A stretch of DNA of 64,000 bases from Alphaproteobacteria bacterium (GTDB lineage Bacteria; Pseudomonadota; Alphaproteobacteria; Micropepsales; Micropepsaceae). The stretch is from NCBI GenBank assembly GCA_015654635.1, contig JAATGP010000009.1, positions 1 through 64,000 of the forward strand, given 5' to 3'. The notes beneath the pieces are model-generated. The model was not told the DNA's origin. It searched no databases and saw only the letters and a list, made by a program, of their open reading frames with translations. Both the position numbers and the translations under genes were made by a program. Shown one piece after another: positions 1 through 64,000 of this stretch. Each line of letters opens with the position of its first letter. Positions within the stretch are counted from its first letter, which is position 1.

Positions 1-63
1 CCCCGAAGCCAAAAACCAAACGTCCGCGCGGCAACGAAGCCCGCGGCGGAAAGGAGCACGACT

Positions 64-471
64 ATGGAATGGGTTTCAATTCTCGCAAATCTTGGCGGTA
101 AGATCTTCGATCACATCTTCCCCGATCCGGAGAAGGCGAACGAGGCCAAGCTAAAGCTGTTCGAGATGCAGCAGAATGGCGAGCTGGCAAAGTTGGCAGC
201 TGACACTGATCTTGCGAAAGCCGCCGCAGGCATCGTTCTGGCGGAAGCGCAGAGCAAGAACTGGTTGGCGTCGTCCTGGCGCCCGATCACGATGCTGATC
301 TTCGTCGGTCTCATCGTGGCGCGCTGGTTCGGCTGGACCGCGCCGGGTCTGTCAGAACCCGAAGTATTGGAGCTGTGGGCAATCGTAAAGATCGGTATGA
401 GCGGCTATGTCATCGGCCGGTCAGTTGAGAAGGTGGTGCCCGATGTCGTTGCTGCCATGAAGGCGAAGTAG
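64..471 (+). CDS. phage/GTA-type three-TM holin family protein
   Basis: This 135-residue protein has the layout of the 3TM holins found with prophages and gene transfer agents, which permeabilise the inner membrane so lysis enzymes can escape. Residues 20-66 form a charged, Ala/Lys/Glu-rich helix. The family-typical SWRP motif (71-74) then leads into a hydrophobic segment (about 75-90), and a second one follows at about 104-119. The AAAGGAG upstream of the ATG is a good ribosome binding site. No capsid, tail or lysin gene is within the 63 bases upstream or in the DNA downstream, so it is either the last gene of a prophage lying to the left or a remnant. The holin family call is fairly secure; the exact export role is not. 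Confidence 0.72.
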   Translation: MEWVSILANLGGKIFDHIFPDPEKANEAKLKLFEMQQNGELAKLAADTDLAKAAAGIVLAEAQSKNWLASSWRPITMLIFVGLIVARWFGWTAPGLSEPEVLELWAIVKIGMSGYVIGRSVEKVVPDVVAAMKAK

Positions 472-487
472 GCTACAAACTACATAT

Positions 488-3394
488 CTAGTGAGCTAGT
501 CCGGTCGGCAGCGTTGAGCTGTCATCGACATCGCCATCCTGAAGGGTCATCATGTCGACTACGATATTTTTGTCGTTAAGCAATTGCTGCAGTTCGGCAA
601 CGCGCCGAGTCACGAGGGCCGAGGCCGGCTCCATGACCGCAAGCGTAACGACATCCGGGCGAATTCGCTTTGCCAATTCCGCCAACTTCACAACATTGAT
701 GCGCGCGCCTGACGACTTGGCTTCGCATAACCGCACAATGCCATCTGAGACTATCAATAGATCGAGCTCTGCGTCCGGCTTGTTTTTATCGATGCTGGCT
801 TCCGAATAGTATAGATCGTGGGATTCGAGGAAGTAGAAGGACGCTTTGGCTTGTTGACAGCACTTGGTCAAGCACCAAATGACCGGCAGAAGTCCTTGCT
901 CCCGCAGGCCTTCGGTGACGAAGTTATTCAGTTTGAAGTACCACGGATCTGCGACTGGCGCCGGCGATGTTGTACCGCATATCTCACAAACGAGCGCGCG
1001 CTCCAACTTGTCAACGCTAACCCAGTTATTGTTATAGCATTGTGGGCAGCGCCATTCGTGGCCCTGGTGGAGAATTTCGTTTTGGCAGAGATAGGTTAAT
1101 GACTCTATCAGTGACCGCCTTTCATGCGCGTCCCAATCGTCAGGTGCTGCGGCCGGGTTAGCGGCTTTATAAGCCTCTCCAAATGCTTCGAACTCGTGCG
1201 TTACTCGATCTAGAAAATCCTGCACGCCATTTTCCTCACGCGGCGCCGCGCGGTCGCGCGTCGCCCAATAGGCATTTTGGAAAGCGCAGAATTGAGCTAG
1301 GAGTTCGTCGAACCGCTCGCGTTCTTGTCTTGCTTTGCGTGCAACACCGTCTTGTGCCATCCAATAAGCTTCGCGGAAACTATCGAATTGCTGCACGAGC
1401 CGATCAAAGCGAAGGTAGCGGGTCGGGACGCGTTCGGCGCGAGCTTCGACGATGACTGTTTGTGCCAGCTTTACCCAGTCTTCCTCGCTGGCGAGCTGAC
1501 CTCGAGGAATTCGTCGTTTCAGGTGCTTCTTGACCTTTTCAACGCGATCAACGGTTGCCTTCGGCGTTGCGCCCAACGCTTCAAATTGCTGTTTCCAGAA
1601 TCCCGAAAGAAAGATCTCCCTCGCGTCGCGAACGCTACCAGACATGCGCAGAAGCGCCGTCAGATACCGACCTTTATCAGATGGACGTATGTCCAGCATC
1701 AGCCCGGGCTTCGGATCGATCCGTCCGTGTTTGAATGGTATCCAATCTCGGGGAGCAGCCAGCGCATAGCGGAAGGCTATCTCATCGGTTGGTACGCGGA
1801 GCTCTGGCGGGCTACCTTCTACTCCGATCGTAACACTGAGTAGCCCTTCATCGGTTGCGCGCGGCATACAGATCGGACCCATGCCGTGGAGCTGATAAGC
1901 GCGAGTGAAAGCTCCTGCCATCCGCAGCCGACGCGGGAGACGCCAGCGATGTTGAATGTTATCATACCAGCTGTGATCAACGTTCCGCTCGATATCAATA
2001 TCCACATTCCAGAGGCCCACTTTGGTGCTACCGGGCATCTGTGGTGTATCCCGGATATGGCGTGGCAACAAAACTGGCGGTCGGAATGTTGTTTCCGTGA
2101 TAGTCAGTTCTCGCCAGTCGCTAGTCTGAAAAGGCGCACCAGGCATAACGTGATGGCGCGCGTGCCAAAGGCCAGCTTCTGTCGGGACCGGCGCGTCCAC
2201 CGAATCCATTCGCTCCGGCGCGTAAATGTTGAAGCGGTCTTCCGCTTGAAGCCGGGCAGCGACAGCGCGAAGTTCCTCTACCGAATGGCTGGCGGAGCGC
2301 ACCATAATCTGGGATTGCGATGCAGCACCGCCCAGAGGCACGTTGATCCGATTTTTGATTATTGCCGCTATAGCAGCGAAGCGTGCGGCATTGTTCAGAT
2401 CGTCCTGCGAAACCTTTAGTGTGACGACGTTGCCGTCGATCCAGGCCGGTAGATGATGGGCTCCATTCCAAAACGCGATCCGGTCGGCAAAGGAATCGCC
2501 AACCACGAAGTTGACCGTGCGAGACCAGGACATTTCGCTGAACTCTATGCGTGGTGTAAGGCAAGCAGACAATTGCGCCAACCCGCGGAGACCAGTGCGG
2601 CTAATACGGTCTATGAGTTCCTGCTCGGTTGCAACAACTTCGCCGAGTGCCTTCGGCATGATTCGTGGATCGTCTTGAATGGCCTGTGGCACAAAAATTG
2701 TGGGACTAAGTAGACCAACCATGTCCGGGGCGATCGGCCATGGACTGAGGCTCTGGCCATAGCAGCCGAAGTTCTCCTGCAAAAACAGTGATGGTGGGGT
2801 GCCCAGTTGAGTATCAACTAGCGCAATTGGGCCGGGCGCGGAGATTGCGTTGCCCCGCGTCAACACCGCCGTCACCGACAAGACAGATAGCGGAACGACC
2901 GGCAAGTGCGGGCGAAACGCTTGGCGATCACGATCTTGGCGATGTTGCAGACTGTGTTGCACCAGAAAGGCTGGACCGAACTGTTCATGTAGCCGTTCAA
3001 CTTCCCGGTCTGGCAGGCTTACATAGGAGTAAACGATATCGGCATCGTAGGCTCGAAGCCAGGAGAGGTAAGCCGGGCGGATAACTCCGTTTTCGCAGGG
3101 GACAATTAGACTGAACCTGCCTCCCCAGCGTCCATAGGAATCTGCGAAGATCGCTTCGAGCATGGCTCGCCAGTGCTCGTGCTGGTCCACAAGGAACGCG
3201 ACCCGTATCGGACGCGGGCGCATATACGTTTTTGCGGATGCCATTAAAGGTCCCTCGTCGATCAATCGCCAACCTTCGATCTCGATTTTCGCAGGAAAGT
3301 AGTGATTCGATAATAGCCGCTTTTGGCGCACCGCTGCCCAACGATCTATGTCCTTTTCGGGCGGCTTGAACTTACCGTTCAGAGTGGGTCGCAA
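488..3394 (-). CDS. large zinc-ribbon / PD-(D/E)XK nuclease-like protein, unknown function
   Basis: I do not recognise the 968-residue protein as a named family. The N-terminal two thirds contain an alpha/beta stretch (about 56-240, beginning RVAFLVDQHEHW) with no motif I can assign. Residues 662-750 hold three copies of an FDxLxxxFxxFxxAY unit spaced about 32 residues apart. A zinc ribbon follows (C783, C786, C803, C806). The C-terminus carries ELD (876-878) and EAK (891-893) separated by a short hydrophobic strand, the spacing of a PD-(D/E)XK nuclease core. The start is TTG with a weak ribosome site; an internal ATG at residue 51 is the alternative. It is divergent from the DUF2971 gene with about 92 bases between them, which suggests a shared control region. 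A DNA-targeting defence role is inference only. Confidence 0.75.
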   Translation of the reverse strand: MRPTLNGKFKPPEKDIDRWAAVRQKRLLSNHYFPAKIEIEGWRLIDEGPLMASAKTYMRPRPIRVAFLVDQHEHWRAMLEAIFADSYGRWGGRFSLIVPCENGVIRPAYLSWLRAYDADIVYSYVSLPDREVERLHEQFGPAFLVQHSLQHRQDRDRQAFRPHLPVVPLSVLSVTAVLTRGNAISAPGPIALVDTQLGTPPSLFLQENFGCYGQSLSPWPIAPDMVGLLSPTIFVPQAIQDDPRIMPKALGEVVATEQELIDRISRTGLRGLAQLSACLTPRIEFSEMSWSRTVNFVVGDSFADRIAFWNGAHHLPAWIDGNVVTLKVSQDDLNNAARFAAIAAIIKNRINVPLGGAASQSQIMVRSASHSVEELRAVAARLQAEDRFNIYAPERMDSVDAPVPTEAGLWHARHHVMPGAPFQTSDWRELTITETTFRPPVLLPRHIRDTPQMPGSTKVGLWNVDIDIERNVDHSWYDNIQHRWRLPRRLRMAGAFTRAYQLHGMGPICMPRATDEGLLSVTIGVEGSPPELRVPTDEIAFRYALAAPRDWIPFKHGRIDPKPGLMLDIRPSDKGRYLTALLRMSGSVRDAREIFLSGFWKQQFEALGATPKATVDRVEKVKKHLKRRIPRGQLASEEDWVKLAQTVIVEARAERVPTRYLRFDRLVQQFDSFREAYWMAQDGVARKARQERERFDELLAQFCAFQNAYWATRDRAAPREENGVQDFLDRVTHEFEAFGEAYKAANPAAAPDDWDAHERRSLIESLTYLCQNEILHQGHEWRCPQCYNNNWVSVDKLERALVCEICGTTSPAPVADPWYFKLNNFVTEGLREQGLLPVIWCLTKCCQQAKASFYFLESHDLYYSEASIDKNKPDAELDLLIVSDGIVRLCEAKSSGARINVVKLAELAKRIRPDVVTLAVMEPASALVTRRVAELQQLLNDKNIVVDMMTLQDGDVDDSSTLPTGLAH

Positions 3395-3486
3395 AAACGC
3401 CCATGGCGGTCATATTAGACTGCCCAACGAGGAGCGGATATTACGCACAAAGCATGCAGACGTCGGTATAAATTAGGGTGGTCAGA

Positions 3487-4149
3487 ATGCGCGCTTATCA
3501 TTTCGTTGAGACTCAATGGGGATTGGAAGACCTCCGACATCGTCGGCTCAAAATCGCGACGCTAAAACAGCTAAACGACCCATTTGAATTCTATGGGGCG
3601 AATCTCTCCGACCCAAAGCTGCGACGAGCATTTCGCTCGATGAAAGAACAGATGGCGCTGAATAGAGGGATGCTATGCTTTAGCCGCAACTGGAAAAACC
3701 CGGTGCAGTGGAGCCACTATGCAGAAAAGCATAGAGGCCTATGCTTAGGTTTTGACATTCCAGACGAGCACCTCGGGATTGTTAATTATTCGGCAAAGCG
3801 ATTTGCCATAGACGCACAAAAGCTTCTCAATCCTTGCGATCTCGACCCAAAAACGGCAACGGCGCTTCTGTTTACAAAATACGCTCATTGGCGTTACGAG
3901 AATGAAGTCCGTGTCTTCGCTGAGCTGAATGATGTCGATCCGAACAGCGGCCTCTACTTCGCGGAATTTTCCGATAAACTGAAGTTAACTGAGGTAATCG
4001 TGGGGCCGCAATCGGAATTGGCGGAGCGCGATCTCATGGGCGCGCTCGGAGAGCTTCGCGACGGCGTTGACGTATTCAAAGCCCGGTTAGCGTTTGGCTC
4101 GTTCAATGTTGTAAGGCAACGCGACAGGAAACTATGGTGGCCTGATTAG
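3487..4149 (+). CDS. DUF2971 family protein
   Basis: A 220-residue soluble protein with the DUF2971 pattern: an N-terminal YHF/ETQWG start, the LNDPFEFYG motif (about 31-39), a CFSRNWKNPVQWSHYA block (about 63-78), HRGLCLGFDI, and a C-terminal HWRYENEVRVF motif. The biochemical activity of this family is not known to me; it is common in accessory and mobile regions. ATG at 3487 is preferred over GTG at 3478 because an AGGGTGG ribosome site lies five bases before it. The gene is divergent from the large nuclease-like gene, so the two may share a promoter region and work together. The family assignment is good; the partnership is inference. Confidence 0.75.
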   Translation: MRAYHFVETQWGLEDLRHRRLKIATLKQLNDPFEFYGANLSDPKLRRAFRSMKEQMALNRGMLCFSRNWKNPVQWSHYAEKHRGLCLGFDIPDEHLGIVNYSAKRFAIDAQKLLNPCDLDPKTATALLFTKYAHWRYENEVRVFAELNDVDPNSGLYFAEFSDKLKLTEVIVGPQSELAERDLMGALGELRDGVDVFKARLAFGSFNVVRQRDRKLWWPD

Positions 4150-4226
4150 GTGAGCTCTGTTCCGAAATTGGCTCACCACTTCGCGAATCTGATAGAGCAT
4201 CTCCCCAAGCCAATCGTACAAGACGC

Positions 4227-4469
4227 TTAGCGGAACCGCCGCCGCGCCAACCGATTGTCGTTGGCCGCGAGGTGGGCTTTAGCGATCCGGCGGGTCGCGA
4301 ATCCGCAACGCGGATGTCCGTCGCACACCAGCCAAGGTTTGAGTCGTCCAAGTGTGAGAAGGCTACGCCCAACCACGGCGATCAGCTTGCGCTTGCCGCA
4401 TTCCGGGCAGATGTCGCCCTCGTGATAATGCCGGAATCCGATCACGGCTTCCCCCATCTCCCAATCCAT
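4227..4469 (-). CDS. small zinc-ribbon-like hypothetical protein
   Basis: An 80-residue basic protein with a CPEC knuckle (residues 21-24) and a second pair in CDGHPRC (about 49-55), which together could bind one zinc, followed by an Arg/Lys/Asn-rich tail. I do not recognise the family. The paired Cys motifs and the plausible amino-acid composition favour this frame over the overlapping ones on either strand. It sits alone between the convergent DUF2971 gene and another small minus-strand gene in the accessory region. A nucleic-acid-binding role would be a guess. Confidence 0.5.
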   Translation of the reverse strand: MDWEMGEAVIGFRHYHEGDICPECGKRKLIAVVGRSLLTLGRLKPWLVCDGHPRCGFATRRIAKAHLAANDNRLARRRFR

Positions 4470-4569
4470 CCAGTATAGGTCTTATAGTTGTGCGTTCAAC
4501 TGCTTGCCGCGTCCAAGTTGTTGCCTAGTGCAGCCGAAGCGCCTCGCCCATTGGATATGCCGTCCTGCC

Positions 4570-4788
4570 TTAGATGCCGGCGCCGTCGCAAAACTCGTCG
4601 CGGCACTCGGGCCCATTCTCCGCCACTGCGAGGGCCTGTTCCACCAACGCCGCCGCTGCCCAAAGGGCGTTCTGCAGAGCATCTGGCACTTTGCCTTCGC
4701 AAGCCTTCAGGCTGACGATCAGCACGCCATCCGCTTGATAGAGATAGGACTTCAATTGCGCCTGGTCGGCGCCCTCCACCCGAACCAT
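4570..4788 (-). CDS. small hypothetical protein
   Basis: A 72-residue protein reading MVRVEGADQAQLKSYL at its start, then a hydrophobic strand (ADGVLIVSLKAC, about 19-30) and an Ala-rich helix (about 36-56). A G-rich ribosome site lies just upstream of the ATG on the minus strand. No family is recognised. Competing frames over the same bases give low-complexity Arg/Pro-rich products, which makes this the most protein-like reading. It may be expressed with the 80-residue gene downstream, 100 bases away on the same strand. Confidence 0.42.
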   Translation of the reverse strand: MVRVEGADQAQLKSYLYQADGVLIVSLKACEGKVPDALQNALWAAAALVEQALAVAENGPECRDEFCDGAGI

Positions 4789-5051
4789 GCTACCCCCCCA
4801 ATTTCTCCAAAAAATGAAGCACTTAGGGAAACATTGAGGTCAAGTAATGTTAGAGATGGTGTGCCTGCGACAGATTCACGTATACCGCGTGTCAGCATGT
4901 AGGCCTTTGGAATCATTCACGATTGGCAGGTGCAGTGAGGTACTTTCGACGCGGAATTGCGTCCGGAATCCCGGTTTTGTTGGTCAACTGTAAACAATTG
5001 CAAAAATCCTACAGCGCCACCTAAGCTTGCCGCCTGAGATACAACTCTGCA

Positions 5052-5816
5052 ATGTGTTGCGCTGGTATGGGGTCGACGATGGGGGCCGAGGGCGCAAAAT
5101 ATATCGAGGCATTGGATTTTATCGATAGGATCAAGGACATCGGCACAATCGATGGGTTGGTCGTCGAGTTCCAAGCGCTGATTTTGCGCTATGGCTTTAC
5201 CTCGTACTGCGTTGGCAACGCCACGGCGCCGAAATCGGACGTAGCGGACCGTGTTTGGTGTGCCACTTGGCCAAAGGGGTGGGCGTCCGTCTGGGTCCAA
5301 CAGAACTTCGCGGCTGTTGATCCGGTGGTTTATCAGCTCCTCGCCTCGAAGCTTCCCTTTCGCTGGTCAGATATTCGCGATTCCAACGGTCCTCGCGGTA
5401 CGGAGGTTATGAACGTCGCCGGAGAGTTCCAGCTTCGTGACGGTATGGGCATTCCCGTCATTGCCCTGAATGGAAGCCGGGTTGGGGTTACCATTGCGGG
5501 GGGGCAGTTCGATCTTAGTGACCGGGAGAAATCGTGCTTGCATCTGGCGGCTATTTACTTTCAGGCGCGGCTCGAAAAACTCCGTGCCAAGGGACCTGTC
5601 GTAAAGCGTAAATCGGGTGACGAACTCACCGTTCGCGAGCTCGACTGCTTGGCATGGATTGCGGCCGGAAAGACCGATTGGGAGATTGCACAGATTCTTT
5701 CGATCAGCGAGCTCACGGTGACGTCTCATGTTCGGAACATACTTCGCAAGTTGAATGCGATGCATCGTGCCCAGGCCGTTGCCAAAGCAATCGTCGCTGG
5801 AATGATCGCTCTTTAG
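5052..5816 (+). CDS. LuxR-family quorum-sensing transcriptional regulator
   Basis: Two domains are visible: an autoinducer-binding domain (about 22-175) and a LuxR C-terminal HTH (about 190-250) with the ELTVRELDCLAWIAAGKTDWEIA and SELTVTSHVRN-type blocks. The ligand domain keeps the W, the DP pair (AAVDPVV), the later W (FRWSD) and the GMGIPV glycine. However, the Tyr four residues after the first W is replaced by Trp (GWASVW). It lies 188 bases upstream of a LuxI-type synthase on the same strand with a lux-type dyad between them, so it should be the cognate receptor. ATG 5079 has a better-placed G-rich ribosome site than ATG 5052, so the true start may be 27 bases later. Confidence 0.88.
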   Translation: MCCAGMGSTMGAEGAKYIEALDFIDRIKDIGTIDGLVVEFQALILRYGFTSYCVGNATAPKSDVADRVWCATWPKGWASVWVQQNFAAVDPVVYQLLASKLPFRWSDIRDSNGPRGTEVMNVAGEFQLRDGMGIPVIALNGSRVGVTIAGGQFDLSDREKSCLHLAAIYFQARLEKLRAKGPVVKRKSGDELTVRELDCLAWIAAGKTDWEIAQILSISELTVTSHVRNILRKLNAMHRAQAVAKAIVAGMIAL

Positions 5817-5905
5817 AGTCCGGCGAGCGGCTCCTGTTTTCCTCTTTGCGACGGCTGATCCGATCACATCGATCGGGCATGGGCCTTATCCGTATGATTG
5901 GCCAA

Positions 5906-5921
5906 CAAGTCGTACAACTTG
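5906..5921. promoter_or_regulatory. lux-box-like dyad upstream of the LuxI-type gene
   Basis: CAAGTCGTACAACTTG is an inverted repeat with seven of eight position pairs complementary (consensus CAAGTnGTACnACTTG). It lies between the LuxR-type and LuxI-type genes, ending 82 bases before the synthase ATG. Its length, symmetry and position match binding sites of LuxR-family regulators, which normally sit just upstream of the promoter they activate. Binding by the adjacent regulator is inferred. Confidence 0.7.
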
Positions 5922-6003
5922 CAGTAAAGCAATCCTCCTTTTCGAGGATGGTACGCTACATCTTCAATGGGTCATCCTTTCAGCGATCTTGGGAGGGCGA
6001 AGC

Positions 6004-6700
6004 CATGCTTATGGAAGTTGTCACGCGGGAAAATCGTGCACTGTACGGCGATCAGCTCGAGGCGATGTACCTCATGCGCCACCGCATCTTCGTCGAGCGC
6101 ATGCACTGGGAAGGTATCCGCAAGCCGGATGGTCGGGAAATCGACGAATTCGACAATGATGACGCTATATACCTTTTGGTGACTGACGACGACCAAGTGT
6201 GTGGCTGCCATCGGATGATTCCGACAATGAAGCCGCATTTGCTCTCGGAAGTGTTTTACGGAGAGTGCGAAGTGAGAGGTGTCTTGCGTGGCCCGCGCGT
6301 TATCGAGTGTGGGCGCACCTGCATTGAGGCCGAGCGGCTTCCGCGCGACAGACTTAGAATCGCGCGCCGCGTTCTGATGACTGGGTTGATGGAATTCTGC
6401 TTCAAGATCGGCGCCACGCATTTCACTGGCATTAATCCCGTCGCCGTGATGAGCCATTATCTGAAACTGGATTGGGACATTCGACCGCTCGGAGCGCCGC
6501 GTACGATGGAGGACGGCGAAACCTATGTCGCCGTGTCCTATGCCGTGAGCGAACAGGCGCTCGCATCGGTCCAAAGGGTGTACAAGCTCCCCAAGGACCT
6601 TGTCGTCTATCGTGGCGGTTCGACGCCATTGGCCGCGCTTCTTGATGCCGAACAAGCACCCGGCCGCATGCCACCTGCCAGAGTATTAGCTGCTGAATGA
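6004..6700 (+). CDS. LuxI-family acyl-homoserine-lactone synthase
   Basis: The enzyme makes an acyl-homoserine lactone from S-adenosylmethionine and an acyl donor. The family's invariant residues fall at almost canonical numbers: R25, F29, W35, D47, D50, R70, E101 and R104 (in RHRIF, MHWEG, EIDEFD, CHRMIP and IECGRT). The chosen ATG has GGAGGG about ten bases upstream; the frame is open further upstream but runs through the regulator's 3' end and the lux-type box. Length is 231 residues, slightly long for the family because of a C-terminal tail. It is followed by a small gene overlapping its stop. The acyl chain cannot be predicted from sequence. Confidence 0.93.
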
Positions 6701-6924
6701 GCCCCGACATGGCGCAACACAAATCTATCAGAGGTCCAAATACCCGCGCGACTTCGGTGGTCCAGCCGCCTTCGACCGTAGAATTTGCCGAGTATTCAGC
6801 ATCGATGCTCGCCGAATTGTCGAAATCTGCGGCAAGCGCTGGACTACCCGTGCTGGCCCATTTGATGGATCTCGCGCGAAGAGAAGCGCTGTTTCACAGT
6901 GATAGCAGTAGTCAAGACGACTGA
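6697..6924 (+). CDS. small protein translationally coupled to the LuxI-type gene
   Basis: A 75-residue protein whose ATG overlaps the synthase stop in an ATGA arrangement, so it is probably translated by coupling and shares quorum control. The central part (about 29-66, VEFAEYSASMLAELSKSA then LAHLMDLARREAL) looks like two helices. Similar short helical proteins of unknown role are widespread in alphaproteobacteria. There is no signal peptide or membrane segment. A regulatory or chaperone-like role for the synthase is possible but unsupported. Confidence 0.7.
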   Translation: MSPDMAQHKSIRGPNTRATSVVQPPSTVEFAEYSASMLAELSKSAASAGLPVLAHLMDLARREALFHSDSSSQDD

Positions 6925-7056
6925 GCGATCGGACGTTTTACCATTGAATCGTCTCCATCGTTTACCTGACTGGTTACTGAACTGTGCGTTTCTGGTTGGT
7001 GACGACGCCGAACAATGGCAAATTACCCCAGTTGGGCTATTGGGGTATGGACGGCA

Positions 7057-7422
7057 ATGGCTAAGAAGAGCGCCAACCCGGTCGATGTCATCGTCGGCAA
7101 ACGGATTCGCGAACGGCGTATCGCTATCGGGATGACGCAGGAAGGCCTCGGTAAGGTACTGGGTGTCACCTTTCAGCAAGTGCAGAAATACGAGTTCGGC
7201 ACCAACCGTGTCTCTGCGGGCCGCTTGTATGATATTGGCACCATCCTGAAAGCGCCGGTTTCTCATTTCTACGAAGGGCTTCAGCAGTCTCTCGAACCTG
7301 GAGCGGCGATTGCAGATGAAATGGTGATTGTCGCGGCCCTCGACAGAATCAAACACCGCCCACGCCGCGAACTGGCGATGAAGTTGGTGTTGGCAGTCCT
7401 GCAGGCCATTGAGGCGGATTGA
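7057..7422 (+). CDS. XRE-family (Cro/CI-type HTH) transcriptional regulator
   Basis: A 121-residue regulator with a Cro/CI helix-turn-helix at about residues 12-67: KRIRERRIAIGMTQEGLG, then VTFQQVQKYEFGTNRVS, the recognition-helix signature of the alphaproteobacterial subfamily of about 120-140 residues. The C-terminal region (80-121) is helical and probably dimerises. ATG 7057 is preferred because homologues begin at MxKKxNPxDxxVG; a longer reading starts at ATG 7015. It stands alone, 130 bases after the small lux-linked gene. Its targets are unknown. Confidence 0.85.
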   Translation: MAKKSANPVDVIVGKRIRERRIAIGMTQEGLGKVLGVTFQQVQKYEFGTNRVSAGRLYDIGTILKAPVSHFYEGLQQSLEPGAAIADEMVIVAALDRIKHRPRRELAMKLVLAVLQAIEAD

Positions 7423-7967
7423 AACAGATGGCATGTGGCGGCGTCTCGAATGTCGATTGTGGCGCCCACTAACCGTTAGACCTAATCGCGGTTACCTCCA
7501 CCGTTGGCCAGTCCGTTCGCAGATGCTTTTTCCGTTGGCGGCTTAGTCGAGGTCATTATCGTGACTTCTCATCTGACGAATATATCTCACCGCGGCGACT
7601 GAGGTAGGTCGTCCCCAAACCCCTACGCTGGAAACACAACTTTCGATCCTTTGGCGGAGCGGCGCTCACGACGGGAGTTTTCAGCTTCCGATTAATGAAA
7701 TCTTCGTGCGCACCTTTGGGTCAAGAACAGCGCGAGGTTGTTCGTGTTACATATTCGCGCTAAACGAGTTTATAGGTACGGATGACTTGGAACTGTTCGG
7801 GACTAGGGTGTGTCCGCAAGATCCACGCTCCGCATTCAGATGCTTTATGCCACGGCAAACGCAGGCAAGGCGCCGTCAGACAGGAGAGTGCGGCCCCCCG
7901 TCCCACGCCCCTAGAAACAAACCGACATTTGTGCGAATGTGGGTTTGTTCGGATTTGCGAGGTTTCT
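7423..7967. other. 545-base stretch without a supported gene
   Basis: Short open frames exist on both strands but their products are low-complexity and lack ribosome sites. The only structured element I see is the 34-base dyad at 7916-7949, annotated separately. The stretch may contain decayed sequence typical of accessory DNA. Confidence 0.5.
7916..7949. promoter_or_regulatory. 34-base dyad, probable toxin-antitoxin operator
   Basis: AACAAACC, a spacer base, ACATT, a six-base centre, AATGT, a spacer base and GGTTTGTT form a fully complementary two-part inverted repeat. It ends 18 bases before the antitoxin ATG. RHH antitoxins normally bind such a site to repress their own operon. It could alternatively form an RNA hairpin in the leader. 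Confidence 0.6.
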
Positions 7968-8222
7968 ATGAGCCGTCTCACCATTGATATCACCGATCAG
8001 CAGCACCAGAGCCTGAAAGCCTTGGCCGCGCTGCAGGGTAAGACAATCAAGCAATATGCCATCGAGCGCCTTTTTGCCGCCCATTCGGACGGTGATCAGG
8101 CATGGCAGGCGTTGAAGGCGCTGCTGGGGGAGCGGATTGCCGAGGGGCTCAGCGGCAAGGTCTCCACCAAAAGCATCGAGGTCATCGTGGACGAGGAACT
8201 GGGCGGAGATAACCGCGCTTGA
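7968..8222 (+). CDS. ParD-like ribbon-helix-helix antitoxin
   Basis: An 84-residue protein with an N-terminal strand-helix-helix (SRLTIDITDQQHQSLKALA, then GKTIKQYAIERLF, about 2-40) typical of RHH antitoxins. An acidic C-terminal tail (VIVDEELGGD) would wrap the toxin. The ATG at 7968 is inside a longer open frame; the start is chosen because the RHH fold begins exactly there and the operator dyad ends 18 bases upstream. It overlaps the toxin gene by four bases, the usual TA arrangement. It should neutralise the toxin and repress the operon. Confidence 0.82.
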   Translation: MSRLTIDITDQQHQSLKALAALQGKTIKQYAIERLFAAHSDGDQAWQALKALLGERIAEGLSGKVSTKSIEVIVDEELGGDNRA

Positions 8223-8527
8223 CCACCGATTATATTTTGACGGCGGCAGCGGAAGCCGACTTGCGAGAAATCATCCGCTACACGCGCAAGCAATGGGGCG
8301 ATGCGCAGGTGCGCAGCTATATCGCCAAGCTGGAAGGCGGCATTGCGCGCCTTGCGGCGGGAGAGGGTGCGTTCAAAGACATGACCGCGCTCTATCCCGC
8401 GCTGCGCATGGTCCGTTGCGAGCATCACTATATCTTCTGCCTGCCGCGTGACGACGCGCCTTCGCTGGTCGTCGCAATTTTCCACGAACGCATGGATTTG
8501 ATGCTGCGGCTGGCGGACAGGCTCTAG
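8219..8527 (+). CDS. ParE/RelE-superfamily toxin
   Basis: A 102-residue protein with the ParE/RelE layout: an N-terminal DYILTAAAEADLREIIRYT helix block, QWGDAQVRSYIAKLE, a central basic strand (MVRCEHHYIFCL), and the closing ALVVAIFHERMDL-like strand and helix (here SLVVAIFHERMDLM). It starts at TTG overlapping the antitoxin stop (TTGA), so the two are translationally coupled. ParE members poison gyrase and RelE members cleave mRNA; the family features here fit ParE slightly better but sequence alone does not settle it. Confidence 0.82.
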   Translation: MTTDYILTAAAEADLREIIRYTRKQWGDAQVRSYIAKLEGGIARLAAGEGAFKDMTALYPALRMVRCEHHYIFCLPRDDAPSLVVAIFHERMDLMLRLADRL

Positions 8528-8727
8528 GCTGCATATCAGCGCCCCATCGCTCAGCTCCCCGCGGGCGCGCCCTCACGGCAGAGCGAGATTGACCGCGCCG
8601 CACGCCCTGCAGGAATTTCCAGCTCCGCAAGAATTGGGCACGAGGGCTCAGCCTTGACTCAAGCAAGGTGCGATGTTCGTGAAGCCCGAGTATTATGCGT
8701 CTGCGGACGATTTGGAACAAATCTCGC

Positions 8728-9247
8728 CTACCCGTCGGTCAGATCAGTGCCCCGCATCCAAACGGTTTGCCCTTTGCTGCTGTCGTGCAGGCGCACCTGC
8801 CAGATACCGGGTTCGGCCAATGTTGGCGCGATGCGCAGAGCCGCGACACCCGCGGGCAGCGTCACGCATCCCGTCTGATGCAGCCAAGCCTTATCGTTTG
8901 CGGCGACGGCTTGCGATGCTTCACCGAGCCGGAAGGGAGCAGGGCATGCAATCGCGCCGGCCACCGTCAGATAGTCACGCTTGAGCGGATCGCGATAAGG
9001 CGCGAGCCCCAACTCGTTGGCGTAAGCGACGAGCGCGCGGCGATTGGCGGTCGTGATTTTCCTGAAGTAGAAATCGTGCCGACGGCCATCCCACGAGACC
9101 CGCGCATTGGCCGAAAGCCAGACACATCCAAGCGCCGCGAAATCCTTCGCATGGGAGTCCGGCGCGACGCGCCACAGGGCGGGGCGACGCAGTCAGCCCC
9201 AACACAAACGCTGCGATGATCCTGATGCCGGTTCTGGACATGACCAT
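8728..9247 (-). pseudogene. frameshifted small secreted protein gene
   Basis: Reading the minus strand from ATG 9247 or 9241 gives a signal-peptide-like start (MSRTGIRIIAAFVLGL). A second frame then carries a convincing continuation, with blocks such as HDFYFRKITTANRRALVAYA and PYRDPLKRDYLTVAGA, ending at 8728. The second frame has no start codon before its stop at 9193. Removing one base in the G/C run near 9181-9184 would join the two into a product of about 170 residues. It is either a real frameshift in a decaying island gene or a sequencing error. The protein family is not recognised. Confidence 0.5.
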
Positions 9248-9492
9248 CCCCCACCCAGTGCGAGCCGCGATACTATCACGGAGTCTTGTCGGGGGCTCGT
9301 GATTAGGGGCGGTCACGAGGCTGGGGCATGCCGCAATTGTACGGTAGCGTGCGTGAGTCAGCGAGGTGATGAGCGAAAAGTCGGCCAACCGGCCGAAGGT
9401 GCGATTTCTGGCGTTGGTTACACCAAATTTACACCGGGAAAAGCGGATTTGTGGAAGTTATGTAGTAAAATCAATATGTTGCCAGAAAGTCG

Positions 9493-9568
<76 letters not shown>

Positions 9569-9753
9569 GAAAAACGAGCCTCGCAATACGATGCCTGGGC
9601 AGCGGGTGCAACGGGGCTGTGGCCGCGAATTGCGCCCTGGAAGGGAGTGGCGCCGGGCAGACGCGAGGCTGTGTCGCGGCGGGGCCTGTAATCTGGCAAC
9701 CCAATAGCTTATGTAGGGAGGCTCTTTCCCTCCGGTTCACGCAAACGGCAGAC

Positions 9754-11475
9754 ATGACACGCTATCTCATCACCAGTGCGCTTCCTTATATCAATGGCGT
9801 CAAGCACTTAGGCAATCTCGTCGGCTCCATGCTGCCGGCCGATCTTTATGCCCGTTACCGCCGCGCCAGGGGCGACGAGACGCTCTTCATCTGCGCCACG
9901 GATGAGCACGGCACCCCGGCGGAGCTGGCCGCGCTTGATGCCGGACAGGATGTCGCCACCTATTGCGCCGAGCAGCATGAAGTCCAGAAGACGCTGGGCG
10001 AGGGCTTTGGCCTCTCCTGGGATTACTTTGGCCGTTCCTCCAGCCCGCAGAATCAGGAATTGACCCAGCATCTGGCACGAGTGTTGTGGGCCAATGGGCA
10101 TTTGGAGGTCCGCACCACCAAGCAGGTCTATTCCCACGCCGAGAAGCGCTTCCTGCCGGACCGCTATGTCATCGGCACCTGTCCCCATTGCGGCTATGAC
10201 CGCGCTCGGGGCGACCAGTGCGAGAATTGCACCCGGGTCCTCGATCCCACCGATCTCATCAACCCGCGCTCGGCGCTTTCCGGCTCGACCGAGATTGAAA
10301 TCCGCGACAGCGCCCATCTCTTCCTCAAGCAATCGACCTTCGTTGAGCCCTTGCGCGCCTGGATCGATAGCCACGAAAACGATTGGCCCAATCTGGTGCT
10401 CTCCATCGCCCGCAAATGGCTGGATGAAGGGCTGAACGACCGCGGCATCACGCGCGATCTTGAATGGGGTGTGCCGGTACCGGATGACATCGGCGATGGG
10501 CTGATGAAAGGCAAAGTCTTCTATGTCTGGTTCGATGCTCCCATCGAATATATCGGCGCCACCAAGGAATGGTCCGATGCGGCGGGCAAGCCTGACAGCG
10601 AATGGCAAAAATGGTGGCGGCCTGAGCGGCAGAGCGATGTCACCTATGTCGAGTTCATGGCCAAGGACAATGTGCCCTTCCACACCGTCGGCTTTCCCAT
10701 CACCATCATGGGCTCGGGCGAAAACTGGAAGCTGGTCGACCGCATCAAGGGTTTCAACTGGCTCACCTATTACGGCGGCAAATTCTCTACCTCGCAAAAG
10801 CGCGGCATCTTTATGGATAAGGCGTTGGAGCTGGTGCCTGCCGACTATTGGCGCTGGTGGCTGATGGCCAATGCGCCGGAAAGTGCCGATTCCTCCTTCA
10901 CCTGGGAGCATTTCGCTTCCGTGGTGAACAAGGATATGGCCGATGTGCTGGGCAATTTCGTCAATCGCGTCACCAAATTCACCGTGGCGCGTTTCGACGG
11001 CAAAGTGCCGGGCGAGGGCGACTATGGTGAAGACGAAAAGCTTCTTATTGCCGAACTCGACAAGCGCGTGGCGGCCTATGCGGGCTATCTGGAAGACATT
11101 GATTTTCGCAAGGCGCTGGCCGAGTTGCGTGCCATCTGGGTGGCTGGCAACGAATATCTCACCAAGGCCGCCCCTTGGACCCATGTGAAGACCGACCGCA
11201 CCAAAGCGGCGGTGGGCGTACGCATGGGCCTCAACTTGGTGCATCTGTTCGGCCATCTGGCGTGGCCTGTGATCCCAGCTTCGGCGAAGGCGGTGCATGA
11301 GGCGATCATGCCGGCGCCGGAGGTTATTGCTTGGCCGGATCAGCCCATGGCGCAGTACCTCGATTCCCTCGAAGCGGGCCACGAGATCCACCCGCCCGAA
11401 GTGCTCTTTGCCAAAATCACCGAGGAGCAACTGGCCGAATGGAAAGCCCGTTTCGGTGGTGAGGACGCGGACTGA
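9754..11475 (+). CDS. metG: methionyl-tRNA synthetase
   Basis: This 573-residue class I synthetase charges initiator and elongator tRNA-Met. The HIGH-type motif HLGN is at 18-21 and the KMSKS-type loop reads KFSTSQKRG at 343-351. A zinc knuckle is present (C143, C146, C156, C159). The start [15 protein letters not shown] is typical of the family; the frame is open for 45 codons upstream, but that stretch is not conserved-looking. There is no C-terminal tRNA-binding (EMAP-like) extension, which makes it a short form. It converges with bpt downstream. Confidence 0.97.
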
Positions 11476-11540
11476 GTGGGGGACTCATAATCGGCGAGAG
11501 CGAGCGTGGCATGGCCGGATGATTGTGCACTGTCTATGCG

Positions 11541-12278
11541 CTATTCCTCGTCAAGCGCCTGCCAGCCTTCGTGCGTCAGGGCTTCCATTGGTCGGAAACG
11601 GGATTTGTATCCCATCTTGTCGCTGCCGCGGACCCAATAGCCGAGATAGACATGGGGCAGGGTGCGCCTGCGCGCCTCTTCGATGTGATCGAGGATCATG
11701 AAAGTGCCCAGGCTGCGGGAGCCTTCGCCGGGATGGAAAAAGCTGTAGACCATGGAGAGGCCGTCGCGCAGCCCGTCGGTCAAGGCACAGGCGACTAGCC
11801 TTCCGTGCTCCGAACCATCGGCCTCGCGATATTCAACGATATGGGTGTCGACCGGGGTCTCCTCGACCATTGCCACATAATCGAACAATCCCATATCGGA
11901 CATGCCGCCGCCGGAATGGCGGGAATCGAGATAGGTGCGCAGCAGCGCGAATTGTTCGCGTGTGGCTTCCGGCGGCACAACGCTGCGAACAAGGTCGGTG
12001 TTGCGCCGCAGGACGCGGCGTTGATTGCGCGAGATGGCAAAGTCCTGGGCAAGGATGCGCACAGAAACGCAGGCCGAACAGGCGTCACAGGCGGGGCGGT
12101 AAGCGATGGTTTGGCTGCGGCGAAAGCCCGAATGGGTCAGCGCCTCATTCAGCGGTTGGGCCAATCCCCCGCTCAACCGTGCGAAAACCTTGCGCTCGGT
12201 CATCCCCGGCAAATAAGGGCAAGGCCCCCCGGGGGTCAGGAAAAACTGCGGAACGCGCGCGGTTTTTTGATCGGTCAC
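11541..12278 (-). CDS. bpt: aspartate/glutamate leucyltransferase
   Basis: Bpt attaches leucine from Leu-tRNA to proteins with N-terminal Asp or Glu, marking them for ClpS-ClpAP degradation. The 245-residue protein has the N-terminal [11 protein letters not shown] block, a [18 protein letters not shown] segment with the conserved Cys pairs, and the Ate1-type C-terminal region ([13 protein letters not shown], then [14 protein letters not shown]). The length is normal. It is convergent with metG and lies 115 bases downstream of motB on the same strand. Confidence 0.95.
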
Positions 12279-12393
12279 CGTCCGTCACCCGGCCAATGCA
12301 ACCAGACTATGACAGCGAAATCGGCCCGCGCGCCAGCCTCACCTCACGATAAATCCGCCTTGGGCTGGAATCTTTTGCTTGCGGGAATGCCTC

Positions 12394-13320
12394 TTAAAGG
12401 TGTTGGCCGATCGGTGCGGGCGGCGCTTCGCGCATCAAGGTGATGGAAAGCCGCCGGTTGGCCGAGGCATTGGGGTCTTCGGGCAGCAGCGGTTCGGAGC
12501 CCGCCTTGCCGGCGACTTCATAAACACGGTCGGAACTGAGCCCTGCGGCGGCCAGGATGGCACGACCGACATTGGCGCGCTGGGCCGAGAGTTCCCAATT
12601 GGTCATCCCGTTTGGGCCGCTGAAGACCTTGCCCTCGGTATGCCCGGCAATGGAGACGCGGTTGGGAAGACGGTCGATCACCTTGGCAATCGTCTCAAGA
12701 AGCTTGCGGGTATAGGGCATAGGCGCGGCCGTGCCTTGCTGGAACATGGGCCTTCCGTCTTGATCGACAAGCTGGATGCGCATGCCTTCCGGCGTTTGGT
12801 CGACGACAACCTGCTTGGAGAGGGCGGAGATGTCCGGATTGTCGGCAATCGCTTGGTGGATGGCTTCGGCGGCGTGGGCGAAGTCGCCATTTTGTGTCGA
12901 GTTGGTGGTGTTCTGGCCGTCGGGATTGTTGGCTTGGCTGTCGTTGCTGGTGCCGTCGGCATTGGTGGCGCCACCCTGGCTGACGCCCGCCTGGGCCGAT
13001 TTTTCAGCGGTGTTCTTGGAAGGCGGGCTGTTTTTCTGAAACATAGCCATAGAGCCGCCGGCCCGTGCCGTTTCCTGACCCATGACTCTGCCGCCGAGAA
13101 CCCCACCCGAGCCGCTGACGGTCTGCGAAATGCTCTGAGGCGCGAAATAGTCAGCGATACCGCGCTTTTGTTCGGGGGTTGTGGTATTGATGAGCCACAT
13201 CAGCAGAAAGAAAGCCATCATTGCGGTTACGAAATCCGCATAGGCCACTTTCCAGGCGCCGCTGTGGTGGCCGCCCTCTATTCTTTTGATGCGTTTGATG
13301 ATGATCGGCTGATCTGCCAA
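12394..13320 (-). CDS. motB: flagellar motor stator protein MotB
   Basis: MotB anchors the proton-driven flagellar stator to peptidoglycan. The N-terminus (MADQPIIIKRIKR) precedes the single membrane helix, with the YADFVTAMMAFFLLMWL segment at about 27-43; D29 is the expected proton-carrying Asp. A Gly/Asn/Gln-rich linker (about 95-160) follows, then an OmpA-like domain with VSIAGHTEG and NWELSAQRANVGRAIL. TTG 13320 is chosen because AAGGGGA lies just upstream and homologues start there. No motA is adjacent, as in Caulobacter. Confidence 0.93.
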   Translation of the reverse strand: MADQPIIIKRIKRIEGGHHSGAWKVAYADFVTAMMAFFLLMWLINTTTPEQKRGIADYFAPQSISQTVSGSGGVLGGRVMGQETARAGGSMAMFQKNSPPSKNTAEKSAQAGVSQGGATNADGTSNDSQANNPDGQNTTNSTQNGDFAHAAEAIHQAIADNPDISALSKQVVVDQTPEGMRIQLVDQDGRPMFQQGTAAPMPYTRKLLETIAKVIDRLPNRVSIAGHTEGKVFSGPNGMTNWELSAQRANVGRAILAAAGLSSDRVYEVAGKAGSEPLLPEDPNASANRRLSITLMREAPPAPIGQHL

Positions 13321-13452
13321 TGCCTGTCCCCTTACAAAACCCAATTACCCAGGCCGGGTGCAATATTCGGCCTTTGCGCCGCCTCGAACCTCGCCTAACG
13401 TCCTGCAGCATGCCTTACGCGCATTAACCGAAGCTTTCATTGCGGGCACTAC

Positions 13453-13929
13453 ATGGATTTCGACACGGGTTCTTTTCGCAAAGCGTTGGGTGGTTTTCCC
13501 ACCGGCATCGCCGTGGTGACGGCCGGGCAGGGGGCCGAGGCCAAGGGAATCACGGTGAATTCCTTCACCTCGGTGTCGCTCAAGCCGCCTTTGGTGCTGT
13601 GGTGCTTGGGCAAGAATTCGAGCCGTTACGAGATATTTACCAAACCCGAGGAATTCACCATCAGCATCCTCAGTGAAGCCGAACGCGCCATCTCGACCCA
13701 ATTGGCGAGCGGGCCGGAATGCGCATTGACGGGCTTGCCTCTGGTGGAAACAGCAAATGGCGCGCCGGGCCTTGCCGGTGCCTTGACCATCTTGGAATGC
13801 CAGCGCGAGGCCATTCACGAAGCCGGCGACCACATCATCATCCTGGCCCGGGTGCTGCGCTTCACCAGCCGCGAGGATGGCGTCCCGCTGCTCTATTTCC
13901 GCGGCCGCTATGGCGCGCTGGCGGTGTGA
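13453..13929 (+). CDS. flavin reductase domain protein
   Basis: A 158-residue member of the flavin-reductase-like FMN-binding family, with an FRKALGGFPTGIAVVTA start, a GITVNSFTSVSLKPPLVLW core (about 36-54) and a HIIILARVLRF strand near the end. Family members supply reduced flavin to two-component monooxygenases or act on flavins directly. No monooxygenase is nearby, so the physiological partner is unknown. It is divergent from motB and convergent with the secreted protein gene downstream. Confidence 0.87.
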   Translation: MDFDTGSFRKALGGFPTGIAVVTAGQGAEAKGITVNSFTSVSLKPPLVLWCLGKNSSRYEIFTKPEEFTISILSEAERAISTQLASGPECALTGLPLVETANGAPGLAGALTILECQREAIHEAGDHIIILARVLRFTSREDGVPLLYFRGRYGALAV

Positions 13930-13968
13930 ACTTATTCAATCTCCTCCGCGAGGAGGTTGAAAAATATC

Positions 13969-15612
13969 TCACTCGCTTGCCTGTTTGCCCACGCCGCTCA
14001 AATACCCCAGCACATCGGTGTCCGGTGGCGCGGCCACGCCGATGTTGCCGTGGCCGAGTTCGTCGAGGCTGAAATCCATGCGCACGTCGTAGCTGCGCTC
14101 CAGTTGATTGCGCAACGGCTGTTCGGCGGCATACCAGCTCGCTTTCACCGCATCCTCCTTGCAACTCGCAAGCTCCGCATCATCGCGCGCACCCCAGCGC
14201 CGTTCGGGGCAGTGATAGGGATCGAAGGAGAGTGCGAACAAACGCTGCCGTGCCGCTTCTAGAGACAAACGCATGCTGCTGCCGTCGCTTTTGCGGTAGA
14301 CGATGAAGCAGCTTTCGCTGCCCCGCCGGTAGATTTTGCTGAGAGTGCCCGGCAGATCGTCTCCGTTATAGACGAGATGGCGCGTATCGCCGCGCGCTTG
14401 CATCTCGACAAAGCGTTGAACCGTGTCGCGCAAATGCTTGAACGCGGTTTTCAAACGGGCATCGCGAGAGGGCGTGGAATACATCTCCCAGTCGCCGTCG
14501 GTGCCATAGATGTTGGCCGGCAGCCGGGCAGGGTGCGGCCGCGCCGCCATGGGATGCGCCAGTTCCACCGCCGCGGCGCGATACTGAAGGTCGGAACATA
14601 AGGATCGCGTCATCTCCTCGATCTCTTTCAGAGGTTCGAACACCAGCACGCCGCCAGCCAGCCGCGCTCGCACGAAATCGTAATAATCGAGCGTCTCGCC
14701 TCCGGCACTGAAGCTGCCGCTGGCCCAGTTATCCTCGGATGGGCGTTTGCCCGTGCCATAGAACTGCTCGGTCGAGAAGTCGGCGATCTCGCTGTTGCGG
14801 GCGGGGACGATGACCCCGCCGCGCCAGCTCCCATCCGCCTGTCTTTCGCCATGGACAAGGCGCAGCGGCCGCCAATTCTTGAAGCCCGCCCCTTGCGACG
14901 GTTTGGTCCGGGCGAAGCGCACATCGAAGGTGATCGTGGTCAGGCTGAAGTCGGTATGAGCATCGAAGGAGTGAATCTGTCCATCGGGATCGATCCGGTA
15001 GACGATCGCGACATGCCCGGCGGGATCATAGACCATCGTTCCGGGGCGGATCGCTCCCGGCGCAATGGCAGGGGCATAAAAATCGGGTGTGATGGGACCG
15101 TCATATTCGGGATGAATCCGGTAGGTGGCGGAAGAGATGGCGCTGCGGATTTGCCCAATCACCTGATAACCGGTGAAGCGTCCACTGGGCACGTCGTGGC
15201 GCGAAGCTGGCCGGTTACCGCTGTGCGAATAGCGGATGTCGTCGCCGCTACCGTCGCGCGCTGCCACCGCATCGACATAAGAGAATGGCAAGCCTTTCTT
15301 CCACGCATAGTAGAAGCGCAACACATAGGGCAGGTCGGCGCAATCGGATTCAAAATAGCGCGCGGCCGATTCGCTGCCGGCAAAAGGATTGGCCGTGCTG
15401 TGTAGGCATTCATTAAGCGAGGCACAGTCAGATTCGCCGATGGCTGTGATGAAGGCTTGATAGCCACGCTCGTCTTCGTCCGTCCAATGATCACTGCGGA
15501 CGACATAGAGACTTGAATCCGCGGCGCGGACATCGCCACACGCGAACAGGCAGACAAGGGCCGCGGCAAAGCCCCATATTGCCATGCTGCGTGCAAGTCT
15601 CACCATCGACAA
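13969..15612 (-). CDS. secreted protein with NlpC/P60-like Cys-His features
   Basis: A 547-residue protein beginning with a signal peptide (about 1-30, AAALVCLFACGDVRA). Residues 85-220 resemble a papain-like NlpC/P60 or CHAP fold: C91 at the head of a helix (DCADLPYVLRFYYAW) and H200 in a GHVAIVYRI strand, with a further HSFDAH strand at 214-219. The rest (about 260-547) has no motif I recognise. The likely site of action is the periplasm. Peptidase or amidase activity is inference from the Cys/His arrangement. The gene faces away from the Pho-box porin operon, so part of its promoter region may be shared. Confidence 0.7.
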   Translation of the reverse strand: MSMVRLARSMAIWGFAAALVCLFACGDVRAADSSLYVVRSDHWTDEDERGYQAFITAIGESDCASLNECLHSTANPFAGSESAARYFESDCADLPYVLRFYYAWKKGLPFSYVDAVAARDGSGDDIRYSHSGNRPASRHDVPSGRFTGYQVIGQIRSAISSATYRIHPEYDGPITPDFYAPAIAPGAIRPGTMVYDPAGHVAIVYRIDPDGQIHSFDAHTDFSLTTITFDVRFARTKPSQGAGFKNWRPLRLVHGERQADGSWRGGVIVPARNSEIADFSTEQFYGTGKRPSEDNWASGSFSAGGETLDYYDFVRARLAGGVLVFEPLKEIEEMTRSLCSDLQYRAAAVELAHPMAARPHPARLPANIYGTDGDWEMYSTPSRDARLKTAFKHLRDTVQRFVEMQARGDTRHLVYNGDDLPGTLSKIYRRGSESCFIVYRKSDGSSMRLSLEAARQRLFALSFDPYHCPERRWGARDDAELASCKEDAVKASWYAAEQPLRNQLERSYDVRMDFSLDELGHGNIGVAAPPDTDVLGYLSGVGKQASE

Positions 15613-15705
15613 ACCCTATCGCGCGTTCGCCGCTTATCAACAGCTTGGCGTAAAATATGCGTAAAAGCTGTGCCTTGCTGGCAACGGCAGCAGGCGTAAC
15701 AGGGC

Positions 15706-15745
15706 CTGTCACATTTACTTCACTGAGCTGTCACCGACCTGTCTT
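15706..15745 (+). promoter_or_regulatory. tandem Pho box and promoter for porin-pstS
   Basis: Four 7-base units recur every 11 bases: CTGTCAC (15706), ACTTCAC (15717), CTGTCAC (15728) and CTGTCTT (15739). This is the PhoB-binding pattern (CTGTCAT repeats with 4-base spacers). A TGTAAT -10-like hexamer follows at 15754-15759, at the distance expected when a Pho box replaces the -35 element. It strongly predicts phosphate-starvation control of the porin and pstS. Confidence 0.8.
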
Positions 15746-15843
15746 CGCCCCCTGTAATTTCTCCGCCCGGGCAAAGGGGTGCCGGGCGGGTAATGCTGCA
15801 ATGCGTGCCCCCTTTCCCTGGGATTAATTATGAGAGGTTTCTT

Positions 15844-17478
15844 ATGAAGGGGAAGTCAGCCTTATTGGCAGGCGTGGCCGCGATCGCATTGGTTGCGAGC
15901 GCCCAGGCCGGTTACGCAGCGAAGAAAACGTCCGACGCCACGTCCGACACGCCTGCCGCCACTTCGGCGGTTCCGGCTGGCCCGACCAACGCTGAACTCG
16001 CGGCCCGCATCCAAGCGCTGGAAGACGCGCTCCAGGCCGACGAATCCAAGGCGCAAGGCGAACACAGCCGCCTGTCGACTCTGGAACAGAACTTCAACTA
16101 CGCCACCTGGACCTTCGACAATGGCCGTCCGGTGATCAACAGCGGCGACGGCCGCTTCTCCATGGCCTTCCGCGTCCGCTTCCAGGAAGATTTCGCGAAC
16201 TTTATCCAGGACAGTCCGACGTCGATTCCGAATGCGCAGTACAAGGATCTGTCGAGCGGTGCCGTCACCCGCCGCGCCTTCTTCGGCGTTGAAGGTAAGG
16301 CGTTCAACGATTTCTGGTACGAATTCCGTTACAATGCGGGCGGCACCAACGGCAGCTCGGGCGGTACCAATGGCGTGACCGCGACCGAAGGCGACAGCGT
16401 GATGTCGATTGCGCGCGTGGCTTATGTGGGCATTCCGCATTTCCGCCTCAACGTCGGCGTCATCGAGCCCGCGTTCATGCTGGAAGGCACCTCTTCTTCG
16501 GGCCAGCTCATGTTCCTTGAGCGTCCCGAAATCGAAAACATCGCGGCCGATACCTTCGGTGCGGGCGACTCCCGCCGCGGCATCGAAGTGGCGTTCCAGT
16601 ATGAAGGCATGATCCTGCCGGGCGACAACTTCGTCTGGACGGCTGCCTATACCGGCGCCAAGACCGGTGCGTCCGGTGCGCCGAATACCAACGGCAGCGG
16701 CATCGGCCACACCAATGGCGGTGACGAGCAAAGCCAGTTCCTCTCGCACTTGTCCTACCGCTTCTGGAGCGATGGCGCCTCCAATGCTCTCGTCGGCGGC
16801 GACTTCGGCACGGCCCTTTATGCGGGTGGCGGCAACTATTCGCTCTCCTTCCAGGATCGTCCGGAAATCCGTGTCGACGGCGACCGTCTGATCGGTGCCA
16901 CCGTCGGTTCGGCCACGGGTCAGACCGCGGGCTGCGGTACGCCGACTGCGGGCAACATCTCGTGCCATGCGACGATGTTCTCGGGTCATGCGGCTGGCAA
17001 TCTCGACAACTTCTACCTTGCTGGCGAATACAGCTATTTCCGCGCTGACCGCCTCAACAGCGCCAAGGTCTTGGACCATCCGGACTTCTCCGGTTATATG
17101 TTTGAAGGTTCGTGGGTCCTGACCGGCGAGCCCAAGACCTATTCCGCGAATGCGACCAACAACGAAATCGGCGGCTACGGCTCCCCGAAAGTTGCCTCGC
17201 CGTTCTCGCTGGATGGCGAGTCGTGGGGTGCGCTCGAACTTGCGGCGCGTTATAGCTTCACCAATCTCGACTGGAACCGCAGCACAGCGGGCACTGGTAT
17301 TGCCGGTGGCCGTGAGGGTATCTTCGATATCGGCCTGAACTGGTATCTGAACAACGAAGTGAAGCTCCAGGTTCATGACTCGGTTGTGCACGTCGACAAG
17401 CTGAATGCTGCTGGCGGCGCGGTCCAGATCGGTCAGAATCTGAACATCGTCGGCATCCGTCTGCAGTTCACCAATTAA
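15844..17478 (+). CDS. phosphate-selective porin (OprP/OprO-like)
   Basis: A 544-residue outer membrane protein with a Sec signal peptide (1-26, ending SAQAGYA). A short coiled coil (about 49-80, ELAARIQALEDALQ) follows, and then a beta-barrel rich in alternating hydrophobic strands, finishing LNIVGIRLQFTN with the C-terminal aromatic-penultimate pattern. The region around RRAFFGVEGKAFNDFWYEFRY is typical of the OprO/P porin family, which admits phosphate or polyphosphate. A Pho box lies upstream and pstS follows 20 bases downstream, so it should be induced in phosphate limitation. Anion selectivity is inferred from family and context. Confidence 0.85.
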   Translation: MKGKSALLAGVAAIALVASAQAGYAAKKTSDATSDTPAATSAVPAGPTNAELAARIQALEDALQADESKAQGEHSRLSTLEQNFNYATWTFDNGRPVINSGDGRFSMAFRVRFQEDFANFIQDSPTSIPNAQYKDLSSGAVTRRAFFGVEGKAFNDFWYEFRYNAGGTNGSSGGTNGVTATEGDSVMSIARVAYVGIPHFRLNVGVIEPAFMLEGTSSSGQLMFLERPEIENIAADTFGAGDSRRGIEVAFQYEGMILPGDNFVWTAAYTGAKTGASGAPNTNGSGIGHTNGGDEQSQFLSHLSYRFWSDGASNALVGGDFGTALYAGGGNYSLSFQDRPEIRVDGDRLIGATVGSATGQTAGCGTPTAGNISCHATMFSGHAAGNLDNFYLAGEYSYFRADRLNSAKVLDHPDFSGYMFEGSWVLTGEPKTYSANATNNEIGGYGSPKVASPFSLDGESWGALELAARYSFTNLDWNRSTAGTGIAGGREGIFDIGLNWYLNNEVKLQVHDSVVHVDKLNAAGGAVQIGQNLNIVGIRLQFTN

Positions 17479-17498
17479 TCTCCGCGAGAGGAATCCAC

Positions 17499-18536
17499 AT
17501 GAACGTCTCACTAAAGTCTGTGATGACCGCACTTGCCGGCCTTGCGTCGGTGGCGGTGATTGCGACGGGTGCGCTTGCCGCCAATATCAATGGCGCCGGC
17601 GCGTCCTTCCCCTATCCGATCTACTCCAAATGGGCGGGCGCCTATCAGGGCGTCAGCGGCACCGGTCTGAACTATCAATCGATCGGTTCCGGCGGCGGTA
17701 TCGCCCAGATCAAGGCCAAGACTGTGACCTTCGGCGCCAGCGATGCGCCGCTGAAGAAGGCCGATCTCGACAAGTTCGGTCTGGCCCAGTTCCCGACTGT
17801 GATCGGCGGCGTTGTGCCAGTCGTGAACGTGCCGGGTGTTGCTCCCGGCCAGCTCATCCTGGACGGCAAGGTTCTTGCCGACATCTTCCAGGGCACCGTC
17901 AGCCGCTGGGATGATCCGGCCATTAAGGCCCTCAACCCCGGTCTGGCTCTGCCTGGCAAGGCGATCTCGGTCGTCCATCGCGCCGACGCTTCGGGCACGA
18001 CCTTCGTGTTCACCACCTATCTGTCGCGCGTGAGCGCTGACTGGTCCAAGGGCGTCGGTGCTGCCACCGCCGTTGATTGGCCGGTTGGTATTGGCGCGAA
18101 AGGCAACGAAGGCGTTGCCGGCAACGTGGCCCAGACTTCGGGCTCCATCGGTTATGTCGAATTCGCCTATGCCAAACAGAACCATCTCAAGCACACCCGC
18201 ATGATCAACAAGGACGGCAAGACGGTTGTGCCGTCTTCCGACACCTTCAAGGCTGCTGCGGACAAGGCCGATTGGGCTGGCGCTGCCAACAATGGTTTCT
18301 ACATCATCCTCGTCGACCAGCCCGGCGCCTCGGCTTGGCCGATCACGGCGACGACCTACATCCTCGTCTACAAGCAACCGTCCGACATTGCGGGCACATT
18401 GGAGACCCTCAAGTTCTTCAAGTGGTCCTATGCCAATGGCGGTCCGGCTGCCCTCAGCCTCGATTACGTCCCGCTGCCGCCGGTCGCCACCCAAGCGATT
18501 GAAGCCAGCTGGAAGCAAATTCAGGGTTGGAAATAG
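17499..18536 (+). CDS. pstS: phosphate ABC transporter substrate-binding protein
   Basis: A 345-residue periplasmic binding protein with a signal peptide (1-28). The PstS phosphate-binding features are present: NGAGASFPYPIYSKW (about 30-44), YQSIGSGGGIAQI, FGASDAPL and HRADASGTTFVFTTYLS. It is expressed with the porin from the Pho-box promoter, giving an outer membrane and periplasmic capture pair. The pstCAB and phoU genes are not in this window. A stem-loop 30 bases after the stop ends the operon. Confidence 0.94.
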   Translation: MNVSLKSVMTALAGLASVAVIATGALAANINGAGASFPYPIYSKWAGAYQGVSGTGLNYQSIGSGGGIAQIKAKTVTFGASDAPLKKADLDKFGLAQFPTVIGGVVPVVNVPGVAPGQLILDGKVLADIFQGTVSRWDDPAIKALNPGLALPGKAISVVHRADASGTTFVFTTYLSRVSADWSKGVGAATAVDWPVGIGAKGNEGVAGNVAQTSGSIGYVEFAYAKQNHLKHTRMINKDGKTVVPSSDTFKAAADKADWAGAANNGFYIILVDQPGASAWPITATTYILVYKQPSDIAGTLETLKFFKWSYANGGPAALSLDYVPLPPVATQAIEASWKQIQGWK

Positions 18537-18567
18537 CCTAATCTTGCCGTAACGTTGGGGGGTATGG

Positions 18568-18593
18568 AAGGGGCGGTCTTCGGGTCGCCCCTT
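18568..18593 (+). terminator. stem-loop after pstS
   Basis: AAGGGGCG pairs perfectly with CGCCCCTT across a ten-base loop, 31 bases after the pstS stop. The following T-run is weak, so termination may be only partly intrinsic. Confidence 0.55.
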
Positions 18594-18726
18594 CTGCATT
18601 TGGCATATTCGATCAAAACAATGCCGTGTATTATAATTTTCGGTGCGTAAACGCCGTTTTTTCGCCCTATGTGGGATATTATCAAGGCTGCTTACGATCC
18701 CGACTGTTATCATCTTGAATGTTATT

Positions 18727-18740
18727 ATAAGCATGCTTAT
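18727..18740. promoter_or_regulatory. 14-base palindrome upstream of the marR-emrAB operon
   Basis: ATAAGCATGCTTAT is a perfect palindrome in AT-rich DNA, ending 22 bases before the MarR-type start codon. MarR regulators typically bind such palindromes over their own promoters, so it is a likely operator for the efflux operon. Confidence 0.55.
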
Positions 18741-18762
18741 CTGATCACCCGGACGGATGATC

Positions 18763-19218
18763 ATGGACAAAACCATCAACAACGATTTGCCTTTTGTGCT
18801 CCACGATGTGGCGCGGCTGATGCGAACACGCTTCGACCAGCGCGCCCGTGGCTGGGGCATGACCCGGGCCCAATGCGTGACTCTGGTCAAGCTGGAATGC
18901 CGCCCGGGCCTTTCTCAGACCGAGCTGGCCGCTATTTTGGAGGTCGAGCCGATTACGGTCGCCCGTTTGATCGACCGGCTGGAAGCCAGCGGCATGGTCG
19001 AGCGGCGCCCTGATCCCACGGACCGGCGCATGCACCGGCTCCATCTTTTGCCGGCGGCCAAACCAGTGCTGGCGGAAATTGACACTTATCGTGAGGGCGC
19101 CGTTGCCCAGCTCCGTGAGGTTGTGGCCGCAGAGGATTGGGCGGCCGCTCATCGCGTACTTCTTCAGATCAAGGAAGCGCTGTTGACCGAGGGTATCGGT
19201 TCGGCGTCAGGAGAATAA
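18763..19218 (+). CDS. MarR-family transcriptional regulator
   Basis: A 151-residue winged-helix regulator with the MarR/SlyA layout: an N-terminal dimerisation helix (LHDVARLMRTRFDQRA), the HTH (LSQTELAAILEVEPITVARLIDRLEASG, about 52-79) and the wing (VERRPDPTDRRMHRLHL, with the conserved DxRR). ATG 18763 is preferred to 18757 because GGACGG sits six bases upstream. It is the first gene of an operon with an HlyD-type adaptor and a DHA2 transporter, four bases before the next start. It probably represses the efflux pump until a toxic ligand binds. Confidence 0.92.
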   Translation: MDKTINNDLPFVLHDVARLMRTRFDQRARGWGMTRAQCVTLVKLECRPGLSQTELAAILEVEPITVARLIDRLEASGMVERRPDPTDRRMHRLHLLPAAKPVLAEIDTYREGAVAQLREVVAAEDWAAAHRVLLQIKEALLTEGIGSASGE

Positions 19219-19222
19219 AATT

Positions 19223-20350
19223 ATGGATGTTCGCGCCCAAACCACCCCTGACTATTATGCAGCCCCCCGCAGCCGCGCTTGGCTTTCCGCGCTGTGGCAG
19301 GACAAACAGCGTTTTCGCCGCGTCTTGATGATCGGCGGCGTTGCGCTCGTGGCCATTGTGGCTCTCACGGTGTGGCTGAGCGCCGGGCGCTATGTCGGAA
19401 CCGACGATTCCTATGTCCGCGCCGCCAAATTGATGGTCAGCCCGGATATCTCCGGCTTGGTCAAGACCGTGGATGTCCGTGAAGGCCAGCATGTGAAAAA
19501 AGGGCAGGTGCTCTTTACCATCGATCCGCGTCCCTTCGAGATTGCGGTCGCCAACACCAAAGCGGCGCTGGAAGCGGCGCGTCTGGATGTGGTGTCCTCG
19601 GAAGCGGCCTATCAGAGCCTCGTGGCCCAAGTCGCGGCGCAGCAGAGCGCAGTCAAACTGGCTCAGACCACCTATAACCGCTATCTCGCCCTGGCCCGCT
19701 CCAACGCCATCGCCCCCCAGACTTTGGATCAGGCGCACATGACCTTGACCTCGGCCCAGGCGACTTTGGCCTCCGCGCAACAGAACGCCACCACCCAGCT
19801 GGACAAACTCCTGGGCAATCCCAATTTGCCGCCGGACCAAGCTCCGTCCTATCTGCAGGCCAAAGCCGCCTATGACGAAGCCAAACGTCAGTTGGATCAT
19901 ACCGTGGTCGGCGCCCCCTTTGAGGGCGATGTCGCCGAGGTGGATTCGCTGCAGCCCGGCACCCTGGTGATTTCGGCCTTGTCGTCATTTTCGACCACCA
20001 GTGCGGTGGGTTTGGTTTCGACCAGCGATTTGTGGATCGAGGCCAATATGAAGGAGACCGATCTCACCCATGTGCGTGTCGGCCAGCCGGTCGAGGTCAC
20101 CGTCGATACCTATCCGGACAACACCTGGAACTGCCATGTCGGCGCCATCAGTAGAGCCTCCTCGGATGCCTTCTCGGCGCTGCCGTCGGAAAATGCCTCA
20201 AGCAATTGGGTCAAGGTCGTGCAGCGTATTCCGGTGCGCGTGGTTTGTGAGGTCAAGGCCGGCGATCCGCCGATGCGTTCCGGCATGAGCGCGCTGGTCA
20301 GTATCGATACGGGCATGCGCCGTTGGAACCGTATGCTGGCGGGCCGGTAA
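19223..20350 (+). CDS. emrA: HlyD/EmrA-type membrane fusion protein
   Basis: The periplasmic adaptor of a tripartite efflux pump. It has one N-terminal membrane helix (about 33-53), a lipoyl-like half motif (VSPDISGLVKTVDVREGQHVKKGQ, about 74-95), a long coiled-coil hairpin (about 105-205), the second lipoyl half (VGAPFEGDVAEVDSLQPG) and a beta-barrel region. Length (375) suits EmrA. It is translated with the downstream DHA2 transporter (six-base gap). The outer membrane channel is not encoded here. Confidence 0.92.
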   Translation: MDVRAQTTPDYYAAPRSRAWLSALWQDKQRFRRVLMIGGVALVAIVALTVWLSAGRYVGTDDSYVRAAKLMVSPDISGLVKTVDVREGQHVKKGQVLFTIDPRPFEIAVANTKAALEAARLDVVSSEAAYQSLVAQVAAQQSAVKLAQTTYNRYLALARSNAIAPQTLDQAHMTLTSAQATLASAQQNATTQLDKLLGNPNLPPDQAPSYLQAKAAYDEAKRQLDHTVVGAPFEGDVAEVDSLQPGTLVISALSSFSTTSAVGLVSTSDLWIEANMKETDLTHVRVGQPVEVTVDTYPDNTWNCHVGAISRASSDAFSALPSENASSNWVKVVQRIPVRVVCEVKAGDPPMRSGMSALVSIDTGMRRWNRMLAGR

Positions 20351-20356
20351 GCCACC

Positions 20357-21922
20357 ATGGCCGCAGCCCCCACAGTCCGTCATGGCACCAGTCACGAGCA
20401 CTACACCAAAGCCCAGCTGATCATCGTGGTGATGTGCTCGATGGCCGGCACTTTGATGCAGGCTCTCGACACCACGATTGCCAATGTGGCGCTGCCCTAT
20501 ATGCGTGGCAGCCTCTCTGCCTCGCAGGACCAGATCACCTGGGTTCTGACGTCTTACATCGTTGCGGCCGCCATCATGACGGCGCCGGTGGGCTGGCTCG
20601 CCAACCGCTTCGGCAAAAAGAACGTGCTGTTGGCTTCGATGATCGGCTTTACCGTCGCCTCGATGCTCTGCGGCGCCGCCACCGACCTTAGCGAGATCGT
20701 CCTCTTCCGCCTGTTGCAAGGTGTCTTCGGTGCCGCTCTGGCACCGCTTTCCCAATCGGTGATGATCGATCTCTATCCCATCGAAAAGCGCGCGCAGGTG
20801 ATGGCGATCTGGGGCATCGGCATCATGCTGGGGCCGATCTTGGGCCCGACGCTGGGCGGCTATCTCACCGATGCCTATAGCTGGCGCTGGGTGTTTTACG
20901 TCAACGTCCCCTTCGGCATCGCGGCGACGATCGGTTTGTGGATAGTGTTCAAAGACACCAGCCGCAATGAAGGTCTCAAATTCGACTGGTCCGGTTTTGC
21001 CTATATGGCGGTGGCCATGGGCTCGTTGCAGCTGATGCTTGACCGCGGCGAAACCAAGGACTGGTTCTCCTCTATCGAGATCGTCACCTATGCGGTGCTG
21101 ACGGTGTTGGGGCTTTATCTGTTCCTCATCCATCTCTTCATGGGCAAAGCGCCGTTCCTGCCGCGGAAAATGTTTTCCGACCGCAATTTCTCCTCGGCGC
21201 AGGTCGTAATGTTTGTGGTCGGTGCGGTGCTGCTTGCCTCATCGGCACTGATGCCGCCTTATTTGCAGAATCTTGGCGGCTATTCGGTGTTGCAGACAGG
21301 CCTGCTGCTCGGCCCGCGCGGCTTTGGTACCATTGCGGCCATGGCGCTGGTGGGGCGTATCGCCAACAAGACGGATCCGCGCGTACTGATGACCATCGGC
21401 GTGACCTGTGTGGCCTGGTCGCTCTGGCAGATGGCGCAGTGGAACCCCTCTATCGATTTCTGGGAACTGCTCTACGTCTCCGTCGTGCAGGGCTTTGGCT
21501 TCGGCATGGTGTTTGTGCCGCTCAATCTGGTGGCCTTTGCCACCTTGCCGGGCAACTACCGCACCGACGGCAGTGCCTTTATGAACTTGGTGCGTAACGT
21601 CGGCAGCGCCATCGGTGTTTCGGTCAGCACCACCATTCTGACCAACAGCATGCAGGCCATTCGCTCCGATCTTATCGGCCACGCCTCGCTCTTCAACCGT
21701 CCTGCGGGTGTCAATGCGGAATCGCTTTACTTCAATCTGCAGCTTCCCACGGGGCAAGCTATGTTTAACGGCCTGATCAACATGCGGGCGGCGATTGATG
21801 CCTATGCGAATGATTTTCTCTTCATGTTCTACCTCACGCTGATAATGTATCCTTTGATATGGCTGATGAAACGCCCATCTTTCACCACCGGCAGCAAGCC
21901 TGTGGCGGCGGCTGTGGAATAG
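20357..21922 (+). CDS. emrB: DHA2-family multidrug efflux MFS transporter
   Basis: A 521-residue inner-membrane drug:proton antiporter of the 14-helix DHA2 group. Motif D1-like DTTIANVALPYMRG lies in helix 1 (about 34-47), motif A-like GWLANRFGKKNVLL after helix 2 (about 77-90), and motif C-like GIGIMLGPILGPTLGGYL in helix 5 (about 154-171). With the adaptor upstream it forms an EmrAB-type pump. The substrate range is unknown. Confidence 0.93.
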   Translation: MAAAPTVRHGTSHEHYTKAQLIIVVMCSMAGTLMQALDTTIANVALPYMRGSLSASQDQITWVLTSYIVAAAIMTAPVGWLANRFGKKNVLLASMIGFTVASMLCGAATDLSEIVLFRLLQGVFGAALAPLSQSVMIDLYPIEKRAQVMAIWGIGIMLGPILGPTLGGYLTDAYSWRWVFYVNVPFGIAATIGLWIVFKDTSRNEGLKFDWSGFAYMAVAMGSLQLMLDRGETKDWFSSIEIVTYAVLTVLGLYLFLIHLFMGKAPFLPRKMFSDRNFSSAQVVMFVVGAVLLASSALMPPYLQNLGGYSVLQTGLLLGPRGFGTIAAMALVGRIANKTDPRVLMTIGVTCVAWSLWQMAQWNPSIDFWELLYVSVVQGFGFGMVFVPLNLVAFATLPGNYRTDGSAFMNLVRNVGSAIGVSVSTTILTNSMQAIRSDLIGHASLFNRPAGVNAESLYFNLQLPTGQAMFNGLINMRAAIDAYANDFLFMFYLTLIMYPLIWLMKRPSFTTGSKPVAAAVE

Positions 21923-22092
21923 CCGCTGCCGCGATGGTGCGCGCAAAAGCGGCATCTGTGTTACGGTTGGGATCGTGGCCAGCCACAATTTGGCCCGGAG
22001 CCGAGCGCTCGATCCACGGTCCGTGGCGATGCCAAGGGAACTATTAAGCCTGCTCGCCCATTAAAATGGCAACAGGCAAAGGCAATTACATC

Positions 22093-22686
22093 ATGGATGT
22101 CGAAACTGCTGGCCCGAAACGGCCCTATCACCACGGAGATTTGCGCAACGCCCTGCTCGATGCGGCGCGTACAATCCTCGAAGAAGAGTCGCTTGCGGCG
22201 CTCAGCCTGCGGGCGGTGGCGCGCAAGGCTGGGGTCAGCCATGCCGCGCCCTATCGGCATTTTCCCAACCACGAGGCTTTGCTGGTCGAGCTTGCCTCCG
22301 AAGGCTTTCTCGAACTTCGAGCCGAGATCGTCGAAGCCGCCGGCTTGCCCGGTGAGGAATCCGACCGCATCGCGGCCATCGGCGGCGCTTATATGCGCTT
22401 TGTGGCGCGCCGTCCCGCTTTGGCGCGGTTGATGTTTGGGCCGCAATTGCCCAATCGCGAAAGTTTCCCGGCGCTGGCGCAAGCCGCCGATGGGATCGGT
22501 GAGGAGATCGGCAAAGCCCTGAACAATTCCGCCTTGGGCCTCGCCGTTTGGGCGGCGGTGCATGGTCTAGCCATGCTGGTGCTGGAGAACGTCATCGATC
22601 TTGGCCAACGCCGCTCGGGCCTGGATGTGCTGCCGTCCCGCGCCGAAATCCTGCTGCGCAGCCTGTTCTCGGTGCCGACAGACTAA
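22093..22686 (+). CDS. TetR-family transcriptional regulator
   Basis: A 197-residue regulator with a TetR N-terminal domain: YHHGDLRNALLDAART (about 12-27), then the HTH LSLRAVARKAGVSHAAPYRHF (about 38-57). The C-terminal region matches the WHG-type ligand domain (VARRPALARLMFG and AVWAAVHGLAMLV). ATG 22093 is preferred over 22066 because the conserved PYHHGDLR block then sits close to the N-terminus. It follows the efflux operon by 170 bases but has its own space for a promoter. The ligand and targets are unknown; control of the upstream pump is possible. Confidence 0.9.
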   Translation: MDVETAGPKRPYHHGDLRNALLDAARTILEEESLAALSLRAVARKAGVSHAAPYRHFPNHEALLVELASEGFLELRAEIVEAAGLPGEESDRIAAIGGAYMRFVARRPALARLMFGPQLPNRESFPALAQAADGIGEEIGKALNNSALGLAVWAAVHGLAMLVLENVIDLGQRRSGLDVLPSRAEILLRSLFSVPTD

Positions 22687-22694
22687 AGCCAAGG

Positions 22695-23084
22695 CTACTT
22701 GGCGTCGCCTTCGGATGCACCTTGCGGCTCGTTGATCACCCAAATGGTTTTGGCGCCGCTGTTGCGCAGCAGCACAACTGCTTTGGCAACAGCGACCATG
22801 GTCTCGCCGCGCGGCGCCCGGATGCTGAAACCGGCATCGGGATGCTCGCTCTGGATCTGTGCCACTTTGCGCTTCAGTTTTTCCGGGCTCTCGAACAACG
22901 CCCCGTCGATCCGCACCGTGCCGTCCACCATCACCGCCACGGGTACCGTGTATTTCTCCGCCTCCGCCACCGGCCAATAGGTTTTGAACAGGTAATAGCC
23001 GTAACCGGCGGTGATCAGGATCAAGAGGGCCAGCACCGCATATTTCAAGCGGCCGGCGAAAAGGCGGGGATCGGGCATCGTCAC
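22695..23084 (-). CDS. ExbD/TolR-like single-TM periplasmic protein
   Basis: A 129-residue protein with one membrane helix (about 14-33) and a periplasmic domain resembling ExbD/TolR: VAVMVDGTVRIDGALF, then a helix ending in the HPDAGFSIRAPRGETM strand, and the last strand AKTIWVINEP. No ExbB/TolQ partner is adjacent. The conserved membrane Asp of true ExbD is not evident (the helix reads AVLALLILITAGYGYYLF). It follows hemB by 20 bases on the same strand and is probably co-transcribed. It could be a structural relative rather than an energy-coupling protein. Confidence 0.65.
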   Translation of the reverse strand: MTMPDPRLFAGRLKYAVLALLILITAGYGYYLFKTYWPVAEAEKYTVPVAVMVDGTVRIDGALFESPEKLKRKVAQIQSEHPDAGFSIRAPRGETMVAVAKAVVLLRNSGAKTIWVINEPQGASEGDAK

Positions 23085-23104
23085 TCTCTAAAGCGGTTTC
23101 AAAA

Positions 23105-24106
<1,002 letters not shown>

Positions 24107-24354
24107 TCAACAGAAAAGGGGGAGGCGAGTGCAACGTATGACACCAGTATAAGCCGCAGTGCCGTTCCGGCAAACGCCGGATACCTCCCAAACTAGGCCC
24201 GCGCGCGCTCTTGACCGCATGAATTCTGCTTTATGGGCCACGGGTCGCAGGCCCCCTTCGCGGTCTTGCGGCTTGGTCCTTGCTGCGGCTTACTAGCAGA
24301 CGCTCCTACGTGCGGAGCCTTCGATTTGGCAAGCGTGCAGGAGATAACAGGCCC

Positions 24355-25407
24355 GTGACGGAACGAGTGAGCGAATCCGAAATTCTGTTTGAAAACCGCG
24401 GTGCGGTCGGCTTGATCACACTCAACCGGCCCAAGGCGTTGAACGCGCTGACCCTGAACATGGTCAGCGCCATGCAATCCAAGCTTGAGGAATGGGCCGT
24501 CGATCCGCGGGTCGCCACCGTGGTCGTGCGCGGCGCGGGCGACCGGGCCTTTTGTGCGGGAGCCGACATTCGCGCCGTGCGCCAGTCGGGCCTTGACGGC
24601 ACCAGCTACGCGCTCGACTTCTTCCGCACCGAGTACAAGCTCAACGCCTATATCAAGCGCTATCCCAAACCCTATCTCTCGCTGATCCGCGGCATCTGCA
24701 TGGGTGGCGGGCTCGGCATCTCCGTCCATGGCCAGTTTCGTGTCGCCGGCTCCTCGGCGATCTTCGCCATGCCGGAGACGGGCATTGGCTTTTTTCCCGA
24801 TGTCGGAGCCAGCTATTTCCTCTCGCGCTTGCCAGGTCAGGTTGGCCTTTATCTGGGCCTGACGGGGGCTCGCGTGAAGGCGGCGGACGGGCTTTATCTC
24901 AAACTCGCCACCCATTGGGTGCCGTCGGAATATTGGGAGGCCTTTGTCGATGCCTTGGCCTCGGGTGATGAGCCGGTCGACGTCCTCTCGGAAATGGCGC
25001 GCGATCTGTTGCCCAGCGCGCCGATTTCGGACCGGCGCGAGGAGATCGACGCCATTTTCAAAAGCTCATCGGTCGGCGATATCCTGGCGATGCTCGATCA
25101 GGATGAAATCGACGACGAGTGGAGCAGCGAGACCGCGGCTCTGATTCGCAGCCGCTCGCCGACCTCGCTCAACCTGACCCACAATGAAATCCGCTCGGGC
25201 AAGACGCTCAGCTTTGAAGACTGCATGCGCATGGAATATCGCATGGCCAGCCGCATTCTTCAGGGCAAGGATTTCTACGAAGGCGTCCGGTCCGTGATTG
25301 TGGACAAGGACAATGCGCCGAAATGGTCGCCGGCGAATCTCGGCGATGTCAGCGATGACGAAATCCATGCCTATTTTGCGCCGCTGGAGCAGGAACTCGA
25401 GCTGTAA
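24355..25407 (+). CDS. enoyl-CoA hydratase-fold 3-hydroxyisobutyryl-CoA hydrolase-like protein
   Basis: A 350-residue crotonase-fold enzyme. The oxyanion-hole region reads FCAGADIRA (about 65-73) and GICMGGGLGISVHG (about 115-128). The active-site segment MPETGIGFFPDVGASYF (about 139-155) has the Glu and Asp typical of 3-hydroxyisobutyryl-CoA hydrolases rather than of plain hydratases. The long C-terminal region (250-350, SPTSLNLTHNEIRSG) also fits that subgroup, which acts in valine breakdown. GTG 24355 follows an AGGAGA site. It is divergent from hemB and stands alone. Confidence 0.85.
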   Translation: MTERVSESEILFENRGAVGLITLNRPKALNALTLNMVSAMQSKLEEWAVDPRVATVVVRGAGDRAFCAGADIRAVRQSGLDGTSYALDFFRTEYKLNAYIKRYPKPYLSLIRGICMGGGLGISVHGQFRVAGSSAIFAMPETGIGFFPDVGASYFLSRLPGQVGLYLGLTGARVKAADGLYLKLATHWVPSEYWEAFVDALASGDEPVDVLSEMARDLLPSAPISDRREEIDAIFKSSSVGDILAMLDQDEIDDEWSSETAALIRSRSPTSLNLTHNEIRSGKTLSFEDCMRMEYRMASRILQGKDFYEGVRSVIVDKDNAPKWSPANLGDVSDDEIHAYFAPLEQELEL

Positions 25408-25575
25408 GGAACACAACTGTGCCGTGCCGGGACGGTGCTTTTACACTTTGTTTGCCGCGTGGCGAATATGGCCTCTATTCGGTTGTACTCGCGCCGTCTT
25501 TGCCCCGTGTTGTCGGCAAGTTTTACCGGTCTTTAAGACGTAACGCCTAGGCTGAAGCCACAATAACAAGGTGGG

Positions 25576-25590
25576 CCCCCAAAAAGGGGG
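25576..25590 (+). promoter_or_regulatory. hairpin overlapping the ldtR ribosome site
   Basis: CCCCC, AAAAA and GGGGG run consecutively, so the mRNA can form a five G-C-pair hairpin. The 3' arm is part of the purine-rich tract (GGGGGAAAAAAG) that serves as ribosome site for the ATG at 25598. Folding would hide it and could make translation condition-dependent. Confidence 0.4.
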
Positions 25591-25597
25591 AAAAAAG

Positions 25598-26107
25598 ATG
25601 ACAGCTCTGGCAAGACCGCAAGCGGCGGCCGTGATCGACGGTGCACGCGAGCAAGCGAAATTCTATCTCGAGACCCTCAATCTCGTGGAGCGGCTTCATC
25701 GCCAATTGCTCGACGTGATCAAGGACGAACTCGACCGTCGTGACGAGCGCGAGATCAACAGCGTGCAAGCGCTGCTCCTGTTCAACGTCGGCGATCAGGA
25801 GCTGACGGCGGGCGAGTTGCGCACGCGCGGTCACTACCTGGGTTCCAACGTCTCCTACAACCTCAAAAAGCTCGTCGATCTTGGCTATATTCATCACGAA
25901 CGCTCCGAAGTGGATCGCCGTTCCGTGCTGGTTCGCCTGACGCGCAAGGGCGAGATCGTGCGCGATATGCTGCGCGAATTGTTCGGACGCCATCTGGGTT
26001 CCCTCGAAGCGGTCGGCAACGTGGCCTCCTCGGATCTCGAGGGGATGAACGCTTGCCTGCGCCGGATGGAACGCTTCTGGATCGATCAGGTTCGTTTCCG
26101 GCTCTAA
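25598..26107 (+). CDS. ldtR: MarR-family regulator, LdtR type
   Basis: A 169-residue winged-helix regulator matching the alphaproteobacterial LdtR group. The NSVQALLLFNVGDQELTAGE block leads into the recognition region LRTRGHYLGSNVSYNLKKLVDLGYI (about 75-99), followed by the RSEVDRRSVLVRLT wing. LdtR relatives control an L,D-transpeptidase and osmotic tolerance; no such gene is adjacent. A CCCCC-AAAAA-GGGGG hairpin lies just before the ATG, with the G-run forming part of the ribosome site. The group assignment is strong; the target is from family knowledge only. Confidence 0.88.
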   Translation: MTALARPQAAAVIDGAREQAKFYLETLNLVERLHRQLLDVIKDELDRRDEREINSVQALLLFNVGDQELTAGELRTRGHYLGSNVSYNLKKLVDLGYIHHERSEVDRRSVLVRLTRKGEIVRDMLRELFGRHLGSLEAVGNVASSDLEGMNACLRRMERFWIDQVRFRL

Positions 26108-26131
26108 GCCCGAACGTGCTTTCCTGACTGC

Positions 26132-26191
26132 TATGGCCCGCGCGAGCGGGCCATACTGCTTGGTGCAACAGTCCCGCGCGAGCGGGCCATA
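26132..26191. repeat. pair of REP-like palindromes after ldtR
   Basis: TATGGCCCGC and GCGGGCCATA form a perfect ten-base stem with a GCGA loop (26132-26155). A second, partly decayed copy (CCCGC, GCGA, GCGGG, ending CCATA) lies at 26173-26191. The same motif family recurs near ribD (31045 and 31144). It may also act as a terminator for ldtR. Confidence 0.6.
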
Positions 26192-26246
26192 GCGCTTTAG
26201 ATGTCGCACCGACTCGTGCGAGCATGATCCTCCAAGGGAGTCCCGC

Positions 26247-26891
26247 TTGCGTCTCACCAAAGCCCATCTCTACCATCATGGCCGCTTCTATGCGGCGGCG
26301 CTGGTCGGTGGCGTGGTCTATGCAGTCTTCAGGCTGCTGGCTTGGCCGCAGCCCACAGCCGCCGCGGGCGACGCCTTTTTCCTCGTCTATCTCGCGGCTG
26401 TCTCGCGTGTTTTGCTGAAGCACACCACGGAAGACTTAAAGCGCCGCGCCGCGCTGGAGGATGAAGGCATCGCTATCGTGGTGGGCATTGCCTTGGCCAT
26501 CATCGCGCTCAACATCGCCAGCATCTTTCTCGCCCTTCATAGCCGTACACCACTCGATGCGCTCTCCCTCGCATTGTTGCTGGCTGCGGCGCCGCTGGGA
26601 TGGTGCGTGCTGCACACGATCTCTGCCTTTCATTATGCCGATCTGCACTACTTCGATCCGCCGGGGGCGGGCGAGCCCGGCACGGCGTTGCAGTTTCCGG
26701 GAACGGAGGAACCCGATTTGTGGGACTTCCTCTATTTTTCCTTCGTCATCGGCATGACGGCCCAGGTTTCCGATGTCCAGGTCGCGAACCGGGACATGCG
26801 CCGGGCGGTGACCGCCCATTCCATCGTTTCGTTTTTTTTCAATACCGTGCTCATCGCCTTGGTGGTAAACGCCGTAGCCGTCAGTCATTAA
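26247..26891 (+). CDS. DUF1345 family membrane protein
   Basis: A 214-residue inner-membrane protein of the DUF1345 family. It has about five hydrophobic segments: 15-32, 43-56, 75-96, 106-126 and 190-212. The family signature region is FHYADLHYF, then PDLWDFLYFSFVIGMTAQVSDV (about 152-173). Function is unknown. It begins at TTG with AAGGGAG six bases upstream. It is a single gene between ldtR and hemA. Confidence 0.85.
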   Translation: MRLTKAHLYHHGRFYAAALVGGVVYAVFRLLAWPQPTAAAGDAFFLVYLAAVSRVLLKHTTEDLKRRAALEDEGIAIVVGIALAIIALNIASIFLALHSRTPLDALSLALLLAAAPLGWCVLHTISAFHYADLHYFDPPGAGEPGTALQFPGTEEPDLWDFLYFSFVIGMTAQVSDVQVANRDMRRAVTAHSIVSFFFNTVLIALVVNAVAVSH

Positions 26892-27004
26892 CGGGGCCGC
26901 CACTTTAGAATGCGACAAAGAAGGCCGTTTTCCGGCATTGCATCACGGCCCTGACGCGCTAGAGTTAGGCCCCCGCTTGATGCGGACCTGAGAGAGAAAA
27001 ACAC

Positions 27005-28231
27005 ATGTCTTTTCCGTATCTTAGCAGGTTCCAAGAATCCCTTTCGGAATTGAAGCGTGAAGGCCGGTACCGGGTCTTCGCAGATTTGCTGCGCAAGCGG
27101 GGCAGCTTTCCCACGGCCGATTTCTTCACCAGCGATGGTCAGAAGAAGGCGATCACCATCTGGTGTTCAAATGATTATCTCGGCATGGGCCAGCATCCGA
27201 AGGTCCTGGCCGCGATGCATCAGGCCCTGGACGAGGTGGGCGCTGGCGCGGGCGGGACGCGCAACATTTCGGGCACTACGCATTACCACGTACAGCTTGA
27301 GCAGGAGCTGGCCGATTTGCACGGCAAGGAAGCGGCGCTGCTGTTCACCTCGGGCTATGTCTCCAACGATGCCACACTGGCAACGCTGTCGAAGCTCTTG
27401 CCCGGCGTTGTGCTGATTTCCGATGCGCTCAACCACAACTCGATGATCGAAGGTATCCGTCACGGCGGCGCCGAAAAGAAGATTTTGCGCCACAACGATA
27501 TGGACCATCTGGAAGAGATCCTGAAGTCCATCGATCCCAGCCGTCCCAAGGTGATCGCCTTCGAAGGCGTCTATTCCATGGATGGCGATTTCGGTCCCAC
27601 CGAAGCGATTTGTGATCTGGCGGAAAAATACGGCGCCTTCACCTACATCGATGAAGTCCATGCCGTGGGCATGTATGGCCCGCGCGGGTCCGGCGTTGCC
27701 GGGCGCGATGGCACCATGGACCGCATCGACATCGTTGAAGGCACGCTGGCCAAGGCCTATGGCATCATGGGCGGTTACATCACCGCCAAGGCCGAGGTGG
27801 TGGACGCCATCCGCTCTTACGCGCCGGGCTTCATCTTTTCGACCTCGATGTCGCCGGTTCTGTGCGCGGGCGCCATCGCCTCCATCCAGCATCTGAAGGA
27901 AAGCAATGCCGAACGCGAGGCGCAACAGGCCAATGCGGGCCGGCTGAAGGCCAAGCTGAAAGCCGCTGGGCTGCCGCTGATCGATTCGCCGAGCCATATC
28001 GTGCCGGTGATGGTCGGCGATGCGGTCTGCTGCAAGGCGGTTTCCGACGCGCTGATGAACGATCACAGCATCTATGTGCAGCCGATCAATTATCCCACCG
28101 TGCCGCGTGGCAGTGAGCGTCTGCGCTTCACCCCCGGCCCGCTGCACACACCGCAGATGATGGATGAGCTGGTGGGCGCGCTCTCGGATCTGTGGAAGTA
28201 CCACGCGCTACCGCGGCGCTGCGCCGCCTGA
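27005..28231 (+). CDS. hemA: 5-aminolevulinate synthase
   Basis: A PLP enzyme of the alpha-oxoamine synthase family that makes 5-aminolevulinate from glycine and succinyl-CoA, the alphaproteobacterial (C4) entry to heme. Typical blocks are [11 protein letters not shown] (about 56-66), [28 protein letters not shown] (about 219-230) and the PLP-lysine motif [11 protein letters not shown] near residue 250. The 408-residue length is normal. A small gene overlaps its stop. The presence of HemA explains the absence of a glutamyl-tRNA reductase route in this class. Confidence 0.97.
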
Positions 28232-28431
28232 TGGTGGCCGGCGGAGGCAAGCCGGAATCCGACGTCTATATCGAGTGCGTGTTGAAGGGCGGCCTGATGC
28301 AGGTCAGCGCGATCGATGCCAACACCGGCACGGAAGTCAGCGTCTTCGGCCCCGCCGGCGCGCGCACAGCCCTTATCCGTAATGCGGTGGCCAAACTCAG
28401 CTATGTGCTGAAAAAAAAGACGGGCGGGTAG
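28231..28431 (+). CDS. small conserved protein coupled to hemA
   Basis: A 66-residue protein whose ATG overlaps the hemA stop (TGATG), so it is probably made by coupled translation. It folds as short strands (VYIECVLKGGLMQVSAIDA, TGTEVSVFGP) and a helix (RTALIRNAVAKLSYVLKK). Short proteins of this kind are conserved in alphaproteobacteria without a known function. There is no signal peptide or membrane segment. A role linked to heme synthesis would be inference from position. Confidence 0.78.
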   Translation: MVAGGGKPESDVYIECVLKGGLMQVSAIDANTGTEVSVFGPAGARTALIRNAVAKLSYVLKKKTGG

Positions 28432-28465
28432 GGGCGGCGAGCCTCGAAGCACGTTTCATCCGAAG

Positions 28466-28903
28466 CTATGCCCGCCGCCTTCCTTTGGCGACCACGGGGC
28501 GGCCGAGGCCGTTCTTTTTGGCGAAGTCCGAACGCAGGGCCGCGTAATTGGAGGCCACCATCGGATAATCGGAAGGCAAGCCCCATTTGGTGCGGTATTG
28601 CTCCGGCGACAGGCCATAGCGCGAGCGCAAATAGCGCTTCAGCATCTTCAGGCGTTTGCCGTCTTCCAGGCAAATCAGATAATCGGCGGTGATGGATTTT
28701 TTGACGGGTACGGCAGGCTTTTGATCGACAGCCAGTTCGGTCAGGGAGGCTGTGCCGTTCAAATTGCCGAGTGTGCTGTGAACACTCTTGATGACGGCCG
28801 GTAACTCGCTGACGGGAATCGGGTTGTTGCCGACATAGGCCGCCACGATGTCGCTCGTCAATTTGAGGATATCGGCCCCTTTGATGTTTTCCATTGCAGT
28901 CAT
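28466..28903 (-). CDS. MucR/Ros-family transcriptional regulator
   Basis: A 145-residue protein of the MucR/Ros family, which regulates exopolysaccharide, motility and cell-cycle genes by binding AT-rich DNA. The N-terminal oligomerisation region (LKLTSDIVAAYVGNNPIPVS) and the C-terminal block (KMLKRYLRSRYGLSPEQYR, then KWGLPSDYPMVA) are clear. Of the four zinc ligands of the Ros-type finger, only C78 is in place; the others are D81, Y91 and R95. The protein either uses other ligands or folds without zinc. It is convergent with the hemA pair. Confidence 0.9.
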   Translation of the reverse strand: MTAMENIKGADILKLTSDIVAAYVGNNPIPVSELPAVIKSVHSTLGNLNGTASLTELAVDQKPAVPVKKSITADYLICLEDGKRLKMLKRYLRSRYGLSPEQYRTKWGLPSDYPMVASNYAALRSDFAKKNGLGRPVVAKGRRRA

Positions 28904-29262
28904 CCTCGTGACGCCGGATGCGCCCGATGGGAATACGCAGCCACGTCTTTTGCTGATATGGTTCTAGTCCAATAAGGCCAATAGATCGCAGTACTCGCGA
29001 TTCTTCGCATCTGCAGTGAGAACAATAGTAACAGTTGACAGCATTTTGCAAATATTGGAAATGTCGCAAGAATTACAATTCTCCTCTAAATTGCAATGGT
29101 TTACCAGTTCCCGGCGAAGCGCTCGCGAAGGTTGAGGGGGTGTTTTTGTTGCCGACAACGCTACTATCGGGGATGGGACTAGCGCTAGATTTGGTAAAGC
29201 GATAGGCGTACGACCCCAGCCGTGCTCTGTTGGGCGGGTGGGTAAGCGAGGCGGAGGCAATA
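28904..29262. other. divergent control region between the MucR-like gene and glyA
   Basis: This 359-base AT-rich stretch holds no supported gene. It contains a consensus -35 hexamer TTGACA at 29035-29040 and a perfect inverted repeat AGAATT-AC-AATTCT at 29069-29082. Either could serve glyA or the MucR-like gene. No riboswitch fold was recognised. Confidence 0.5.
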
Positions 29263-30543
29263 GTGACCGGGCGTACAGCTTTTTTCAATCAGACGTTGGC
29301 CGATGCGGACCCCGCGCTGGCAGCAACGATCGCGGATGAGCTTAAGCGGCAGCAGGAGAAGATCGAACTGATCGCCTCCGAGAACATCGTCAGCCGTGCG
29401 GTTTTGGACGCGCAGGGCTCTGTTCTCACCAACAAATATGCGGAAGGCTATCCGGGCCGGCGCTATTATGGAGGTTGCGCATCTGTTGACGTGGCCGAAG
29501 AACTCGCCATTTCCCGGGCTTGCGAACTGTTCGGGGCCACCTTCGCCAATGTGCAGCCCCATTCGGGCGCCCAGGCCAATCAGGCGGTGTTCTTTGCGCT
29601 GCTGCAACCGGGCGATACCTTTATCGGTCTGGATCTGGCTTGTGGTGGCCATCTCACCCACGGCTCGCCCGTTAACCAGTCAGGCAAATGGTTTAAGCCG
29701 GTGGGCTATAAGGTGCGTCGTCAGGATCACCGCATCGACATGGATGAAGTCGAAGCCCTGGCCAAAGAACATAAGCCCAAACTCATCATCGCGGGCGGCT
29801 CGGCCTATCCGCGCATCATCGACTTCAAGCGTTTCCGTGAGATCGCCGACGAGGTTGGCGCCTATTTCATGGTCGACATGGCGCATTTCGCGGGGCTTGT
29901 GGCGGGCGGGGTGCATCCCAATCCGCTCGACTTTGCCCATGTCGTCACCACCACCACGCACAAGACTTTGCGCGGGCCTCGCGGCGGCATGATCCTCACG
30001 CGCGATGAGGCTCTCGGCAAAAAGATCAATTCGGCTGTCTTTCCGGGCTTGCAAGGTGGGCCTTTGATGCATGTCATCGCTGCCAAGGCCGTCGCCTTCG
30101 GCGAAGCGCTGAAGCCCGAATTCAAGCTCTACGCCAAAGCCATTGTGGACAATGCCAAAACCTTGGCCGAGACGCTGTATGCGGGCGGTCTCGACATCGT
30201 TTCGGGCGGCACCGACACCCATCTGATGCTGGTCGATCTGCGCCCCAAAGGCACCAACGGCCGCGCCGCCGAGAAGGCGCTCGACCGCGCCTTCATCACT
30301 TGCAACAAGAATTCCATTCCTTTCGATACCGAGAAGTACACCATCACCTCCGGCATCCGTCTCGGTACCCCGGCGGGCACCACCCGCGGTTTCGGCGCCG
30401 TGGAGTTCCAGCTTATCGGCAAGCTGATCATCGAGGTCGTCGATGCTCTGGGCAAAAAGGGCGACGAGGGCGATCCCGAGGTCGAAGCCAGTGTGCGGGC
30501 TCGTGTGCGTGAGCTGTGCAGTCACTTTCCCATCTATCCTTAA
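29263..30543 (+). CDS. glyA: serine hydroxymethyltransferase
   Basis: GlyA converts serine and tetrahydrofolate to glycine and methylene-tetrahydrofolate using PLP. The 426-residue protein has the family blocks [43 protein letters not shown] and the PLP-lysine motif [17 protein letters not shown] 29263 is chosen over an upstream TTG because GGAGG lies six bases before it and the product then has the usual length. It runs into nrdR 18 bases downstream and on toward the riboflavin genes, an order common in alphaproteobacteria. Confidence 0.96.
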
Positions 30544-30561
30544 GATCATACAGGTCTGCCC

Positions 30562-31032
30562 ATGCGCTGCCCCTTTTGCGGTCACGACGACACCCAGGTC
30601 AAAGATAGCCGTCCGAGCGAAGACAATTCCGCTATTCGGCGGCGGCGTCATTGCCCGGAATGCGGCGGGCGTTTCACCACCTTCGAGCGCGTGCAACTGC
30701 GCGAGCTGATCGTCACCAAGAAGAGCGGGCGGCGCGAGCCCTTCGATCGCGACAAGCTGGAGCGCTCGATCAATCACGCTTTGCGCAAGCGCCCGGTGGA
30801 GCAGGAGCGGGTGGACCGCATGATCACCGGCATCGTCCGCCGCCTCGAAAGCATGGGCGAAAACGAAGTACCGTCACCGATGATCGGCGAGCTGGTCATG
30901 CAAGCCCTCTCCAGCCTCGACAAAGTGGCGTATGTCCGCTTCGCCTCGGTCTACAAAAACTTCCGCGAAGCCAAAGATTTCGAAGCCATTTTGGGCGAAA
31001 TCCATGGCGGCGTGGAAGACGAGAAGGATTGA
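30562..31032 (+). CDS. nrdR: transcriptional repressor NrdR
   Basis: NrdR senses ATP/dATP and represses ribonucleotide reductase genes. The 156-residue protein has the zinc ribbon (C3, C6, C31, C34) with the [18 protein letters not shown] block, followed by an ATP-cone (about 49-139). It sits 18 bases after glyA and is followed by palindromic elements before ribD. The glyA-nrdR-rib order is a known alphaproteobacterial arrangement. Confidence 0.97.
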
Positions 31033-31036
31033 CCAT

Positions 31037-31080
31037 CCGGTGTCATGGCCCCCAGCAGGGGGCCATCCAGGTGACACCGG
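31037..31080. repeat. nested palindromic element downstream of nrdR
   Basis: ATGGCCCCC and GGGGGCCAT form a nine-base stem with an AGCA loop (31045-31066). They are enclosed by an outer pair CCGGTGTCA/TGACACCGG. The inner motif resembles the palindromes after ldtR and at the ribD start. Confidence 0.6.
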
Positions 31081-31143
31081 TTCGATATTGAAAGTGAGAC
31101 GGGTATAGATCGCCAATCTCAAATACGGTGCGGTCCAAGCTGG

Positions 31144-31165
31144 ATGGCCCGCTGTCGCGGGCCAT
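31144..31165. repeat. REP-like palindrome over the ribD start
   Basis: ATGGCCCGC, TGTC, GCGGGCCAT is a perfect nine-base stem with a four-base loop. Its last three bases include most of the ATG used here as the ribD start. It is the same motif as at 26132. Confidence 0.6.
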
Positions 31166-32276
31166 GACAAATAACACTATCGATCCCCATCACATGCGGC
31201 ACGCCCTTCTTCTGGCACAGCGCGCGCTTGGGACCACCGCGCCCAATCCGGCGGTGGGCTGCGTGGTCGTCTCGCCGGACGGCATCGTTTTGGGCCGCGG
31301 GCGTACCGCTCCGGGTGGGCGGCCCCATGCGGAAGTCCTGGCTTTGGCCGAGGCGGGCGAGGGGGCACGCGGCGCCACCGCTTATGTCACGCTGGAGCCG
31401 TGCTCCCACACCGGCCAAACCCCACCCTGTGCCGAGGCTCTGATCGCAGCGGGCATCGCTAAAGTCGTGGTGGCGGTGGGCGATCCCGATCCGCGCGTCA
31501 ACGGGCGCGGCTTGGCCATGCTGCGTGCGGCAGGCATCGTCGTCATCGAAGGCATCGGGCAAAAGGAAGCTGCCGAGCTGAACGCCGGCTTCTTCCTCAA
31601 AATCCGTGAAAACCGTCCTCTCGTCACCCTCAAAATCGCCCAAAGCCTGGATGGCCGCAGCGCCACGGCCACCGGCGAGAGCCAGTGGATCACCGGCGAG
31701 CCCGCCCGCGCCTATGGTCACCTCTTGCGCGCCCGCCATGACGCCATTCTGATCGGCTCGGGCACGGCGGAAGCCGACGACCCCATGCTGACCTGCCGCC
31801 TGCCGGGACTGGAAGATCGCTCGCCTTTGCGCGTGGTGCTGGATTCCCGGCTTAAGCTCAGCCCCTGGTCCAAACTCGCCCAGACCGCCCAGACCCTCCC
31901 TACGCTGGTCTTTGCCGCGGAGGGCCACAACGAAAACAATGCCGGGGCGCTCCTGGCCTGCGGCATTGACGTCATCACCGTGGCCCGCGACGCCATCGGC
32001 CGGCCGCGGCTGGAGGAGGTCTTGGCAAGCCTGGCGGCTCGCGGCATCACAAGGCTCTTGGTGGAGGGTGGGGCGTCGGTCCACGCCTCGTTCCTCGATC
32101 GCGGGATGGCGGACCGGCTGGAGGTCTTCAGCTCTCCTCTGGTGCTCGGCGGCTCGGGACGCCCTGCGGTGGAAACCCTATCCGCGTTCAGCCTGGCGGA
32201 AGCGCCGCGGTTCAAAATCACCGGGCGGCGCAGCTTGGGCGCCGACCTTCTGGTAAGCTACGCGCGTGGGGAATAG
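31164..32276 (+). CDS. ribD: bifunctional diaminohydroxyphosphoribosylaminopyrimidine deaminase / reductase
   Basis: RibD performs the second and third steps of riboflavin synthesis. The N-terminal deaminase has the zinc site HAE (55-57) and the paired Cys residues C80 and C89 in PCSHTGQTPPC. The C-terminal reductase (about 145-370) shows TLKIAQSLDGRSAT and ILIGSGTAEADDP. The ATG at 31164 lies in a palindromic repeat and lacks a clear ribosome site; ATG 31194 (MRHALLLAQRAL) is a good alternative. It begins the rib cluster. Confidence 0.94.
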   Translation: MTNNTIDPHHMRHALLLAQRALGTTAPNPAVGCVVVSPDGIVLGRGRTAPGGRPHAEVLALAEAGEGARGATAYVTLEPCSHTGQTPPCAEALIAAGIAKVVVAVGDPDPRVNGRGLAMLRAAGIVVIEGIGQKEAAELNAGFFLKIRENRPLVTLKIAQSLDGRSATATGESQWITGEPARAYGHLLRARHDAILIGSGTAEADDPMLTCRLPGLEDRSPLRVVLDSRLKLSPWSKLAQTAQTLPTLVFAAEGHNENNAGALLACGIDVITVARDAIGRPRLEEVLASLAARGITRLLVEGGASVHASFLDRGMADRLEVFSSPLVLGGSGRPAVETLSAFSLAEAPRFKITGRRSLGADLLVSYARGE

Positions 32277-32316
32277 TATCGCGAAACAGAAATTGTTGCA
32301 TATCTCACCCCCCATG

Positions 32317-32396
32317 CGTCATGGCCGGGCTTGACCCGGCTGTCCATTTTTTCGTCTGTACAGACTTCGCCACGGGATGGCAGCCCGGCCATGACG
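32317..32396. repeat. REPIN-like element between ribD and ribE
   Basis: CGTCATGGCCGGGCT at the left end is the exact reverse complement of AGCCCGGCCATGACG at the right end, giving an 80-base element with 15-base terminal inverted repeats. The left arm also contains its own GCCGGGC/ACCCGGC hairpin. This is the two-REPs-inverted arrangement of REPIN elements; no transposase is present. Confidence 0.6.
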
Positions 32397-32447
32397 AAAA
32401 GAGTGGGAATGCTGAGAACTCTCGAATTGGGACACTAGGTAAGAGCG

Positions 32448-33041
32448 ATGTTCACAGGAATAGTCACGGATGTCGGCCAGGTCCGGCAGATCGAAAAACG
32501 CGGCGACACCCATATCGTGATCGCCACCCATTACGACATGGAGAAGCTGCCGATGGGCGGCTCGGTCGCGTGTGCCGGCACTTGCCTCACCATCGTCGAG
32601 CGCGGCCCCAAGGAGGATCTTTGGTTTGCCGTCACGGCGTCCGCCGAAACCCTCTCCAAGACCACCATGGGCACCTGGAAAGCCGGCACGCCGGTCAATC
32701 TCGAATTGCCTCTGAAAGTGGGTGACGAATTGGGCGGCCATATCGTTTCGGGCCATGTCGATGGCTTGGCCGAGCTGGTCAGCATGCACACCGAAGGCGA
32801 ATCCACCCGCATGCTGTTTGCGGCCCCCAAAGCCCTCTCGCGCTATATCGCCGAAAAAGGTTCGGTGGCGCTCGACGGCGTTTCGCTGACCGTCAACGAG
32901 GTGGACGACAATCGCTTCGGCATCAACATCATTCCGCACACCTTGAGCGTGACGACCTTTGGCCATCTGCAACCCGGCATGAAGGTCAATCTCGAGATCG
33001 ACACCATTGCCCGCTATGTGGCGCGGCTCGTCAAAGGCTGA
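32448..33041 (+). CDS. ribE: riboflavin synthase, alpha subunit
   Basis: The enzyme dismutates two lumazine molecules to riboflavin. The 197-residue protein has the characteristic MFTGIV start and two repeated lumazine-binding halves (1-95 and 96-190). The second half has HIVSGHVDG and SVALDGVSLTVNEV, mirrored in the first by SVACAGTCLTIVE. It is the second gene of the rib cluster; ribB follows after 60 bases. Confidence 0.96.
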   Translation: MFTGIVTDVGQVRQIEKRGDTHIVIATHYDMEKLPMGGSVACAGTCLTIVERGPKEDLWFAVTASAETLSKTTMGTWKAGTPVNLELPLKVGDELGGHIVSGHVDGLAELVSMHTEGESTRMLFAAPKALSRYIAEKGSVALDGVSLTVNEVDDNRFGINIIPHTLSVTTFGHLQPGMKVNLEIDTIARYVARLVKG

Positions 33042-33101
33042 CGCATTTTCGGAAATAGAAGACCTCGGTTTTCCGTCTGAAAACGCGACAAAGGATTGAG
33101 T

Positions 33102-34208
33102 ATGTATCGCGAATATATCTCCCCCGTTGAAGAGATCATCGAAGCCGTGCGCAACGGTAAAATGGTCATTCTGGTGGATGCCGAAGACCGCGAAAATGAG
33201 GGCGATCTCTACATTCCCGCCCAGATGTGCACGCCTGAAGCGATCAACTTCATGGCCAAATACGGCCGCGGCCTGATTTGCTTGGCGTTGACCCAGCATC
33301 GCGCCGAGAAGCTGCAGATTCCGATGATGACGCAGTTCAACGCCGCTCCGCACAAGACGGCGTTCACCGTCTCTATCGAGGCCAAGGAAGGCGTTTCGAC
33401 CGGTATCTCGGCCCATGACCGCGCCCATACCGTCTCGGTCGCCATCGATCCTACCAAAGGTCCGGGCGATATCGTCATGCCGGGCCATATCTTCCCCTTG
33501 GTGGCGCGCGAGGGCGGCGCCTTGGTGCGCGCCGGGCATACCGAAGCGGCGGTGGATCTGGCGCGGCTCGCGGGCCTCAATCCCGCCGGCGTGATCTGCG
33601 AGATCATGAACGATGACGGCACCATGGCCCGCCTGCCGGATCTTGTCGCCTTTGCGCAATTGCATGGCATGAAGATCGGCACCATCGCCGATTTGATCGG
33701 CTACCGCCGCCGCTATGACCATTTCGTCCAGCGTACCGCCGAGAGCCCGTTTGAAAGCCATTATGGCGGCGATTGGAAGATGGTCGTTTACGTCAACACC
33801 ATCGAATATGCCGAGCATATCGCGCTGGTGAAGGGCGATCTGCTCGGCGATGATCCGGTCTTTGTCCGTATGCACGCCATCAACGTTTTGACCGATCTTC
33901 TGGCCGAGGCTCATGGCGCCCGCGACCGGCTCGCCGAATCCATGCGCATCGTGGCCCATAAGGGGCGCGGTGTGGTTGTGCTGCTGCGCCAGCCGCGCCC
34001 CACTTTTGTCACCGATCTGGTACTGAAGCGGCATTCTGAAGAAGACCGCCGTCGGGTCAAGGAATCGGGCGTCGGTGCCCAAATCTTGCTCGATCTCGGT
34101 GTTAAGAACATGATCCTCCTCACCGATACCCCCGAAAAGAAAGTGGTGGCACTCGATGGTTACGGCCTCAACGTCGTCGGCACGCATCCGATCCGCGGAC
34201 GGGACTGA
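33102..34208 (+). CDS. ribB: 3,4-dihydroxy-2-butanone-4-phosphate synthase with degenerate GTP cyclohydrolase II domain
   Basis: The N-terminal half (about 1-205) is Rib[17 protein letters not shown] (23-38), [20 protein letters not shown] and PGHIFPL are all intact, so it makes the four-carbon precursor of lumazine. The C-terminal half aligns by position with RibA but reads [18 protein letters not shown]. It lacks the CLTGD and RCDCG zinc cysteines, so it should not have cyclohydrolase activity. This matches the RibBX variant known in Proteobacteria. ATG 33102 follows AAAGGA. Confidence 0.93.
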
Positions 34209-34659
34209 TTTAAAGCCCAACATTTTGATTGTTGAGGCGGTCTTCTATCCCGAAATTTCGCGTCTTCTGCTCGACGGTGCCACCGCGGCGCTGGAGCGGG
34301 GCGGGGCCTATTTCGACAGCGTGGCCGTGCCCGGCGCGCTCGAAATCCCGACCGCCATCACCTTCGCGATGAAGGGCGGCGAGCATGGCGGCAAGCATTA
34401 CGATGGCTACGTCGCCCTCGGCTGCGTCATCCGTGGCGAGACCTATCATTTCGAAATCGTGGCCGGGCAATCGGGCCGCGCCTTGGTCGATCTCGGCATT
34501 CATGAGCAGCTTTGCATCGGTAACGGCATTCTGACGGTGGAGGATGAAGCCCAGGCGCTGGTGCGTGCGGATCGCGAACAGGCCGATAAGGGCGGCGATG
34601 CCGCGCGCGCTTGTTTGGCCTTGATCGGGCTGCGCCATCGTCTTGGCATGCGCCGATGA
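34156..34659 (+). CDS. ribH: 6,7-dimethyl-8-ribityllumazine synthase
   Basis: RibH condenses the RibB product with the RibD-pathway pyrimidine to give lumazine. Family motifs are present: [13 protein letters not shown] at the start, [26 protein letters not shown] (with the catalytic His) and NGILTVED. The start is uncertain. ATG 34156 gives a 53-base overlap with ribB and a non-conserved 18-residue leader. The only other in-frame candidate is TTG 34225, which would remove the first residues of the core strand. It overlaps nusB by four bases. Confidence 0.9.
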
Positions 34660-35138
34660 CAAAACTTGATTCGACTGCGCGAACGGCTGCCCGTCTGGCG
34701 GCTATTCAGGCGCTCTACCAGATGGAAATCACCGGCATCGACGCTGACGGCGTTTCCGAGGAGTTTTCCGCGTTCCGTTTTGGCCGGGAACCGGAGGTGA
34801 CGCCGGGCGAGCCCGACGAAGCTTTTTTCAGCGATCTGGTGCATGGCGTGCCGTCTCGTCAGGAGGAGATCGATGCCGCTCTGACCACCTTCCTCGCCGC
34901 CAATTGGCGCTTATCGCGTGTGGATTCGATCGTGCGGGCGATTTTACGCTGCGGCGCCTATGAGCTGATGGCGCGCAAGGACGTGCCGGCCAAAGTGGTA
35001 ATCGCCGAGTATATGGACCTTGCGCAGGCCTTCCACGCCGATCAGGAAAGCCCCTTTATCAATGCGGCCCTCGACAAGCTGGCGCACAGGAAGCGCGCGC
35101 CCGAATTTGACGAGCCGGTCCCGGATGGCGAATTTTAG
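34656..35138 (+). CDS. nusB: transcription antitermination protein NusB
   Basis: NusB pairs with NusE (S10) on boxA RNA during rRNA antitermination. The 160-residue, mostly helical protein has [16 protein letters not shown] near the N-terminus, [17 protein letters not shown] (about 89-105) and the [11 protein letters not shown] closing helix. Its ATG overlaps the ribH stop (ATGA), so it is coupled to the rib genes, a common arrangement. Confidence 0.95.
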
Positions 35139-35214
35139 GGGCTTACGAAAGGCCCCCGCCAGTGGCGCGAGGGCATCGGGCGGGGCACCAGGGCCCCGCG
35201 ACTTATCAGAGCAA

Positions 35215-35355
35215 TCAATATGTCCAGATGCCGAGCATCTGCATGACCATCATGCCGGAAACAACGCCGACGGGAAGAAGGCCAAACACGCTTGCGACCA
35301 CCGTGCGAACGGCGTTGCTGTCATTGCTGCGTGCGATTCCTTTGCTCTGGTTCAT
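35215..35355 (-). CDS. 46-residue single-TM small protein
   Basis: The minus strand encodes MNQSKGIARSNDSNAVR, a hydrophobic segment (about 18-44, FGLLPVGVVSGMMVMQML) and a stop. GGAGAG lies five to ten bases upstream of the ATG, a strong ribosome site. It is antisense to nothing supported and lies between nusB and thiL. I do not recognise the family. The ribosome site plus a coherent membrane helix make it a credible short gene. Confidence 0.55.
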   Translation of the reverse strand: MNQSKGIARSNDSNAVRTVVASVFGLLPVGVVSGMMVMQMLGIWTY

Positions 35356-35594
35356 AACACTCTCCAACAGTCTTTCCGCATTCACTCAGGTGGTCTTGCA
35401 AACCTCTAACGTCTTGAATGCTTTGTTTGTTCCAATCCCCGTCAGAATAGAAAACCGCTGGCGGATCGTGGCAGAAGTTGGGCGTCCAAACGCGAAAAAC
35501 CTTGGGATGGCCCGGCATGCTGTCTACGATAAATGCGATATAAGTTCCGTCCGCGTCCTTTCAAGGACACGAATGCAACACTGGGATACAAGTT

Positions 35595-36560
35595 TTGTCC
35601 GTCACGCTTTCCGAATTTGGTCTGATCGCAAAACACTTCGCACCCTTGGCGCGCGACCCGGCGGCGCTATCGCTTAGCGATGATGCATGCGTGCTGAAAC
35701 CTGAGGCAGGACGGGAGCTGATCATCACCACCGACGCCCTGGTCGAGGGTGTGCATTTCTTTGCCAACGATCCGCCGGATCTCATTGCCTCCAAAGCTTT
35801 GCGGGTGAATTTGTCCGACCTTGCCGCCAAGGGCGCCGAGCCGCGGGGCTATTTGATGGCGCTCGCTTTGCCGCCCAAGATCGACGATGCATGGCTGACA
35901 TGCTTCGCACGCGGATTATCGGCGGATCAAACGCTGTTTGCGCTCTCGCTTCTGGGCGGCGACACCACCGCGACGCCGGGGCCTTTGACCATCGCCATCA
36001 CCGCACTGGGCACGACACCTGTCGGCACCATGATCCGGCGCCGCGGAGCGCGGCCAGGCGATGGCATTTACGTAAGCGGAACGATTGGCGATGCGGGGGC
36101 GGGCTTACAAATCCTGCAAGGCGGTCTCGCAGCGCAGGAGGGGGCTGATTTTCTGACGGGCCGTTATCGCCAACCGACGCCCAGGCTCGCCCTCGGCAAA
36201 GCGCTGCGAGGCGTGGCAACGGCGTCCCTGGATGTCTCCGATGGCTTGATCGCCGATCTCGGTCACATCGGCGATGTTTCGGCCGTGCGATTGGTGGTGG
36301 AGGCGAATCGCATTCCGCGCTCTGTCGCGCTGCAGCGTTTTTGGCCGGGGCAGGAGGGTCTGGTGCGGGCCGTAACAGCGGGCGATGACTACGAAATTGC
36401 CTTCACATCTGCGTCAGACGAATCTGTCGCAGCCGCAGCCGCTTTGGCAAATGTTAGCGTTACCAACATCGGTCACGTCGAAATCGGCTCTGGCGTTGTT
36501 CTGCATGACAGCGCTGGTCAAACAATTCCCATCGTGCGTCCTGGCTTCGTCCATTTCTAG
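35595..36560 (+). CDS. thiL: thiamine-monophosphate kinase
   Basis: ThiL phosphorylates thiamine monophosphate to the diphosphate cofactor. The 321-residue protein has the PurM-like fold motifs: LSDDACVL (27-34), TTDALVEGVHF (45-55), NLSDLAAKGAEP (72-83), LLGGDTTATPG, DVSDGLIADLGHI and VTAGDDYEIAF. It starts at TTG with no strong ribosome site. No TPP-type riboswitch is visible upstream. It is 456 bases after nusB with the small minus-strand gene between. Confidence 0.95.
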   Translation: MSVTLSEFGLIAKHFAPLARDPAALSLSDDACVLKPEAGRELIITTDALVEGVHFFANDPPDLIASKALRVNLSDLAAKGAEPRGYLMALALPPKIDDAWLTCFARGLSADQTLFALSLLGGDTTATPGPLTIAITALGTTPVGTMIRRRGARPGDGIYVSGTIGDAGAGLQILQGGLAAQEGADFLTGRYRQPTPRLALGKALRGVATASLDVSDGLIADLGHIGDVSAVRLVVEANRIPRSVALQRFWPGQEGLVRAVTAGDDYEIAFTSASDESVAAAAALANVSVTNIGHVEIGSGVVLHDSAGQTIPIVRPGFVHF

Positions 36561-36611
36561 CAACATTGTTGCGGTAACATTCTATTAGCCTCGCCGCCCT
36601 AGGTTTCGCCC

Positions 36612-37187
36612 ATGCGCAGCGCCTTTATCCTTATTCCTTGTATGGTTATGTCCCTGGCTCTTACACCGGCTTTCGCGGCGGGCGAGGCCGGGACCAATGG
36701 CAAGAAGCCCGAGCCGGGCACCACCGTCGAATTGCCCTTCCTGATTGCTCCAATGAGCCTCGATGGGAAGCTGCAAGGCTACGCTTATATCTCCAGTAAA
36801 ATGGTCTGTTCTTCGGCGGATGCGGCCATTTTGGTACGCCAAAAGCTGGGCTTTATTCAGGACAGTTTTGTGCGCGACGTGAACGGCAAGCCGATCAGCC
36901 TGCCTACGGACCCCACAGCGGTCGATAAGATTCAGCTCGCCGCGCGGATGACGGCCGATGCCGGAAACATCGTCGGGGCCAATAGAGTGGTCACCGTGAT
37001 GTTCATCGACGTGAAGTTCAACGCCCTGCGTCCCAGCGAATCGACCGGCGGCGGGCAGGTTGCCCCCGATCAGGCGGCGCCCCAAAAGGCTGCCGGCGAG
37101 GCCGCGGGAACCACGGCCCCGGCTTCGAACGCTTCCAAAGAAGCCGCAGGGCCAGGCGAGAGCGCACAGAAATCGCGCCCAAAATAA
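36612..37187 (+). CDS. hypothetical exported protein
   Basis: A 191-residue protein with a Sec signal peptide (1-22, ending TPAFA). A compact domain follows (about 38-140): LPFLIAPMSLDGKLQGYAYI, then SADAAILVRQKLGFIQDSFV and VVTVMFIDVKFNAL. A disordered Ala/Pro/Lys-rich tail completes it (143-191). The order of a membrane-side strand, a long helix and a final FxDVxF strand recalls FliL-like domains, but I would not name it so. It lies between thiL and hppA on the same strand. Confidence 0.7.
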   Translation: MRSAFILIPCMVMSLALTPAFAAGEAGTNGKKPEPGTTVELPFLIAPMSLDGKLQGYAYISSKMVCSSADAAILVRQKLGFIQDSFVRDVNGKPISLPTDPTAVDKIQLAARMTADAGNIVGANRVVTVMFIDVKFNALRPSESTGGGQVAPDQAAPQKAAGEAAGTTAPASNASKEAAGPGESAQKSRPK

Positions 37188-37319
37188 GGCAGGTCCGTTG
37201 CGCCGGGCTGTGCCATTTGGCATACACCCCCCGCCTTCTGTGCGGCAGGTTTCCGGCCTGTCGACGACTCGGCTCTGGCCACGATTTGTCGGCCAAGAAT
37301 ACGGAAGCAAGGGGAACCC

Positions 37320-39458
37320 ATGGAACTCTATATCGTGTTGGCTTGCGGGCTGGCTGCGTTGGTTTACGGCGGCCTGACGGTGCGCTCTGTCCTCTCGAAA
37401 AGTGCGGGCAATGCCCGCATGCAGGAAATTGCGGCGGCTATTCAAGAGGGCGCACGCGCCTATCTTAATCGTCAGTACACGACCATTGCCATCGTCGGCG
37501 TCGTGATCTTCATCCTGGCCTTTATCCTTCTGGGCTGGCAGAGCGCGATTGGCTTTCTGCTCGGCTCAACGCTGTCGGGCGCCGCGGGCTTTGCCGGCAT
37601 GAACGTCTCGGTACGCGCCAATGTGCGCACCGCCGAAGCGTCGCGGCAGGGTTTGGCGGCGGGCCTCAGCATGGCCTTCCGCTCCGGTGCGGTGACCGGC
37701 CTTCTGGTGGTCGGCCTCGGCCTCATCGGCGTGGCGGGCTATTACCTGGTCCTGACCCAGGTGCTCGGCCTTAGCCTCGAAAACGAGCAGGAAGCGCGCA
37801 TCGTGCAAAATGCGCTGGTGTCGCTCGGCTTCGGTGCCTCGCTAATCTCCATCTTCGCCCGTCTCGGCGGCGGTATCTTCACCAAGGGTGCGGATGTCGG
37901 CGGCGACATGGTGGGCAAGGTCGAAGCGGGCATTCCCGAAGACGACCCACGCAACCCGGCCACCATTGCCGATAACGTCGGCGACAATGTTGGCGATTGT
38001 GCCGGCATGGCGGCGGATTTGTTCGAGACTTATGCCGTGACCACGGTCGCCACCATGGTTCTGGCCTCGATCTACTTCACGGGCGATCAGAAATCGGCGC
38101 TGATGCTGCTGCCTTTGGCGGTCAACGCCATGGCCATCATCACCTCGATCATCGGCACCTTCTTCGTCAAACTCGGCAAGAAGCAGAACATCATGGGCGC
38201 GCTGTACAAGGGCGTCATCGCTACCGGTGTGCTATCTCTGATCGGTCTTTACTTCCTCATGGACTTCCTTCTGCCCGGCGGCCTCAACGCCGATCTGACC
38301 GCAGCGGGCAGCAAGACCTTCACGGGCCTCGATCTGTTCTTCTGCGGTGTGGTCGGCCTCGCCGTCACTGGCGCCTTGATTGTGATCACCGAGTATTACA
38401 CCGGCACCGGCAAGCGCCCGGTGAGCAGCATTGCGAAGTCTTCGCTGACCGGTCATGGCACCAACGTCATTCAGGGCCTTGCCATTTCGATGGAATCCAC
38501 GGCGATGCCGGCCATCGTGATCTGTATCGGCATTATCGCCACCTACTTGCTGGCAGGGCTCTTCGGTATCGCCATCGCGGTCTCGACGATGCTGTCACTG
38601 GCAGGCATGATCGTGGCGCTTGATGCCTTTGGCCCCGTCACCGACAATGCCGGCGGCATTGCCGAAATGGCGGGTCTGGAAGGCGATGTGCGCAAGACCA
38701 CAGACGCACTCGACGCAGTGGGCAACACCACCAAGGCCGTGACCAAGGGCTATGCCATTGGCTCCGCCGGTTTGGGTGCGCTGGTGCTTTTTGCGGCCTA
38801 CACCGAAGACCTGAAGTACTTCGTCGCCCATAAGGACGTCTTCACCTACTTCTCCGATGTGACGGTGCCGAGCTTCGGCCTCGACAATCCTTGGGTGGTG
38901 GTCGGCCTCTTCCTCGGTGGTCTGCTCCCCTATCTCTTCGGTGGCATCGCCATGACGGCGGTGGGCCGTGCGGCAGGCGCCGTGGTGGACGAGGTTCGCC
39001 GTCAGTTCAAGGAAATGCCCGGCATCATGCTCGGCACCCAGAAGCCTGACTATGGCCGTGCCGTGGACATGCTGACCAAAGCTGCGATCAAGGAAATGTT
39101 GATTCCTTCGCTGCTGCCGGTTTTATCCCCGATCGTGCTCTACTTCGTGGTCTATGAAATCGCCGACAAGGTGCAGGCGTTCAACGCGCTCGGCGCCATG
39201 CTGCTCGGCGTCATCGTCACCGGTCTCTTCGTGGCCATCTCGATGACCTCGGGCGGCGGCGCTTGGGACAATGCCAAGAAGTATATCGAAGACGGCCATT
39301 ACGGCGGCAAGGGCTCCGACGCCCACAAGGCTGCCGTGACCGGCGATACCGTTGGCGATCCCTACAAGGACACCGCGGGCCCGGCCGTCAATCCGATGAT
39401 CAAGATCACCAACATCGTGGCGCTGCTCCTTCTGGCCGCGCTGGCCAATCTGAGCTGA
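37320..39458 (+). CDS. hppA: K+-independent membrane proton-translocating pyrophosphatase
   Basis: This 712-residue integral membrane enzyme with about 16 helices couples pyrophosphate hydrolysis to proton export. The catalytic motifs [20 protein letters not shown] (about 193-212) and [19 protein letters not shown] (about 217-235) are intact, as is the second acidic loop [16 protein letters not shown]. Lys 472 in [10 protein letters not shown] marks the K+-independent class. A terminator follows about 25 bases after the stop, so it is probably monocistronic. Confidence 0.96.
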
Positions 39459-39481
39459 TCACCGCTTCGCTCTGAACGACG

Positions 39482-39517
39482 AAGGCGCTGGGAGCAATCC
39501 CGGCGCCTTTTGTTTTG
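39482..39517 (+). terminator. rho-independent terminator after hppA
   Basis: AAGGCGCTGGGA, a GCAA loop and TCCCGGCGCCTT form a long stem with one G-T mismatch, followed by TTTTGTTTTG. The same sequence recurs after the next small gene. Confidence 0.8.
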
Positions 39518-39623
39518 GGTACAAGCTATGCCTGCGATGAATACCTATAATTGATATTTGGCACTGACAATTTTTGGCGGCAATGCCTATATGAAATCCA
39601 GGCATTCGTCAGAGGAGGCGCAA

Positions 39624-39770
39624 ATGTCGATCATGGGTGTTTTGGTTGACAGCCACCACGAAATGGAGCTGAACCCGTCTACCCAGCTTGTCCGCAGCAA
39701 CTGGTTCGTGCGCCACATCGGCGTCATCCTGCTCGCCGCGCTCGTTGCCGCGACGGTGATCGCGCTGTAA
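39624..39770 (+). CDS. 48-residue single-TM small protein
   Basis: ATG 39624 follows a strong GAGGAGG ribosome site. The product has a polar half (MSIMGVLVDSHHEMELNPST) and a C-terminal membrane helix (about 30-48, HIGVILLAALVAATVIAL). It lies between two nearly identical terminators, so it is its own transcription unit. The family is not recognised. A role beside the membrane pyrophosphatase is possible only by proximity. Confidence 0.65.
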   Translation: MSIMGVLVDSHHEMELNPSTQLVRSNWFVRHIGVILLAALVAATVIAL

Positions 39771-39794
39771 TCGCCGCGTTGCAGCTTTTACAAA

Positions 39795-39830
39795 ACGGCG
39801 CTGGGAGCGATCCCGGCGCCTTTTGTTTTG
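39795..39830 (+). terminator. rho-independent terminator after the 48-residue gene
   Basis: CGGCGCTGGGA, a short loop and TCCCGGCGCC form a stem followed by TTTTGTTTTG. It is almost identical to the terminator at 39482. Confidence 0.78.
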
Positions 39831-39921
39831 CCTCAACGGGAGGGAGAAATCGATTGGCTCCCACACCAAAACGGCCCGCGATCGCTCGCGAGCCGTTCCG
39901 AAAATCCAATAGCAGAAACCC

Positions 39922-40407
39922 TCAGTGGCCGGGGCCGCCGCCGCCGCCCGGGTTTTGCTCCTGGGTGCTGTTGCCGGCGCCGGGCACGCCCGGGGTGGCG
40001 TTGAAGAGCTGCTGCAGGAAGGTCATCTCGCGCCCGCGGGTCGGCGTTGTGCGGCTCTCGAAAGCCACCACGCGGCCATCCTCAAGGCTGAAATGCTTCA
40101 TGTCGGAGACTTTGCCTTCCTTGTCGAAATAGACTGCGAGGATGTGGCGCGACAGGATGGTGGAATCGAAGAAAGCGACCTGCTTTTCCTTCTGGGTGAT
40201 GTAGTACCAGGCGTCGGCGTTGAAGGCCGCCTGTATCGAGGGATCACCGAGTTTCTGTTCGATGGTGGTCTTGGTATCGACACCGGCCGCGACGCCCGCT
40301 TCCGCATCGAGGTTCTGCACATAGCCGCGCTGGCTGATCACAGGGGTACATCCTGCCAGCACCGCACAGGTGGCAAGCAGCAGCAGCCGTTGCATGGGCC
40401 GTTTCAT
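39922..40407 (-). CDS. bamE: outer membrane assembly lipoprotein BamE
   Basis: A 161-residue lipoprotein of the SmpA/OmlA family, part of the BAM machine that inserts beta-barrels into the outer membrane. The lipobox LAGC places the lipidated Cys at 20. The BamE fold follows: RGYVQN, then TKTTIEQKLGDPS (about 45-57), AWYYITQKEKQVAFF and ILAVYFDKEGKVSDM. The C-terminus is a Gly/Pro-rich tail. It is divergent from the cytochrome bc1 chaperone gene, an arrangement common in alphaproteobacteria. Confidence 0.93.
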   Translation of the reverse strand: MKRPMQRLLLLATCAVLAGCTPVISQRGYVQNLDAEAGVAAGVDTKTTIEQKLGDPSIQAAFNADAWYYITQKEKQVAFFDSTILSRHILAVYFDKEGKVSDMKHFSLEDGRVVAFESRTTPTRGREMTFLQQLFNATPGVPGAGNSTQEQNPGGGGGPGH

Positions 40408-40489
40408 CCGGTGTTCCTCTATTGCAGTGCCACGAACAGATTGCGTGTGCTAGCCTCGGGACGAGACGCTTGCAAGGCTTTCGCCCATC

Positions 40490-40993
40490 ATGCTGAACCT
40501 CTTCGGCCGAGGCAAGACAGTGAAAAGTGCCGCCGAGCGTCTTTATGCGGCGGTTGTGACGCGGGCGCGCGAACCTGTCTTTTTCGTTAAGTTTGGCGCC
40601 CCCGATACGATGGATGGGCGCTTCGATCTGTTGACGCTGCATGCCTGGCTGGTGCTCGCCCATTTGCAAACGCAGGCGGCGCAACCGGCGCTGGCGCAAG
40701 CCTTTGTCGATCGCGTCTTTGTTGGCTTCGACGAGGCGCTGCGGGAGCTGGGGGCAGGGGATATCGGCATGGGCCGTCGCGTGAAAAAGTTTGCCGCCGC
40801 CTTCTATGGCCGCCTTAAGGCCTATGGCGAGGCGGCGGACAGCGAGGCGATGGCAGCGGCGCTGCAGCGCAATCTCTACCGTGGCGCGGAGCCGCCCGCG
40901 GCGCTGGTGGCTTACGTCTTGGGGGTAAAACAGCATCTGTCATTGACGGCGGAGGGCACGGTTGATTTTGGTGTTCTGCCAGACCAGCCTTAA
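40490..40993 (+). CDS. ubiquinol-cytochrome c chaperone (CBP3 family)
   Basis: A 167-residue member of the CBP3/UQCC1 family that assists cytochrome bc1 assembly. Features are AAERLYAAVVTRAREPVFF near the N-terminus, the central DGRFDLLTLHAWLVLAHL helix (about 42-59), the GDIGMGRRVKKFAAAFYGRL block (about 89-108) and the C-terminal ALVAYVLG helix. It is followed 29 bases later by yceD, so it may head the yceD-rpmF-plsX-fabH unit. Confidence 0.92.
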   Translation: MLNLFGRGKTVKSAAERLYAAVVTRAREPVFFVKFGAPDTMDGRFDLLTLHAWLVLAHLQTQAAQPALAQAFVDRVFVGFDEALRELGAGDIGMGRRVKKFAAAFYGRLKAYGEAADSEAMAAALQRNLYRGAEPPAALVAYVLGVKQHLSLTAEGTVDFGVLPDQP

Positions 40994-41022
40994 ATCCAGA
41001 TCCGTCACGCCAGGAATCGAAA

Positions 41023-41544
41023 ATGAACGACAATCCGCTGCAACATTTTTTCAAGCTCGGCGAGCTGACCCAGGCGGGCAGCGACGTGGCGGTCGCGGCG
41101 GCGCCGGACCAGCTCCCGGCCCTGGCCCAATGGGCGGGGGTCAGCAAAGTGACGCGCTGGGACGCCGCGGTGCGGCTCAAACGCCTCGCCACCACCCGTT
41201 TTTCTTACGAGGCCGATCTCGTCGCCGATGTCGTGCAGGCCTGCGTCGTGACTCTGGAGCCGGTCGAATCACATCTTGAGCGCCATATCGAGCGGGAGCT
41301 GCATTTGGCGCCCAAAATACCGGAGGAGGTGGGCGAATTAACCCTGTCTGCGGGGGATGATGACGTGCCGGAAACGATTACCAGCCTGCATTACGATCTC
41401 GCCGGGCCGCTTTTGGAGGAATTTTTGCTGGCCATTGACCCTTATCCGCGCAAGCCCGGCGTGGCCTTTGCCCCCCCGCCAAATGAGGAAACCCCGCCGG
41501 AAAACCCCTTTGCCGTCCTCAAGGCTCTGAAGGACAGGGGATAA
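41023..41544 (+). CDS. YceD / DUF177 family protein
   Basis: A 173-residue protein of the DUF177 (YceD) family, usually found just upstream of rpmF and linked to large-subunit RNA accumulation in some bacteria and plants. The conserved Cys-containing strand reads VADVVQACVVTLEPV (about 67-81). The acidic C-terminal region includes DPYPRKPGV, typical of alphaproteobacterial members. The order yceD-rpmF-plsX-fabH is widely conserved. Confidence 0.92.
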   Translation: MNDNPLQHFFKLGELTQAGSDVAVAAAPDQLPALAQWAGVSKVTRWDAAVRLKRLATTRFSYEADLVADVVQACVVTLEPVESHLERHIERELHLAPKIPEEVGELTLSAGDDDVPETITSLHYDLAGPLLEEFLLAIDPYPRKPGVAFAPPPNEETPPENPFAVLKALKDRG

Positions 41545-41661
41545 CCCACGGAAATCGGCCATTTTTGCCGCTTGAAACCTTAGTACGTTTCCTGCTACCT
41601 CCCCCGCCTGCTTTTACTGCCGAGCTGAGAGGTTCGGGCCCCGAAGGAGTAGGAATCCGCC

Positions 41662-41844
41662 ATGGCGGTCCCAAAAAGAAAAAAGTCGCCGTCAGCCCGT
41701 AACATGCGTCGTTCGCATCACGCCCTGGCGCCTGCAGCCCATAACGAATGCCCCAATTGCGGCGAGCAAAAGCGCCCGCATCATGTCTGTGGCGCCTGTG
41801 GCCATTACGATGGCCGCGATGTGGTGGCTGAGGCAAAGGCCTGA
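41662..41844 (+). CDS. rpmF: 50S ribosomal protein L32
   Basis: A 60-residue ribosomal protein with the [18 protein letters not shown] start and the zinc ribbon C30, C33, C43, C46 ([18 protein letters not shown]). It is in the zinc-binding form of L32. A GAAGGAG ribosome site precedes it. A stem-loop separates it from plsX. Confidence 0.97.
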
Positions 41845-41880
41845 GCACCGGGACTGCAACGCATGCAGTCACCCAGTGCT
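41844..41880 (+). other. stem-loop between rpmF and plsX
   Basis: GACTGCA pairs with TGCAGTC over a five-base loop, and an outer AGCAC/GTGCT pair extends the stem across an internal loop. There is no T-run, so it may be a processing or attenuation structure that sets different levels for L32 and the lipid genes, rather than a terminator. Confidence 0.45.
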
Positions 41881-41905
41881 TTATGCCACTAGGGGCAGGT
41901 GAATC

Positions 41906-42940
41906 GTGGCCGGCGAATTAACGGTGTCGATTGACGCGATGGGCGGTGATGCCGGCCCCTCGATCGTCGTATCCGCGCTGGCGCGCACGCTCCAACGCCA
42001 TCCGCTGGTCAAGTTTATCTTGCACGGTGATGAAACCGTGCTGGGCGAGCTTTTGTCCAAGCGCAAAGGCAAGTTCCTGTCGCACGTCACCGTGCGTCAT
42101 GCGGCGACCCGTGTGGCGATGGACGAGAAGCCATCCTATGCGCTGCGCCGCCGCCGCGATTCCAGCATGTGGAATGCCATCCAATCGGTGAAGAGCGGTG
42201 AGGCCGAATGTGTGGTCTCGGCAGGCAACACCGGCGCCCTGATGGCCATGGGCATGTATCAGCTGGGTTTGGTGAACGGCATTTCGCGCCCCGCGATCGC
42301 TGCGGTGTGGCCGACTCAGCGCGGCCAGACGGTGGTGCTCGATTGCGGCGCCAATATCGAATGCGATGCCGAACAGCTGGTCGATTTCGCCGTCATGGGC
42401 GAAGCCTTCGCGCGGGCTGTGCTCGGCCTGCCGCGTCCGCGGGTTGGCCTGCTCAATGTCGGCTCGGAAGAGATGAAAGGCCATGATGCGGTAAAGGGCG
42501 CCGCCCACATCCTGCGCCAGGCCGATCTGCCCATGGAGTTCGTCGGTTTTATCGAAGGCAATCACATTGCCGAAGGGCTGGTCGATGTCGCGGTCACCGA
42601 CGGTTTCACCGGCAACGTCACCCTGAAAACGGTGGAAGGCACGGCCAAACTGATCACCTTTTATCTGCGTAGCGCCTTGCGCCGCTCTTTCCTCTCGCGT
42701 CTCGGTGCCTTGCTGGCGAGCGGGGCTTTGATGGCGCTCCGGCGCAAGCTCGACCCGCGTGCGGCCGGTGGCGGGCTGTTTCTCGGCCTCAACGGCATCG
42801 TGGTGAAGAGCCATGGCGGCACCGACGCGCTGGGCTTTGCCTATGCCATCGACACGGCCATCGATATGGCGCTCGGCGGCGTCAACAAATCCATTGCTGC
42901 CGATCGCGCAGGCGTGGCGCCTGAGGCGGCGGTGCCGTGA
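41906..42940 (+). CDS. plsX: phosphate acyltransferase PlsX
   Basis: PlsX converts acyl-ACP to acyl-phosphate for phospholipid synthesis. The 344-residue protein has the [12 protein letters not shown] start (about 8-19), [12 protein letters not shown], the [21 protein letters not shown] block and [16 protein letters not shown]. It starts at GTG after an AGGGGCAGG site. It overlaps fabH by four bases (GTGA), so the two are coupled. Confidence 0.96.
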
Positions 42941-43914
42941 CGGTGATCCGGTCTCACGTGATTGGCTGTGGCGCCTTCCTGCCGAATACCATCGTCACCA
43001 ATGCTGACCTCGCCGCCCGCATGGAAACCAGTGACGAGTGGATCAGAACCCGCACCGGCATCCGCCAGCGCCATGTCGCGGCGCCCGGTGAGAAGACCTC
43101 CGATCTGGCCCTGGCCGCGGCCCATGCCGCTCTCGCCAATGCCAATTGTACCGTCCAAGACATCGACATGATCGTGGTGGCCACCACCACGCCGGATCAG
43201 ACCTTTCCTTCCGTCGCCACCATGGTGCAGGCGCGCCTGGGCATGACCCGCGGCTTTGCCTTCGATGTGCAGGCGGTGTGCTCCGGTTTCATTTACGCCC
43301 TCTCGGTGGCGGACAATTTCATCAAGACGGGCCAGATCCGCTCGGCCCTCGTCATCGGCGCCGAAACCATGAGCCGGCTGATGGATTGGAACGACCGCTC
43401 CACATGCGTCCTCTTTGGCGATGGCGCTGGCGCCGTGGTGCTCAACGCGGGCGAGGGCGCAGGCACCGCTGCCGATCGCGGCGTCCTCAACACCCGCCTG
43501 TTCTCGGATGGCCGGCTGCACGATCTTCTTTATGTCGATGGCGGGCCCTCGACCACTGGCACCACCGGCCATTTGCGCATGCAGGGCAAAGAGGTCTTCA
43601 AGCACGCCGTAACCAATATCACCGCGGCCATCGAGGCCTCTGCCGCGGCTTCAGGCGTCGCCATCGCCGATATCGACTGGTTCGTGCCGCATCAGGCCAA
43701 TCAACGCATTCTGGACGGCACCGCCAAGAAACTGGGCGCCGATCCTGCCAAAATCATCTCCACCGTGGCGCTGCATGGCAATACCTCGGCGGCTTCCGTA
43801 CCCCTGGCGCTGGCCACCGCCGTGGCCGATGGGCGCATCAAGCCGGGCCAATTGGTGCTGCTGGAGGCCCTCGGTGGAGGCATGACTTGGGGCGCCGGCC
43901 TGATTCGTTGGTAG
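42937..43914 (+). CDS. fabH: 3-oxoacyl-ACP synthase III
   Basis: FabH condenses acetyl-CoA with malonyl-ACP to start fatty acid synthesis. The catalytic triad is visible: C115 ([13 protein letters not shown]), the His in VPHQANQRI and the Asn in [14 protein letters not shown]. The N-terminal [17 protein letters not shown] block is typical. The length of 325 is normal. GTG start overlaps the plsX stop. ihfA follows after about 95 bases. Confidence 0.96.
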
Positions 43915-44008
43915 GCATTCTTAAGCGGCTTAGTTATCCCTTTGATGTTGACGGCAAATCCCCGTTTCGCGTAATTTTACGGGACGCTAAGGGAGTCGTT
44001 TATCCGCC

Positions 44009-44332
44009 ATGACCACGACGACACTGACCCGCGCCGACCTTACAGAGTCGGTATTCCAAGCTGTCGGCCTGTCGCGCAACGAATCGGCGCAGATGGTTGA
44101 GGACATCTTGGAAGAACTGTGTACGGCGCTGGCGCGGGGTGAGACGGTAAAGCTCTCCTCCTTCGGCACCTTTGCAGTACGGCAAAAATCCCAACGGATG
44201 GGCCGCAATCCCAAGACCGGCGACGAGGTTCCGATTGCCCCGCGCCGGGTGCTGGTGTTCCGCCCGAGCCATGTTTTGAAGGCCGTCATCAATGGGCAAA
44301 CCCCACCTGATGGTCTTGACGAGGGCGATTGA
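44009..44332 (+). CDS. ihfA: integration host factor, alpha subunit
   Basis: IhfA with IhfB bends DNA at specific sites for recombination, replication and transcription. The 107-residue protein has the HU/IHF signature [21 protein letters not shown] (about 49-69, here split by its DNA-binding arm) and the [20 protein letters not shown] arm. The C-terminus is a little longer than in E. coli. The following MerR gene overlaps its stop, the usual alphaproteobacterial pair. Confidence 0.95.
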
Positions 44333-44793
44333 TGTCCTCTGCGGTTGTAGCGGAATTTCCGGTCAGGCCGGGCAAATGTCCCGAAGCCTTCCGGACCATC
44401 AGTGAAGTCTCGAGTGAGCTGGATGTGCCGCAGCATGTGCTGCGCTTCTGGGAAAGCCGTTTTACGCAAGTTAAGCCCACCAAGCGCGCCGGCGGCCGCC
44501 GCTACTATCGCCCCGAAGATGTCGATCTGCTTCGCGGCATCCGCTCGCTGCTCTATTCCGAAGGCTACACCATCAAGGGCGTGCAGAAATTCCTGCGCGA
44601 GAACGGCGTCCGCTTCGTGGCTGAGGTGGGCCGCGACAGTTTGCGCCCCGCCGCCCCGCGCCGCGAAAGTGCTGTGGTGCCCTTCACCCGCCGCGGCCCC
44701 CAGCTCGGGGAAGAAGAACGCGAGAAGCTGGAAATCCTCCTCGCCGAACTCGTCCAATTCAAATCCCGCCTGCGCGCCGCGCCACGGTTTTGA
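44332..44793 (+). CDS. MerR-family transcriptional regulator
   Basis: A 153-residue MerR-type protein with an N-terminal winged helix: [20 protein letters not shown] (about 20-39), [20 protein letters not shown], and the [20 protein letters not shown] helix. It then has the [10 protein letters not shown] block and a helical tail. It is translated with ihfA (TGATG overlap). This ihfA-linked MerR gene is common in alphaproteobacteria; its targets are not known to me. Confidence 0.92.
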
Positions 44794-45198
44794 CATTTCA
44801 CTTCGCCTCCGCCTTTCTGCCCCCGCTTGCGGGGGAAGTGGCTGACGACGCATAGCGGCGTCAGACGAAGGGGGGCCTTCACGCCGTCTATCTCTCCCAG
44901 CCCGAAGGGCAGAAAAATTTCACGCGGAGGCGCGGAGAGACCTTTCGCTCCCGTAAAACCTGCGCTGCAAAGCCGGGCAAAGCTCTGCGCCTCTGCGCCT
45001 CGGCGTGAATCATCTTCCGTATGCCGCGAAAAAAACCTTCAAAAACGGGACATTGCCGCACCCGATGCGGTTGCCCTTAGAAGATCGGAACTCTATAGTC
45101 CGCGGCCCTTGAGGTACCCCTTCAAGGCCAATACCCCCGGCGGCCCTTCCAAAAGGAATGGCTGTCAAAGCAATGAGCGGCCATGGCCGCTTTCAGGT
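44794..45198. other. 405-base intergenic stretch before tRNA-Pro
   Basis: No supported gene. It holds the inverted-repeat element at 44919-45009 (annotated separately) and presumably the tRNA-Pro promoter. Confidence 0.5.
44919..45009. repeat. MITE-like inverted-repeat element
   Basis: TTCACGCGGAGGCGCGGAG at the left end is nearly the reverse complement of CTCTGCGCCTCGGCGTGAA at the right end (17 of 19 positions), with about 52 bases between. The TTCACGC-GAGGCGC motif resembles a dispersed repeat seen in many bacterial genomes. No coding capacity. Confidence 0.55.
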
Positions 45199-45276
45199 CG
45201 GAGCGTGGCGCAGTCTGGTTAGCGCACTAGTCTGGGGGACTAGGGGTCGGAGGTTCGAATCCTCTCGCTCCGACCA
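45199..45276 (+). tRNA. tRNA-Pro (anticodon GGG)
   Basis: Acceptor CGGAGCG pairs with CGCTCCG. The D arm is GTGGCGCAGTCTGGTTAGCG, the anticodon stem CTAGT/ACTAG encloses loop CTGGGGG with anticodon GGG, and the T arm is GGAGGTTCGAATCCTC. The CCA end is encoded. Confidence 0.96.
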
Positions 45277-45428
45277 ATTCTTCGCTCTCGAATACAACCG
45301 GTGATTTTGCGGCGTCCGCGGCCCGCAAAGTTTGCGCCGTCACCGCTCACGCTGCCGCGAAAAGCGTTCCGTGGGTGAACGAAAGTGGCGCTCGCGCGTT
45401 GTTATACAAAGCAACAACGAGGCACGTG

Positions 45429-45737
45429 ATGGATCACGAGGAACGCGTTCGCCAGCGGGCGCATACGATTTGGGTCAATGAAGGTTGCCTGCCGGGGCGA
45501 GAACAGGCCAATTGGGAACAGGCCGAGCGCGAGCTTGCCATCCCCAATCCGGGCGAGCGGCTGGAGACGCCAGTTCTGGATACCGCCGCCGCCGAACGTG
45601 CACCCGCCCTTTATGCTGGCGCCGACGGCATCAGCGCCCCGCCGGATATTATGGGTGTGGACGATCTCAACATCGGTCACGCCACCAACCACGACGACCG
45701 TTACCCCTCCACCGGCCGCAGCAAGCTGGTAGGCTGA
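45429..45737 (+). CDS. DUF2934 family protein
   Basis: A 102-residue protein whose N-terminal region (MDHEERVRQRAHTIWVNEG, then REQANWEQAERELA) matches DUF2934, a short domain of unknown function common in alphaproteobacteria and in phage-derived regions. The C-terminal half is Pro/Ala/Asp-rich and probably disordered. ATG 45429 is preferred to the upstream GTG because the domain begins directly after it. It lies just past the 3' end of tRNA-Pro. Confidence 0.68.
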   Translation: MDHEERVRQRAHTIWVNEGCLPGREQANWEQAERELAIPNPGERLETPVLDTAAAERAPALYAGADGISAPPDIMGVDDLNIGHATNHDDRYPSTGRSKLVG

Positions 45738-46189
45738 AGGTGTGCCGTGCGGGACGATAGCGTTCCGCACATTTCCCTCTCCCCGAAAATGTCGGATTGC
45801 GTCAGCGTACCGGCGCGGTTTGCCTTGGGCTTACGCAGTAAGTCTTGAGGCAAACCGTTGAGGGGACCGTGCAGGACATATCGCGAAAGCCATTCGCGGC
45901 CAATCGTTTGCTTCACATCGCATCGCATCGGCTCACTGCTTTGTTGTCCATGAGTACGGCACATTGGCAGCGATCGAGCTGGCGATATATGCAAGTCTGA
46001 GTGCGGGCAGACTACGCCGCACGAACAACACCCAGCGCCGCGTCACGCTCCTGCGCCCATGTTCCTTTTCTCTCTGTCTCATGTCCCACATCTTTCCGTC
46101 CGCGCATCTTTGCAAACGTCTCTCCACTTTCTTGAACCGCGCGCCCGCGCTTCCCATCTTCTTGCCGAGGCTTATGTTGGTGGAGGAGC
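45738..46189. other. 452-base stretch without a supported gene
   Basis: Open frames on both strands are present but look like chance readings in GC-rich DNA. I see no repeat, RNA gene or clear regulatory site. Confidence 0.45.
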
Positions 46190-46673
46190 ATGTTGGCGCG
46201 ATCTCAGGTACCGGAGATTTTGCTGGAGGCGAGGGCGCGCCGCCCCACGCGGCGGCGGCGCTGGCGCATCTACCTGGCACCCTCTCTCCCCTCTGCGCAC
46301 CCTCCCGATAACAATTATCTTGCGCCGCCGCCGACCCAGGCCAAACCTCAGCCCAGCGGTGCCGTGCCCGGCGGAGCCAAGCGCAGGCCGGGTGCGCCCT
46401 TGGGCAATCGCAACGCCGCCAAGCCGCCGCGCCACCCCTATCTGATTGACCTGGACGCCCGGATCGCGGCGCATCTCGCCCGTTGCCGCGACGCCATCGC
46501 CTGGGCGGAGGCGGAGATCGCCGAGCGAGCCGTGCACGCAAAGCTTGAGGAAATTCAGGCGGCTAGGGCGCTTACAGCCAAGGCGCCGCCGGTTGCTTCG
46601 GTCCCCGCCGCAAGCGGCAAAGAAACCTGCCATTCGGCGTGCCATTGTCCGCGCAATCGGCTAGACGAAGCCC
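46190..46673 (+). pseudogene. phage-flavoured small protein fragment
   Basis: The frame contains a convincing protein segment (encoded about 46373-46600): RRPGAPLGNRNAAKPPRHP, then DARIAAHLARCRDAIAWAEA. The GAPxGNRNAxK motif is frequent at the start of small phage or mobile-element proteins. The reading has no stop of its own before the uup start at 46674 and continues as a shadow inside uup, so the 3' end has probably been lost. The N-terminal part is low-complexity. It may be a remnant of an element once inserted at tRNA-Pro. Confidence 0.4.
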
Positions 46674-48485
46674 ATGCCCGCACCGCTCCTGACGCTCCAA
46701 GACATCCGCCTGACCATTGGCACCTCCGAACTCCTGGATGGGGCCGAGCTTTTTGTCGAAGCCGGGGAGCGGCTCTGTCTGGTTGGCCGCAACGGCTCGG
46801 GCAAGTCGACCCTGCTGAAGATCGCCGCCGGGATGCTGGAGCCCGATGGCGGCCGCCGCTTTGCCCAGCCGGGCGCCACCATCCGCTATCTGCCGCAAGA
46901 ACCGGACCTGTCGGGCTATTCCGACACCTTCGCCTATGTCGCTTCGGGGCTGAACCATGGCGACGATCCGGCCCGGGCCCACTACCTCCTCGGCAAGCTC
47001 GGCCTTTCGGGCACAGAGGGGGTGGAAACGCTGTCGGGGGGGCAGGCCCGCCGGGCAGCGCTGGCCCGCGTGTTGGCGCCGAAGCCCGACATCCTGCTGC
47101 TCGACGAACCGACCAATCATCTCGATCTGCCCGCCATCGAATGGCTGGATGAGGAGTTGCAGGCCATGAGCGGCGCCCTCGTTCTCATCAGCCATGACCG
47201 GCGCTTCCTCACCGATCTCTCCCGCGCCACGGTGTGGCTGGATCGCGGCAAAACCCGGCGGCTGGATCGCGGTTTTGGCGCCTTCGAGGGCTGGCGCGAT
47301 CAACTGCTCGAAGAAGAAGAGCGCGACCGCCAAAAGCTGAACCGCAAGATCGCGGCCGAAGAGCATTGGGTGCGTTACGGCGTGACCGCACGGAGGAAGC
47401 GCAATGTCCGCCGCATGGCCGAGCTGGGTAATCTGCGTAAGGAGCATCGCGAAGCACAGCGCCAGTTGGGGCAGGTCAATTTCTCCTCCAGCGAAGCGGG
47501 CGGGGCCGGCACAAAGGTGATCGAGGCCCGCAACATCGCCAAAAGCTATGACGATAAGGTCGTGGTTTCGGGCTTTTCCACCCGCATCCTGCGCGGCGAC
47601 CGGATTGGTTTGATCGGCGCCAATGGTGCGGGCAAGACCACGCTGCTCAACCTTCTCACCGGCCGCCTGAAGCCGGATTCCGGCAGCATCATTTTGGGCA
47701 CCAATCTGGCACTGGTGACGCTGGATCAAACCCGCAAGCTGCTCGATGGCACCGCCAGTCTGCAAGACGTGTTGACCGGTGGCGGCGACAAGGTGGAGGT
47801 CGGCGGCGAGACCCGCCACGTCATCAGCTATATGAAGGATTTTCTCTTTACCCCGGAGCAGGCGCGCACACCGGTCCATGTGCTGTCGGGCGGCGAGCGG
47901 GCGCGGCTTCTGCTCGCCAAGGCGCTGGCCAAGCCGGGCAATCTGCTGGTGCTGGACGAACCCACCAACGATCTCGATCTGGAAACTCTCGATCTCTTGG
48001 AAGAGATGATCGACGAATATCCCGGCACCGTTTTGCTCGTCAGCCATGACCGCGATTTTTTGGACCGCACCGTCACGGCGATCATCTTTGCCGAGGGCGA
48101 CGGGCGTTTCACCGATTACGCCGGCGGCTATTCCGACATGCTGGCGCAGCGCGGCGGCGGTGTCGAAACCGTCAAAGCCGATAAGAGCGCCGGGAAGAAA
48201 GACAAAGTTGCCGCCCGCGAGCGCGCCAAAGCCGAGGCGCCGCGCAAGAAACTCTCCTTCAACGACAAGCACGCGCTGGAGAAGATGCCGGGCGAGATCG
48301 AAAAGCTGACGGCGCTGATCGCCAAGCTGCACGCCGATCTTGCCGATCCTGCGCTGTATGCGAGGGATCCCAAAAAGGTTGCGGACCTCAACGAAAAGGT
48401 CGCCAAAGCCGAAACCGACCGCGCGGCCTGCGAAGACCGCTGGCTGGAGCTGGAAGCGCTAAGGGAGGAGATCGAGGGGAAGTGA
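46674..48485 (+). CDS. uup: ABC-F family ATPase (Uup-like)
   Basis: A soluble 603-residue protein with two ABC ATPase domains and no membrane part. Domain 1 has Walker A GRNGSGKST (38-46), signature LSGGQ and Walker B LLLDEPTNHLDL. Domain 2 has GANGAGKTT, LSGGE and VLDEPTNDLDL. A linker helix pair lies between, and a C-terminal coiled coil (about 520-603, charged, KKLSFNDKHALEKMPGEIEK) is typical of Uup. ABC-F proteins act on the ribosome; Uup is linked to transposon excision and DNA structure. Confidence 0.94.
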   Translation: MPAPLLTLQDIRLTIGTSELLDGAELFVEAGERLCLVGRNGSGKSTLLKIAAGMLEPDGGRRFAQPGATIRYLPQEPDLSGYSDTFAYVASGLNHGDDPARAHYLLGKLGLSGTEGVETLSGGQARRAALARVLAPKPDILLLDEPTNHLDLPAIEWLDEELQAMSGALVLISHDRRFLTDLSRATVWLDRGKTRRLDRGFGAFEGWRDQLLEEEERDRQKLNRKIAAEEHWVRYGVTARRKRNVRRMAELGNLRKEHREAQRQLGQVNFSSSEAGGAGTKVIEARNIAKSYDDKVVVSGFSTRILRGDRIGLIGANGAGKTTLLNLLTGRLKPDSGSIILGTNLALVTLDQTRKLLDGTASLQDVLTGGGDKVEVGGETRHVISYMKDFLFTPEQARTPVHVLSGGERARLLLAKALAKPGNLLVLDEPTNDLDLETLDLLEEMIDEYPGTVLLVSHDRDFLDRTVTAIIFAEGDGRFTDYAGGYSDMLAQRGGGVETVKADKSAGKKDKVAARERAKAEAPRKKLSFNDKHALEKMPGEIEKLTALIAKLHADLADPALYARDPKKVADLNEKVAKAETDRAACEDRWLELEALREEIEGK

Positions 48486-48537
48486 CGGCCATCATCCTGA
48501 GCTAGCCGAAGGAGACCCGGCTATCCAGCACACACCA

Positions 48538-50589
48538 TCACTTCGTCCACTGTTCAAGCCAGCGAAGCACTTCGTCGTGCCACTCGACCGAGTTTTGCGG
48601 CTTCAGCACCCAGTGGTTCTCGTCCGGGAAGTAAAGCAGCTTGCTCTCCACCCCGCGCCGCTGCGCCATGGTGAAGCCGCCGATGGCCTGATCCAGCGGA
48701 ATGCGATAATCGCGTCCGCCCTGCACGAAGAGGATGGGCTTGGTCCATTCCTTGACGTGATTGAGCGGATTAAAGGTCTCGAAATTCTGCGGCACGTCAT
48801 AGACCGCCCCGCCGTGTTCCCATTCGTCGAACCACAGCTCTTCGGTCGCATAGCCCATGCCGCGGCTGTCGAAAACGCCGTCATGGCTGACGAGACATTT
48901 GAACGGCGCGTTCCAATTGCCGGCGATCCAATCGACCATGAAGCCGCCATAAGAGCCGCCCAGCGCGCAGGCGCGCCCGCCATCCAGGAAGCTGTACTTG
49001 GCCAGTGCTGCGGCCCAGCCCTTCTGCAGATCCTCCAGCGGGCGATCACCCCAATGCTGGCTGATGCTATCGGTGAAGGCTTGGCCATATCCCGTCGAGC
49101 CGTGGAAGTCGATCATCACCGCCGCATAGCCCGCACCGGCATAGACTTCCGGGTTCCAGCGGTAATGGAAGAGGTTGGCCATCGAGCCTTGCGGTCCGCC
49201 ATGGATCAAGAGGGCCACCGGATATTTCTTGCCCGGCTGGTAGTTCGCCGGCTTGATGACATAGCCATGCACGGTCTCACCATTCCAGCCCGTGAAGCTG
49301 AATTGCTCCGGCGCGCCCATGGCCACGCCTTTCAGCTTGTCGGCATTGACGCTGGTGAGTTTCACCGCTTTGCCGCCATAGCTTTCCGAGAAAAGCTGTG
49401 CCGGGCTGGTAATGCTGTCTTGCGCGAAGACGATGCCCTTTGGGCCCACATCGAAGGCGCCGACATGGCCGGGGCCGGTCAAGGCTGTGACTTTGCCGGT
49501 CGCCGGATCAATCGAAAAAACGCGATGCTGGCCCACATCATCGCTCGCAACCAGCAAGCGCTTGCCATCACGCGACCACACCGCGGCGTCAGCGGAACGG
49601 TCCCACTTCGGCGCCACTTCGTGGGTTTCACCCGTCGCCACATTGCGCAGCATCACGCCGAAGCGGTCGGCTTCAAAGCCCGGTCGCTTCATGGCGGAAT
49701 AGGCCAGCCATTTGCCATCCGGCGAGAAGGCAGGGGCACCATCCCAGGCGGGATTGTTTGGCGTCAAATTCTGCGGCGTTTGCGAGCCATCGGTGGGCAC
49801 TTGCCACAGATCATAATTGGTCGACCAGGGCTCGGTTTTGCCTGCGAGTTTGGCCGAGAACACGATCATCTTGCCGTCGGGTGCAAAATCAAAATCGCCA
49901 TCGCCGCCGAAAGGCTTGGTGGGGGCATCGCCATCGAAGCCCGCCATCAGGGCTATGGGCTTGCCAGCGGCAATGCCTTCGCCATTCAGCGTCACCGCAT
50001 AAAGATGATTGCGCGTGCCATCGGCCCATGTATCCCAATGGCGGATGAAGACGCGATCATAGAGGACGCCGCTTTGCTTGGAAGCCTCTTTTGCTTTGCT
50101 CCGTGCCACAGTGCAGGCGATATCAGGGCAATCGGGAAAGACGGCTTGCGCGATCACCAGCGTCTTACCATCGGGCGACAGTTTGAAGGCGCCGACATCA
50201 AGCTCGGCCTCAGTCACCTGCACCGCCTTTTCGCCCTTCACATCGGTGCGGAAAACTTGGCCGACGCCGTCTTTGCGGCTGGAGAGAAAATAGATGCTGC
50301 CATCCGGCGCCCAGCGCCCGCTCGAGGTACCGCCATCGGAAGCTGCCAGCCGCCGCTCTGTGTGTGTCTTAAGATCGACCAGCCACAGCGCATGCGCCGA
50401 TTTGTTCGCCTCATAATCGACCGTGCGCAGATCATAAAGAACAAAGCGCCCATCGGGCGAGATGCGCGGATTATCGATCCTGTCGAGGGTCGCCATCACC
50501 TTGGCGGTAAAGGGTTCGGCGCCAGCGGGCAGGGTGATCGTGATCAGGGCGGCCGCGGCAAGCACGGCAGAACGCAAGGTGCGGAGCAT
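48538..50589 (-). CDS. S9 family prolyl oligopeptidase-type peptidase
   Basis: A 683-residue periplasmic peptidase with a signal peptide (1-24, ending PAGA), a seven-bladed beta-propeller region (about 30-410, with repeated SPDGK and APDG turns) and a C-terminal alpha/beta hydrolase. The catalytic Ser is in GGSYGGF (546), with Asp 627 (GGRD) and His 659 (DENHW). It resembles bacterial DPP5/acylaminoacyl peptidases. It is convergent with uup and the 3' ends are about 50 bases apart. Confidence 0.92.
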   Translation of the reverse strand: MLRTLRSAVLAAAALITITLPAGAEPFTAKVMATLDRIDNPRISPDGRFVLYDLRTVDYEANKSAHALWLVDLKTHTERRLAASDGGTSSGRWAPDGSIYFLSSRKDGVGQVFRTDVKGEKAVQVTEAELDVGAFKLSPDGKTLVIAQAVFPDCPDIACTVARSKAKEASKQSGVLYDRVFIRHWDTWADGTRNHLYAVTLNGEGIAAGKPIALMAGFDGDAPTKPFGGDGDFDFAPDGKMIVFSAKLAGKTEPWSTNYDLWQVPTDGSQTPQNLTPNNPAWDGAPAFSPDGKWLAYSAMKRPGFEADRFGVMLRNVATGETHEVAPKWDRSADAAVWSRDGKRLLVASDDVGQHRVFSIDPATGKVTALTGPGHVGAFDVGPKGIVFAQDSITSPAQLFSESYGGKAVKLTSVNADKLKGVAMGAPEQFSFTGWNGETVHGYVIKPANYQPGKKYPVALLIHGGPQGSMANLFHYRWNPEVYAGAGYAAVMIDFHGSTGYGQAFTDSISQHWGDRPLEDLQKGWAAALAKYSFLDGGRACALGGSYGGFMVDWIAGNWNAPFKCLVSHDGVFDSRGMGYATEELWFDEWEHGGAVYDVPQNFETFNPLNHVKEWTKPILFVQGGRDYRIPLDQAIGGFTMAQRRGVESKLLYFPDENHWVLKPQNSVEWHDEVLRWLEQWTK

Positions 50590-50922
50590 GGAGCAACTCG
50601 AAGGAATGACGTGGGAACCTTACCGGCGTTCGCCGCTCCGCGCGAGAGCCGATCTGCTCCACCTTCCGGCCTGACCCATCAGGCCTGGGGAAAACTGGTT
50701 ACTGTTGCCTCATGCGGATCACATCGCTGTGAGCGCTTCCGATTGGGCGCGGCGCATTGCGGCCACGCAGCCACGAAAACCACATGCCAAGCACATGTTC
50801 ACTCTTCTGTCGGCGCAATACCAAGCATTGGCCGCGCGCGCATATCGGTCGAGCGTGGAGGTCATCGCAGCAGAACGAAGCAGAGCGCTGCTTCGTTCTA
50901 CGAGCATGTCAGACAGTGCGGA
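50590..50922. other. 333-base intergenic stretch between the S9 peptidase and MarR genes
   Basis: No supported gene. It holds the S9 peptidase promoter region (right-hand side of the minus-strand gene) and the perfect hairpin at 50872-50899, annotated separately. Confidence 0.45.
50872..50899 (-). terminator. perfect 11-base stem-loop downstream of the MarR gene
   Basis: AGAACGAAGCA and TGCTTCGTTCT flank a GAGCGC loop, 24 bases after the MarR-type stop on the minus strand. The stem is perfect but no T-run follows, so it may terminate with help or protect the mRNA 3' end. Confidence 0.45.
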
Positions 50923-51414
50923 TTAGCGCGCGAAGCGCTTGAGACCATCGACAAAAGCGATAAGTTCGCTTTTGGTGAATTTGGAAGAGATCCACTTTTC
51001 GTGTTCGTGGATCGCAGCCTTAGCCTGGGTCAAAACCTTGCGTCCCTTGGCGGTGACGTAAAGCTCTTGGCGGCGGCCGTCTTCGGTCGACCGCTTGCGC
51101 ACGATGAGGCCCCGCTCTTCGAGACGATCGACGATCGCCATCATAGAAGCGCGGTCCATGCCAAGCTCATTGGCCAATGCGATTTGCGAGACCGCCGGAT
51201 TGGCTTCGATCAGCCAAAGCACACCGGTCTGCTTCTGCGTGAGATCGAGCTTTTCCATCGCAGTTTCGAAATGCCGGCGTATGCCAACATAGGCCGTGCG
51301 GAGCTGATAGCCGACATTATCAACAAGCTTGTTGTGACGTAGCGCCGGTTTTTCGGATGTTGTTGGGGGCGCAGACTTTCGCTCGCGCCGTGTCGAGGTT
51401 TGTTCCATAAGCAT
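50923..51414 (-). CDS. MarR-family transcriptional regulator
   Basis: A 163-residue winged-helix regulator. Residues 27-48 form the dimer helix (LRHNKLVDNVGYQLRTAYVG). The HTH is VSQIALANELGMDRASMMAIVDRLEERGLI (about 75-104), followed by the wing RKRSTEDGRRQELYV with the conserved DGRR. The N-terminal 25 residues are charged and probably disordered. It is divergent from asnS across about 345 bases. The ligand is unknown. Confidence 0.92.
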   Translation of the reverse strand: MLMEQTSTRRERKSAPPTTSEKPALRHNKLVDNVGYQLRTAYVGIRRHFETAMEKLDLTQKQTGVLWLIEANPAVSQIALANELGMDRASMMAIVDRLEERGLIVRKRSTEDGRRQELYVTAKGRKVLTQAKAAIHEHEKWISSKFTKSELIAFVDGLKRFAR

Positions 51415-51759
51415 GTCTGTGAGAAATTCCTGCTGCGGGATAACGGATCGCCGATGTAAAGGATCGTATCGATGCGGCTGACCCTAAGCAACGCAAACTA
51501 GCCAATTCCGTACGGTTGGTCACGCGACATATCGAGGCAAAACCGCGCTGGCAGCGTGTTCTGTAAGTGGAAACAAATCAAATCGGGGTTATTATCTGCA
51601 TCTGCCCGCAAGGGTTGTGTAGTTGAAAATCAACTGATTCGGAGAGCATTTGCGCTCCGTCGTGTCACGGTTAACGAAGTTCGGAATCGCTGGACAGTGG
51701 TGCGCTGGCTCTAGTACATCCGCCAGCGCATTTTGCGGGGCTTTTCCCAAAGGTATCCC
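51415..51759. other. 345-base divergent region between the MarR gene and asnS
   Basis: No supported gene. A perfect hairpin AGTTGA-AAA-TCAACT lies at 51621-51635. A second, imperfect one (CGGAGAGC/GCGCTCCG) follows at about 51640-51659, both in the likely asnS leader. Function unknown. Confidence 0.45.
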
Positions 51760-53160
51760 ATGAAGAATTTTTCTGGCCGCGCCGTTCTTGCTGGTGAAGC
51801 GCCGCAAGACGAAACCATCACCGTCAAGGGCTGGGTCCGTACGCGCCGCGATTCGAAGGCCGGTATCTCCTTCGTGCAGGTTTCCGATGGTTCTGCCTTT
51901 CACCCGGTTCAGGTGGTGGTGCCGAACACGCTGGAAAATTACAACGATGAAATTCTGAAGCTGACGGCTGGCTGTGCTGTGGAGGCGAGCGGCAAGATCG
52001 TGCCGTCTCCGGCCAAGGGCCAACCTTTTGAAATGCAGGCCGAAACCGTGAAGGTGATCGGTTGGGTGGAAGATCCCGATCATTATCCCATTACGCCCAA
52101 GCCGCACTCCTTCGAGTATTTGCGTGAAGTCGCCCATTTGCGGCCCCGTACCAACGTCATCGGAGCCGCCACGCGCGTGCGCCATGCGCTGGCCCAGGCC
52201 ATTCATGGCTTCTTTGATCAAAACGAGTTTCTTTGGGTCAACACTCCCATCATTACCGCTTCGGATGCCGAAGGAGCGGGCGCGATGTTTCGCGTCTCGA
52301 CGCTCGATCTGGCGCATCTGCCGCGCGATGGCAAAGGCGCCATCGACTTTTCGAAGGATTTCTTCGGGCGCGAGACCTTTTTGACGGTCTCCGGCCAGCT
52401 CAACGTGGAAAGCTACTGCATGGCGATGTCGAAGGTCTACACCTTCGGGCCGACCTTCCGCGCCGAAAATTCCAATACCTCACGCCATCTGGCCGAATTC
52501 TGGATGGTGGAACCGGAAATCGCCTTTGCCGATCTGCAGCAGGATTCCGAGCTTGCCGAAGCGCTCTTGAAATATGTCTTCAAGACCTTACTGGATAAGC
52601 GTGGCGACGATCTGGCGTTCTTTGATGAGCGTGTTGAGAAAGGCTTGGTCGCCAAGCTGGAAAGCATCGTGAACACGGACTTCGTGCGCATGGACTACAC
52701 CGAAGCGGTCTCTATTCTGCAGAAGACCAAAGAAAAGTTTGAATATCCGGTAAGCTGGGGCACCGATCTGCAATCCGAGCACGAGCGTTATCTGACCGAA
52801 AAGCATGTCGGCAAGCCCGTCATTCTGATGAACTATCCCAAGGCCATTAAGGCCTTCTATATGCGCGTCAATGACGACGAAAAGACCGTTGCGGCGATGG
52901 ATGTTCTGGCGCCCGGTATCGGCGAAATCATCGGCGGCAGCCAGCGCGAAGAACGCCTCGATGTCCTCGATGCCCGCATGGACGAGATCGGTATCGATAA
53001 GGCCCACTACGATTGGTATCGTGACCTTCGCCGTTACGGCACCGTGCCGCATGCTGGCTTCGGTCTCGGCTTTGAACGCACGCTGATTTATGCGACCGGC
53101 ATCGGCAATGTGCGCGATGCCATTCCATTCCCGCGTACCCCCGGGAGTGCGCGCTACTGA
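51760..53160 (+). CDS. asnS: asparaginyl-tRNA synthetase
   Basis: A 466-residue class IIb synthetase. The N-terminal OB-fold anticodon domain (about 18-110) has [20 protein letters not shown]. Motif 2 is [19 protein letters not shown] (about 234-252) and motif 3 is [20 protein letters not shown] (about 434-453). [10 protein letters not shown], near residues 387-396, is typical of AsnRS. The chosen ATG removes nine upstream codons that lack a ribosome site. Confidence 0.96.
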
Positions 53161-54015
53161 TCAGGTGAAGACGACGGTCTTGCGGCCGTTGACGAGGATG
53201 CGATGCTCGGCGTGCCATTGCACGGCGCGGGACAGCACCTTGTTCTCAATGTCGCGGCCCAACGCCGCCAGATCATCGCCCGACATGGCATGGGTGGCGC
53301 GCTCGACCGACTGCTCGATAATCGGGCCTTCGTCGAGATCGCCCGTTACATAATGTGCCGTTGCCCCGATCAGCTTGACGCCTCGCTCATAGGCTTGGTG
53401 ATAGGGGCGGGCACCCTTAAAGCTCGGCAGGAAAGAGTGGTGGATGTTGATGATCCGCCCCGGCATGGCAGCGCATAGCTCCGGCGACAAAATTTGCATG
53501 TAACGCGCCAGCACCACCAGATCGATGCGCTCCTCGGCGATGATCTCGCCCAGCGTGGTTTCTTGCGCTTTGCGATTGTCCTTGCCGACCGGCAGATAGC
53601 GGAAGGGAATGCCATGCGCCGCGGCGATGTCTGCGAATTCGCGATGGTTGGAGACGATCACCGGAATGTCGATGGGCAAGGCGCCGATGCGGTGGCGGTA
53701 AAGCAAATCCACTAGGCAATGGCCGAATTTGGAGACCATGATCAGCGTGCGCGTTTTAACTGCGCCATCATGGATCGCGGCGGTCATACCGAATTTGTCG
53801 GCAATCGGGGCGAAGCCCTCTTGGAGCTGGGGCAGGTGTGCCTCCATGTCCGAGGCAAAAGAGATGCGCAGGAAGAAGCGTCCGTTATCGATGTCACCGA
53901 ATTGGGCGCTATCGAGGATGTTACAGCCCATGTCGAAGAGGTAACGGCTGACACTCGCCACAATGCCCCGCTTGTCGGGGCAGGAAACCGTCAGAATGAA
54001 GTTTTCTTTCGTCAT
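53161..54015 (-). CDS. purU: formyltetrahydrofolate deformylase
   Basis: PurU hydrolyses 10-formyl-tetrahydrofolate to formate and tetrahydrofolate, balancing one-carbon pools. An N-terminal ACT domain (about 6-85, ILTVSCPDKRGIVASVSRYL) precedes the formyltransferase-like domain with VIVSNHREF, IINIHHSFLPSFKGARPYHQ (about 188-207) and TAHYVTGDLDEGPII. The length of 284 is normal. It is convergent with asnS, ending right next to its stop. Confidence 0.96.
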   Translation of the reverse strand: MTKENFILTVSCPDKRGIVASVSRYLFDMGCNILDSAQFGDIDNGRFFLRISFASDMEAHLPQLQEGFAPIADKFGMTAAIHDGAVKTRTLIMVSKFGHCLVDLLYRHRIGALPIDIPVIVSNHREFADIAAAHGIPFRYLPVGKDNRKAQETTLGEIIAEERIDLVVLARYMQILSPELCAAMPGRIINIHHSFLPSFKGARPYHQAYERGVKLIGATAHYVTGDLDEGPIIEQSVERATHAMSGDDLAALGRDIENKVLSRAVQWHAEHRILVNGRKTVVFT

Positions 54016-54095
54016 GGCGCGCTTTTTCCCGGCGCAAGGATCGCGCCTGCCCCCTCATACGCAATAATGCACGCCAAATGAAGGGTTATGACGCC

Positions 54096-54974
54096 TCAGC
54101 CTTTAAGCCCCGCGCGCTCCGCTGCGAGACGGGCAAGCGAAGCCCAATCCTTCTCACTCCAGCCCGCAGCCATGGCTTCGATGAAATGATCATGCACCAC
54201 ACTGGCAAGTGGCATCGGCGCTTCCAATTCCTTGGCTGCGGCCAGCGTCAATCCTGCATCCTTATAGCCAAGGCTAAGTTTGAATCCGGCTTTGTCGTAA
54301 GCCTGATCGGCGATGATTTTGCCGTAGATTTTGTAGACCGGCGCCGAAAAATTGGCGTTGGTCAGCACGTCAAAAAATACCGCAGGATCGACCCCGCCTT
54401 TGCGCAGAAGTGCCGCCGCCTCACCCATGCTTTCGATGGCCGCCGCGATCATGAAATTGCCGGTGATCTTGAACAGATTGGCCTGTATGGGGTCATGGCC
54501 CACGCAGGCGTATTTGCTGCCCAGCACCTGAAGAATGGGCTCCACGCGGGCAATGTCCGCGGGCGCCCCGGCAGCAACAACGGTCAGTTTACCAGCCGCC
54601 GCCGCATCGGGCCGCCCAAACACGGGCGAGGCCACATAGCCAATGCCGCGCTCTTGATGAGCCTTATGCAGGGTGCGGGCAAATGCGATGGAAACCGTCG
54701 CCATATTCACGTGAATAAGCCCACGGGGCGCTTTGTCGAGCAGGGGCCCGTCCAGACCCACAGCCTGCAGAGCACCATCATTGGCGAGCATGGAAAAAAG
54801 GATATCTGCGGTCAGGGCTTCTTGGGCCGTTCCCGCAGCAACTGCACCTTGCGCCACCAGGGCTGCCACCGGCCCGGGCGAGCGGTTCCAAGCGACCACC
54901 TCGTGTCCGGCATGCAGGATATTGGCCGCAATGCCGCCGCCCATACCGCCCAAACCGATGAATCCGATCCTCAT
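54096..54974 (-). CDS. beta-hydroxyacid dehydrogenase (3-hydroxyisobutyrate dehydrogenase family)
   Basis: A 292-residue NAD(P)-dependent oxidoreductase. The Rossmann motif is GFIGLGGMGGGIAANIL (4-20), then a NRSP end to strand 2 that suggests NADPH. The substrate-binding motif is degenerate (ASPVFGRPDAAAAGKLT). The catalytic Lys lies in NLFKITGNFMIAA. The motif variants point to the glyoxylate or succinic-semialdehyde reductase branch rather than to true 3-hydroxyisobutyrate dehydrogenase. AGGAGG precedes the ATG. It is divergent, with 97 bases, from the PLP decarboxylase. Confidence 0.87.
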   Translation of the reverse strand: MRIGFIGLGGMGGGIAANILHAGHEVVAWNRSPGPVAALVAQGAVAAGTAQEALTADILFSMLANDGALQAVGLDGPLLDKAPRGLIHVNMATVSIAFARTLHKAHQERGIGYVASPVFGRPDAAAAGKLTVVAAGAPADIARVEPILQVLGSKYACVGHDPIQANLFKITGNFMIAAAIESMGEAAALLRKGGVDPAVFFDVLTNANFSAPVYKIYGKIIADQAYDKAGFKLSLGYKDAGLTLAAAKELEAPMPLASVVHDHFIEAMAAGWSEKDWASLARLAAERAGLKG

Positions 54975-55071
54975 GGCATCCTCCTGCCCTTTGCTGCACC
55001 GCCGTTGTACCGCGCTCGGCACAGCGGCAAAACCCTCGACCCAGGGAAATGATGTTATATAAGGCGCCGCT

Positions 55072-56532
55072 ATGGACATCCCCGCTTTGCCGCCAGAAAC
55101 GCCCGTGACAGAATCCACTGAGCCGAGCCTCGATCCCGAGAACTGGGAAGAGCTGCGCGCAAACGCACACGGCATGCTCGACGATATGTTGGACTACATA
55201 TCGCAAATCCGGCAACGGCCGGTCTGGCAGCCGATCCCCGATGAAATCCGCGCTCATTTTCGCACGGGACTGCCGCAGCAACCGACGGAACTCGCCGAGG
55301 TTTATGCACAATTCGCCGCGGAGGTGCTGCCTTACGCCGCCGGTAATGTTCATCCCGGCTTTATGGGCTGGGTGCATGGCGGCGGCACTGCGGTCGGCAT
55401 GCTGGCGGAAATGCTGGCGGGCGGGCTCAATGCCAATCTCGGCGGACGTGATCACATGCCGGTCGAGGTGGAGCGTCAAATCGTTGAATGGTCCCGAACG
55501 CTTCTGGGCTTTCCCGAAGGCGCCACGGGACTCTTCGTCACCGGCAGCTCGCTGGCCAATTTGATTGGCATTTTGGTGGCGCGCACACGTGCTTTGGGAA
55601 AAAGGGTCCGCTCCGCAGGCGTCGGCGAAGCCGGCGCCATGCTGAGGGCCTATGCCTCAGTGGCGGCCCATCGCTGCATTCCGCTGGGCATGGATTTGTG
55701 CGGCCTGGGCACGGATGCCTTGCGCCCTATTCCCACTGATGAGCGTGGCCGAATGGATTTGGCCAAGTTGAAAGCCGCCATTGCCGAGGACCGCGCGGTT
55801 GGCCTGAAACCCTTTCTCATCGTTGGTACAGCCGGAACGGTCGATACCGGTGCTATCGACGAACTCGAAACTATCGCCGCTATCTGTGCCGCGGAGGATA
55901 TTCACTTTCACGTCGACGGCGCCTTTGGTGCCATGGCAGTACTGTCGCCCGAATTAAAGCCGCTGGTGAAGGGTATAGAGGCGGCCGATTCCGTCGCTTT
56001 CGATTTCCACAAATGGGGTCAGGTGCCTTACGACGCCGGTTTTGTCCTGGTCCGCAATGGCCAACTGCATCGTGATACTTTTGCCAGCCCAGCGGCCTAT
56101 TTGCGGCCCAATGCCAAGGGGTTGGCGGCCGGTGCGCCCTGGTTCTCCGATTACGGGCCGGATCTGTCGCGCGGCTTTCGTGCCCTCAAGACCTGGTTCA
56201 CCCTGAAAACCTTTGGCATCGCCAAGATGGGTGAGGTCGTGGCTCATAGCTGCGCCTTGGCCCGCCATCTGGAAGCGCGTGTCCGCGCCGAACCCGCATT
56301 GGAACTCTTGGCACCGGCCCAGCTTAACATCGTGTGTTTCCGTTATGGCAGCGATGACGCCACCAACGCCAAGATCGTGGTCGATTTGCAGGAATCCGGC
56401 ATCGCCGCGCCCTCGACCACAACCCTCGCCGGTAAGCTGGCGATCCGGGCGGCTTTCGTGAACCATCGTACCAAGTTTTGCGATGTGGATGCGATGGTCG
56501 ATGCCGTCTTGAGGCTGGGAGCGTCCTCGTAA
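55072..56532 (+). CDS. group II PLP-dependent amino acid decarboxylase
   Basis: A 486-residue enzyme of the aromatic-L-amino-acid/glutamate decarboxylase family. Features are GNVHPGFMGWVHGGGTAVGM (about 96-115), TGLFVTGSSLANLIGILVAR, AAHRCIPLGMDL (in the position of the usual SxHxS segment), HFHVDGAFGAMAVLS and the PLP-lysine motif FDFHKWGQVPYD (K314). The HPGF and HKW variants suggest it is a divergent member, so the substrate cannot be set. Its 3' end is two bases from the MscS gene start. Confidence 0.87.
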   Translation: MDIPALPPETPVTESTEPSLDPENWEELRANAHGMLDDMLDYISQIRQRPVWQPIPDEIRAHFRTGLPQQPTELAEVYAQFAAEVLPYAAGNVHPGFMGWVHGGGTAVGMLAEMLAGGLNANLGGRDHMPVEVERQIVEWSRTLLGFPEGATGLFVTGSSLANLIGILVARTRALGKRVRSAGVGEAGAMLRAYASVAAHRCIPLGMDLCGLGTDALRPIPTDERGRMDLAKLKAAIAEDRAVGLKPFLIVGTAGTVDTGAIDELETIAAICAAEDIHFHVDGAFGAMAVLSPELKPLVKGIEAADSVAFDFHKWGQVPYDAGFVLVRNGQLHRDTFASPAAYLRPNAKGLAAGAPWFSDYGPDLSRGFRALKTWFTLKTFGIAKMGEVVAHSCALARHLEARVRAEPALELLAPAQLNIVCFRYGSDDATNAKIVVDLQESGIAAPSTTTLAGKLAIRAAFVNHRTKFCDVDAMVDAVLRLGASS

Positions 56533-56534
56533 AC

Positions 56535-57842
56535 ATGGCCATAACGGGTTATCTGCAATCCATTGATCTGGCCCGGCTGCTATCAGAGACGCCGCACAAG
56601 CTTCTGCAGCAAGTGCAGACGCCGCTGTTCCTCTCCCAATTGGCCGGGATCGCCGTCAGCGGCGTCGTGGCTTATTGGTGTTCGAGACCAGCACAAGTGG
56701 CCCTGGCGCGCTTTGCCGCCAAGAGTTTGCCTGGCGGTTGGGTCGCTCATTTCGTCCGCATGACCCAGTACGTCGCCATGCCGGTGATTTGGCTGGCTTT
56801 GTTGTGGCTGGGCGCTGGGGCCGCGATAGGCTTGGGCCTCACGCTCCATATCACCGGCGCTGCCATAGATCTTGTCTTTGCCTGGATCTGCATCCGCCTG
56901 TTGTCGTTCACGGTGCGCAGCCACGTCGCTTCCATTGCCATCTCTGTGGCCGCTTGGACCATTGCTGCGCTCAACATTCTAGACCTCTACCGTCCGCTCA
57001 CCACTTGGATGAACGGCGTGCCGGTTTATGACAGCAAGCTGCACCATGTGACGTTGTTGGATGCCGCGACTGCCATATGTCTGTTAGTGCTGCTGTTGTG
57101 GCTGACGCGGCTTCTCTATGCCTTTTTGCAGCGCCAAATCGTCAACGCCCAATCTCTAACACCGTCGCTGCAGGTCTTGCTGAGCCAACTGTTGCAGATA
57201 CTATTACCATCTTTGGCTGTGATCATCGCGCTGCAGACGATTGGTGTCGATCTGACGACGTTGACGGTGGCCTTTGGTGCCATTGGGCTTGGTGTTGGCC
57301 TGGGCTTACAGCGCATCGTCGCCAATCTCGTCGCCGGTCTGAGTTTGTTGATCGGCAAGACCATCAAGCCTGGTGACATTCTGGCTTATAAACAGACCTA
57401 TGGCTTGGTCACCGGCATGGGCGCCCGCTATGTCACCTTGCGCACGCTGGGCGGCGTTGAACATCTCATCCCCAATGATCATTTTCTCGAAAACGGTGTT
57501 GAGAATTGGAGCTATTCGGACGCCAAGCTGGCGCTCAGCGCCACGGTGGGAATTTCCTATGACTGCGATCCGCACCAGGCCATGATCGTCTGCACTGGCG
57601 CCATCAAGGCTGTGAAACGTGTGCTCAGCGACCCCGGGCCGCTAGTGGTACTGAAAGAGTTTGGCGACAGCGCCATCACGCTGGAAATGTCTTTCTGGAT
57701 CGATGATCCCCGCTCGGGGACTGCTGCCGTCAAGAGCGAAGTGCTCTTAGCTGTCTGGGACCGCTTCAAGGCGGCGGATATCGCGATGCCTTATCCGCAT
57801 CGCGACGTGCGCGTGATCTCGATGCCGGATACGCCTACATAG
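56535..57842 (+). CDS. mechanosensitive channel of the MscS family
   Basis: A 435-residue inner-membrane channel with several N-terminal membrane helices (about 34-52, 75-98, 102-122, 133-150 and 180-205). The MscS pore helix and beta domain follow: TVAFGAIGLGVGLGLQRIVANLVAGL (about 239-264), then IKPGDILAYKQTYGLVTGMGARYVTLRTLGG and the IPNDHFLENGVENWSYSD block. The C-terminal cytoplasmic domain is present. Such channels release solutes on osmotic downshock. It follows the decarboxylase directly and is probably co-transcribed. Confidence 0.92.
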   Translation: MAITGYLQSIDLARLLSETPHKLLQQVQTPLFLSQLAGIAVSGVVAYWCSRPAQVALARFAAKSLPGGWVAHFVRMTQYVAMPVIWLALLWLGAGAAIGLGLTLHITGAAIDLVFAWICIRLLSFTVRSHVASIAISVAAWTIAALNILDLYRPLTTWMNGVPVYDSKLHHVTLLDAATAICLLVLLLWLTRLLYAFLQRQIVNAQSLTPSLQVLLSQLLQILLPSLAVIIALQTIGVDLTTLTVAFGAIGLGVGLGLQRIVANLVAGLSLLIGKTIKPGDILAYKQTYGLVTGMGARYVTLRTLGGVEHLIPNDHFLENGVENWSYSDAKLALSATVGISYDCDPHQAMIVCTGAIKAVKRVLSDPGPLVVLKEFGDSAITLEMSFWIDDPRSGTAAVKSEVLLAVWDRFKAADIAMPYPHRDVRVISMPDTPT

Positions 57843-57958
57843 ACCGGCGGGTCGTCGTAATAGCGGTCGGCGATGATGTCCCGTTGCGCTGGAATCGGAG
57901 GAAAGCATTCGGCAAATGCACCCGCCGATAACAAAATGAAGGCCAGCACGTAGCGCAT
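57791..57958 (-). CDS. 55-residue exported small protein
   Basis: The minus strand encodes a signal-peptide-like start (MRYVLAFILLSAGAFAEC) and a short tail containing DRYYDDPPVYVGVSG. GAGGA lies about eight bases before the ATG. It begins 18 bases after the membrane protein gene upstream on the same strand and overlaps the end of mscS by 52 bases in antisense. It may be a small periplasmic protein or, if the Cys after the signal is lipidated, a lipoprotein. The family is not recognised. Confidence 0.5.
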   Translation of the reverse strand: MRYVLAFILLSAGAFAECFPPIPAQRDIIADRYYDDPPVYVGVSGIEITRTSRCG

Positions 57959-57975
57959 TTTGAGTCCTCTGATCT

Positions 57976-58710
57976 CTATGTGCCGGATGTTCCGGTTTCG
58001 GAGAGCTGGCTGATAATCATGATCTTTTGCCAGATCTTACGGCCGAGATTGGTGGTGAGGTTTTCGACGTCATTGGCGGCGGCGAGGATTTCGCTATCTT
58101 CCGTCTGACTGGCATAGAGCGCAGCCAGCTTGGCAATCAACGCTAGCATCTCGGTACAATAGTCGAGATAACGCGACAATTCGAAATCCGTGAGCACCCG
58201 CTGCGGCGACACTGAAGTCACGGTATGGGTGCCGAGTTCGACGGACGGGTCCTTGGTAAGCTGATGCATGTCGATGATGTGGGCGAGCGCGCGCAATTGA
58301 TAGAGGGCGCGGAACACGCGGCGGCGCTTGAGGGCGGTTTCGCGTGTCCAGATGAACCAGATCGCGCCGCCCATCAGGATTGACAGGTTGACAACGGATT
58401 CCAGCGCTTGAGCGAGACTAACCACATCGACCCGATGCAAGACGTCGCGCCAATTCACAAAGCTGCCGAGATAGATCATCACACTCAGCCAAACCAACAC
58501 CAGAACGACGCTGACGAATCGCGTACTGAAGAAAACGTGGTTCAGAGCGGCCGTGCGTTTGGCTGTCAGCCGCGCAATATCGATCAGCTCGGCGCAAACC
58601 CGTCCCAATCCTGAGCCGGCGAAGCGGGCCTCGATACGTTCATGCAGGCGCTCGATGGTCCGGACGATCATCGCGTCGTCCAGAACGAACTTGTCCTTCT
58701 TATGGGCCAT
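57976..58710 (-). CDS. two-TM membrane protein of unknown function
   Basis: A 244-residue protein with a charged N-terminal helix (about 8-52), two membrane segments (about 63-83, RFVSVVLVLVWLSVMIYLG, and about 104-121) and a helical cytoplasmic C-terminal half (125-244, with VFRALYQLRALAHIIDMHQL). ATG 58710 follows GGGGGACAG and is preferred over a longer reading from 58755. I do not recognise the family; the architecture of two helices and a long coil could suit a scaffold or sensor. The small exported gene follows on the same strand. Confidence 0.8.
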   Translation of the reverse strand: MAHKKDKFVLDDAMIVRTIERLHERIEARFAGSGLGRVCAELIDIARLTAKRTAALNHVFFSTRFVSVVLVLVWLSVMIYLGSFVNWRDVLHRVDVVSLAQALESVVNLSILMGGAIWFIWTRETALKRRRVFRALYQLRALAHIIDMHQLTKDPSVELGTHTVTSVSPQRVLTDFELSRYLDYCTEMLALIAKLAALYASQTEDSEILAAANDVENLTTNLGRKIWQKIMIISQLSETGTSGT

Positions 58711-58966
58711 GCTGTCCCCCGCCCTGTAGCTAAGGTTTATGCCATCGCGCCACACACCGTTCGAGAGAATTCATGGAACGGCCATAGGGTGGACTTCAAA
58801 TTGGCTTGATTTTGTTCGAAGACTGGATGCGTCAACGCAAGCATAGCCTCGGGCGTTTGCCGTGACCCGATCTATTGTAAAAGGGTGCAGTCGCCTGTTT
58901 GGCACATACACAAACAAGAAAACATGCTCGCAACAACGAGCACTTAGAGCCTATCTGGAGGCAGTT

Positions 58967-59155
58967 ATGTTTCAAGGGTCTGATCAAGAGCGAAATCAAA
59001 ATGCGGTATCGTCCGAAGATGTCGACGGGCTGATGGGACTCATCGTGAAGCTGCGTTGGGCCGGCATGGATCATGATGCTGATAAGCTGTGTCAGGAGCT
59101 TGGATCGATCGCCCCTGCCGCATGCGTTGCCCCGGGACCGACCGAAACCGACTGA
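58967..59155 (+). CDS. small hypothetical protein
   Basis: A 62-residue acidic protein: VSSEDVDGLMGLIVKLRWAG, then a short helix (HDADKLCQELGSI) and a Pro/Ala tail. TGGAGG lies close upstream of ATG 58967. A longer reading from 58862 adds a basic, less protein-like leader. No family is known to me. It lies between the divergent membrane protein gene and sodB. Confidence 0.6.
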   Translation: MFQGSDQERNQNAVSSEDVDGLMGLIVKLRWAGMDHDADKLCQELGSIAPAACVAPGPTETD

Positions 59156-59337
59156 GCTTCGATAGCCGTTGTAAGAGCGGGGCATATTCCAGTATGCGTC
59201 GCTTTTCGTTCGGGCTTTGCCGTCAAAACGCCCAATTTCGTTGAAAATTTGATGTCCGGGTTGTAATAACTCTAATGTCGAAGTCGCGGTAATTTAAGCC
59301 GCCGGTGGAATCCGCCGCCCTCGCATTGGAGAATGAC

Positions 59338-59937
59338 ATGACTATTGAACTTCCCGATCTGCCCTACGCTAAAGAAGCGCTTGCCCCCTACGTCAGCGCC
59401 CAGACGCTGGAGTTCCATCACGACAAGCACCATGCCGCTTATGTGACGAACACCAACAAGTTCATCGCTGGGACGGAACTGGCGGACAAGTCATTGGAAG
59501 AGATCGTGCGTGCTGCCGCTGCGGCTCCCGATAAGAAAGCGTTGTTCAACAATGCTGGCCAAGTGTGGAACCACAATTTCCTTTGGAAATCGATGACGCC
59601 CAATGGCGGCGGAAAACCGTCGGGTGAGATCGCTGAGCGCATTGAACAAGATTTCAAGGGTTATGACGCCTTTGCGGAAGCCTTTTCGGCTGCGGCTGTC
59701 GGTCAATTCGGTAGCGGCTGGGCTTGGCTTGTGCTCGATGGCGAGAGTCTAAAGATTGTTGGCACTGCCAATGCCGATACCCCGCTGGTGCATGGCAAAG
59801 TGCCGCTTTTGACCTGTGACGTTTGGGAACACGCCTATTATCTCGATTACCAAAATCGGCGCCCAGATTACGTCAAGACGTTCCTGGCCCATCTTGTGAA
59901 TTGGGATTTCGCCAACGCCAACCTGGCGGCGAAGTAA
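59338..59937 (+). CDS. sodB: superoxide dismutase (Fe type)
   Basis: A 199-residue cytoplasmic dismutase of the Fe/Mn family. Metal ligands are H27 (FHHDKHH), H79 (QVWNHNFLW), D161 and H165 (DVWEHAYYLDY). Gln 75 in the N-terminal domain (NNAGQVWNH) is the outer-sphere residue of Fe enzymes, supporting iron. There is no signal peptide. The gene has its own upstream space of about 180 bases. Confidence 0.95.
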   Translation: MTIELPDLPYAKEALAPYVSAQTLEFHHDKHHAAYVTNTNKFIAGTELADKSLEEIVRAAAAAPDKKALFNNAGQVWNHNFLWKSMTPNGGGKPSGEIAERIEQDFKGYDAFAEAFSAAAVGQFGSGWAWLVLDGESLKIVGTANADTPLVHGKVPLLTCDVWEHAYYLDYQNRRPDYVKTFLAHLVNWDFANANLAAK

Positions 59938-59962
59938 TCTGCATGGAGCCGGCGCGATCGGG

Positions 59963-60772
59963 CTACGGTTTGGTGTAGTACATGCCCATCGCGACGGCTT
60001 CGCCGCGCTCAATCGCCAAATGCAGGGCGATGACTGTTTCCAACTCGGCCTCGAAAGCCTTGAAGCGCTGTGTTTTCCACGGCTCGCGGAGCTTGCGGAT
60101 ATTGGCAACCATGTTCAGCGAGTTGTGCAGGCCGCGCAGCAAGGCCACGCGCACATCGCCGGTAATATCCATCTCGGAATAGAATTTGAGTCCGGCGCCT
60201 TCAAGGTGGGCGCGAAAATCGGCTGGCCGGTATTTCCACAGGCTGCAAGGCTTGCCGTTAGGGCCGCACATCACGTCGGCCACAAAGACCTGGGCATCCT
60301 TCTTGAGAGCCCCTGAAGCCTCGCGGATCATCTCGCCGAAGGTGCCGGCCATACGGGATGGCGACAGGATCGCCATGTGGGTCATGCGCTTGCCGGCGAG
60401 TTGTTTGCTTCCAGGTGTCCAGGTGGCAAGTTTAACCTTGTCCTTCGGACGTTTTTCGAGCTTGGAGAGCGCGGCTTCCGCTTCAAAAGCGTCAATCCAG
60501 ATGCCGCCTTCGCGGCTGAAGGTGAAGAGGCGATAGCCCAGCTGATAGGTCAGAACGCCAAAATTGCCGCCTTGGGTTGGCACGATGGTGCCGATCGCGC
60601 GCGAAGCAAAAATGCTGTCGAACGGCGTGAGGTTGGCAACGCCCCACATATCCTGGGCGACGGCAAGCCGCGACTCGAACGCGCCTTCATCGGCCGTCAA
60701 TTCGACTTCTTTGTTGGGATCCTTCTGACCGAGCAGAACGATCTTGGGCTTTCCCACGGCACTCATGGCCAC
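59963..60772 (-). CDS. unknown protein with methyltransferase-like C-terminal region
   Basis: A 269-residue soluble protein. The C-terminal half has the late strands of a class I methyltransferase: AQVFVADVMCGPNGKPCSLW, then RPADFRAHLEGAGLKFYSEM and TGDVRVALLRGLHNSLNMV. The N-terminal part shows no clear GxGxG SAM motif (VVGxPKIVLLG-like strand only), so the fold may be degenerate or the substrate site altered. It is convergent with sodB. No specific function is assigned. Confidence 0.7.
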   Translation of the reverse strand: MAMSAVGKPKIVLLGQKDPNKEVELTADEGAFESRLAVAQDMWGVANLTPFDSIFASRAIGTIVPTQGGNFGVLTYQLGYRLFTFSREGGIWIDAFEAEAALSKLEKRPKDKVKLATWTPGSKQLAGKRMTHMAILSPSRMAGTFGEMIREASGALKKDAQVFVADVMCGPNGKPCSLWKYRPADFRAHLEGAGLKFYSEMDITGDVRVALLRGLHNSLNMVANIRKLREPWKTQRFKAFEAELETVIALHLAIERGEAVAMGMYYTKP

Positions 60773-60952
60773 TCTCCCTCGCCGGGAGCGATCATGGGGG
60801 GAATTAGCTTAACGTGTTGTAAAACTGCCAAATTCGCTGGTCAGTAAGATTACGATCTTCGCTTGGAATTGGCAGGAAAAGCCCGCAGACGCGCGTTGCG
60901 TGTTAAGAGGTCAATAACCCTACTGACAGCAACAACCGATATGTCGCAGGGC

Positions 60953-61171
60953 TCAGTCTTTCTTCCGCGCTGGCTCGCGGTACATCCAGGGCAGCATCAA
61001 GCCTACCGGGATGATCCACACGGTTCCGGCAACAAGATAGTAGAGAAACGTCACCGCCGCCCCGGCATGTGGCAAAATATGCGCGCCGACCCCCATTGCG
61101 ATCAGGCTGTAGACGATCAGCCAGACGAGGGTGAGGAGTGTTCCGATCAGCTTTTTGAGATGCGGGCTCAA
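60953..61171 (-). CDS. DUF2842 family membrane protein
   Basis: A 72-residue protein with two membrane helices (about 7-27, IGTLLTLVWLIVYSLIAMGVG, and about 38-60) and a basic C-terminus, fitting DUF2842 from alphaproteobacteria. TTG 61171 is chosen over a longer reading from 61225 because GGAG precedes it and family members start at the HLKKLIG block. It is divergent from ctaA with 62 bases between, so the two may share a promoter region. Confidence 0.8.
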   Translation of the reverse strand: MSPHLKKLIGTLLTLVWLIVYSLIAMGVGAHILPHAGAAVTFLYYLVAGTVWIIPVGLMLPWMYREPARKKD

Positions 61172-61233
61172 CGTCGGCTCCGGGTATCTTCTGAATTGAC
61201 CCGGGCGCAGCGGATCACCTATCAATCAAAAGC

Positions 61234-62283
61234 ATGATGACCGCCGCGTCAACGATCTCCTTTGAACGCCCTGGACGAAACGCTGTCGGCCTGTGGCTGC
61301 TCATCCTCGCCGGACTGATCATTGCCATGCTGGCCCTGGGCGGGCTGACACGGCTGACAGGTTCGGGCCTGTCTATCACCGAGTGGAAACCCATCCTCGG
61401 CACCATCCCGCCGCTTGGCCATGAGGGCTGGATGGATGCATTCCGCAAGTATCAGCACATTCCGCAATACCGCCAGCATGTGGGAATGACGCTGGAGGGT
61501 TTCAAGGCGATCTTCTGGTGGGAATGGGCGCATCGCTTTCTCGGCCGCGCCATCGGCTTTGTCTTTCTCGTACCATTCGCTTGGTTCGCGGTTACCGGGG
61601 CCATTCAGCGGGAAGATTGGCCGCGCATGCTGCTGCTCTTCGTGCTGGGTGGACTGCAAGGTTTTGTCGGCTGGTGGATGGTCGAGAGCGGCCTCGAAGT
61701 ACGGGTCGCGGTTTCGCAATACCGTCTTGCCATTCATCTCGGCTTTGCAGTGCTGTTGCTTGGCGCGCTCCTGTGGGTGGCGCTGGAATATCTGCGCGGG
61801 CGCGAGCGCATTGCGGCCAATACCGCCAGCCGCTGGGCCTTGGTGTTCGCAGGATTGGTGTTTCTGCAAATGATGCTCGGCGCCTTGGTGGCGGGACTGC
61901 ATGCGGGCCTCAAATACAACACTTGGCCGTCGATGGATGGCAGCCTGTTGCCCGAAAATCCGTTCACGGCTGGCTGGCTCAGTATTTTTGAAAATCCCGG
62001 CTTGGCGCAATTCGATCACCGCATAGCGGCCTATGGGGTAGCCGCTTTCGCATGGGTATTTTGGAGCTGGCTGCGAACCCGCAACAAAGCCGCGCTTACC
62101 CCTATGGCAAGACGCGCCTCTACCACAGTGGTCGCCATCACCGCACTACAGATCGTAATAGGGATCGAGACGCTGCTTTATCAAGTGCCGCTAGCGCTGG
62201 CGGCACTGCACCAAGTGATCGCGGCACTTCTATTCAGCGCCGCGATCTGGTTGGTATTTGAGCTACGCCAAAAGCCAAATTAG
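61234..62283 (+). CDS. ctaA: heme A synthase
   Basis: CtaA (COX15) oxidises heme O to heme A for aa3-type cytochrome oxidase. The 349-residue protein has eight membrane helices. Its conserved blocks are GGLTRLTGSGLSITEWKP (36-53), EWAHRFLGRAIG (about 97-108) with a heme-ligand His, AIHLGFAVLLLGA, and QFDHRIAAYGV (about 262-272), with a final LAALHQVIAALL carrying the last His. This is the alphaproteobacterial class without the disulfide loop of Gram-positive CtaA. Confidence 0.95.
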   Translation: MMTAASTISFERPGRNAVGLWLLILAGLIIAMLALGGLTRLTGSGLSITEWKPILGTIPPLGHEGWMDAFRKYQHIPQYRQHVGMTLEGFKAIFWWEWAHRFLGRAIGFVFLVPFAWFAVTGAIQREDWPRMLLLFVLGGLQGFVGWWMVESGLEVRVAVSQYRLAIHLGFAVLLLGALLWVALEYLRGRERIAANTASRWALVFAGLVFLQMMLGALVAGLHAGLKYNTWPSMDGSLLPENPFTAGWLSIFENPGLAQFDHRIAAYGVAAFAWVFWSWLRTRNKAALTPMARRASTTVVAITALQIVIGIETLLYQVPLALAALHQVIAALLFSAAIWLVFELRQKPN

Positions 62284-63551
62284 TCCGCCAAGGCTTGATC
62301 CAGATCCGCAATGATGTCGGCGACGTTCTCGATCCCGATGGAGAGGCGCACCACATCGTCTCCCGCACCGGCTTTGGCGCGATCTTCGGCTTCGAGCTGG
62401 CGGTGGGTGGTGGAGGCGGGATGGATGATCAGGCTGCGGGTATCGCCGATATTGGCCAGATGGCTGAAGAGGCGTACGGAATTGACCATCCTCATGCCCG
62501 CCTCATAGCCGCCCTTGACGCCGAAAGTAAAAACCGAGCCGGCGCCGAGGGGGCAATACTTCTTGTGCAATGCGTAGCAGGGATTGTCTTCCAGCCCTGC
62601 GTAATTGACCCACGCCACTTTCGGATTGGCCTTTAGCCAGCGCGCTACCGTCAAAGCGTTGTCGCAATGGCGCTGCATGCGCAGTCCGAGCGTCTCGACA
62701 CCTTGCAGAATGTAAAAGGCGTTCTGCGGCGACAGCGCGGGGCCGAGATCGCGCAAGGCCAGCACACGGCAGGCAATGGCGTAGGCCATGTCGCCAAAGG
62801 TCTCCCACATGCGCATGCCATGATAGGACGGGCAGGGCTCTGAGATGGTGGGGAACTTGCCGCTGCCCCAATCGAACTTGCCGCTATCGACGATCACACC
62901 GGCCATGGAGTTGCCGTGGCCGCCGAGAAACTTCGTGGCCGAATGCAGCACCACATCGGCGCCGTATTCGATGGGGCGAATGAGATAAGGCGAGGCCAGG
63001 GTGTTATCGACCACCAGCGGCACGCCGGCGTCATGCGCGATCTTGGCGATGGCTTCGATGTCGCAAATGATGCCCCCCGGATTGGCGAGGCTCTCGATGT
63101 AGACGGCGCGGGTATTCTCGTCGATCAGCTCTTTGAACGTCTCCGGCTTGGTGCCGTCGGCCCATTTCACGTGCCAGTCGAATTTGGCGAAGGTCTGGCC
63201 GAACTGATTGATCGAACCGCCATAGAGCTGGCGCGCCGAGACGACGTTCTTGCCCGGGCTCATCAGGGTGAACAGTGCCACCATCTGTGCCGCATGGCCC
63301 GAAGCTACCGCCAGACCGGCCCGGCCGCCTTCCAGGGCCGCAACGCGTTCTTCCAGCACCGCATTGGTCGGGTTCATGATGCGCGAATAGATGTTGCCGA
63401 AGACCTGAAGATTGAACAGGGCAGCGGCGTGATCGGAATCCTCAAACACATAAGCGGTGGTCTGATAGATCGGAGTCGCCCGCGCGCCGGTCGCCGGATC
63501 GGGCTGGGCCCCTGCGTGAACACTTAATGTATCGAAGCCAAATTCGGCCAT
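62280..63551 (-). CDS. O-acetylhomoserine aminocarboxypropyltransferase / sulfhydrylase
   Basis: A 423-residue PLP enzyme of the Cys/Met metabolism family that makes homocysteine from O-acetylhomoserine and sulfide. Motifs are [17 protein letters not shown] (8-24), [20 protein letters not shown]-type [23 protein letters not shown] and the PLP-lysine motif [15 protein letters not shown] (K207). The length and the FxxLSVHAG start fit MetY rather than cystathionine enzymes. AAGGAG precedes the ATG. The 3' end overlaps the ctaA end by four bases, convergently. Confidence 0.93.
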
Positions 63552-63725
63552 GTACCGCTCCTTGTAGTCCCTGGGGGCAAAACACCAACAGAATGATTTT
63601 GGTTTTTTGATTCGCGCGATTTTTTACTCCCCCCTCTCCCTCCTGTCATGTGCTTGGTGGGCGATTTTGGAGGAAGGCGCGCGCGGCGCTACATCCACAA
63701 GATATGGCTGTGCAATCGAAGGCTT

Positions 63726-64000
63726 TCAAGCCTTGATGAGGCGACTCTTCAACTCCTGACGGGTCTTAGTCAGCAACGCCGCGGCCTCCGCTTCATCCGG
63801 CAAGGCCCGGGCAATAGCCATGGCGCCCACGATCTCGGCCAGCACGGAATCCGCGAGTGTCTTGCCCTCTTTATGGCCGAGCTTCTTAAGTGTTGCGGTC
63901 AGAGCTGTGCGCACACCGGTAATGCCTTGGGCAAACCGGGCCCGGGCTTCACTGGGCATGTGCGGCGCCTCGCTGATCAAAGAGGGGATCGGGCAGGCAT
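63726..64000 (-). CDS. TetR-family regulator, C-terminal part (cut by window edge)
   Basis: The minus-strand frame is open to the right edge and reads ACPIPSLISEAPHMPSEAR, then RFAQGITGVRTALTATLKKL and an Ala-rich helix ending KSRLIKA. This matches the ligand-binding half of TetR regulators in which a GCxxxSLxxE block opens helix 6. The DNA-binding N-terminus lies outside the window. It is 174 bases from the sulfhydrylase gene on the same strand. Confidence 0.75.
   Translation of the reverse strand, partial: ACPIPSLISEAPHMPSEARARFAQGITGVRTALTATLKKLGHKEGKTLADSVLAEIVGAMAIARALPDEAEAAALLTKTRQELKSRLIKA

Follow-up and report, generated by a model that had tools for sequence, protein, structure and literature searches.

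Shedu is a single-gene defence nuclease of the PD-(D/E)XK type (DUF4263) that has an unassigned N-terminus and is found in defence islands. Can2, Card1 and VC1899 are CRISPR ancillary nucleases (PF09002, Card1_endonuc), and PADLOC lists PDC-S31 as a candidate single-gene system with DUF2971. The window analysed here, the whole 64,000-nucleotide stretch of DNA, holds a gene for a large protein that can be compared with the first two, next to a gene that fits the third. As in Shedu, a single gene would supply both an unassigned N-terminal part and a predicted PD-(D/E)XK nuclease; unlike Shedu, the protein has no DUF4263/SduA match at E <= 1, either in Pfam scans that also covered four relatives or in a PADLOC scan of the window protein. 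With Can2, Card1 and VC1899 it shares the C-terminal PD-(D/E)XK fold, with E-x-D ... E-x-K in register, and, going by PMC7969007 for Can2/Card1, an alpha/beta domain N-terminal of the nuclease. It differs from them in being more than twice as long, in carrying a Cys4 zinc ribbon, in having an alpha/beta N-terminus that is not recognisable as a CARF domain, and in lacking a PF09002 sequence match. We favour, at a probability of about 0.55, a single-gene, probably self-sufficient sensor-nuclease carried as mobile-element cargo and used in defence or in competition between elements.

The large gene and its neighbours

The features discussed below are as follows; residue numbers are those of the 968-residue version of the protein.

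64..471, + strand: holin-like gene (GTA_holin_3TM, phrog_3427; PF11351, E 6.9e-16), at the contig edge
488..3244, - strand: large putative sensor-nuclease-like protein; probable true coding sequence, ~918 aa (earlier reading frame from TTG 3394)
530..937, - strand: predicted C-terminal PD-(D/E)XK nuclease domain, residues 820-955 (model, structure comparison, profile, conservation)
716-769, - strand: core E876-x-D878 / E891-x-K893 (alignment)
956..1060, - strand: zinc ribbon, Cys4 (C783, C786, C803, C806)
1082..2074, - strand: middle region, residues 441-771; begins with short beta segments and continues as helices as far as the zinc ribbon (secondary structure of the model)
2075..3241, - strand: N-terminal alpha/beta domains, residues 52-440 (AlphaFold2 pLDDT 80.7, pTM 0.86)
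3245..3486: intergenic region between the divergent genes, ~242 bp
3487..4149, + strand: DUF2971 protein (PF11185, E 9.6e-7); GTG 3478 is also a possible start
7968..8222, + strand: ParD antitoxin (PF09386, E 2.1e-33; start read from the sequence)
8219..8527, + strand: ParE toxin (PF05016, E 6.8e-14)

The reading frame first described (488-3394, minus strand; 968 aa from a TTG codon) is present in the window. The true start, however, is probably the ATG at 3244 (codon 51). This ATG is preceded by a Shine-Dalgarno-like box, GAGGGA, several homologues start near it (others are known from their longest frame only), and residues 1-51 of the longer version have pLDDT values below 50 in the AlphaFold2 model; for these reasons the TTG start is probably wrong. 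The preliminary description was right about the frame, and its length of 968 residues probably has to be shortened to ~918. The same change moves the gene away from its divergent neighbour, with ~242 bases between the probable start and the DUF2971 ATG at 3487 instead of the ~92 given before.

The large protein is real and has relatives at 25 distinct loci outside the window. None of the four libraries searched gave it a family name. Patterns made from single proteins found no relative in viral or genome contigs, and an alignment was needed to find them. Searches of PDB sequences gave no match, or weak zinc-finger matches alone. Pfam bears out the holin-like gene and the toxin-antitoxin pair that had been reported nearby. 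The first base of the window is the first base of the contig, so that the left side of the island lies beyond view; a search for an att-site repeat near the tRNA-Thr gave nothing convincing.

The zinc ribbon and the predicted nuclease domain

Both sequence motifs on which the preliminary description relied, C783/C786/C803/C806 and the E876-L-D878 ... E891-A-K893 core, were found again, with the difference that the zinc ribbon lies ~70 residues ahead of the nuclease core and not directly before it. In an alignment of 23 rows (the window protein and 22 relatives, some merely ~16-19% identical to it), the four zinc cysteines are kept in every row. D878 and E891 are present in all 22 rows that extend to the C-terminus, and E876 and K893 each in 21 of these 22, with D in place of the glutamate in L044 and T in place of the lysine in L048. 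Conservation across this alignment indicates that the Cys4 and E-x-D ... E-x-K motifs are not due to chance. The ribbon also gave a weak Pfam match, below the cut-off, to zf-Sec23_Sec24.

AlphaFold2 modelled the C-terminus as a PD-(D/E)XK nuclease with a restriction-endonuclease-like alpha/beta fold, which supports, as a prediction, the earlier proposal of such a nuclease fused to a large unassigned N-terminal region. Foldseek returned nothing at E <= 0.001 with the whole model or with its N-terminal part. A second structural comparison, confined to chains already listed by Foldseek, recovered a restriction-endonuclease-like core for the predicted C-terminal structure with a best Z of 9.8, only moderately above the Z of 7-8 that is typical for models without relatives. 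The nearest solved folds were those of Can2, Card1 and VC1899. The first 12 rows were all Can2, Card1, Cdn1 or VC1899 chains (Z 7.1-9.8), among them 8bao_A (Z 9.8, rmsd 3.7, 161 aligned residues), 6xl1_A (Z 8.9, rmsd 3.1, 146 aligned) and 1xmx (Z 8.3, rmsd 5.9, 199 aligned). They were followed by the repair endonuclease 2vld at Z 6.6 and by rows of at most 4.7.

Comparison of profiles points the same way. The C-terminal profile scored 34.8 against a profile of eight PF09002 relatives, with the catalytic residues in register, over 68 columns and with an hhalign probability of 61%; none of 200 column shuffles did as well (maximum 24.1). With one Mrr sequence the C-terminal profile reached 11.5, an uneven comparison with the 34.8 obtained with an eight-sequence Card1 profile. 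When the window protein and four relatives were scanned with Pfam, PF09002 itself was not matched at E <= 1, nor was it at E <= 0.001 anywhere in the whole genome from which the window comes.

The N-terminal module and a possible mode of action

The N-terminal 389 residues are predicted to form a confident alpha/beta fold (pTM 0.86), in which R61, R64, GG91-92, D119, D304, W309 and N310 are conserved. When the two halves of this part were compared with each other, 22 columns aligned with a score of 22.6. Foldseek and the second structural comparison gave no clear structural relative. Cell-wall and S-layer proteins of Clostridioides difficile came top in the latter (5j6q, Z 7.1, rmsd 5.3, 231 aligned residues), a likeness that we set aside because models that have no relatives can be expected to reach about the same Z.

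The nuclease fold and the domain order, alpha/beta N-terminus and nuclease C-terminus, resemble those of Can2/Card1, and the protein could on these grounds be a Card1/Can2 relative that became detached from CRISPR but has kept its response to cyclic oligonucleotides, with an N-terminal domain that has diverged. Against this, hhalign did not detect a CARF domain in the N-terminus (score 16.7 against five CARF regions, compared with a maximum of 20.4 in 100 shuffles), and the Pfam scans of the window protein and four of its relatives gave no sequence match to PF09002; we consider such a descent improbable. Tentatively, and at less than even odds, we suggest that the N-terminal module, with its WGG...D...FWN motifs, represents an undescribed class of sensor that governs a Can2/Card1-type nuclease outside CRISPR. 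The proteins would then make up a single-protein immune family that has no name as yet and has spread on integrative elements, plasmids and prophages in Pseudomonadota; one member comes from a record titled Candidatus Marinimicrobia.

For the large protein we infer a nuclease activity, a substrate, a trigger and a role in defence. In the sensor-nuclease reading that we favour, the N-terminal alpha/beta module would sense the trigger, which could be a ligand, a modified nucleic acid or a component of the invader. The signal would run via the middle helices and the zinc ribbon to the Can2/Card1-like PD-(D/E)XK domain, which would then act as a metal-dependent enzyme and nick or degrade nucleic acid, either that of the invader or the total. 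Should the protein prove to be a nuclease of defence, bacterial immunity would gain a family that has no name, needs one gene and is easy to test. One would then also have to ask to what a Can2/Card1-like nuclease responds if it has no recognisable CARF domain and no CRISPR system has been noticed nearby.

Surroundings of the relatives and the DUF2971 neighbour

As individual examples, some relatives have an integrase or resolvase gene close by, others a restriction gene, a toxin-antitoxin pair or a phage gene. Several are in mobile or defence-rich surroundings, in agreement with the setting first proposed for the window. Toxin-antitoxin genes occur near the relatives in L007 and L083, Mrr and HNH genes in L011 and a major head protein gene in L015; in L018 a TetR regulator adjoins the relative, and in L012 a metabolic gene is next but one. 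Among the 23 loci whose genes were clustered, families other than that of the large protein are found at four loci at most, so that the protein shows no fixed partner. Type III CRISPR is not among the PADLOC families listed (25 of 102; 115 neighbour ORFs, 18 loci). Neither the window protein nor its distant relative L045 is matched in the phage record collection, L044 and L046 have no match in the plasmid collection, and a literature search with the accessions of two relatives found nothing.

Recombinases are close to some of these genes. A tyrosine recombinase, annotated or matched by Pfam, lies within 5 kb in L006, L009, L044, L045 and L048, and L015 and L021 have one by a motif scan alone. 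This regex scan is crude, with one false match within the window gene and the Pfam-found integrases of L009, L044 and L048 missed, and it found no recombinase within 5 kb at most other loci. The large protein could be an accessory nuclease that serves the integration, transfer or maintenance of its mobile element, alongside the neighbouring recombinases, and would then not act against invaders. The integrase ~30 bp upstream in L044 and that ~100 bp off in L045, the resolvase genes that adjoin it in L014 and L017, and the three annotated recombinases ahead of the gene on Burkholderia glumae plasmids are consistent with such a role. However, the recombinases are of different types (tyrosine, serine), their order and strand vary, and no recombinase family is found in more than four of 23 loci, so that we regard an accessory role as unlikely.

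Somewhat less unlikely, though still doubtful, is an enzyme of the restriction type, similar to type II or IV, in which the N-terminal half would read sequence or modification directly and would not sense a ligand or second messenger. The nearness of the zinc ribbon to the PD-(D/E)XK core would suit such an enzyme, as would the type IIG enzyme that adjoins the relative in L017 and the type I restriction-modification genes of L016, which are 6-7 kb off, with a specificity-subunit fragment right beside the relative. On the other hand, no methyltransferase family is shared by more than two of 23 loci (the type I enzyme of L016 and the IIG enzyme of L017 cluster together), and Pfam recognised no target-recognition domain in the window protein and four relatives.

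The DUF2971 reading frame (3478-4149, plus strand) is present as first reported, and its divergent arrangement with the large gene had suggested a two-gene defence module. DUF2971 is near one of the 25 relatives outside the window, and a relative of the large protein is near one of 10 DUF2971 loci. These are one and the same locus, an island on a plasmid of Bradyrhizobium barranii (L083), in which the two genes are not adjacent, being 2.7 kb and four genes apart. Its DUF2971 protein is the best match to that of the window among the plasmid matches listed (46.5% identity), and its distant relative of the large protein came from a search that made no use of DUF2971. In the order, 21 of 96 genomes have DUF2971, yet it is absent from both other genomes that match the large protein, one of which (G010) has a weak match and is 74% complete. 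Five of 15 searched genomes or records of relatives hold DUF2971 somewhere, none of them within the flanks examined around the large gene. A joint module is, in our view, very improbable. We judge the DUF2971 gene to be an independent neighbour and not a partner of the large protein, and the data suggest that the apparent pairing is an effect of the clustering of defence genes in islands.

A literature search for DUF2971 together with phage found nothing. The window's DUF2971 protein matches the PADLOC candidate PDC-S31 (PDLC04991, E 8.6e-25), a system that fits this gene and not the large protein. As a separate observation on the DUF2971 family, a gene annotated as Shedu adjoins one of its relatives.

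The large gene and its C-terminal domain

Both divergent ORFs of the preliminary description are present in the window:

488-3244, minus strand, large protein of about 918 residues
3487-4149, plus strand, DUF2971 protein

A TTG start gives the large protein 968 residues. Because a GAGGGA box precedes the ATG at codon 51 of this frame (position 3244), several homologues begin near that codon, and residues 1-51 have a pLDDT below 50 (AlphaFold2), we took the coding sequence as 488-3244; the DUF2971 gene (ATG at 3487) therefore lies about 242 bp away. Residue numbering follows the 968-residue frame. We read the protein as a solitary sensor-nuclease serving in defence or in competition between elements, at odds slightly better than even (about 0.55).

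Structure prediction from 15 input sequences gave a whole-protein model with pLDDT 76.3 and pTM 0.73. Foldseek alone found no match for this model at E <= 0.001. In a structural second look, with VIA-align over 1000 Foldseek candidates, the top 12 rows were Can2, Card1, Cdn1 and VC1899 (Z 7.1-9.8), followed by the repair endonuclease 2vld (Z 6.6, rmsd 3.1, 98 aligned); Z then fell to 4.7, with the restriction enzymes EcoO109I at 4.6 and BsoBI at 4.4. This model-based ranking supports, as a prediction, the nuclease fold proposed earlier for the C-terminus. As independent evidence, profile-profile comparison with eight PF09002 (Card1-type) sequences, from nine loci in 8 of 150 genomes with L042 omitted as doubtful, scored 34.8, against a maximum of 24.1 in 200 column shuffles and 13.1 for the reversed profile. 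In this alignment the Card1 motifs N-E-x-D and E-C-K coincide with E-L-D and E-A-K of the large protein. A Can2 E276A/D278A double mutant is inactive (PMC7969007). On the strength of the fold ranking, the profile comparison and the Can2 mutant, the C-terminus is well supported as a predicted nuclease. At one fetched locus (L043, 901-1878), a frame of 326 codons that otherwise differs from the large gene has a PF09002 Card1-type nuclease domain behind a segment resembling a Cys4 zinc ribbon, possibly a parallel arrangement.

Conservation and the N-terminal module

The zinc cysteines and nuclease-core motif picked out earlier proved invariant or nearly so in a 23-row alignment (L021, L022 and L084 omitted). 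All four cysteines are kept in 23/23 rows; where the C-terminus is covered (22 rows), D878 and E891 are kept in every one, E876 in 21 (D in L044) and K893 in 21 (T in L048). G92, D119, W309 and N310 are kept in all rows covering them. Distant members share one order: a WGG-like N-terminal segment, an FWN segment, the Cys4 ribbon and the nuclease core. The L046 sequence ends before the nuclease and that of L047 lacks the N-terminus; both lie at ends of short contigs.

Modelled alone, residues 52-440 (pLDDT 80.7, pTM 0.86) show alternating strands and helices, which we read as two predicted alpha/beta units. Foldseek returned no match for this model at E <= 0.001; the second look gave a best Z of 7.1, the level of models without relatives, and the N-terminal profile matched CARF profiles no better than 100 shuffles did. 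We therefore leave this alpha/beta module unassigned. Since it occupies the same position as in Can2-like proteins, it may act as a sensor. The layout resembles that of Can2/Card1, and also that of Shedu; however, neither PF09002 nor DUF4263, respectively, matches by sequence, and we therefore placed the protein in neither family. No family name for it was found in Pfam, PADLOC, PHROGs or NCBIfam, or in literature searches.

Distribution and the DUF2971 neighbour

The large protein is the sole match in its own genome. Matches occurred in 3/96 genomes of the order (one, G010, a weak match over 72 residues left out of later counts) and in 6/398 of the phylum, or 9/398 with a broader profile, some of these weak or fragmentary; each count includes the window's own genome, which is also the only match in the class (1/385). 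Relatives were found in three plasmid records, in 15 genome_contigs loci and one viral contig by alignment query, and in two more records by a search from a distant relative. We analysed 25 non-window loci (L006, L007, L009-L024, L044-L048, L083, L084), after merging the near-identical pairs L005/L006 and L008/L015. The relative is broken into two frames in L021 and truncated in L022, the pattern expected of decaying island cargo.

The DUF2971 gene matches PF11185 and PADLOC PDC-S31, and the family is common (21/96 genomes of the order, 415 plasmid records). The proposal that the two genes form a defence module did not hold up. DUF2971 was found only in the window across L001-L031, in none of L044-L048, and in L083 and not L084; it thus accompanies a relative at 1/25 loci, there 2.7 kb and four genes away. 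The L083 island also carries an abortive-infection gene and a toxin-antitoxin, together with paired genes for an ATPase and an S8 peptidase. Conversely, of 10 DUF2971 loci examined together with their flanking DNA (L077-L083, L085-L087), one holds a relative, again L083. These loci were drawn from plasmid and class matches of high rank, leaving out near-duplicates; identity is 34-47% in nine of them and, over part of the length, 32% in the tenth. DUF2971 is present somewhere in 5/15 relatives' genomes or records searched whole, in none of these five within the fetched flanks of the large gene. The one island that holds both leaves the pairing a low probability; the simplest reading is that both genes are cargo of defence-rich mobile DNA.

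Neighbourhoods of relatives

ORF clustering over 23 loci, the window included, yielded no family other than the large protein in more than four, so it has no fixed partner. When 115 ORFs lying up to about 5 kb away at 18 loci were scanned together, the best 25 of 117 families included six integrase, three resolvase and two phage capsid members, and the best 25 of 102 included restriction or candidate defence families. Integrases lie about 30 bp upstream (L044) or 100 bp downstream (L045) of relatives, and with RepB in L009; resolvases adjoin them in L014 and L017. Nearby are also Mrr and HNH (L011), type IIG (L017) and type I R/M (L016) genes, a TniQ-like gene (L020) and a phage head protein (L015). 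In L048 (3712-11814) three genes run in one direction: an integrase, an AAA_16-like protein of 1226 residues, whose match falls below the Pfam cut-off, and the large nuclease. About 10 bp separate the end of the AAA-like gene from the gene for the nuclease, a possible operon. A TetR regulator adjoining the relative in L018 and a metabolic gene next but one in L012, where downstream flank is lacking, count against a mobile or defence context. That mobile-element and defence genes are enriched near relatives is our impression from single examples rather than a measured rate.

Toxin-antitoxin genes adjoin relatives in L007 and L083, and the window carries a ParD/ParE pair at 7968-8527. It also holds a gene that we take to be LuxR-like (5052-5816) and, inside the frame 5654-6700, presumably a LuxI-like acyl-homoserine-lactone synthase.
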